Shown: piece after piece, positions 1 through 25,676 of the stretch
Position numbering within the stretch: the first letter of the stretch is position 1
Layout of the letters: every line of letters starts with the position of its first letter
Virus record (IMG/VR): IMGVR_UViG_3300044904_000025
Span: 1-25,676 of that record
DNA length: 25,676 bases
Origin: a virus
Strand: one strand, 5' to 3'
Program-made: the position numbers and the translations under genes
Notes under the pieces: generated by a model
The model's input: only the letters and a program-made list of their open reading frames with translations
What the model was told of the DNA's origin: nothing
Databases searched by the model: none

Positions 1-2
1 AG

Positions 3-755
3 GGCGTCTCGGGTCCAAGCATCCGATTCGCCGAGGCGGCCGTGCGGGCCATGACGAACGTCGCCGTCGAGGTCAGCACGAGTTGGGACGATGAGGAGAA
101 GCGCATTCTCAACGTCTCGGCGACCGACCTCGAAACGAACCTCGCCTACGGGCAAGACATCACAATCCGCAAGGCCGTCGAGCGCAAGGCGCCCAAGGAA
201 GGAACGCAGATTCTCGGATCGCGCCTCAACAGCTACGGCGAGATGGTCTACCTCGTGCCCGCGACCGAAGACGAGATCCTCAACACGCAGAACGCGCAGA
301 TCAGCAAGGCCGTCCGCAACCTCGGGCTGCGGCTCATCCCGGGCGACATCGTGGACGAGTGCCAGACGACGGTGATGGAGACGTTGCGCCAGCACGACGC
401 GAAGGACCCCGATGCCGCCAAGCGCGAGGTGTTCGACGCCTTCGCGACGGTGGGCGTGAAGACGGCGCAACTCAAGAGCTACCTCGGCCACGCGGGCGAG
501 ACGCTGACCCCGGCCGAGCTCGCTGACCTCCGCGCCGTCTACGCCGCGATCCGCGACGGTGAGGCGACCTGGAAGGACGTGCTGGAGGCCCGCGACGAGA
601 AGCCGACCGATGATCCGAAGGAGCCGACGGGCGCGACCGGCCTCGACAAGCTGACCGAGAAGCTCGCCGGCGAGCAACCGAAGTCCGACTTCCAGCCTCC
701 GACGCCAGAGGAAGAGGCGGCGGCAGCGAAGAAGGGCGGCAAGTCCAATGCCTGA
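3..755 (+). CDS. Conserved phage protein, 5'-truncated by the window edge
   Basis: The reading frame is open from the first complete codon, so the gene begins outside the window; a GTG at 42 is internal. The visible part starts with a GPSIRFAEA stretch and continues with a DLETN motif and an IPGDIVDEC segment. I recognise this pattern from a widespread phage family lying near recombination and replication genes, with no function I can state firmly. The second half (FATVGV, YLGH, LTPAELADLRAVYAAIRDGEATW) looks helical and resembles the tail region of phage recombination-associated proteins. The last 50 residues are charged and low-complexity. Its stop overlaps the next start by 8 bp, so it heads the operon seen here. 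A role in DNA recombination is inference from family context only. Confidence 0.75.
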   Translation, partial: GVSGPSIRFAEAAVRAMTNVAVEVSTSWDDEEKRILNVSATDLETNLAYGQDITIRKAVERKAPKEGTQILGSRLNSYGEMVYLVPATEDEILNTQNAQISKAVRNLGLRLIPGDIVDECQTTVMETLRQHDAKDPDAAKREVFDAFATVGVKTAQLKSYLGHAGETLTPAELADLRAVYAAIRDGEATWKDVLEARDEKPTDDPKEPTGATGLDKLTEKLAGEQPKSDFQPPTPEEEAAAAKKGGKSNA

Positions 756-954
756 CGCCAACCGCCAGGACGCCGAACACCGCCTCGCCAACCTCGTCGC
801 GCAGTGGATCTCGGCGCGCGAGGACAAAGCCGCGGACGTGGCCGAACACAACGAGGGCATCAAGGAACTTGAGGAAGCGATCGCCGCGTTGTCTGCCGAG
901 ATCAGGGGCGGGCAGTTCCAGCCGTCGCTTCCGCTTGGAGGAACCAATGTCTGA
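748..954 (+). CDS. Small coiled-coil protein of unknown function
   Basis: A 68-residue acidic protein that begins inside the last codons of the upstream gene and itself overlaps the next start by 8 bp, a spacing typical of translational coupling. Residues 8-55 form one long predicted amphipathic helix (repeated AEH, EDKAADVAEH and EELEEAI-like heptads), ending in a short GGQFQPSLPL tail. No enzyme motif, signal peptide or membrane segment is visible. The family is not recognised. Its compact helical nature would suit a small binding or accessory protein for the DNA-metabolism genes around it, but that is inference. Confidence 0.6.
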   Translation: MPDANRQDAEHRLANLVAQWISAREDKAADVAEHNEGIKELEEAIAALSAEIRGGQFQPSLPLGGTNV

Positions 955-1351
955 CACTCTGCGCGACACGCTCTTCGCCGCAATCGAGGAACAGTACGCC
1001 GATCAGCTCGCGGCGCGAATCGAACAGGTGCAGCACGAGCACCAGCTCCGGGTCGAAGCGACGCTCGACAAGGCGCTCGCCGCGATCGCCGGCGAGAAGC
1101 CGGCGAAGGTCAAGGCGAAGGCGCCCCGCAAGCCCAGGGCCGACAAAGGGCGCAAGCGGATGGGTCGGGGAATGCCGGAACGGCCTACGGAGGCCCCTAG
1201 CGTGGCCCAGGAGCCCGAGGAACCCTCCGGCCCGTCCTGTGCGGCGTGCGAGCACTTCCACGTCTACCACGAGGCCGACGACGGCCCCTGCACCCTCCCT
1301 GGCTGCGGCTGCGAGGGGTTCGTCGGCGAGAGCGAGGTCGAGGGACTGTGA
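947..1351 (+). CDS. Small protein with C-terminal zinc-binding motif
   Basis: The ATG at 947 is chosen over an upstream in-frame start because GGAGG lies at 937-941, about 5 nt before it. The 134-residue product has an N-terminal helix (residues 1-48), a basic Lys/Arg/Pro-rich linker (51-80) that could bind nucleic acid, and a C-terminal cysteine cluster. The cluster is C98-x2-C101-x-H103, then C115, C120 and C122, followed by EGF. This C-x2-C-x-H ... C-x4-C-x-C arrangement resembles small zinc motifs common in phage early proteins. Function is unknown. The stop overlaps the methyltransferase start by 4 bp (GTGA), so the two are probably co-translated. Confidence 0.65.
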   Translation: MSDTLRDTLFAAIEEQYADQLAARIEQVQHEHQLRVEATLDKALAAIAGEKPAKVKAKAPRKPRADKGRKRMGRGMPERPTEAPSVAQEPEEPSGPSCAACEHFHVYHEADDGPCTLPGCGCEGFVGESEVEGL

Positions 1352-2394
1352 ACGAACCGGCGGCTCTTGCCAAACTCGACCAGGCAACGCGGTTGTTGGC
1401 AGAGGCGAAAGACCTGGGCGATGTCAAGCCGATCATCGACATCGCCCAGGCCGCCGCTACCTACGCGAGGGCGGCAAAGCTTGGGCTGGAAGCCCAGAAC
1501 CACGCCGCGGAATTGAAGCTCCGTGCGGAGCGGCGAGCTGGGGAGTTGCTTATACAACTGGAACGGGGACGCGCAGGAAGGCCGGGAAATGGGGGCAACG
1601 CTGCCCCTATTTCGTCTCCCTACGCCGCCGCTCTCGCCGACGCCGGGGCAAATCGCCGGGAGGCCAACCGCTGGCAGTTGGTGGCGTCGGTACCAGTTGA
1701 GGACTTCGAACGCGAGATGCACGAGACGATGGACGCCGGCAACGAGTTGACGACCTCCGGCCTACTTGGATTTGCGAAAGCCTTGCGGCGCCAAGAGAGA
1801 CTGAACGACTTCGGCAAGACTAGCGCGGAGACGTGCGCGGTTGAGGATTTGTCCAGCCTCGCGGCGCGCGGTCCATTTCGTTGCCTCTACGCGGACCCGC
1901 CGTGGCAATACGGCAACCAGGCCACCCGCGCCTCGACCGACAATCACTACCTCACAATGAGCGTAGAGGACATCTGCGCCCTTCCGATACCCGGCCTCGT
2001 TGCTACCGACGCGCACCTCCACCTCTGGACGACGAACGCTTTTATCTTCGAGGCGAAGCGGGTAATGGAAGCATGGGGATTCGAGTACAAGTCCTGCCTT
2101 GTGTGGGTCAAGCCGCAAATGGGGATCGGCAACTACTGGCGGGTTTCGCATGAGTTCATGTTACTCGGCGTCCGCGGAGACTGCCCCTTCCTCGACCACT
2201 CGGCGATGAGTTGGATCGAGGTCGAGCGTGGCCGGCACAGTTCGAAGCCGGAACAGGTGCGGGCACTCATCGAGAGGGTGAGCCCCGGCCCACGCCTTGA
2301 ACTCTTTGGCCGACGCCTGTCCGAAGGATGGGCTGTTTGGGGAAACGAAATTGAGCGGTCGGTATTCGAGAAGCAGTGGGAGACCGAGGAATGA
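1348..2394 (+). CDS. MT-A70 family DNA N6-adenine methyltransferase
   Basis: Predicted S-adenosylmethionine-dependent N6-adenine methyltransferase. The GTG at 1348 shares bases with the preceding TGA; an upstream in-frame start would overlap the previous gene by about 100 bp. Residues 1-150 are a helical N-terminal region (LEAQNHAAELKLRAERRAGE) of a type commonly found ahead of MT-A70 domains in phages and mobile elements. The catalytic domain follows: YADPPW at 181-186 is the class signature (DPPW), and LHLWTTN (224-230), WGFEYK (243-248) and ELFGR (318-322) are the usual MT-A70 blocks. All key positions look intact. The next gene, a PD-(D/E)XK nuclease-like protein, overlaps by 4 bp. Protection of phage DNA from host restriction, or one half of a modification-cleavage pair, are both possible. 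Confidence 0.9.
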   Translation: MNEPAALAKLDQATRLLAEAKDLGDVKPIIDIAQAAATYARAAKLGLEAQNHAAELKLRAERRAGELLIQLERGRAGRPGNGGNAAPISSPYAAALADAGANRREANRWQLVASVPVEDFEREMHETMDAGNELTTSGLLGFAKALRRQERLNDFGKTSAETCAVEDLSSLAARGPFRCLYADPPWQYGNQATRASTDNHYLTMSVEDICALPIPGLVATDAHLHLWTTNAFIFEAKRVMEAWGFEYKSCLVWVKPQMGIGNYWRVSHEFMLLGVRGDCPFLDHSAMSWIEVERGRHSSKPEQVRALIERVSPGPRLELFGRRLSEGWAVWGNEIERSVFEKQWETEE

Positions 2395-2960
2395 ACGCGT
2401 TCGACGACGCCAGACTGGTCGAGTTCGAGATCATGAAGATGGCATTGCCGTTCATCGGCGAGCATTCGATGGATGGCAGATTTGTCGTAACCGACAAGGG
2501 CCGGCTCTCGCTGGAATTGCAGAAACTCGCTGGTGACGTCGTGTTCAACCATCAGACCAACGGAAACCTAGTTTGTGTTGAGGTTAAGGGTGAGCGGCGG
2601 TGGACGGGAAACCTGTTTCTTGAGGTTTGGAGTAACCGCACCCGCCTAACGCCCGGATGGTTGGTAACGTTGCGGTCGGACATCCTGCTCTACGGTTTTC
2701 TCAGCGGTGCGCGAAGCGAGGCGGAGCCAGACTTCGATACATGCCCGTTCTACGCAATGAATCTCCCGAAGCTGCAAGCTTGGGCCTTTGGACACGGTGG
2801 AACTCCTGGGAGGGTGTGGGGTTTTAAAGAGGTCGTACAGCACAGGTATCAGCAACTGAACGAAACCGTTGGCTACGTCGTGCCTATCCCGGTCATCGCG
2901 GAGGCGATAGGGATGAAGACGTTTGCGGATCTCAGCCGAGCCAAAGAGAGCGCTGCATGA
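2391..2960 (+). CDS. PD-(D/E)XK nuclease-like phage protein
   Basis: ATG at 2391 overlaps the methyltransferase stop (ATGA). In the 189-residue product, D49 is followed after 14 residues by E64-V-K66, in a strand-like VCVEVKGE segment. This is the D...(D/E)xK signature of the restriction-endonuclease fold. It continues TGNLFLEVWSN, a pattern I associate with phage proteins of this fold. The second half holds hydrophobic strands and a helix-rich end with no membrane span. Known relatives of the fold include restriction enzymes, resolvases and exonucleases; the substrate here cannot be told. Tight coupling to an adenine methyltransferase suggests they may act on the same DNA. Codon use is less GC-biased than in the late genes. 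Confidence 0.65.
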   Translation: MNAFDDARLVEFEIMKMALPFIGEHSMDGRFVVTDKGRLSLELQKLAGDVVFNHQTNGNLVCVEVKGERRWTGNLFLEVWSNRTRLTPGWLVTLRSDILLYGFLSGARSEAEPDFDTCPFYAMNLPKLQAWAFGHGGTPGRVWGFKEVVQHRYQQLNETVGYVVPIPVIAEAIGMKTFADLSRAKESAA

Positions 2961-3037
2961 CATCCAACCCCCGCCAGGGAATGCGTGAACGGTGCTCGGC
3001 GTGGCGGCGCCGGGCCAGAAGAAGAGGTGGAACGTGA
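2957..3037 (+). CDS. Possible tiny arginine-rich ORF (26 aa)
   Basis: A 26-residue frame starts at an ATG overlapping the preceding TGA (ATGA) and ends in a TGA overlapping the GTG start of the next gene (GTGA). The product is strongly basic, with ten arginines concentrated at its C-terminal half. The double overlap follows the coupling style of this operon, which is the only positive evidence. It may simply be a bridge for ribosome re-initiation, or not a gene at all. Confidence 0.3.
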   Translation: MTSNPRQGMRERCSAWRRRARRRGGT

Positions 3038-3240
3038 TCGGAGTTCGCAGGCAGGAAGTCCGTGGCCGCAAGCTCACGCTCGACGACGCGCAGGTCATGC
3101 GCATCCGGGCCGCGCTCGCCACCGGCGCCACAATCAGGGCGCTGGCGAAGAGGTTCGGCGTCAGCACCACGACGATCAAGGGCGCGGCGGTTGGGCGGGG
3201 TGCGTACGGTGGGGTTGAAACGCAAAGAGGCGGAGCGTGA
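3034..3240 (+). CDS. Helix-turn-helix DNA-binding protein
   Basis: A 68-residue protein whose core, LTLDDAQVMRIRAALATGAT then IRALAKRFGVSTTTIKGAAV, is a textbook homeodomain-like/resolvase-type helix-turn-helix: a first helix, ALAKRFGV as the positioning helix, and STTTIKGAAVGR as the recognition helix. The GTG at 3034 is preferred because an AGAGGTGG ribosome site lies just upstream and the start overlaps the previous TGA; a longer form from GTG 2992 would add 14 residues. Such single-domain proteins are frequent next to phage replication genes and may regulate the operon or bind the origin. The stop overlaps the initiator gene start by 4 bp. Confidence 0.7.
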   Translation: MIGVRRQEVRGRKLTLDDAQVMRIRAALATGATIRALAKRFGVSTTTIKGAAVGRGAYGGVETQRGGA

Positions 3241-4106
3241 ACGACGGACCCCGGCAGTGGTTCAGGATGTACCGCGAGGTGATCCACGACCCGAAGCTGC
3301 GCAAGGCGACTCCCGACCAGCGGTGGCTGTGGGTCACCGTGCTCTGCCTGGCCGACGACGACGGAATCGTCCGACTTGCCGACGGGGTACCGTACGAATC
3401 ATCCGACCTCGCGGATCTTGCCGGCATCTCGGTCGAGGAGGTTACGGCCGGGCTCGATCACTTCGAGCGTATGGCGATGATCGAACGCGGGCCGGCCGCA
3501 ATCGTGATCCTCAAGTGGAACTCACGGCAATTCAAGGGGGATAGCTCGACAGAACGGGTGCGTGCGTTCCGTGAGAAACAGAAGAACAACGACGTGAAAC
3601 GTTGCGGCAACGTTTCTGTAACCCCCCCAGAGCATATACTACAGAGCAGAACATATAAGACAGAGCAGAGCAGAGAAGACAAAGACACTACCGGGGCCGC
3701 GACGAACGACATCGCGGCCCCGGCGACTCCTCCAGGGGACTCGAAACCGCTCCTGATCTTTCCGGTGGACGGCAAGACGAACACCTGGGACCTCCTCCCG
3801 GCGAAGGTGGCCGAACTTCACGATGCCTTCCCGTCGCTTGACATCCTCGGTGAAGCAAAGAAGGCGCTCGGATGGGTTAACGCCGACCGCGCCCGGAAGA
3901 AGACAGCCGGCGGGATGCCCAAATTCCTGTTCGGCTGGATGAGTCGGGCGCAGAACAACGGCGGCGGCCAGCGCGGCGCCACAGCCAACGTTCGCCAGGC
4001 CGCCCAACGTGCTGGCCTCGACGATGAGCGCCGCAAGCAATTCGCCGACATGGACCGTGAACTCAACGAGAAGGGGGTGATTGGTGAAACCGACCAAAGT
4101 GGGTGA
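3237..4106 (+). CDS. Phage replication initiator (O/DnaD-like)
   Basis: A 289-residue protein with the layout of phage replication-initiation proteins. The N-terminal domain (about 1-105: WFRMYREVIHDPKL ... QRWLWVTVLCLADDDGIV ... LADLAGISVEEV) is the winged-helix DNA-binding type seen in phage replisome organisers. A polar linker follows (106-170), then a C-terminal domain (about 184-240) with the conserved pattern W..L..KV.EL...FP, ALGWVNADRARKKT and MPKFLFGWM. The linker is encoded by an unusual AT-rich, repeat-bearing stretch. It starts with GTG overlapping the previous TGA and overlaps the DnaC-like loader downstream, the same order as O and P in lambda. It probably binds the origin and hands the host helicase to the fork with that partner. 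Confidence 0.8.
   Translation: MNDGPRQWFRMYREVIHDPKLRKATPDQRWLWVTVLCLADDDGIVRLADGVPYESSDLADLAGISVEEVTAGLDHFERMAMIERGPAAIVILKWNSRQFKGDSSTERVRAFREKQKNNDVKRCGNVSVTPPEHILQSRTYKTEQSREDKDTTGAATNDIAAPATPPGDSKPLLIFPVDGKTNTWDLLPAKVAELHDAFPSLDILGEAKKALGWVNADRARKKTAGGMPKFLFGWMSRAQNNGGGQRGATANVRQAAQRAGLDDERRKQFADMDRELNEKGVIGETDQSG
3596..3686 (+). other. Candidate replication origin inside the initiator gene
   Basis: Within the linker of the initiator gene lies a perfect inverted repeat of two 10-bp arms around one base (3596-3616, arm GAAACGTTGC). It is followed by a run of seven C (3622-3628) and a purine-rich, locally AT-richer stretch with CATATAC and CATATAAG. The 10-mer ACAGAGCAGA occurs at 3641-3650 and again at 3660-3669, and further CAGAG units follow. 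In lambda the origin also sits inside the initiator gene O, as iterons next to an AT-rich purine tract. That this is an origin is inference by analogy. Confidence 0.4.
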
Positions 4107-4773
4107 GCTCGGAAGCCGCGTACTGGAGATTGGCCGCACCGCCGTGGCGCGACTGTGCTACCGCTGTCAGGAGCGCGATGAGGTCGGCAACGGCCTGTGT
4201 GCCGTCTGCACCGATCGCCTCGCCGCGGAGCAGCGCGCCGATCGTCTCGCCGATGCCGGGATCCCGCGGCGGTACGCGGGCGCCTCGCCCCGCGACATCG
4301 ACGCTGTGAATTGGAACCGGGTGCTCGGCTGGATCCGCGCCGAGGGCTGGGCGCTGGTACTCCTGGGACCGACCGGGTGCGGGAAGTCGCACCTCGCGGC
4401 GGCCGTCCTCGCACAACTGGCAGAGGGACCCGGCGGGATGACCTGGATGTCCGTGCCGGCACTGATCGACCGGCTCAAGGACTTCGACCACTCGGCCGAC
4501 CTGATGGAGCGCCTCGTCCGCGTGCCGACGCTCGTTCTGGACGACCTGGCGGCCGAGCGGCTGACCGACTTCGGCCTCGACAGGGTGGCGACATTGGTGC
4601 AGGCGCGTTACGACGGCTGCCGGCGGACGGTCGTGACCACAAACCTCGACACCGCGGCGCTCGCCGAGCTTCACGGCCGGATGGCGTCGCGCCTGCTCGG
4701 GACCGGCGACGGATCGACGGTCATCAAGCTCGGGGGCGCGGATCGACGGGTGAGGAAGGCGAGGACAGCGTGA
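4084..4773 (+). CDS. DnaC-like AAA+ helicase loader with zinc finger
   Basis: A 229-residue ATPase predicted to load the replicative helicase. The N-terminus carries C25-x2-C28 and C39-x2-C42, a zinc-finger arrangement like that of DnaC/IstB-type loaders. Walker A is GPTGCGKS (95-102), Walker B LVLDDLAAE (150-158), and a sensor-1 TTN sits at 185-187, followed by HGRMASRLLG, where the arginine finger is expected. The GTG at 4084 fits best: AAGGGGG ends about 6 nt before it, whereas the alternative TTG at 4081 is too close. The gene begins inside the initiator gene and ends overlapping the VRR-NUC gene by 4 bp. Order and spacing support a two-protein primosome module. Confidence 0.85.
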   Translation: MKPTKVGELGSRVLEIGRTAVARLCYRCQERDEVGNGLCAVCTDRLAAEQRADRLADAGIPRRYAGASPRDIDAVNWNRVLGWIRAEGWALVLLGPTGCGKSHLAAAVLAQLAEGPGGMTWMSVPALIDRLKDFDHSADLMERLVRVPTLVLDDLAAERLTDFGLDRVATLVQARYDGCRRTVVTTNLDTAALAELHGRMASRLLGTGDGSTVIKLGGADRRVRKARTA

Positions 4774-5102
4774 GGCCCCGCCCCGACCCAACCAAACCGC
4801 TGACCGAGGCGCAGTGGCAGAACGTCGTGGTCCACTACGCCAAGATTTTCTCATGGAGAATCTATCATACACACATCAGCTTTGGCAGCGCGAAGGGCTT
4901 TCCTGACCTCGTGCTCGTGCGGCCTCCGCGGCTCATATTCGTCGAGCTCAAGAGCGACAAGGGCAAGGTGAAGCCGGAGCAACTCGACTGGCTTACTGAA
5001 CTTCACGCCTCCCGCGCTGAGACATACGTATGGCGGCCAATGGACGTTGAAGACGTGGTCGCGATTCTCGCCGACACCCGCACCCAAGGAGGTGCCGCAT
5101 GA
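4770..5102 (+). CDS. VRR-NUC family nuclease
   Basis: A 110-residue protein comprising little more than one VRR-NUC domain, a PD-(D/E)XK-fold nuclease found in FAN1 and, as a stand-alone form, in many phages. Diagnostic residues are all present: Q15 in the first helix, HISFGSAKGFPDLVL (34-48) with catalytic D46, and FVELKSDKGK (57-66) with E59 and K61, then the conserved Q71. Stand-alone members cleave branched DNA such as Holliday junctions. Here it would resolve replication or recombination intermediates before packaging. Starts at GTG overlapping the loader's TGA; its own end overlaps the next small gene by 4 bp. Confidence 0.88.
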   Translation: MRPRPDPTKPLTEAQWQNVVVHYAKIFSWRIYHTHISFGSAKGFPDLVLVRPPRLIFVELKSDKGKVKPEQLDWLTELHASRAETYVWRPMDVEDVVAILADTRTQGGAA

Positions 5103-5212
5103 CTCCCTTCTCCGCGTGGATCGCAACCGGCTGGGGCGAGGTAGCCGTTGCGCTGATGCTCGGGTGTGGCGCGCTGTGGGCGTTGATGACAAGAAAAGCG
5201 AGGCGAGGATGA
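5099..5212 (+). CDS. Small single-span membrane protein (37 aa)
   Basis: Too short for routine gene finders but well supported: a near-perfect AAGGAGGTG ribosome site at 5086-5094, an ATG at 5099 sharing bases with the upstream stop, and a TGA overlapping the next ATG. The 37-residue product is one hydrophobic helix (about residues 4-30, including EVAVALMLGCGALWALM) with a strongly basic TRKARRG end, so a single membrane span with cytoplasmic C-terminus is expected. Function unknown; small inner-membrane phage proteins include superinfection-exclusion factors and holin-like peptides. Confidence 0.6.
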   Translation: MTPFSAWIATGWGEVAVALMLGCGALWALMTRKARRG

Positions 5213-6060
5213 GCAAACCAAGGGTGGAGCTTGATCGCGTCGAACACCTGGCGAGCCTGCCGCCGTTGCGGGACTCAAGCGACGAGAAGATCATGCTCGC
5301 CGCCGATCTCCTCGCCGAAGAGTTCCGCACGTCCGCGGCGGCTGTGCCGCAGGCCTTAGAACTCGCATTCCGCTTGGCCGCCCCACCACCAGCAGGCCCC
5401 GAACTCGAGAATTATCGAAGTGCGTTGAAGCAAGTGAGCACGGCTTATGACTCCTTTGGCAAGAACGCCTTACGCTACATCGACGCCCTGAGAAGCTCGG
5501 GCGACCCACAGCTCGCAGCACACGCAACAGAGTTTCATGACGACCTCAACAACGCGATCCTGGAAGCCAGACCCACACCAGAGGACCGCGGCAAGAGGTT
5601 ACAAACGCTCCTCATCGCAGAGGCCCAGTTCCTAGAGCAGAAACTCCTCGCCCGGCGGGAGAGAGACGAGGCAATCTTCGCTCGTGACACCGAGTTCGAG
5701 CTGCGCAAACAGGCTGTCGAGAAGTGGAACGAGGGTCGCCACGAGCGTGACGAGCTGGCGCGGGAGGTCGAGAGGCTGCGCGAGGTGCTCGAAGCGTGCC
5801 CAGGATGTCAGGAAGGGAATGGGCTTCGTGATCGCGCCGAGAAGGCAGAGCGGGAGATCGAGAGGCTGGCGGAGCTGGTGGGGGCTGTAAAAAGGGTTTG
5901 TCTTTACGTTGCCAACAGAATAGGGCAAACAAAACTCTCAACGGAGGCATTGCGTCAGGCCCTGGCAATCGCCGCCGAGCATGGCGACGCAAACGAATGG
6001 ATCGCGGAGCTTGAACTGCTATTGGCCCTCCGCGCCCTCGATGCAAAGGGGGGTAAATGA
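5209..6060 (+). CDS. Coiled-coil protein of unknown function
   Basis: A 283-residue, highly charged and almost entirely helical protein. Residues about 145-235 are a long coiled coil (ERDEAIFARDTEF, HERDELAREVERLREVLEAC, RAEKAEREIERLAELV) interrupted by a CPGCQEGNG turn whose two cysteines resemble half a zinc hook. The N-terminal 130 residues are also helical, and the end (ALRALDAKGGK) resembles the shared terminus of the next three genes. ATG at 5209 overlaps the upstream TGA. No family recognised. It may have grown by fusion with the same short cassette that follows it three times. Confidence 0.65.
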   Translation: MSKPRVELDRVEHLASLPPLRDSSDEKIMLAADLLAEEFRTSAAAVPQALELAFRLAAPPPAGPELENYRSALKQVSTAYDSFGKNALRYIDALRSSGDPQLAAHATEFHDDLNNAILEARPTPEDRGKRLQTLLIAEAQFLEQKLLARRERDEAIFARDTEFELRKQAVEKWNEGRHERDELAREVERLREVLEACPGCQEGNGLRDRAEKAEREIERLAELVGAVKRVCLYVANRIGQTKLSTEALRQALAIAAEHGDANEWIAELELLLALRALDAKGGK

Positions 6061-6347
6061 CTGATACGGTTCCAATTCCAAGGAGAATCTACGATGGCAC
6101 GGTCGCCAAGATAGAAGAACTGAAAACACAACTCGCCGCCGCCCGCGCCGAGAACGCAGCCGTCAAAGAATCCTTGACAGTTGCCGAGGAACAGCGAGAC
6201 GACGCACTTAACAATCTCGACGATGCGCGGCAAGCCCTCCTCGTCATCGCTGATGGTCGGCTCGAAGTTGAATTGTCAGGGGTCAAGCGACATGCTCTCC
6301 GCGAGGTCGAGATCGCCCGCGCCCTCGACGCGAAGGAGGAGAGATGA
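6057..6347 (+). CDS. Small coiled-coil protein ending in ARALDAKEER
   Basis: A 96-residue protein beginning with an ATGA overlap. After a short N-terminus (TDTVPIPRRIYDGTV), residues 18-60 form an uninterrupted coiled coil (KIEELKTQLAAARAENAAVK, SLTVAEEQRDDALNNLDDAR). The remainder, including LLVIADGRLEVELSG, is mixed. The last 12 residues, EIARALDAKEER, are nearly repeated at the ends of the following two genes. No known domain. The GAAGGAGG that codes for the final residues is also the ribosome site of the next gene. Confidence 0.6.
   Translation: MTDTVPIPRRIYDGTVAKIEELKTQLAAARAENAAVKESLTVAEEQRDDALNNLDDARQALLVIADGRLEVELSGVKRHALREVEIARALDAKEER
6303..6340 (+). repeat. Gene-terminal repeat, copy 1
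   Basis: End of the 6057-6347 gene. Shares the core TCGCCCGCGCCC then an NCGACGCGAAGGAGG-like block with copies at 6572-6610 and 6724-6761; a more diverged relative sits at 6019-6050. The GAAGGAGG part is the Shine-Dalgarno site for the next gene at 6344. Confidence 0.7.
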
Positions 6348-6613
6348 GCGAACAGAGGGTCGCACGTCAGCGTGTGGTTGATCTGGTAGAGGCCGGTGTG
6401 AATTGGACCGGGGCGGACAGTGAGGTGTACGACCTCGCCTCTGATCTCCTTGCCGCCTATTGCGAGCGTGACGAGGCGAGGAAGGCGCTGGTGTGGCTGT
6501 GGACAGAACTCTGCGGCGCGAGTGATAATGGCTTTATCCCAAATCCAGATGTACCGCGCTGCGTCGTCGATGCCGTCGATGTCGCCCGCGCCCCCAACGC
6601 GAAGGAGGGGTGA
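6344..6613 (+). CDS. Small protein of unknown function, cassette paralogue
   Basis: An 89-residue protein starting MSEQRVARQRVVDLVEAGV, similar to the MREQK opening of the next gene, and ending DVARAPNAKEG, similar to the ends of both neighbours. The middle (LASDLLAAYCERDEARKALV, then WLWTELCGASDNG) is a predicted helix pair, with no recognised domain. ATG at 6344 overlaps the previous TGA and uses the ribosome site embedded in the upstream repeat. The matching ends and unrelated middles suggest these genes arose by cassette exchange or duplication followed by divergence. Confidence 0.6.
   Translation: MSEQRVARQRVVDLVEAGVNWTGADSEVYDLASDLLAAYCERDEARKALVWLWTELCGASDNGFIPNPDVPRCVVDAVDVARAPNAKEG
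6572..6610 (+). repeat. Gene-terminal repeat, copy 2
   Basis: End of the 6344-6613 gene; the same GTCGCCCGCGCCC and AACGCGAAGGAGG core as copy 1. Its GAAGGAGG lies 4-5 nt before the ATG at 6613, so it serves both as codons and as ribosome site. Confidence 0.7.
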
Positions 6614-6768
6614 TGAGAGAGCAGAAGGGCAACCAGCTGGTGCGATTTTTCGAAGAGTGTCTTCGGCAGGCGCAGGGATCGCCGCTCGGGACGGTGACAA
6701 TTTCCGATGCGTTGATTCGTCACATGCTCGACATCGCCCGCGCCCACGACGCGAAGGAGGAATCGTGA
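6613..6768 (+). CDS. Small protein of unknown function (51 aa), cassette paralogue
   Basis: A 51-residue frame starting at an ATG that shares one base with the previous stop (TGATG) and preceded by GAAGGAGG. Begins MREQKGNQLVRFFEECLRQA and ends LDIARAHDAKEES, matching its neighbours at both ends but shorter in the middle. Predicted helical, no motif. It is the third member of the cassette series; its TGA overlaps the next GTG by 4 bp. The shared termini, the ribosome site and the overlaps together make it a convincing gene despite its size. Confidence 0.55.
   Translation: MREQKGNQLVRFFEECLRQAQGSPLGTVTISDALIRHMLDIARAHDAKEES
6724..6761 (+). repeat. Gene-terminal repeat, copy 3
   Basis: End of the 6613-6768 gene, with the core ATCGCCCGCGCCC and ACGACGCGAAGGAGG. 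Supplies the ribosome site for the GTG at 6765. Confidence 0.7.
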
Positions 6769-6896
6769 CCGCTCTCGATATCCTCGCCGGCCTTGTGCTC
6801 GCCGTGCTCGTGCTCCTGGCGATCCGGCCGAGGGCGTGGGATCCGCAGCTGAAGAAGCCGCACGACTGGACGAAAGGGGAAGACGACGATGTCTGA
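6765..6896 (+). CDS. Small single-span membrane protein (43 aa)
   Basis: GTG at 6765 overlaps the upstream TGA and is preceded by GAAGGAGG. The 43-residue product has one hydrophobic helix (about 4-21, LDILAGLVLAVLVLLAI), then a basic-to-acidic soluble tail (RPRAWDPQLKKPHDW ... EDDDV). The positive residues after the span predict an N-out, C-in topology. Function unknown. It is the second of four tiny membrane proteins between 5099 and 7252. Confidence 0.55.
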   Translation: MTALDILAGLVLAVLVLLAIRPRAWDPQLKKPHDWTKGEDDDV

Positions 6897-7086
6897 GCGC
6901 CGGATTCTGGTCTGTGATCGCTGTCAACGCGCCGCGCTGCGCGTAGTGGAGATCGGTGAGGACGCGCTCTGCCCTCGCTGCGCGCTGGCAGTGGTTGATG
7001 ATGCAATTCGCGTTGGCGACGTGGTGGCAATCGAGATGCGGCGCCTGCAGGATGTGACGCCGGTACTGATGAGGGTACGCCGTTGA
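6889..7086 (+). CDS. Small zinc-ribbon protein
   Basis: A 65-residue protein with C9-x2-C12 and C28-x2-C31 framing a beta-hairpin-like segment (RAALRVVEIGEDAL): a classic zinc-ribbon knuckle pair. The rest is a short basic C-terminus (MRRLQDVTPVLMRVRR). ATG at 6889 overlaps the preceding gene by 8 bp, and the final TGA overlaps a TTG that opens the next tiny gene. Zinc ribbons of this size may bind nucleic acid or a host protein; the partner is unknown. Confidence 0.65.
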   Translation: MSERRILVCDRCQRAALRVVEIGEDALCPRCALAVVDDAIRVGDVVAIEMRRLQDVTPVLMRVRR

Positions 7087-7166
7087 CCACGTTCGGGGCA
7101 CTACTCTGCGGGCTCGGCTTGTGGCTCGGCGGCTTTCTAATTGGGCTGTCAAGGCGACGCCGATGA
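7083..7166 (+). CDS. Possible tiny membrane protein (27 aa, TTG start)
   Basis: A TTG overlapping the zinc-ribbon stop opens a 27-residue frame that is nearly all hydrophobic (FGALLCGLGLWLGG then FLIGL) and ends in SRRRR, a clear membrane span with a basic cytoplasmic anchor. Its TGA overlaps the ATG of the next small frame. The composition and double overlap argue that it is real; the TTG start and the lack of a strong ribosome site argue for caution. Confidence 0.4.
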   Translation: MTTFGALLCGLGLWLGGFLIGLSRRRR

Positions 7167-7252
7167 GTGCCGCCGCATGGCTACTGATTGGCGTTCTGCT
7201 GGTAATTGCGGTTGCTACTCTCGCGGAAATGTCACAATGGGGGCACAAGTGA
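7163..7252 (+). CDS. Possible tiny membrane protein (29 aa)
   Basis: ATG at 7163 overlaps the previous TGA. The product (opening MSAAAWLLIGVLLVIAVATL) is a single hydrophobic helix followed by AEMSQWGHK. Its stop overlaps a GTG that can start the next gene. It forms a coupled pair with the 27-residue frame just upstream, which might indicate a two-component membrane factor; that is inference only. Confidence 0.42.
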   Translation: MSAAAWLLIGVLLVIAVATLAEMSQWGHK

Positions 7253-7746
7253 TTGAACAAGAGACGGTTGTAGAACTGGTGAGCGGCGCCCTTGTCTATC
7301 GCGCCCTGCGCAAGTACGCCCGCAGCATGGCAACAGCGGGCAGCCAGCTTGGGCAGGTCGGTGTGGGGCACGCGAGCAGCGCCGCCCTTGGCGCCGCCGC
7401 AACGGTCGCACAGAAGTTGCAGCGTTCGCCTGTAGTTGAGCGCGTTTTGTGGCTCCAAGAAGCGGGCGACGTGATTCGCAACGTGATTGCGCCCGCAGTC
7501 GCGCGTGGCTCCGAGCCCGAGTTGACCTGCGAGCGCGCGGAAGTGCTCGACGTGATGTTCGAGTTCGCGTGCAAGACGCGCAACGGCTGGCAGTTCGACG
7601 CCAAGGGTCCGATCAAGGAAGCGAGACGGTTGGAACACAGCGAATGCTACAGGGAACAGTTCTCCTTGCTGGTGTTCGAGTTATCGGAGGCGTGTGCGGA
7701 GGATGCGGCGTTTCGGGCGTGGGTTGAAGGGACACAATCGCAGTAA
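7249..7746 (+). CDS. Helical protein of unknown function
   Basis: About 165 residues, alpha-helical, with hydrophobic stretches too short or too polar for membrane spans. A central part (RSPVVERVLWLQEAGDVIR) and the C-terminal LEHSECYREQFSLLVFELSE look like packed helices. No family recognised. The GTG at 7249 continues the stop-overlap pattern and has GGGGG at a suitable distance; an in-frame ATG at 7237 is the alternative and would add four residues. A 29-bp gap separates it from the next gene, the first real break in the operon. Confidence 0.6.
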   Translation: MIEQETVVELVSGALVYRALRKYARSMATAGSQLGQVGVGHASSAALGAAATVAQKLQRSPVVERVLWLQEAGDVIRNVIAPAVARGSEPELTCERAEVLDVMFEFACKTRNGWQFDAKGPIKEARRLEHSECYREQFSLLVFELSEACAEDAAFRAWVEGTQSQ

Positions 7747-7775
7747 ACGTGCGGTGTACGAAAGGGAGGAACGAC

Positions 7776-8552
7776 ATGGCGGTAGGAAAGAAGCAAGAGA
7801 AGTCCGAAATCAGCGTTGTCGAGATCGCGCAGGGGAGCATCAAGTTTTGTCTCCTCGGGCGCACGCCGTTCTTTTGTAACCGGATGAGTGAGAAGGCGCG
7901 TTTCGAATTGCTCTTCCCGAAGGGGAAGAAGAACGCCGCCGAGAAGGCGTCCTCGCTCAAGCACGAACCGATCAAGGAGTTCAGGGACAGCGCCTACGTC
8001 ACCACGAACGACGATCAACCGACGCGCGTTCTCATGCTCGCGGCTGCGTTCAAGCGGGCGCTCGAAAGCTGCGCGCTCGATATGCCCGGCGACGCGAAAA
8101 AGGCGCAGATTGGTCGCCTCACGTGGGCCGAAGGCACCTACGTCAATATGTACGGCATCCCACAACTGTCAATGGCAGTGGTCCGCAACAAGGATATGAA
8201 CCGCACACCGGACATCCGCTCGCGCGCCGCGTTGCCGGAGTGGGCGTGCCGCGTCGAGATTTCGTTCGTCAAGCCGATTTTGCGGGAGCAGACGGTTGCA
8301 AACCTTCTCGCGGCCGCCGGCATGATGCGCGGGGTTGGCGACTGGCGCGTCGAGAAGGGCGCGGGAAACAACGGGCAGTTTACGCTCGTGGACGAAGACA
8401 ATGCGGACTTCAGGCGGATTATCAAGACCGGTGGGATCAAGGCGCAGGATGCAGCGTTCGCAGATCCGATGCCGTTCGACAAGGAAACCGAGGATCTCTT
8501 CGAGTGGTTCAAGGGAGAGACTGGTCGGCGCGGGTTCAAGGCGGTTGCATGA
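7776..8552 (+). CDS. Conserved phage protein of unknown function
   Basis: A 258-residue protein with a strong AAAGGGAGGA ribosome site ahead of ATG 7776. Its pattern is one I recognise from many phages and prophages: an opening strand followed by LLGRTPFFCNRMSEKAR, then an EFRDSAYV segment, a long helix LMLAAAFKRALESCAL, a central strand block with RAALPEWACRVEISFVKPIL, and near the end LLAAAGMMRGVGDWRVEKG leading into GQF. The alternating strands and the glycine-rich GVGDWR loop suggest a compact alpha/beta fold. I cannot name a function. It is coupled (ATGA) to the next gene, which also belongs to a conserved phage family, so the two probably work together. Confidence 0.7.
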   Translation: MAVGKKQEKSEISVVEIAQGSIKFCLLGRTPFFCNRMSEKARFELLFPKGKKNAAEKASSLKHEPIKEFRDSAYVTTNDDQPTRVLMLAAAFKRALESCALDMPGDAKKAQIGRLTWAEGTYVNMYGIPQLSMAVVRNKDMNRTPDIRSRAALPEWACRVEISFVKPILREQTVANLLAAAGMMRGVGDWRVEKGAGNNGQFTLVDEDNADFRRIIKTGGIKAQDAAFADPMPFDKETEDLFEWFKGETGRRGFKAVA

Positions 8553-9034
8553 TTACCAACGAGGTAGTGCGCGATGCGCTGGCGAAGTTGGAAGAGGACG
8601 GCGGGACGTTGACGCCGCAATCCGTGGTCGAGGCCGCAAAGAGTCCGCGCCATCCCCTGCACGCCTGTTTCGAGTGGGATGATTCGGTTGCGGCACACAC
8701 ATGGCGAATCGAGCAGGCGCGCGGTCTGATTCGGAGCGTCAAACTCGTGATAACTGTTGATCGCGTTGAGTTTTCCACCGTTCACTACGTTCGTGATCCC
8801 AGGGTACCGAGCGAGGATCAGGGTTACGTCGGGATTCCAAACGCACAAGGTGACGCTGACCTAGCGCAGCAGATCATCCGGCAAGAGTTCTCGCGCGCCG
8901 ACGCGGCGTTGCGTCGTGCCCAAGACGTTGCAAAGGCACTTGGCGTAGAGCGCGTCTTGGACAAGGCGAGAAAGCGTCTTGCGCGTTCGGTTGGCGAGTT
9001 CGAAAGAGAAGTCGGGCAACAGGCGAGAGCGTAG
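8549..9034 (+). CDS. Conserved phage protein (LTPQSVVEAAK family), unknown function
   Basis: A 161-residue protein whose N-terminal half follows a pattern common in phages: LEEDGGTLTPQSVVEAAKSP, then HPLHACFEWDDSVAAHTWRI and EQARGLIRSVKL. A strand segment with TVDRVEFSTVHYVRD follows, and the C-terminal third (about 105-155) is a charged coiled-coil helix. No catalytic motif is evident. ATG at 8549 overlaps the upstream TGA. It is the last gene before the non-coding repeat tract, and hence the probable end of the early/middle operon. Confidence 0.72.
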   Translation: MITNEVVRDALAKLEEDGGTLTPQSVVEAAKSPRHPLHACFEWDDSVAAHTWRIEQARGLIRSVKLVITVDRVEFSTVHYVRDPRVPSEDQGYVGIPNAQGDADLAQQIIRQEFSRADAALRRAQDVAKALGVERVLDKARKRLARSVGEFEREVGQQARA

Positions 9035-9047
9035 GGTGAAGTGACAA

Positions 9048-9382
9048 GGCATGACATGGCGAGGTCTGGACTGGCCGGGCAAGGCCGGGTCTGGCGTGGT
9101 GTGGCAAGGCAGGCGCGGCAGGGTGGGGTACGACACGACAGGGCGGGGCTGGGTCCGGTGCGGTTTGGTATGGCTAGGTTCGGTGCGGCAGGTGTGGCGC
9201 GGTAGGCATGGATGGGTCTGGCATGGCGCGGTTGGGCAGGGAGTGGCATGGCAGGCGAGGCGAGGCCTGGTCAGACACGGTCGGGCGCGGCTGGGCAAGG
9301 CCTGGTATGGCAAGGCAGGCAAGGAATGGAACGATTTGGTGGGGCGAGATTTGGCTCGGCCAGGCATGGAATGATCTGGCAC
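9048..9382 (+). repeat. 68-unit degenerate GGYNN pentamer tract
   Basis: Written as consecutive units, this stretch reads GGCAT GACAT GGCGA and so on without a break for 68 units. Position 1 is always G and position 2 almost always G (otherwise A). Position 3 is C or T in all but a few units; positions 4-5 are free. Sixty-three units are 5 nt long and five are 4 nt long (starting at 9108, 9187, 9201, 9250 and 9314), each GGCA or GGTA; no 6-nt unit occurs. G far exceeds C (30 against 14 in 9061-9120). The last unit ends one base before a promoter -35 box. Frames that stay open across it on either strand are by-products of the periodicity. Confidence 0.9.
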
Positions 9383-9411
9383 TTGACAAACAGAAATGTG
9401 TGCTGTACATT
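9383..9411 (+). promoter_or_regulatory. Sigma70-type promoter
   Basis: A perfect TTGACA at 9383-9388, a 17-bp spacer and TACATT at 9406-9411 (4 of 6 matches to TATAAT) with TG just before it. Transcription would begin near 9418. It is the only good promoter I see in the window and lies ahead of the HNH-terminase-head operon, so it is the best candidate for the late promoter. No UP element: the GGYNN tract directly abuts the -35 box. Confidence 0.75.
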
Positions 9412-9417
9412 GTGTTC

Positions 9418-9466
9418 AAGAGAGCGACAGCTCTCGAAAGACCTCGAGCAATCGAGGTCTTTTTAT
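9418..9466 (+). ncRNA. Predicted two-hairpin mini-transcript / attenuator leader
   Basis: From the predicted start near 9418 to the terminator U-run, the RNA would be only about 48 nt. A first hairpin, GAGAGC/GCTCTC around GACA (9420-9435), sits at the 5' end, and the terminator hairpin follows after two bases. A weaker alternative pairing (9432-9437 with 9452-9457) would disrupt both. Either this is a free small RNA, or it is a leader that must be read through, by antitermination, to express the late genes. No family is recognised. Confidence 0.5.
9438..9464 (+). terminator. Intrinsic terminator immediately after the promoter
   Basis: Ten-base-pair stem AAGACCTCGA/TCGAGGTCTT with a GCAA tetraloop (9448-9451), running directly into a run of five T (9460-9464) and then ATT. 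A textbook Rho-independent terminator, oriented for + strand transcripts and lying only about 25-45 nt downstream of the promoter start site. Confidence 0.85.
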
Positions 9467-9477
9467 TGGAGTAGACA

Positions 9478-9807
9478 ACGCCATTCGCGCCGCTAAAAGC
9501 ATGCAGCGCCCCATCTTGTAGGAATCGAGTGGTGCGCGGGCGCTGTCCTGAGCATGCACAACAACAGACACACGAGTATTTCTCTGTGTACAATCGCGAG
9601 AGTCGCGTTGAACACGACCCACGCAACACACAACGATGGAAGAAGATGCGCGTGCGCTTCTTGCGTGACCATGTTATCTGCCAGCACTGCCATGATGCGT
9701 TCTCTGTTGCTGTCCATCACATAGACGGACAGGGCACAGACCCGGAACGTTGCTTTGAAGAGGACAATCTCATGGCAGTATGTGATCGGTGCCACCATGC
9801 GTTGTAA
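9478..9807 (+). CDS. HNH endonuclease with apparent ACG start
   Basis: HNH nuclease of the kind encoded beside cos and small terminase; in HK97 the HNH protein gp74 acts with terminase in DNA maturation. From 9478 the frame gives 109 residues: C9, C14, C23 and H26 form an N-terminal zinc knuckle (KACSAPSC ... GRCPEH) usual in this family. The HNH core follows: C68-x2-C71, VHHIDG (79-84), N97, and C102-x2-C105-HH. The codon at 9478 is ACG, where an ATG would be expected 6 nt after GGAG (9468-9471). The first conventional start is GTG 9529, which would remove half the N-terminal knuckle. The protein ends right after the last HH, where relatives usually continue. Codon use is less GC-biased than in the terminase genes. 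Confidence 0.75.
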   Translation, partial: TPFAPLKACSAPSCRNRVVRGRCPEHAQQQTHEYFSVYNRESRVEHDPRNTQRWKKMRVRFLRDHVICQHCHDAFSVAVHHIDGQGTDPERCFEEDNLMAVCDRCHHAL

Positions 9808-9927
9808 GTCCAACGGAATGACACAGATACCCCTAGGGGGGGCCAAAACCTTGGGCGACAGGCGTTCAGCAGCAGCGTGTGAGGTTCGTTTGAGCGCCCG
9901 TAAGTTGGGCATGGGTAGGGGTTAGCG
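9808..9927 (+). other. Probable cos region (HNH-terminase gap)
   Basis: A 120-bp non-coding gap between the HNH gene and small terminase. It contains the palindrome CCCCTAGGGG (9830-9839) within a longer run of seven G, then AAAACCTTGGGCGACAGGCG, and two TTGGGC copies (9852-9857 and 9905-9910). In HK97 the HNH gene and small terminase flank cos, so the cleavage site most likely lies here. The exact nicks cannot be read from sequence alone. Confidence 0.5.
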
Positions 9928-10389
9928 ATGAGGCCAGGACCGAAACCGACGCCGACGACGCTAAAACTCGTCAGAAACAACCCCGGCAAGCGGAAACTCC
10001 CGGAGAATGAGCCCCGCCTTCCAAGACAACTCCCGACGTGCCCGGAGAGGTTCGACGAAACCCGCCGGCGCGCCTGGTCGGACCTCGCGCAAGAGCTCCT
10101 CGGCATGGGTGTACTCACGGCCGCGGATGGCATCGCCCTTGAGTTGGCGGCCAGCCTCCTCGCACGATACCGAGAGGCTGATGAACACCTGCAGGCCGAG
10201 AAGCAAATCCTCACCTCGAAAGAGGGAGGCCTCTATCAATCGCCGTGGGGTGGGCTCTCCTCCAACCTTGAGAAGAAGCTCTGGAACGCCCTGGCCGCCT
10301 TCGGTATGTCGCCGGCCGACCGCTCGCGCGTCCAAGTGTCTGCGCCCCCGGCTGAGTCCGCCTACGAACAGGCAAGGAAAAAGAAATAG
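9928..10389 (+). CDS. terS: Terminase small subunit, P27 family
   Basis: A 153-residue protein beginning MRPGPKPTPTTLKLVRNNPG then KRKLPENEPRLP, the hallmark N-terminus of P27-type small terminases. A helical body follows (RRRAWSDLAQELLGMGVLTA, then DGIALELAASLLARYREADE), the conserved region before LYQSPWGGL and a C-terminal AAFGMSPADRSRV motif. It recognises the packaging site and directs the large subunit to it. ATG 9928 has a GGGG-type ribosome site about 8 nt upstream. Its TAG overlaps the large-subunit GTG by one base, so the two are co-translated. Confidence 0.93.
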   Translation: MRPGPKPTPTTLKLVRNNPGKRKLPENEPRLPRQLPTCPERFDETRRRAWSDLAQELLGMGVLTAADGIALELAASLLARYREADEHLQAEKQILTSKEGGLYQSPWGGLSSNLEKKLWNALAAFGMSPADRSRVQVSAPPAESAYEQARKKK

Positions 10390-12167
10390 TGACCGCTCTC
10401 AAGGGTTTCTCGGCCTCGCATCCCGCGGGCCGGTGGGAGAGGCGCGTCTTGGCTGGCAAGGAAGTCGTCTCTCACTACGTCCATCTCGCCGTTGAGCGCC
10501 AGCAGTACGACCTGCAGCACGGCGCCGAGCGGGGCCTCAAGTTCGAAAAAGAGAAGGTGGATCGGGTTATCACCTTCTTCCAGGATAACCTGCATCACTG
10601 GAAAGGCGAGTGGGCCGGTCAGATTGTTCACCTTGAAGACTGGCAGCAATGGATGCTCGGCGTTCTCTTCGGCTGGATTGGTGCGGACGGATACCGCCGC
10701 TTCCGTCGGTTGTGGATGGAAGTCGCCCGGAAGAACGGCAAGTCGTTCATCGCCGCCGGCATCGGTCTCTACCTCATGGACTTTGACAATGAGCCGGGCG
10801 CGGAGATTTTCGCAATAGCGACCAAGCGAGAGCAGGTTACGCGGTACATTTGGCGAGACGCCTGCCAAATGGTTGCGGCGTCGCCGGATCTCGCTCGTCG
10901 GATTCACCGCTTCCGCGCTAGCAACACCCTCGTCTGCGAGGAAACCGAAAGCTCGTTCCAGGCGCTCGGTTCGGACGCCTCCACCCTTGACGCGCTGAAC
11001 GTCCACGGCGGCCTACTCGACGAGGTACACGAGCACCCGACCCTGGAGATTCACGAGAAGATTGAAACCGGTATGGGCGCCCGGCGCCAGCCGATGCTCT
11101 GCCGCTTCACCACGGCCGGCGATGAGTCCCCGGGTTCGCCTTACGAACAACTCCACGAGTACGCCGCGAATGTTGTCGAGGGATTCCGTGAGAAGTTTGT
11201 GGACGACCGGGAGTTTGTGTTCCTGGCCTGCCTCGACGCTGACGACGATCCGTTCAATGAGGCGTGCTGGGCGAAGGCCAATCCGAACCTCGGCGTGAGC
11301 GTCAAGCTCGCGTTCCTCCGCGAGCAGGCCGTCAAGGCGAAGAATGAGCCGGCGTTCCTCCCAACCTTCCTCCGCTACCACTGCAATCGTCGCGCCCACG
11401 TCGACGCCGCGCCGATCCCGCTTGACCTGTGGGATGCATGCGAAGACCCGTCGCTACGTGACGACGACCTCGCCGGTAGGGACTGCTATGGCGGCCTTGA
11501 CCTCGCCACTACGACCGATCTTGCGGCACTCGGGCGCGTCTACCCTGAGATCCGCGCGGACGGCAGCGAGGGCATCGTCGTCAAGTGCGACGCATGGTGC
11601 CCGGATGAGGGTATCGACAAGCGCGCTCGGACCGACGGTGCACCCTACGCGGAGTGGGCGTCCCAGCACTGGCTAACGGCCACGGCGGGGAACATCATCG
11701 ACTACCGCTTCATCGAGGACACCCTCGGCGGCCTGGCGGCGAAGGTCGTGTTCCGCGACATCGGGTTCGACAAGGCGAAGGCGGCCGACGTCTGCATCCG
11801 GCTCGCCGACGCCGGACTCCCCCTGACCGAGTGCCCACAAGGTCCGCTCCACATGACGGCGCCCTTCAACCGTCTGCTCGACCTCGTGCGTTCCGGGCGC
11901 CTGCGGCATGACGGCAACCCGTTACTCCGCTGGTGCATTGGCAATCTGCGCGTCAAGGACGCCGCCGGCGGCCTCGTGCGGATCGTCAAGGCCAATCAGC
12001 GGGCGCGGATCGACGGCGCGGTCGGCATCCTGATGGCGCTCGCGCGTCTCATGTTGGCGACGCCGGAGGCCGGGAACTCGTACTCGGACGACTACGACAA
12101 GCCGCTGATTGTCCGGCGCGATGGGGGCGGCAGCTACGGCAAGGATTACAGCGAGGTCACCCCATGA
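10389..12167 (+). CDS. terL: Terminase large subunit (HK97-type)
   Basis: A 592-residue packaging motor and nuclease. The N-terminal ATPase has the variant Walker A VARKNGKS (112-119), typical of this terminase family, and the Walker B GGLLDEVHEH, with D211-E212. The C-terminal RNase H-like nuclease opens with YGGLDLATTTDL, where D371 is the expected first metal ligand; FRDIGFDKAKA and a terminal VGILMAL...Y segment follow in the usual order. Length and motif order are normal for the family. GTG start overlaps the small-subunit stop by one base. Its own stop overlaps the start of a membrane glycosyltransferase (ATGA), where the portal gene would normally be found. Confidence 0.96.
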   Translation: MTALKGFSASHPAGRWERRVLAGKEVVSHYVHLAVERQQYDLQHGAERGLKFEKEKVDRVITFFQDNLHHWKGEWAGQIVHLEDWQQWMLGVLFGWIGADGYRRFRRLWMEVARKNGKSFIAAGIGLYLMDFDNEPGAEIFAIATKREQVTRYIWRDACQMVAASPDLARRIHRFRASNTLVCEETESSFQALGSDASTLDALNVHGGLLDEVHEHPTLEIHEKIETGMGARRQPMLCRFTTAGDESPGSPYEQLHEYAANVVEGFREKFVDDREFVFLACLDADDDPFNEACWAKANPNLGVSVKLAFLREQAVKAKNEPAFLPTFLRYHCNRRAHVDAAPIPLDLWDACEDPSLRDDDLAGRDCYGGLDLATTTDLAALGRVYPEIRADGSEGIVVKCDAWCPDEGIDKRARTDGAPYAEWASQHWLTATAGNIIDYRFIEDTLGGLAAKVVFRDIGFDKAKAADVCIRLADAGLPLTECPQGPLHMTAPFNRLLDLVRSGRLRHDGNPLLRWCIGNLRVKDAAGGLVRIVKANQRARIDGAVGILMALARLMLATPEAGNSYSDDYDKPLIVRRDGGGSYGKDYSEVTP

Positions 12168-13279
12168 CCACCCTCGCCGCGATCCTCGTGCTCGCCGCGG
12201 GCCTCCGGTGGTTCGCCTTCCGCTCCGTCAAGAAGTACTCCCCGGCCGACGAGGCGGTCTACGCCGAGCAGGTGCGTTGGCTGAACACTCCCGGGCGCAA
12301 AGGTTTCCGGGCGTTCGTCGACGTTTACCTCGCCACCCCCCGGGTCCATGACTTCCCGTCGCCGTTGCGGTGGGGTTACCTCTTCCTCGCCGCTGGCTGG
12401 TGCCGTGCCTATCGAGAGTCTGACGAACGCGCCCTGGCGATCTTCTCGTCGTTCTGCGGTCTCGGCGTCGTTGTCATGTCCTGGGTGCTCGCGCGCCAAC
12501 TCGTGGGCGCTACCGCCGCCGCGTGGTGCGCCGCACTCGTTGCATGCTCAGCGCTACAGCTCATTGTCGGCCGCCGCGCACTCTCTGATACCCCTGCGGC
12601 GCTCGCCGCCATCACCTACCTGGCCGCAGCCATTTGGTATGCGCAGGCACCCACTACCTTGACGGCGAGCGCCGTTCTTCTTCTCGGGGCCTTGGCAATC
12701 ACCGTCAAGGAAACTGCCCTGGTTTTCGTGCTGCCGGTGGGCCTTGTGCTCGCCGTGGCTACCCACGGACTGCGGCCGGACATGCTGCTCGCCGTTGTCC
12801 TCGGCCCCGTGCTGTTGTGGATTGCGCTTTCGATGCTGGTCGTTGGGGGTCGCAGGCGCCTGGTGGCACTCATTCGAAACATGGTCGCCCAGAAAAACGG
12901 CCCCTATGTGGCCGCCTACCAGTCCGGTGTCTGGTCGCGATCCATCGTTGATCTCGCCCTGGTGGTACCGCTGACGCTCGTTGCGGCCGTGGCCGGCGCG
13001 ACGCTGCTACTCCAACGGGGGAGTCTGGCCGTTCCGACGGCCCTGGTGGCGGCGGTTTTGCTCGCCGGCCTCGCGCCGCTCAAGAACGTCCGGATGCAAC
13101 TCGTGGCGGAGGTGCTCGTCTGTGTGGCGGCCGGTGTGGCGCTAGCGGAACTCGGCATCTTTTCCGGTCTGTTGGTCTGCGCGTCGGGCGTATGGATGGG
13201 TCATAAGATGGTCAATGTATACGATCCAGTGACGCTTAATCTCGTGCGGGCGCTGAATATGGGCGGGGGGTTGCGATGA
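12164..13279 (+). CDS. Membrane GT-C glycosyltransferase (ArnT/PMT-like)
   Basis: A 371-residue integral membrane protein with about eight to ten spans. The pattern is that of GT-C enzymes of the ArnT/PMT type, which move a sugar from a polyprenyl phosphate carrier onto an acceptor outside the cytoplasmic membrane. After the first span come D29-E30 in SPADEAVYAEQVRWL (the catalytic first-loop acid with the family's DE-YA pattern), PSPLRWGYLFLAA (65-77, the PPL-like motif), GRRALSDTPAAL (136-147, resembling the AR...D motif) and AITVKETALVFVLP (178-191). It lacks the large C-terminal domain of longer relatives. Codon use matches the neighbours. It is coupled by ATGA overlaps to both large terminase and portal, an unusual position that implies late expression. 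Donor and acceptor cannot be deduced. Confidence 0.8.
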   Translation: MTTLAAILVLAAGLRWFAFRSVKKYSPADEAVYAEQVRWLNTPGRKGFRAFVDVYLATPRVHDFPSPLRWGYLFLAAGWCRAYRESDERALAIFSSFCGLGVVVMSWVLARQLVGATAAAWCAALVACSALQLIVGRRALSDTPAALAAITYLAAAIWYAQAPTTLTASAVLLLGALAITVKETALVFVLPVGLVLAVATHGLRPDMLLAVVLGPVLLWIALSMLVVGGRRRLVALIRNMVAQKNGPYVAAYQSGVWSRSIVDLALVVPLTLVAAVAGATLLLQRGSLAVPTALVAAVLLAGLAPLKNVRMQLVAEVLVCVAAGVALAELGIFSGLLVCASGVWMGHKMVNVYDPVTLNLVRALNMGGGLR

Positions 13280-14901
13280 AGCTACGCATCGAACGCGAAC
13301 CCTTAATCGAACTCGGGCTCGCAGAGGTTGCCAGAAACCTACCCAGGAATCAGCGCGGGGGCACGTTTGACGGCGGCACGCTCGCCGACCCCACGCCGGA
13401 CCTGATTCGTTCCTTCCACGGTCTACCGTCCACCTCAGGAGTCCCGGTCAATGCCGACACGGCGATGACCATCTCGACCGTCCACGCCTGCGTTCGGATT
13501 CTCTCGGGTCTGGGCGCGTCGCTTCCGCTCATGGTCTACCAGGCGACCGACAAGGGTCCTCGGCTGGCGAAGGAGCATCGACTCTACTCGCTGCTGCACG
13601 ACGCGCCGAACCCGCAACAGTCTTCGTTCCTCTGGCGTGAGGCCGAGTGGACGAATGAACTGCTGACGGGAAATTCCTACACGCAAATCGAGTACGACGG
13701 CGCCGGTCGCGTCAAGGGTCTCTGGCCGATTCAGGCGAGTCGCGTCATGCCGCAGCGAGTCATGGACATCCATTCACCATCGTTCGGCGAGATCGTCTAC
13801 ATCATTGACAACAACACTCGGGGCACCGCGCGTCTCCTGGCTAAGCAAATGCTCCATATCCCCGGTATGGGCTTCGACGGGGTGATGGGCAAGTCGAGGA
13901 TTACCTACTTCCGCGAGGGGCTCGGCCTGGCGCTGGCAACCGAGCGGCATGGTTCGTCGTTCTTCGGTGCCGGCGGGATGCCACCGGTCGCGCTCACCCA
14001 TCCCGGGAAGGGCAACCACGAGGCGGCGAAGAAGATCAAGAGCGAATGGCACGAGGGCCGCGACAGCCTCGATAACGTGGTCGTGCTCTTCGATGGGATG
14101 AAGGCCGAGCCGATCTCGATCAACCATGTCGACCTGCAGTACCTCGAAACCCGGACATTCCAGGTTGAGGAGGTCTGCCGCATGTTCCTCGTGCCGACGT
14201 GGATGGTCGCGGCCGCGGCGCACGCATCGAATTTCGGGACCGGGATCGAACAGCAGTTTATTGCGTTCCTGACGATCTCCCTCGTGCCTGAATTGCGCCG
14301 TCGCGAGCAGGCAATGAACATGCAATTGTTCAGTTCGACGGACCAGGCGGCCGGTTTCTACGTCGAGCACGTCGTCGAGGGCATCCTGCGCGCCGATTCG
14401 GCGGCCCGCGCGATCTTCTACAAGATGATGCGCGAGATGGGGGCGTTCTCGGTGGACGACGTTCTCCGCAAAGAGAACCTCCCGACCATCGGCGGGGAGG
14501 CCGGAAGCGAGCGAATTAGGCCCGCGAACATGGTCCCGATCGGTACGCCAGCACCCGCCGCTCCGGCTCCGTTCCCTGCCGGACGTAGTGAGGATCTACC
14601 AGCCATCGACCGGGCATCGTTCAAACCGCTGATTCAGGACGCTTTTGAGCGCTCGATCGGCAAGGCGAAGCGGGACTGGGTCGCCGCGGACAAGCGGGGC
14701 GACGAAGCGCGGCAGGCGTGGGCTGAGGACTTCCAGCGCAACGCTCGCCGCCAACTTGCTCTCGTCGGTGAGGCGATGGGCGAGAGCAAGGCGGTCGTCA
14801 CGTGGGTGACGCTGCTCCCGAAACCGAATGGGGAACTCCCTGATGTCTGGGACGTCTCTGCATTGGCCGCGACCGCGGCCGAAAAGTGCATCGGAGGCTG
14901 A
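13276..14901 (+). CDS. Portal protein, HK97 family
   Basis: A 541-residue portal, the dodecameric ring through which DNA enters the head. Typical blocks are present in order: MTISTVHACVRILSGLGASL then PLMVYQ near residue 65, the LYSLLHDAPNPQQSSFLWR region, NELLTGNSYTQIEYD, LLAKQMLHIPGMGFDG, YFREGLGLALATERHGSSFF and FLVPTWMVAAAAHASNFG. The last 130 residues are a Pro/Ala-rich linker plus a charged helical tail, longer than in minimal relatives. Starts at ATG overlapping the glycosyltransferase TGA. The protease gene follows at once. Identification is firm. Confidence 0.95.
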   Translation: MKLRIEREPLIELGLAEVARNLPRNQRGGTFDGGTLADPTPDLIRSFHGLPSTSGVPVNADTAMTISTVHACVRILSGLGASLPLMVYQATDKGPRLAKEHRLYSLLHDAPNPQQSSFLWREAEWTNELLTGNSYTQIEYDGAGRVKGLWPIQASRVMPQRVMDIHSPSFGEIVYIIDNNTRGTARLLAKQMLHIPGMGFDGVMGKSRITYFREGLGLALATERHGSSFFGAGGMPPVALTHPGKGNHEAAKKIKSEWHEGRDSLDNVVVLFDGMKAEPISINHVDLQYLETRTFQVEEVCRMFLVPTWMVAAAAHASNFGTGIEQQFIAFLTISLVPELRRREQAMNMQLFSSTDQAAGFYVEHVVEGILRADSAARAIFYKMMREMGAFSVDDVLRKENLPTIGGEAGSERIRPANMVPIGTPAPAAPAPFPAGRSEDLPAIDRASFKPLIQDAFERSIGKAKRDWVAADKRGDEARQAWAEDFQRNARRQLALVGEAMGESKAVVTWVTLLPKPNGELPDVWDVSALAATAAEKCIGG

Positions 14902-14902
14902 C

Positions 14903-15580
14903 ATGGATAGGATTCCGAACAAGGGCCTGGAGCGCCGCGAACTCCGGGTGGCAGGGCTGCGTGTGGACGGTGAAACCCGCAGCATTGCCGGCCACGCCGC
15001 GACATTCAATCAGGAGACTGTAATTGCGGGTCTCTTCCGCGAGGTCATTCGCCCCGGCGCGTTCAAGCGGGCCCTGGCCGAGGGTCAGGACGTGGTCGCG
15101 TGGTACCAGCATGGCAAAGGTGCCCCGCTGCCGCTTGGGCGGACCACCGCGACCCCGCCGACCCTCCGGCTGGCCGAGGACGAGCGCGGTCTCCGCTTCG
15201 AGATCGACCCGCCGGCAACCCAGTCGGCCGACGAACTCCGCGAGGCGATTAAGCGCGGTGATGTGACCGGCATGTCGTTCGCCTTCGATGTCCGCATGCA
15301 CGAGGACGAGAACTGGGACGACTCCGAAGTCGGGTCCGGGAAGCTCCCGCTCCGCGAACTCCTCAACGTCGACTTGTTCGACGTCTCTCCCGTCGTGTTC
15401 CCCGCGTACCAAGGCACGAGCGTGCACGCTCGGAGTGCCGAAGAGGTGCTCGAGGCTCACAAGCCCGTGGCTGTTCCTGAAACACCAGCAGAACCGGAAC
15501 AGTCCTGCAGCGAACCCCAAGAGCCGAACGCTGATGCACTAGAAGTTGAGCGAGCCACTCTCCAACTGCAACTCCTGTAA
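14903..15580 (+). CDS. Prohead maturation protease, HK97 family
   Basis: A 225-residue serine protease that trims the capsid precursor during head maturation. The HK97-type (herpesvirus-assemblin-like) motifs are intact: IAGHAATFNQET near residue 30, REVIRPGAF (46-54), catalytic H70 in VVAWYQHGK, and catalytic S125 in GDVTGMSFAF, then LFDVSPVVFPAY (158-169). The C-terminal 50 residues are Pro/Glu-rich and disordered. ATG 14903 is chosen because CGGAGG lies just upstream and the start touches the portal stop; longer in-frame starts lie within the portal gene. The capsid gene follows after 12 bp. Confidence 0.94.
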   Translation: MDRIPNKGLERRELRVAGLRVDGETRSIAGHAATFNQETVIAGLFREVIRPGAFKRALAEGQDVVAWYQHGKGAPLPLGRTTATPPTLRLAEDERGLRFEIDPPATQSADELREAIKRGDVTGMSFAFDVRMHEDENWDDSEVGSGKLPLRELLNVDLFDVSPVVFPAYQGTSVHARSAEEVLEAHKPVAVPETPAEPEQSCSEPQEPNADALEVERATLQLQLL

Positions 15581-15592
15581 GGAGCTACTACC

Positions 15593-16900
15593 ATGAGTAA
15601 CCCTGTGCTTGAGCTGTCCGACCAGCTCAAAGTCGCCAAGGCCGACGGTCAGGCGATCATCGACAAGGCGGGCGCTGAGAAGCGCTCATTCACCCCGGAA
15701 GAGCGGACCACGCTCGACAACGTGTCTGCCAAGGTCAAGGACCTCGCGGCCGACATGGAGCGGATGCTGAAATTCGACTCTACCGGCAACGGTAACACCC
15801 CGGCGACCATCGGCCTGACCGAACCCGAAGCCCGGAGCTTCTCGGTCGTCAAGGCCATCAAGGCCATCGCCGAGGGTTCGTGGCGCGGTGCCGAGTTCGA
15901 GCACGAGGCGACCGAGGCGGCTGCCAAGGCGCTCGGCCGTGGCCCCAAGGGCCTCGGCTTCATCATGCCGGACGAGGTCATGCACGTCCGCGCCGACACC
16001 AACCCCCACATTTCCCAGATTATCAAGGCGACCGCCACCTCTGGTGGCGACCTCGTGAGGACCGAGCTTCTGTCGGCCTCGTTCATCGGCCTGCTCCGCG
16101 ACAAGATGATCGTGAAGGCGGCCGGTGCTCGCATTCTTAGCGATCTGACTGGGGACGTGAACATTCCCAAGCAGGTTGCTGGTGCAACGGCATTTTGGGG
16201 CGGGGAGGACCCCACAATTACTGCGAGTGGGCAAACGTTCGGTTTGGTTTCTCTCACACCCCACGATTTGCACGCGCAGACGCAGATTAGCCGTCGCATG
16301 CTTTTGCAGAGTTCGGTGGACATCGAGAACCTCGTCCGTGACGACATCGCCACCGTCCTCGCTCTTGCGGTGGATCTTGCGTGCCTTCACGGCACGGGCG
16401 CCAACTCGCAGCCCTACGGCATCGCCTCGACCACGAGCGTCGGGTCGGTGACCGGCGGCACCAACGGCGCGCTCCCGACGTGGGCCAACTTCATCTCCCT
16501 GGAGTCCAAGGTCGCGGTGGCGAACGCCGAGATGGGCGCGCTTGCGTACATCACCAACGCAGCCGTGCGTGGCTATACCAAGGGTGCACCGAAGATCGGC
16601 ACCGCCTACCCGATGTATCTGTGGGGCGAGGGCGCGTTCCCGTTCAACGGCTACCCGGTGTTCATCACCAACCAGGTCAGCTCCACGCTGACGAAGGGGA
16701 CCGCGACCGCGATTGCGTCGGCTATCTTCTTCGGCAACTGGAACGACCTGCTCATCGGACAGTGGGGCACGGGACTGGACGTTATCGTGGACCCGTATAC
16801 CGCCCCGGGTGCCATTCGGATCACCTCATTCATCGATGTCGACGTGGCCGTCCGTCACCCCGAGTCGTTCGCGGTGATGCTCGACGCTCTCGTGGCATAA
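15593..16900 (+). CDS. Major capsid protein, HK97 fold
   Basis: A 435-residue precursor with an AAGGAG ribosome site about 8 nt before ATG. Residues 1 to about 100 are a charged helical delta domain (DQLKVAKADGQAIIDKAG, VSAKVKDLAADMERML) that would act as internal scaffold and be removed by the upstream protease. The HK97-fold shell domain follows, with family blocks such as AGARILSDLTGDVNIPK, SLTPHDLHAQTQISRRMLLQ, ENLVRDDIATVLALAVDLAC, and near the end a FGNWNDLLIGQWGTGLDVIV segment and DVAVRHPESFAVM. The stretch coding about residues 182-242 ends many codons in T or A, unlike both flanks, hinting at recombination inside the gene. Confidence 0.95.
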   Translation: MSNPVLELSDQLKVAKADGQAIIDKAGAEKRSFTPEERTTLDNVSAKVKDLAADMERMLKFDSTGNGNTPATIGLTEPEARSFSVVKAIKAIAEGSWRGAEFEHEATEAAAKALGRGPKGLGFIMPDEVMHVRADTNPHISQIIKATATSGGDLVRTELLSASFIGLLRDKMIVKAAGARILSDLTGDVNIPKQVAGATAFWGGEDPTITASGQTFGLVSLTPHDLHAQTQISRRMLLQSSVDIENLVRDDIATVLALAVDLACLHGTGANSQPYGIASTTSVGSVTGGTNGALPTWANFISLESKVAVANAEMGALAYITNAAVRGYTKGAPKIGTAYPMYLWGEGAFPFNGYPVFITNQVSSTLTKGTATAIASAIFFGNWNDLLIGQWGTGLDVIVDPYTAPGAIRITSFIDVDVAVRHPESFAVMLDALVA

Positions 16901-16916
16901 ACCAAGGTGTGGGAAT

Positions 16917-16942
16917 CGGGGGCGGTCAATGGGCCGCCCCCG
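16917..16942 (+). promoter_or_regulatory. GC-rich hairpin after the capsid gene
   Basis: CGGGGGCGG (16917-16925) pairs with CCGCCCCCG (16934-16942), extended inward by one wobble and one C-G pair to leave a four-base AATG loop. It lies 16 bp after the capsid stop and just ahead of the next gene's ribosome site. No T-run follows, so it is not a classic terminator. It may protect the abundant capsid mRNA from 3' decay or lower downstream expression. Confidence 0.6.
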
Positions 16943-16957
16943 TACTTTGGAGGAAGC

Positions 16958-17164
16958 ATGAAGGTCAAGATCACGGAAGGCTGCATCGTTCACGGTAAGC
17001 CGGTCAACGTCGGCGAGACGGTTGACGTGGAGCGCATGGACGCGTTGGGGCTGGTGTCTGGGCATCGTGGCTACATCGTTCCGGATGCGCCACAGCAGAC
17101 CCACGACGAGCGCGCTGACGCGGCCACGGCAGAGGCCGAGGCCAGAATGAAGCGGCGCGCGTGA
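16958..17164 (+). CDS. Small head-region protein of unknown function
   Basis: A 68-residue protein; ATG 16958 follows TTTGGAGGA at ideal distance, so longer frames reaching into the hairpin are not used. Residues 1-45 are strand-rich (MKVKITEGCIVHGKPVNVGE, then DVERMDALGLVSGHRGYIV), a pattern I associate with small phage proteins encoded near capsid or tail genes. The C-terminus is a charged helix (DERADAATAEAEARMKRRA). It might be a capsid accessory or a small chaperone; this is unproven. Its stop overlaps the glycosyltransferase GTG by 4 bp. Confidence 0.7.
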   Translation: MKVKITEGCIVHGKPVNVGETVDVERMDALGLVSGHRGYIVPDAPQQTHDERADAATAEAEARMKRRA

Positions 17165-17895
17165 AACAAGCCAGCAAGACTCCGGCCGGCATCGAAAAGG
17201 TGCTCTTCGCCACGCCCGCGCTCGACGGCAAGGTAAACGTCCAGTACATGGTCTCGATGATGCAGACCGTGTCGATGATGGAGCGCACGGGCGTCGGGTA
17301 CGACCTGCTCGGGCTGTCCGGCCAGAGCCTGCTCCCGATGGGGCGCAACTTCATGGTCGCGGCGTTCCTCTCGCGGCCGGAGTTCTCGCACTTGTTTTTC
17401 ATCGACGCCGACATGGAGTGGAAGGCCGAGGACGCGATGCGGCTGATTCTTGACGACCACGACGTCGCGATGGCGGTGGGCCGGAAGAAGGTCGAGGGTG
17501 AGCCGCAGTACGGCGTCGGGTTCCTCAGCGAACAATCGCCGGTCTGCCAGCACTGCGGCTGCATCGAGGTCGCCTACGGGGGTGCGTGTTTTCTACTGAT
17601 ATCGCGCAAGGCAATCCTACGGATGGTGGCGAAGTACCCCGAGCTGAGTTACGAGAGCGATACCCCGTTCGATCCGATTTGCGGCCTGTTCAACCCGATT
17701 ATGGACGCCAAGGATAAGGCGTACTGGTCGGAGGACATCAGCTTTTGCCTGCGCTGGCGCGCAATGGGCGAGAAGGTGTGGCTCGATCCCCGCATCAACC
17801 TGAACCACTGGGGCGCGACCGTTTGGCGCGGCGACACCATGAGTCTATTCGGTACCGCCGAGGAAGCGAAGGCGGCGAAGGAGGCGGTCGGATGA
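17161..17895 (+). CDS. GT-A fold glycosyltransferase
   Basis: A 244-residue soluble protein matching a family of phage-encoded GT-A glycosyltransferases that use nucleotide sugars. Landmarks: KVLFATPALDG at the N-terminus, SLLPMGRNFMVAAFL (57-70), HLFFIDADMEW with the metal-binding D82-A-D84, VAYGGACFLLISRKAIL (137-152), FDPICGLFN, then YWSEDISFCLRWRAMGEKVW with probable catalytic E191-D192, and LNHWG with H216. A C-x2-C-x-C cluster (129-134) before the acceptor region is an oddity. No membrane segment. GTG start and ATGA end couple it to head genes on both sides, so it is expressed late in the same transcript. Target could be virion protein, phage DNA or a cell polymer; I cannot choose from sequence. 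Confidence 0.85.
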   Translation: MKQASKTPAGIEKVLFATPALDGKVNVQYMVSMMQTVSMMERTGVGYDLLGLSGQSLLPMGRNFMVAAFLSRPEFSHLFFIDADMEWKAEDAMRLILDDHDVAMAVGRKKVEGEPQYGVGFLSEQSPVCQHCGCIEVAYGGACFLLISRKAILRMVAKYPELSYESDTPFDPICGLFNPIMDAKDKAYWSEDISFCLRWRAMGEKVWLDPRINLNHWGATVWRGDTMSLFGTAEEAKAAKEAVG

Positions 17896-18902
17896 TTACC
17901 GTGACACGCGTCGCGCAACCCGTCGTCGAGCCAGTCATGCTCGACGACGTCATGGCATGGGCGTCTGTCGGCGTTGACGATATGGTCGGAGCGGTTGACG
18001 CCAATGTCCGCGAACTCGTGCGCGAGCTCGTGCCCGAACAGCGCGAGGCGGTTGAGCGGTACACCGGCTGCGCCCTCGTCGTTGGCAGTTTCGTGGTCAC
18101 CTACGACCGGGACGACATTGTGCAGCGGGGCGCGCGCCGCTTGCACCCGCTACTCTCGGGTGGAGAACTTGCGGTCCTGCTCCCGGGTTTCTACGGGCAG
18201 ATCCAGGGCCAGCTTGAGATTCCGCTGCGCCCGCTTGTCACGGTGACGCAGATCACGGCGACTGACATCAACGGCGCCGATACGGTTGTCCCGACCATGA
18301 GTTACTTCGTGATCGCTGGCGAATTCGGCAAGATCATCTTGAGGCCGGGGTGCACGTGGGGCGTCACACTGCGTACCGAGGCGTGCCTCAAGGTCGAGTG
18401 TACCGCCGGCTACGCGACCCCGGTCGTGCCGGTGCAGCAGACTTCCACTGACACGGTTACCGTTCTCGCGGGTTCTGAGGTTGACGCCACGGCCGGCCTT
18501 CCCGTGCGCTACGGCTTCGAAACCGTGACCGGCAATCCGGTTAGCTTCGCGGTCTACGGCGCAAACCTCGCCAATTACAGCGATGAGGTCGCGGTGCGGG
18601 CGCTGGCGGGGGTTTCCGTCGGGAACACCAGCCACTTTACCCTTCCGGCGCCCACGAAGGACTACTACCGCGTCAAGATTCAGAGCACGGCCACCGGGAA
18701 GGCGGGGGAGGCTGTCGCCTCTGGCCTGTATGGCGCGATCCCCGGGCCGCTGGTCTTGGCTGTCCGCGAGCTTGTCCGCTACCACTTTGTGCATCGCGGC
18801 GACGGTATGTTCGTCGGGACGGGCGGGTTCAAGGGCGTGGCGCCGACCCCCGACGCCATCTTCGACAAGATCGAGTCGTTCCGCTGGCCGGTGGTGGCGT
18901 GA
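17892..18902 (+). CDS. Head-tail connector (gp6-like) with inserted beta domain
   Basis: A 336-residue protein. Residues 1-177 (VMLDDVMAWASVGVDD, REAVERYTGCALVVGSFVVT, IPLRPLVTVTQI, YFVIAGEFGKIILRPG, LKVECTAGYATP) and 282-336 (PGPLVLAVRELVRYHFVHRG and the rest) together form a head-completion connector of the HK97 gp6 type, which docks under the portal. Such proteins are usually much shorter, and the final helix normally follows the CTAGY strand closely. Here about 100 residues (178-281) intervene, rich in Thr/Val strands (TDTVTVLAGSEVDATAGLPV, NPVSFAVYGANLANYSDEVA, DYYRVKIQSTATGKAG). They look like one Ig-like or similar beta-sandwich domain. ATG start overlaps the glycosyltransferase stop. 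Confidence 0.78.
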   Translation: MITVTRVAQPVVEPVMLDDVMAWASVGVDDMVGAVDANVRELVRELVPEQREAVERYTGCALVVGSFVVTYDRDDIVQRGARRLHPLLSGGELAVLLPGFYGQIQGQLEIPLRPLVTVTQITATDINGADTVVPTMSYFVIAGEFGKIILRPGCTWGVTLRTEACLKVECTAGYATPVVPVQQTSTDTVTVLAGSEVDATAGLPVRYGFETVTGNPVSFAVYGANLANYSDEVAVRALAGVSVGNTSHFTLPAPTKDYYRVKIQSTATGKAGEAVASGLYGAIPGPLVLAVRELVRYHFVHRGDGMFVGTGGFKGVAPTPDAIFDKIESFRWPVVA

Positions 18903-19441
18903 TGGGCGACTGGCGCGTTATTCAGGATCTCGCCGCCGGCGAGGCAATGGTCGCTGAGGTGCGTACCCGGCTGACATCGACCGGGGCCGAGAAGATCGCC
19001 GCCGAGGCGTCCGCCGCCATGCTCGAGGAGGCGCGCAGCGCCTTCCAGACCAAGCGCGACCCGCGGACAGGTGCCGCTTGGGCACCTCCGGCCGAGTCCT
19101 CGCTACGCGACAAGCGGTATCGGTCGCTTCTGGTGCGCACTGGGCAACTTGAAGGCGACCTCGCCGCCGGCTACAAGGTCAACCCCGGCGGCGCGACGGC
19201 GTTCATCAACGTTCAGGCGACCTCGATTCGCAAGGCAATGATTAATCTCTATGGCGTCGAGGCCAAGGCGCGCCGGACCTACATCCGCAACCTTCCCGGC
19301 GGCCGAACCCGGAAGGAAAGCCGGCAGCGGAAGAACGTCAACGAGGCGATCCCGGCCCGGCGGTTCGTCGGCCTGTCTGACGCGAGGGTCTCCACAATCA
19401 TCACGGACGCCGAGAAGATCATCACCGAGGGGCTGCCATGA
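18902..19441 (+). CDS. Virion morphogenesis / tail completion protein (gpG/gpS-like)
   Basis: A 179-residue protein with the pattern of the phage virion morphogenesis family (Mu gpG, P2 gpS). FQTKRDPRTGAAWAPPAES (42-60) is the conserved dP-tG--W-pl motif; LLVRTGQLEGDL follows and the end has IPARRFVGLSDARVSTI, the family's PaR-flGls motif. These proteins take part in head completion or head-tail joining. ATG 18902 (TGATG overlap) is preferred; GTG 18899 would add one residue. The next gene overlaps by 4 bp. Confidence 0.82.
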   Translation: MGDWRVIQDLAAGEAMVAEVRTRLTSTGAEKIAAEASAAMLEEARSAFQTKRDPRTGAAWAPPAESSLRDKRYRSLLVRTGQLEGDLAAGYKVNPGGATAFINVQATSIRKAMINLYGVEAKARRTYIRNLPGGRTRKESRQRKNVNEAIPARRFVGLSDARVSTIITDAEKIITEGLP

Positions 19442-19872
19442 GCACCCGCGCACAACGTCGACAGGCCATCGCCGTAGCGATCGGGGCCGCCTTCCCGGGT
19501 TCGCCGGTGTTCGCCGACCCGGTCACCAACCTACTGCAGGGCACGCAGACGGCTGACCTTGCCTTCGCACTCTCGCGGGGCGTCCGGTCGCTCGACCCGT
19601 CTGTCGAAATGGGCGCCGTGATTCAGAACATGAGCGAGTTGTGGGAGGTCTATTTCGTGATTCCACGCGCCTCTAGCACCGCCACCAGTGAGGACCGGGC
19701 CGACGCGGTGTTCGAACTGCTACAGGACACACTCGCGCCACGGACCGGATTCGTTCCCGGGGGCACTGGCGCGTCAGAAATGGAACTCAAGGAAGAGGAC
19801 GTCTGGACTCGCGATGCACAGGCGGGTTCGATCTACTACGCGATTTACGAGAACGACTTCTGGGAGGGGTGA
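19438..19872 (+). CDS. Probable tail terminator / minor tail protein
   Basis: A 144-residue alpha/beta protein with an N-terminal helix (RRQAIAVAIGAAF) followed by the sequence that carries PNLL-like and DLAFALSRGVRSLDPS segments, a central strand pair (ELWEVYFVIPRASS) and a helix EDRADAVFELLQDTLAP. The fold pattern and position, between a gpG/gpS-like protein and the tail tube, fit tail-terminator proteins (lambda gpU or Mu gp37-like), which cap the tail before it joins the head. Sequence similarity visible by eye is weak; the call rests chiefly on synteny. ATG start overlaps the previous stop. Confidence 0.55.
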   Translation: MSTRAQRRQAIAVAIGAAFPGSPVFADPVTNLLQGTQTADLAFALSRGVRSLDPSVEMGAVIQNMSELWEVYFVIPRASSTATSEDRADAVFELLQDTLAPRTGFVPGGTGASEMELKEEDVWTRDAQAGSIYYAIYENDFWEG

Positions 19873-19873
19873 C

Positions 19874-20065
19874 ATGGAGAAAACGCTGAGAACCATCACG
19901 TACATGGGCGGGGACGCAACCATCGAGATCGCTGATCTTGGGTGGTTCACGAAGGGGGTCGCGCGCGAGGTTGCGGCGACCGATGACCAGGCGCGGAGCC
20001 TGGCGGGTAAGGGGTTCCAGGTCGATGAACCCGTAGCGCCCGCGAAGATCCGCAACGAGGAGTAG
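19874..20065 (+). CDS. Small tail-region protein of unknown function
   Basis: A 63-residue protein with ATG 19874 one base after the previous stop and GGGAGGGG upstream. Short strands (LRTITYMGGDATIEIADLGW) lead into a VAREVAATDDQARSLAGKGF helix and a charged end. It resembles small proteins often found between the tail terminator and tail tube genes, with no assigned role. Only 3 bp separate it from the tail tube gene, so it is co-expressed with it. Confidence 0.65.
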   Translation: MEKTLRTITYMGGDATIEIADLGWFTKGVAREVAATDDQARSLAGKGFQVDEPVAPAKIRNEE

Positions 20066-20068
20066 GAA

Positions 20069-21043
20069 ATGGCTGACAGACTCGGACGAAACATCGCAGT
20101 CTCGGTTGGGGTCGAGGACTCCTACGGGGCGGGCCAGGCGACGCCGAAGATGTATGTTCTCGGCCGCAGCACGCTCAAAATCGATCCGGTCCAGACTCTC
20201 ATCCAAACGCCGGAAATCCGGCCCGACCCTAACCCGGCGCAGCCGATCCGGGACATCATCGACATGACGGGCAGTCTGGCGCTGGTAACCAGCGCCGATG
20301 CGATGCCCCTCATGCTGAACCTGATGCTCGGCAACTCGGCAACCACTTCGACAGCAGTACCCTACGTCTGGACATCCAAGGTCCTCGCCAATGCTCTCAA
20401 GTCTGCGGTCATCGAGCGCTGGGACTCCGTCGAGACCAAGAGCGACCAGGTCAAGGGCGCCCTTCTCACCTCGATGAGCCTCTCGTGGAAGAAGAGTGGT
20501 GGCCCGTTGCTCACCACGTGGGGATTCTCCGGCGTTGGCGCGACGCCCGTCCGTGGGGCCGGAACGCGGTTGGATGCGGCCCCGACGGTCCTCTCGGCCA
20601 CGCGTCACTCGTCGCGCGACTGCACCCTCACGGTGGACGGCTTTACGACAGCCGCACCGTTCATCACCGGTTTCGACCTGTCATTCACGTTCGCCACGCA
20701 GCGCCGCGACGGCATTACCGGCAACCTCTTCGCCGACGCCATGGACCCCGGTGCGTGCGCGATCACCGGAACGATTCAGGCATCGCGGCCCGCCACGGAC
20801 ATCATCAACGGGTACTGCGACGGAGCTGACCACGTTCTTGTCTTCACCTCTCCGAAACCAAGTGACGCAACCCGTTACATCAAGATCACCATGTCACAGG
20901 TTCGGCTTGAGCGCAGTGCCGCAACCGATGAGTCCGCCGCGGGTATGGTGACCGAGCAGTTCTCGATCAACCCCTACTATACTACCCACGCGGACGGCAC
21001 GGCCGCCGTGTTTGCCGTTGCCAACGACAAGGCTTCGTACTAA
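20069..21043 (+). CDS. Major tail tube protein
   Basis: A 324-residue protein with the features of siphovirus tail tube subunits: an N-terminal segment containing GVEDSYGAGQATPKMYVLG, IQTPEIRPDPNPAQPIRDII, DMTGSLALVTSADAMPLMLN and LMLGN, followed by repeated strand-rich blocks (LKSAVIERWDS, KGALLTSMSLSW, CTLTVDGFTTAAPFITGFDL). The C-terminal half repeats the beta pattern around ACAITGTIQA and YIKITMSQVRLE. Subunits stack as rings around the tape measure to form the tail. Position, directly before the chaperone pair and tape measure, is the canonical one. ATG 20069 has a short GAGTAGGA ribosome site. Confidence 0.85.
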   Translation: MADRLGRNIAVSVGVEDSYGAGQATPKMYVLGRSTLKIDPVQTLIQTPEIRPDPNPAQPIRDIIDMTGSLALVTSADAMPLMLNLMLGNSATTSTAVPYVWTSKVLANALKSAVIERWDSVETKSDQVKGALLTSMSLSWKKSGGPLLTTWGFSGVGATPVRGAGTRLDAAPTVLSATRHSSRDCTLTVDGFTTAAPFITGFDLSFTFATQRRDGITGNLFADAMDPGACAITGTIQASRPATDIINGYCDGADHVLVFTSPKPSDATRYIKITMSQVRLERSAATDESAAGMVTEQFSINPYYTTHADGTAAVFAVANDKASY

Positions 21044-21066
21044 CCCAAGAACAAAGGAGGTTTTCA

Positions 21067-21516
21067 ATGTTGCAGATGGTGCGGGCAGGACAAGCAAGAA
21101 CGGAACCTAAATACGTCGCTCTCCTTGACGCAGCGGACCAGCCGCTGTGTCAAGGGGAGTTCCTCATTAAGCCTTCGAACGCCTCCGACCGTCGGCGTCG
21201 TCAGAAGGATTTCAGAATGTGCCCGAAGTGCAACGGCCTTGGGGTTCTCCCGCTCGGTGAGAGTGCCCCCAAGTGCCCGTTCTGTCACGGCCGGCCGGAG
21301 CAGCCGTCAATGGATCAGCCGGCCATCCAACTCGCCATCGCGGAGGAGATTTGCCTCGGGTGGCGCGGCGTGCCGTCGGACGGGGGCTCCGAGCTCGACT
21401 TCACCCCGGAGAACCTCGCCGAGAACGTCGCGGCGTTTCCTCAACTCTTCTGGGCCATGATCCGGGTCTCCGACGCCCTCGGTGAGGGACAGGTCGCCGC
21501 CTCGGGAAAAGGCTAG
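21067..21516 (+). CDS. Tail assembly chaperone (G-like) with DnaJ-type zinc finger
   Basis: A 149-residue protein with an AAAGGAGG ribosome site. The C-terminal half (IAEEICLGWRGVPSDGGSEL then DFTPENLAENVAAFPQLFWA) is typical of tail assembly chaperones, which coat the tape measure during assembly. Between a short N-terminal domain and this part is CPKCNGLG (52-59), then C70-x2-C73 in CPFCHG: the C-x2-C-x-G-x-G pattern of the zinc centre of DnaJ. The last codons, TCG GGA AAA GGC TAG, contain the slippery heptamer GGGAAAA in the correct phase for a -1 shift into the next frame, giving a G-T fusion of 287 residues (148 + 139). Confidence 0.85.
   Translation: MLQMVRAGQARTEPKYVALLDAADQPLCQGEFLIKPSNASDRRRRQKDFRMCPKCNGLGVLPLGESAPKCPFCHGRPEQPSMDQPAIQLAIAEEICLGWRGVPSDGGSELDFTPENLAENVAAFPQLFWAMIRVSDALGEGQVAASGKG
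21504..21510 (+). promoter_or_regulatory. -1 ribosomal frameshift site (GGGAAAA)
   Basis: In the zero frame the codons read tcG GGA AAA, a canonical X XXY YYZ heptamer two codons before the stop. A -1 slip gives GGG AAA, then AGG CTA GAG GAG, and the new frame is open to 21926. The G/GT frameshift between tail chaperone genes is conserved across tailed phages, and position, phase and heptamer all agree here. No strong downstream stem is obvious by eye. Confidence 0.85.
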
Positions 21517-21533
21517 AGGAGGCCGCGCGATGC

Positions 21534-21929
21534 ATGCTTGCCGGTCAGCCGCTTCCGGGGGACCTCGACTCGCGGTCGATGTGGGTTCTCTCGGCATGGC
21601 TCTTGGTCGAGGATCAGATCCTCGTGGCGCCGCTTGGCGGTGTCCTCGGCATCGACTGGGCAGGCGCGCGCGAACCTCTCAAATCGGCCGGGTACTGGGA
21701 CGATGACCGTGACTGCATCCCCGATGATCTCGTTGACGGCTTGCGTGTGGTCACGCGAGAGTTTGCCTCGTGGAAGCTGTGCGACGAATGTCAAACCGCC
21801 ACGAGGAAGCCGAAGGTGTGCAGCAGGTGCGGCGGAATTATCGTTGAGCGCCACGCCGCTCCGGCGAAACGCGGCGCAGAGGACGAACTCCGCGCCGAAC
21901 TTGAAGCCGAAGGTGCCTACGGGGAGTAA
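21534..21929 (+). CDS. Tail assembly chaperone second frame (T part of G-T)
   Basis: The frame entered by the -1 shift from the gene upstream; fused translation runs from 21510 (RLEEARC then MLAGQPLPG). It can also start alone: ATG 21534 has GAGGAGG at 21516-21522, a longer than ideal spacing. The 131-residue part includes an MWVLSAWLLVEDQILV helix, GIDWAGAREPLKSAGYWDD, and a zinc ribbon CDEC ... CSRC (L-C-x2-C with a second C-x2-C 10 residues on), then a charged helical tail. The T domain of lambda gpGT binds the major tail protein, so recruitment of tube subunits is the expected role. Two zinc motifs in one fusion protein is unusual. Confidence 0.8.
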   Translation: MLAGQPLPGDLDSRSMWVLSAWLLVEDQILVAPLGGVLGIDWAGAREPLKSAGYWDDDRDCIPDDLVDGLRVVTREFASWKLCDECQTATRKPKVCSRCGGIIVERHAAPAKRGAEDELRAELEAEGAYGE

Positions 21930-21934
21930 CTGAC

Positions 21935-24900
21935 GTGGCGAAGATCCTCCTCCAGTTCGATATCAACACGGCCGACGGCGTAGCCTCGCTCGATAAGATC
22001 AAGCAAGCCCTCGAATCTGTTGGTGTGTCCGGGACCGAACTTCAGAAGAGTATGGACACACAGGAAAGGTCTCTGCAAAAGGTTCTCGACAAGGCCGAGC
22101 CGCTGCGCGTGGCAATGGACAGACTCACGGCCTCGCAGGCCACCCTCGACGCGGGGGTCCAGAATGGGGACATCATCAAGGAGCGCGCCGCGGCCGCAAT
22201 GGACGCGCTGTGGGAAAAGTATAACAAGGGGCAGGAAGCAACCACCAAGATGACGTCTTCTCTTGATGCAGTGAAAGAGAAGTACACAGAAACAACGACC
22301 GCCACGAACGGGTTTTCGTCTGCCATTGAGAGCATGACCTCGAAGTTGACGAGCATGTTTTCGAACCCACTGGTGCTCGCGGGCGCGGCGCTCGCGGCGG
22401 TCGGAAAGGGGCTGGAGGCTGTTGGTAAGGCGGCAGCCGACGAGGAACTCATCAATGCGAGGCTCTCGGCTACTTGGAACGCAAATGCGGGTGTGGCCGG
22501 GATTTCAAGGGAACGCCTAGACCAGCTCGCGCAGTCGCTGTCTGACATGAGTGGCGTTTCGCGCGACACGATTAAGAGCGCCGAGGCGCTTGGTCTGACG
22601 TTCTCACAGGTCACGGGACCGATGTTTGAGCGGATGATGAAGGACGCTCTGGATATGTCGGCCGTGACGGGTCGTGACCTTACTTCTTCGTTGGAACAGC
22701 TCGGACGCGCACTACAGAACCCCGCTGCGGGGCTGGCGACTCTGACGCGCTCCGGGGTCACATTCACTCAGTCTGTTCGTGAACAGATTAAAGCGATGGC
22801 CGAGAGCGGCGACCAAATGGGCGCGATGACCCTGATCCTCGACCAAGTTGAGGGGAAGTATAAGAATGCGGCCGTTACCGTCGGCGGCGGCGCTGTTGGT
22901 GCGTGGAACAAGCTAACGAATGCGACAAAGGAGTTGATGGAATCACTCGGGTCGCCGCTGCTACCGGCGTTTTCCGGGGCGGCGGAGAAGACAACCACCA
23001 CCGTCCAGCAGGCAACGGTAGCTATCGACACATGGAAGAATGCACTCTCGGCATTCTTCGAGACGGCCGGAAGCGGTGCGGGTGTGATGTCTTCACTTAA
23101 GGCGTTCTTTCAGTCGCTCGGCGGCGGTTCGGACGAGCAACTTCGCGTCGCGGCCCCCGCGCTCGACCTCAAGGCGCAGTTTGATGCGTTGACGAACGCC
23201 GTGAAGGGTCTTTCCTCCTCGGGACTTTCACAGTTTTACAAAGACGTAGCCGACGATACGAGCGCCGCGGCCCAGAAGCAGAGAGACTACGTACAGAGCG
23301 TGAAGGACTTACTCGCCACGCTTGACCCGACGATCACGGCGGCCAAGCAGTACAACGACCGCATCACGCTGCTCAATAAGGCGGTTAAAGATCACACCAT
23401 TACCACCACCGAGTACAACAAGGCACTTGTCGAGACGAATAAGGCCTATGGCGAGATGCTCCCGGCAATGCAGACGCTCACGGGAACGGACATCCTCAAG
23501 GGTTTCTCTGACCTCGGTGACGAGATCCGCAACGTTGATGAGAACATCACTCAGACACTCCCGAAAATGGCGACGTATCCGGGGACTGACGTTCTCGTTG
23601 GCATCACCACATTCGGTGACGCGATCCGCAACACTCAGGGCATCGTCAACGGCTTTGCGGACGGCCTTGGGGGCAAGATGGCCGGTGTGGCAGACACTAT
23701 GGATAAGGCGGCAGGCGACATTTCAAAGGAGTTCGGGAAGGCGTTTTCCGACGGCTTCATGGCTGTGTTTAAGGGTGGCAGCTTCCAGGATGCGTGGGCC
23801 GCAGTAACGAACGGCATGGCGTCTGTCTTCTCTCGTTCGCTCGGGAATATGCTTTCCGCCACCCTAACCGGAAAGGACTCTCAAGGGAATGACGTCGGGA
23901 GCGGGCTGACGGGCATCCTCAAGGCTGGTGGCCTGGAATACACGAATCCCGTAAGTGGGCAGACGTCTTTTAACTACGCGGCCGCGGGCGGGATGCTCGG
24001 AAGCCTCGTTTCATCCAACGCGCAGCAGGGTGGAAATAAGACAGAGGGAGCGGTGGGTGGGGCAATTTCCGGTGCGGCGTCGGGGTTTATGGTCGGTGGC
24101 GTCGTGGGTGCCGTTGTTGGGGGTGTCGTCGGCGGAATTATGGGCTACTTCGGCACCGCGACCGGGGCGAAGACATTCGGTTACAACCTCTACGCGGGAA
24201 CCGGCGGCAGCTCGACCTCCATCAGCGGCGTCGGCCCCAGCGCCGACACGCAGGCACAGATGACTTTGCAGCTTGCCGACACGGTGCAGACGACCTCAAA
24301 GTCGATGCGCGATCTGCTCTACACCATGAAGCAGCCGATGGTAAGTCCCACGCTCGGCTTCTCGTTCACCGGGAAGACGGCCGACTCCGACGCGATGTTC
24401 AAGAACATCCTCTCCAACCTGCTCCCCAAGGACATCTTTGCGGCCTACACCCCCGCCATCACGACGGGTATGCAGGGTATCGGGGTTAGCGACTCGCGTA
24501 TCGCGCAAGAGATTGCGGCCGTCAACTCGGGCGACTTCACCACGGCGTTCGCGGCGTTGCAGGCGTACATCAGCGCCGTCGTGCGCCTATCGGACCTGCA
24601 GGCCAACCTCGGCAAGTCCTTCCAAACCCTCTCCGACGAACTCATGCGCAGCGACAACGCCAACTGGCTGGCGGGCGTGAAGGACACCCTCGACAATATC
24701 GCGCTCCTATCGGGCGACATCGGCTCGCTCACCAGCGAGGAGCAGGTCGCCCGCGCCGGGCAGATCGCGGACCTGGCCGAAACCCAGTACAACAACAATC
24801 TCACGTACCTGAAGGAGATCCTCCAGGCGCAGCAGAACGTGGACGCCTCGTTCAAGTCGATGCAGCAGACCTGGGACGAACAGAAGGCCGTTGCGGCGGG

Positions 24901-25420
24901 TCCAGATGCGGCTGCCCAATACTACCTCAGCAACCTCACGAACGCGCAGGAACAGCTAAAGAGCACCACCTCCCCGGAGCAGGTGACGGCACTTATTGCT
25001 CAGATGCAGGGATGGATGCAATCGCTGTACGCGATGAACTATCAGGGTGTCGGGTTCTCGGGTGAGGGAACGCAAACGTGGGTAGAACAGTTCTCCAAGG
25101 ACACGCAAACGCTTGCCGACTCAATGCTTAAGGGCTTCGCGGACAACGTTATTGCTCAGAATAAGGTGCTCTCCGATGCCGTCTCCGCGATCCAGGCGGC
25201 ACTCATCACCGAAACCACGGCAAACGCGAACCTCACCGCCGCCCTCGACGGCACCAGCGACTCGGCCGGCGGCTTGGGAGGCTCGCTTGACCAGGCATCC
25301 GCTGCCGCGGACGGATTCGCCGCGGTGATCGGTGCCGCTGCCGCCGCCGCCGTCGCCGCAATCGGCGAACTCGGAGCGGCCGCATCGAACGCCAGCAACC
25401 GCGTCCAGGGGTGGGCATGA
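21935..25420 (+). CDS. Tape measure protein
   Basis: A 1161-residue protein, the longest in the window, that sets tail length and passes DNA into the cell. Residues 15-115 are coiled coil (LDKIKQALESVGVSGTELQK and following). About 143-168 is a hydrophobic stretch (NPLVLAGAALAAVG). Residues 170-360 match the pattern of prophage tail-length tape measure domains (ERLDQLAQSLSDMSGVSRDT, SAVTGRDLTSSLEQLGRALQ, NPAAGLATLTRSGV, AVGAWNKLTNATKELMESLG). About 707-745 is a Gly/Val membrane-like segment (GFMVGGVVGAVVGGVVGGIM). The rest is helical, with an alanine-rich end. At roughly 0.15 nm per residue the tail would be near 170 nm. GTG 21935 follows GGGGAG. Confidence 0.93.
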   Translation: MAKILLQFDINTADGVASLDKIKQALESVGVSGTELQKSMDTQERSLQKVLDKAEPLRVAMDRLTASQATLDAGVQNGDIIKERAAAAMDALWEKYNKGQEATTKMTSSLDAVKEKYTETTTATNGFSSAIESMTSKLTSMFSNPLVLAGAALAAVGKGLEAVGKAAADEELINARLSATWNANAGVAGISRERLDQLAQSLSDMSGVSRDTIKSAEALGLTFSQVTGPMFERMMKDALDMSAVTGRDLTSSLEQLGRALQNPAAGLATLTRSGVTFTQSVREQIKAMAESGDQMGAMTLILDQVEGKYKNAAVTVGGGAVGAWNKLTNATKELMESLGSPLLPAFSGAAEKTTTTVQQATVAIDTWKNALSAFFETAGSGAGVMSSLKAFFQSLGGGSDEQLRVAAPALDLKAQFDALTNAVKGLSSSGLSQFYKDVADDTSAAAQKQRDYVQSVKDLLATLDPTITAAKQYNDRITLLNKAVKDHTITTTEYNKALVETNKAYGEMLPAMQTLTGTDILKGFSDLGDEIRNVDENITQTLPKMATYPGTDVLVGITTFGDAIRNTQGIVNGFADGLGGKMAGVADTMDKAAGDISKEFGKAFSDGFMAVFKGGSFQDAWAAVTNGMASVFSRSLGNMLSATLTGKDSQGNDVGSGLTGILKAGGLEYTNPVSGQTSFNYAAAGGMLGSLVSSNAQQGGNKTEGAVGGAISGAASGFMVGGVVGAVVGGVVGGIMGYFGTATGAKTFGYNLYAGTGGSSTSISGVGPSADTQAQMTLQLADTVQTTSKSMRDLLYTMKQPMVSPTLGFSFTGKTADSDAMFKNILSNLLPKDIFAAYTPAITTGMQGIGVSDSRIAQEIAAVNSGDFTTAFAALQAYISAVVRLSDLQANLGKSFQTLSDELMRSDNANWLAGVKDTLDNIALLSGDIGSLTSEEQVARAGQIADLAETQYNNNLTYLKEILQAQQNVDASFKSMQQTWDEQKAVAAGPDAAAQYYLSNLTNAQEQLKSTTSPEQVTALIAQMQGWMQSLYAMNYQGVGFSGEGTQTWVEQFSKDTQTLADSMLKGFADNVIAQNKVLSDAVSAIQAALITETTANANLTAALDGTSDSAGGLGGSLDQASAAADGFAAVIGAAAAAAVAAIGELGAAASNASNRVQGWA

Positions 25421-25676
25421 GGGACACCTCACTCCCGACCGGCGTAGTTGCTGCCGCCACCGCGCCCTCATACCAGGCCCGTCACGCCGTTCGCATCGCC
25501 TTCGCGACCCCGTTACTTCTGTGCGAGGGGCCGGGAAGCCTCGTGATTGCTGGCGAGACGTATAGCGAGGGGCTATTGAGCCTCGGCTCTGTATCGGTTG
25601 GATCTAGTCCGACGGTCACGGTGCGGGTCCGCAACGGTGCGAACGAGGTCAGCGCAGTTGACGCCGACAGCGACGG
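25417..25676 (+). CDS. Distal tail protein, 3'-truncated by the window edge
   Basis: ATG 25417 overlaps the tape measure TGA (ATGA), and the frame stays open to the end of the window (86 residues). After an alanine-rich start, the sequence RHAVRIAFATPLLLCEGPGS, LVIAGETYSEGLLSLGSVSV resembles the N-terminal domain of minor tail or baseplate proteins that follow the tape measure, in which a strand pair is followed by a gly-rich 'xxGxTYxxGLxxLGSxS' motif. It would join the tail tip or baseplate hub. Only the N-terminus is visible, so the family call is tentative. Confidence 0.65.
   Translation, partial: MRDTSLPTGVVAAATAPSYQARHAVRIAFATPLLLCEGPGSLVIAGETYSEGLLSLGSVSVGSSPTVTVRVRNGANEVSAVDADSD

Follow-up and report, generated by a model that had tools for sequence, protein, structure and literature searches.

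A 68-unit GGYNN tract in a phage genome is very probably a VIPR guide-RNA array, with short units that may punctuate it

The window analysed here (the whole 25,676-nt stretch of IMG/VR virus record IMGVR_UViG_3300044904_000025, positions 1 to 25,676) contains a tract of short repeats with the consensus GGYNN. Two overlapping genes precede it, and it is followed by a promoter-like sequence, two hairpins, an HNH gene (9529-9807) and the genes for the small and large terminase subunits (9928-12167). The locus is composed of the following features.

7776..8552, + strand: vipr, 258 aa, a predicted RAMP-family guide-RNA-binding protein, phrog_4652; its start codon, ATG at 7776, is preceded by the ribosome-binding site GGAGG
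8549..9034, + strand: putative vap gene (for a vipr accessory protein), 161 aa, phrog_15946 (no annotated function); its start overlaps the vipr stop (ATGA)
9048..9382, + strand: vrRNA array of 68 GGYNN units, assigned from the parse, the shuffles and the linkage to vipr
9383..9411, + strand: promoter-like TTGACA-17-TACATT, from a consensus scan only; a good sigma-70-like match directly 3' of the array and ahead of the hairpins
9420..9468, + strand: two hairpins, then a T run; the RNA fold of 9373-9475 has -36.1 kcal/mol and z -3.7

An earlier note on this DNA had parsed the tract by hand into 68 GGYNN units, with five units of 4 nt (GGCA or GGTA only) and none of 6 nt. A dynamic-programming parse reproduced this exactly: 63 units are 5 nt long, four of the 4-nt units are GGCA and one is GGTA. 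Within the 5-nt units, position 1 is always G (63/63), position 2 is G in 56 and A in 7, position 3 is C in 36, T in 21 and A in 6, and positions 4 and 5 are free. When compared to 1000 dinucleotide shuffles, the tract had a parse score of 165.5 against 31 ± 7.5 (maximum 49), and 53 pairs of GG at a distance of 5 nt against 17.2 ± 3.6 (maximum 28). This was the comparison that the earlier note had proposed for the 5-nt periodicity, and the signal goes beyond composition. A fixed 8-unit pattern occurred five times in the window, every time within the tract, and was absent from 100 shuffles. Tandem Repeats Finder, run on the window, did not report 9048-9382, which fits the view, also that of the earlier note, that the units are not recent copies. 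An Rfam scan of the tract region returned zero families. An open reading frame of 107 aa (9051-9374) spans the tract, which could in principle be an ordinary low-complexity coding region. However, this frame has no similar protein in phage records, the period of 5 and the regular 4-nt units break any frame, and GGY is conserved rather than codons; we give the coding explanation practically no weight.

We observed that tracts of this kind are widespread and linked to vipr. A blind scan of IMG/VR with the DNA pattern (GGYNN)x9 alone returned at least 120 stretches, and nearly all of the 120 listed are tracts with the same column pattern as in the window. A profile search found one protein family in 91 of these 120 stretches, or 92 of 121 loci with the window included. 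In the listed loci, the gene of this family, vipr, nearly always adjoins the tract on the tract's strand, and in many of them two tracts lie on either side of one gene. A tract-blind protein search in named phages gave nine vipr loci (ODay, Ecliptus, Pipp, Trine, Medea1, LittleE, LESphi2, VpaE1 and prophiBWHA-1), and all nine have a GGYNN tract adjoining vipr. Relatives keep the period with positions 4 and 5 free among them, in agreement with the earlier suggestion that something maintains the spacing. The position of the tract in the window, shortly ahead of HNH and terminase genes, would suit a DNA packaging or replication element (a pac- or cos-like or phased protein-binding site). Yet similar tracts follow vipr and not terminase: they lie among tail genes in Gordonia phage ODay, with the DNA polymerase in Trine and near repressor and Cro genes at the LESphi2 locus. 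Across these varied contexts the constant neighbour is vipr rather than HNH or terminase, and we consider a packaging or replication element very improbable. The idea that the tract might always lie by an HNH gene also falls away, since named phages carry it next to vipr in regions for tail, replication or lysogeny functions.

The phrog_4652 family, which is the vipr family, is annotated as of unknown function and has no Pfam model. A leave-one-out family profile, with the window protein and its near relatives excluded, recovered 7776-8552 at E 3.4e-21, and a profile built from the nine named-phage vipr genes recovered it at 2.1e-15. Searched against the PDB, the family profile matched chain 36pp_D, 'SUSP1 Vipr protein', at E 3.7e-40; the window protein as a single-sequence query did not match SUSP1 Vipr. 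The AlphaFold2 model of the 7776-8552 protein had a pLDDT of 87.7. Its best 50 listed structural matches in the PDB were all chains of CRISPR effector complexes, for the most part RAMPs from types III and VII, and the complexes matched were type VII, Csm, Cmr and Cas7-11. The product of 7776-8552 has the hallmarks of a Vipr protein, namely RAMP homology, an RRM core and a G-loop. Because the family profile matches SUSP1 Vipr and the model folds like CRISPR RAMPs, the window can be assigned to VIPR.

VIPR (Viral Interference Programmable Repeat; bioRxiv 2026.04.26.720920, PMC13142463) is described in the main text of the preprint as a phage-borne system used between competing phages. According to that text, it consists of Vipr and of vrRNAs with 9-16 YNNGG repeats, whose NN pair with double-stranded DNA with one base skipped (NN, skip one, NN); for other VIPR members, it gives experimental support for RNA expression, the RNP, the skip rule and repression (PMC13142463). 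As in the VIPR systems presented there, the window has a RAMP-type Vipr on a phage, GGY/NN repeats adjoining vipr (by the parse and the linkage above) and a partner gene in the operon, and its guide 1 has a target in competing phages with the 1-nt skip on the wobble base. The system of the window thus belongs to a known, very recently described kind. It differs in layout: in the window, all 68 units form a single tract punctuated by 4-nt GGCA, whereas SUSP1 has separate vrRNAs of ~100 nt, each with a folded tail. The punctuated continuous array may be the design that the preprint terms 'staggered arrays with overlapping vrRNAs' (fig. S18; PMC13142463). The RAMPs of class 1 CRISPR (Cas7/Csm3 and type VII Cas7) resemble Vipr in fold and in a glycine-rich loop motif, and also in a filament with one subunit per repeat, which is presumed for Vipr. 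In contrast to class 1 CRISPR, the Vipr system has a single small protein, a 5-nt rather than a 6-nt step, a noncontiguous guide and no CRISPR repeats. Class 1 CRISPR-Cas is defined by multiple cas genes and by repeats with unique spacers; no Cas family was found among the scanned window genes, no CRISPR-type repeat array was reported in the window and no spacer-acquisition genes were seen there. By these scans, the window does not look like a class 1 CRISPR-Cas locus.

The array and its linkage to vipr, the family and fold of the Vipr protein, and the regular slips and capsid-gene target of guide 1 described below together lead us to conclude with high confidence that 9048-9382 encodes the guide RNAs of a phage VIPR system, probably as five GGCA-bounded guides that would be bound by Vipr and would repress genes of rival phages. 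By analogy with the published system, the array would be expressed as RNA in the same direction as the genes, and the system would be active in this phage. Vipr would polymerise on the RNA so that each 5-nt unit is covered by one subunit, which holds GGY and presents NN. These NN pairs would then read double-stranded DNA with one base skipped each, the skipped base being the codon wobble position, and most likely the complex would bind matching genes of rival phages, here the capsid gene, and block their transcription. The earlier note had considered a helically phased binding array for a multimeric protein; the multimeric protein stands, as a RAMP, but RNA (vrRNA), not a DNA site, is the most likely form in which the tract is read. 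Its other readings (G-quadruplexes, R-loops or an origin in templated or error-prone synthesis) are unneeded given a vrRNA array. Relatives of the capsid and terminase proteins pointed to no single host: they share only about 35-40% identity and come from phages of many hosts.

The candidate accessory protein encoded at 8549-9034 may help repression. It has homologues in 29 of the 92 vipr-bearing loci (window counted), and its AlphaFold2 model (pLDDT 96) gave zero significant fold matches in the PDB. The hairpins and T run at 9420-9468 are, from the predicted fold, likely the end of the array transcript, and Rfam returned zero families for this region. A check for structured vrRNA 3' tails placed hairpins only after the whole array; the internal modules are joined just by GGCA. 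The putative guide modules stand head to tail, each closed by GGCA.

9048..9111, + strand: guide module 1, 12 units and GGCA; target matches in other phages' major capsid genes
9112..9190, + strand: guide module 2, 15 units and GGCA; no convergent target found
9191..9253, + strand: guide module 3, 13 units with GGCA last and a GGTA slip inside at 9201-9204; no target found
9254..9317, + strand: guide module 4, 12 units and GGCA; no target found
9318..9382, + strand: guide module 5, 12 units, then the terminal GGCA at 9378-9381; no convincing target
9108..9111, + strand: punctuation slip GGCA, with copies at 9187-9190, 9250-9253, 9314-9317 and the terminal 9378-9381; called from regular spacing and biased NN in neighbouring units

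Division of the tract at GGCA only gives 13, 16, 13, 13 and 13 units, and GGCA also closes the array. The tract might instead be a VIPR array in which the slips are random deletions of no consequence and the true guide boundaries lie elsewhere. Consistent with this, the GGTA slip at 9201-9204 is off the 13-unit spacing, and regular slips are absent from some arrays of other types. However, the slips of the collected tracts are far from random. In tracts with at least four GGCA-type slips, the spacing had a mean of 10.2 units and a CV of 0.34 over 210 intervals, compared to a mean CV of 0.89 and a minimum of 0.74 in 2000 runs of random placement. In all tracts pooled, 4-nt units outnumber 6-nt units (376 vs 158), and GGCA is the dominant form (217/376). 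The one-way slips of the earlier note recur in many such arrays, and regular spacing sets them apart from mere drift. NN is biased in the units next to slips, on both sides, and is close to background in units farther off. Related phages differ at slips by a whole module: Gordonia phages ODay and Ecliptus have vipr genes that are 89% identical, and Ecliptus has one additional module of 44 nt, slip-bounded at both ends. Their arrays have in common the pattern of the first units, a middle guide that keeps 14/14 NN bases but differs at three scaffold positions, and a near-identical terminal module. The target match of guide 1, which covers units 2 to 11-12 of the 12 in its module, also argues against inconsequential slips, and we regard random deletion as unlikely. 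Judged from sequence, the slips act like guide boundaries. We lean towards the explanation that, in a widespread subset of VIPR systems, the GGCA -1 slip ends a guide, resets the register and marks the unit of guide processing, gain and loss, such that one RNA would carry many overlapping guides. The exact vrRNA ends would then be staggered, with each RNA probably taking its 3' end from the start of the next module; 12 of 58 arrays stop two units past their last GGCA, which suggests such a double use. The punctuated design is also present in bacterial genomes. The main text of the preprint (bioRxiv 2026.04.26.720920, PMC13142463) does not mention slips; as far as that text goes, the slip punctuation and the major-capsid target are new.

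The NN of guide 1 are AT AT GA CT CT CG AA CG CT GT GT AA, which as NNx codons read [IM][IM][DE]LLR[NK]RLVV[NK]. An exact scan of IMG/VR with its eight central units, under the 1-nt skip rule, gave 31 matches. The best eight match at 22/24, 21/24 and, for six of them, 20/24 NN bases, all in frame and with the motif [FVL]I[DE]LLRNRLV; even the best is imperfect. All eight scanned target proteins belong to phrog_617 (major head proteins), as does the capsid protein of the window itself; the matches are homologous to each other and thus not independent. The order-reversed control guide gave 47 IMG/VR matches; in these, at most 3 of 8 flanking bases agreed, compared to 4-6 in eight matches of the real guide. 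A DNA target of the NN code in competing elements, with the 1-nt skip mostly at wobble positions, was found for guide 1 only. The phage's own capsid gene carries a weaker counterpart.

16082..16117, + strand: own-genome homologue of the guide 1 target, inside the major capsid gene (15593-16900); 17/24 NN bases match

At 17/24, this site would spare the phage from its own guide. IMG/VR scans with guides 2-5 gave no convergent target (guide 4 was tried at 9 and 8 units). Some matches of guide 2 lay in an antisense motif of helicase-like type, KAG[HQ]PLVV, and do not extend; guide 3, with its odd GGTA slip, may be damaged. All guides searched against all other collected loci with skips of 0-4 gave no clear excess over controls, and a Mycobacterium szulgai guide had zero targets in 297 genomes. 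On two separate contigs (L038 7462-8158 and L068 5138-5707), modules share 15/16 NN bases with 7/24 scaffold changes. This could reflect a common target or chance; as a rough estimate, ~0.3 such pairs are expected by chance, and the pair was therefore excluded from the evidence.

These results independently confirm, from raw sequence and in a different phage, the anatomy of VIPR and, for one guide, its noncontiguous code. The slip rule is a testable way to divide continuous arrays into guides, and it lets many metagenomic arrays be split and decoded to targets. Module gain and loss can be traced between related phages, which bears on guide acquisition; arrays of two related Gordonia phages (L286 3635-3796 and L287 3610-3845) form a natural pair for such a study.

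Further features were noticed at several collected loci. Two tracts flank a gene whose N-terminus looks ParB-like by eye at L085 2579-3454 and L104 3731-4414; this may be another accessory gene. At L058 3029-3331 and L097 1703-2011, tracts are separated by small genes that resemble nucleases (DUF559/Vsr-like, again by eye), consistent with nuclease-bearing VIPR types. At L002 637-1197, a conserved block of ~50 nt (CTTATTGC.AGGAATAGGGC...CGTGCAAT) stands between guide runs; it matched no Rfam family at the gathering threshold. The array at L107 4600-5047 has an invariant GGT scaffold and another joint, GGCT then AATG, as a variant punctuation. Within the array at L109 1956-3546, which has 325 units and 34 slips, a repeated block, GCACGGGAGCAGCAGCATCCGGCGTAAAGGGATGGAC, intervenes at several places, with single-base variation among some of its copies; duplication of whole sub-arrays would give such a picture.

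Follow-up and report, generated by a model that had tools for sequence, protein, structure and literature searches.

Between the large terminase (terL) and portal genes of an uncultured HK97-type phage lies a gene for a polytopic membrane protein that looks like a glycosyltransferase. The question raised by this locus is what such a protein is, and why it is encoded in the middle of a head operon. The window, meaning the whole stretch of DNA that was analysed, is the IMG/VR virus record IMGVR_UViG_3300044904_000025 of 25,676 bases; it is a fragment, and donor enzymes and an integrase could sit beyond its ends. The gene order is HNH gene, terS, terL, the gene in question, portal, S78 protease, major capsid protein, and head-tail and tail genes up to the tape measure protein (Table 1). 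Elsewhere in the window, the early region carries an MT-A70 family DNA methyltransferase gene (1246-2394; PF05063, E 2.9e-23). Overlapping Trp/Gly/Arg-rich ORFs 5' of the HNH gene (9051-9474) are of low complexity and resemble repeated DNA more than genes. A GT-A-like glycosyltransferase gene (17161-17895; phrog_1574, E 3.6e-26) is located 3' of the capsid gene and is missing from the fetched relatives. Its homologue in phage MW202691 (L172) is found between the coat protein and a tail accessory factor, and an AlphaFold2 model of the GT-A-like protein made without an alignment was unusable.

Table 1. Features of the terL-portal junction in the window and of junction genes in other phages (positions without a locus prefix refer to the window).
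Feature	Location	Strand	Basis or remark
terL, large terminase	10389..12167	+	Pfam TerL_ATPase 3.6e-23, TerL_nuclease 4.6e-40
GT39/PMT_2-like GT-C glycosyltransferase gene, predicted, 371 aa	12164..13279	+	Intact ORF, weak Pfam/NCBIfam matches, profile versus decoys, codon usage
DEAVYA, residues 29-34, first-loop acidic pair	12248..12265	+	Aligned with family DEayya motif
GRRALSDT, residues 136-143	12569..12592	+	Aligned with family srfalpds motif; second conserved Asp
Portal	13276..14901	+	Pfam Phage_portal 2.4e-83
MptE-like genes, in the junction or directly 3' of terL	L088:7108-7650, L070:4898-5494, L074:206-838		PF01973 in the two scanned
Abi_2 gene, terL-portal junction, Evtepia phage NatCom_42594	L160:4666-5601	opposite	
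Phd/Doc toxin-antitoxin pair, terL-portal junction, Streptococcus phage Javan599	L161:4605-5245		

The ORF runs uninterrupted for 371 codons from an ATG start to a TGA stop. A sequence-only reading of this DNA had described 4-bp coupling to both structural neighbours, and an ATGA is indeed shared with terL at 12164-12167 and another with the portal gene at 13276-13279. A GAGG near the end of terL, directly 5' of the GT-C start, may serve this gene, and its own last codons (MGGGLR) form a G-rich stretch directly 5' of the portal start. A scan with the sigma-70 consensus, which may not fit the host, revealed no promoter-like site between terL and portal. By that consensus and with overlaps on both sides, the gene does not show the promoter and terminator of its own that mark a moron. 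Another property of morons is seen, namely that the extra gene is missing at the same site in related phages: terL and portal overlap directly in four lineages. The gene has the same codon usage as the remainder of the phage (z -0.1), which points to neither decay nor recent import, and a decaying insert was rejected on this ground.

The product is very likely a GT-C glycosyltransferase, and by sequence comparison it probably represents a remote GT39/PMT_2 type. Three weak library matches agree with each other: PF02366 (E 4e-4; 20.4 bits versus a cut-off of 22.7), PF13231 (E 0.004; 17.7 bits versus 26.1), and the cell-surface glycopolymer family NF046093 (E 2e-4). None of the Pfam matches reaches its gathering cut-off. 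When 400 Chloroflexota genomes were searched with the protein, six matches were obtained at E <=1e-3; all four that were scanned are PMT_2 positive, and the remaining two are near-copies of one of these. Chloroflexota PMT_2/GT39-like proteins (PF13231, PF02366; L102, L104, L105) align to residues 4-333 of the phage protein and have the DEAVYA, R..D, and KETA motifs in common with it. However, identity is about 26%, and the phage protein is shorter (371 versus ~540 aa), lacks their C-terminal soluble part, and stays under the Pfam cut-offs.

This resemblance was measured with a profile of 31 PMT_2-selected host loci, among them a few neighbouring polytopic ORFs, against 725 decoys, consisting of 701 shuffled or reversed versions of the phage protein and 24 MFS transporters. 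On the first profile, which held two genes picked out by the phage protein itself (L111 = L103, L112 = L105), the protein scored 40.0 bits versus a decoy maximum of 3.9. On the clean profile without these two genes, it scored 23.8 bits versus 5.8 for the best decoy. The latter is the figure to use, lower than 40.0 but clearly apart from the decoys. The earlier description of a polytopic membrane GT-C between terL and portal is thus probably right, given the intact ORF and a remote GT39/PMT_2 resemblance above decoys. Hydropathy indicates about nine hydrophobic segments of 19 residues, where the GT-C fold has about 11 or more helices.

The conserved residues are consistent with this assignment. 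The first outer loop of GT-C enzymes carries one or more acidic residues, and D29-E30 align with the family DE; R137 and D142 (GRRALSD) and K182-E183 also fall on family positions, D142 being aligned with a conserved Asp. Both motifs named at first sight, DEAVYA in the first loop and PSPL, are present, the latter within HDFPSPL starting at residue 62. In the M. tuberculosis PMT, D74, D176, R441, and Y444 are essential (PMC12331936). By analogy with D74 of that enzyme, the DEAVYA pair is expected to occupy the active-site position, and the two PMT acidic positions probably have counterparts in the phage protein.

Capsid-protein searches yielded more than 80 relatives of the phage in IMG/VR and another ten in bacterial genomes; the best two of these ten are in Chloroflexi MAGs. 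Part of the group is temperate, since some relatives are embedded in bacterial contigs at least 100 kb long, one of them an isolate genome. Sixteen published phages sharing the terL family were added as a second sample. The proposed survey of terL-portal slots for the same gene came back empty: no GT-C gene occupies the junction in the 22 relatives with both genes found or in any of the sixteen published phages, and the only ORFs with at least five hydrophobic segments in the fetched relatives are tape measure proteins. The sequence-only reading had named absence from relatives combined with decay as evidence against itself. The absence extends to all relatives sampled, but the codon usage speaks against decay.

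What occupies the junction instead is varied. In six loci of four lineages (L003, L008, L009/L011/L017, L036), nothing separates terL from portal and the two genes share an ATGA, which looks like the empty site. About a dozen other relatives encode a protein there that is 50-100 aa long and has one or two hydrophobic segments; several of these proteins match phrog_502. This phrog_502/DUF1056-like small membrane protein recurs in the junction (L006, L039, L083, L089, L040, L020, L156 (SfII), L157 (AS1)), ranging from Shigella phage SfII to prophages in Chloroflexi MAGs. It shares the site and the membrane location with the GT-C protein but has no similarity to it. The MptE-like products of L070, L088, and L074 are possibly sugar-linked enzymes encoded in the same junction, but they are soluble, belong to a different family, and are below the Pfam cut-off; a weak match to the sialyltransferase phrog_4603 was observed for them in PHROGs. 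The junction ORF of L038 and L054 reads like an HTH protein. In L014, a degraded transposase-like ORF lies beside a small membrane protein ORF between terL and portal (5036-5563, minus strand).

Among the sixteen published phages, the junction has no annotated gene in seven and a small protein in six (SfII, AS1, K252, Eviarto, U7, and Lilizi), which is a membrane protein in SfII, AS1, K252, and U7. An Abi_2 gene and a Phd/Doc pair are found there in two others (Table 1), and in a Rhizobium phage the capsid gene is directly 3' of terL. The terL-portal junction is therefore a recurrent cargo site. The premise of terL and portal as normal neighbours holds only in part: direct overlap occurs in four lineages, but the junction often holds an accessory gene.

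The GT-C gene itself is known from one copy on one fragment, and no other phage carrier was found by exact peptide patterns or BLAST, methods that could miss remote phage GT-C genes. In INPHARED, tblastn with the protein reached only 11% coverage, in an HNH gene, and two host GT39 proteins gave no match. Searches of plasmids, the PDB, and 398 Pseudomonadota genomes with the GT-C protein were likewise negative. Pattern scans of IMG/VR and GTDB with its peptides, which need near-exact peptides and could let remote relatives escape, found nothing; nor did scans of IMG/VR with the GT39 alignments A2 and A3. PF13231 was absent from 38 relative virus records.

How would such a protein serve the phage? 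We propose that it is a small glycosyltransferase of the inner membrane, of the GT39/PMT_2-like GT-C type. Judging from this family, it would take a sugar from a polyprenyl-phosphate donor. The host would provide the donor, as the fragment showed no recognisable donor-making enzyme or flippase. The sugar would be attached at the outer membrane face, facing away from the cytoplasm, most likely to a host surface glycan. A Chloroflexota host, guessed from the capsid relatives, would make LPS an unlikely target. As accessory cargo whose start and stop codons overlap those of its neighbours, the gene should be expressed together with the head genes during lytic growth, a timing read from gene order. 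The likeliest benefit would be that the receptor on the dying cell is changed or masked, so that progeny are not wasted there or competitors are shut out. For this full chain of a late-made, glycan-modifying cargo gene that masks receptors, we infer activity, donor, acceptor, timing, and benefit, and we hold it tentatively, at somewhat less than an even chance.

A different use of the same enzyme would be lysogenic conversion, in which the gene is also expressed from the prophage and brings about superinfection exclusion or an altered lysogen surface, as do the Gtr proteins of P22 and SfII. This is the usual mode of known phage surface glycosyltransferases (PMC10883804, PMC2909390) and would suit the temperate part of the relatives. 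The tight overlaps with terL and portal, with no promoter-like site 5' of the gene, and the location of the SfII gtr cluster outside the head operon argue against it, and we regard it as unlikely.

Less probable still is that there is no working enzyme. The protein would then be a degenerate GT-C, another polytopic protein with a phrog_502-like membrane role, or an inhibitor of host glycan assembly. At just 371 aa the protein is small, the Arg/Tyr active-site pair of PMT has no clear counterpart in the profile alignment, and a small membrane protein fills the junction in many relatives as well as in SfII, AS1, K252, and U7. However, both conserved acidic motifs are retained, and the small junction proteins do not resemble the GT-C protein.

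The acceptor could also be an exported protein or a virion component, modified as in protein O-mannosylation and perhaps with the help of the GT-A-like gene 3' of the capsid gene; we consider this distinctly unlikely. PMT-type enzymes do modify proteins (PMC12331936), and it has been suggested that mycobacteriophage capsids are glycosylated (PMC11256854). The window holds this second glycosyltransferase-like gene, whose homologue in another phage likewise follows a coat gene. On the other hand, GT-C enzymes act outside the cytoplasmic membrane while heads and tails are assembled inside, and synthesis of a lipid-linked donor by the GT-A-like gene is only putative. The least probable alternative, a match produced by the hydrophobic composition of some other membrane protein such as a transporter, draws on the missed Pfam cut-offs, a composition bias of 45 bits beside the modest clean-profile score, and a poor single-sequence AlphaFold2 model (pLDDT 49.5), but composition-matched decoys reached at most 5.8 bits and real MFS transporters at most 4.3 on the clean profile, the three library models are concordant, and a score of -17.7 on an MFS profile rejects an MFS identity.

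If receptor masking by a late-made glycosyltransferase applied more widely, the terL-portal junction of HK97-type phages would be a site for envelope- and glycan-modifying genes timed to virion assembly, altering the receptor only near progeny release. We consider this general form doubtful. If true, it would be the lytic-phase equivalent of serotype conversion, and the enzyme used here would be a GT39-like one, for which the searches turned up no relative in other phages. The surface glycosyltransferases of phages are mostly known from prophages, where they protect the lysogen; one in the head operon would instead alter the surface in the lytic phase, a timing that is directly testable. Unrelated HK97-type phages repeatedly carry cargo at this junction (small membrane protein, MptE-like, Abi, Doc, HTH, IS, and GT-C), which makes it a concrete place to look for new accessory genes.

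Several known systems share parts of this arrangement. Blocking of the receptor during infection is seen with Llp of T5 (PMC9122224). The anti-Tab gene of Pseudomonas phage JBD26 is an overlapping cargo gene of the late operon for which assembly timing was tested (PMC10884400). As here, it overlaps a terminase gene. Unlike the GT-C gene, it is located between terS and terL and encodes a small soluble counter-defence protein, not an enzyme. GtrABC of P22 is expressed from the prophage and changes a surface sugar, which blocks adsorption (PMC10883804).

The closest comparison is with the serotype-converting Shigella phage SfII, whose terL is homologous, whose head genes follow the same order, and whose junction encodes a phrog_502 protein. 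Its GtrII is, like the GT-C protein, phage-borne, polytopic, and presumed to act on the host surface. However, its gtrA-gtrB-gtrII cluster is encoded on the opposite strand, next to the integrase, in agreement with the initial claim that serotype-conversion glycosyltransferases typically sit outside the head operon, whereas here a single gene lies within it. Neither a gtrA flippase nor a gtrB donor synthase was recognised among the ORFs scanned in this fragment, several short ORFs lying outside the Pfam scan. GtrII, the sole Gtr type compared, belongs to PF14264 and does not align to the GT-C protein, so a GtrII homologue was rejected. With no GtrII similarity and a site in the head operon, the GT-C gene resembles the Gtr systems in presumed purpose rather than in family or placement.
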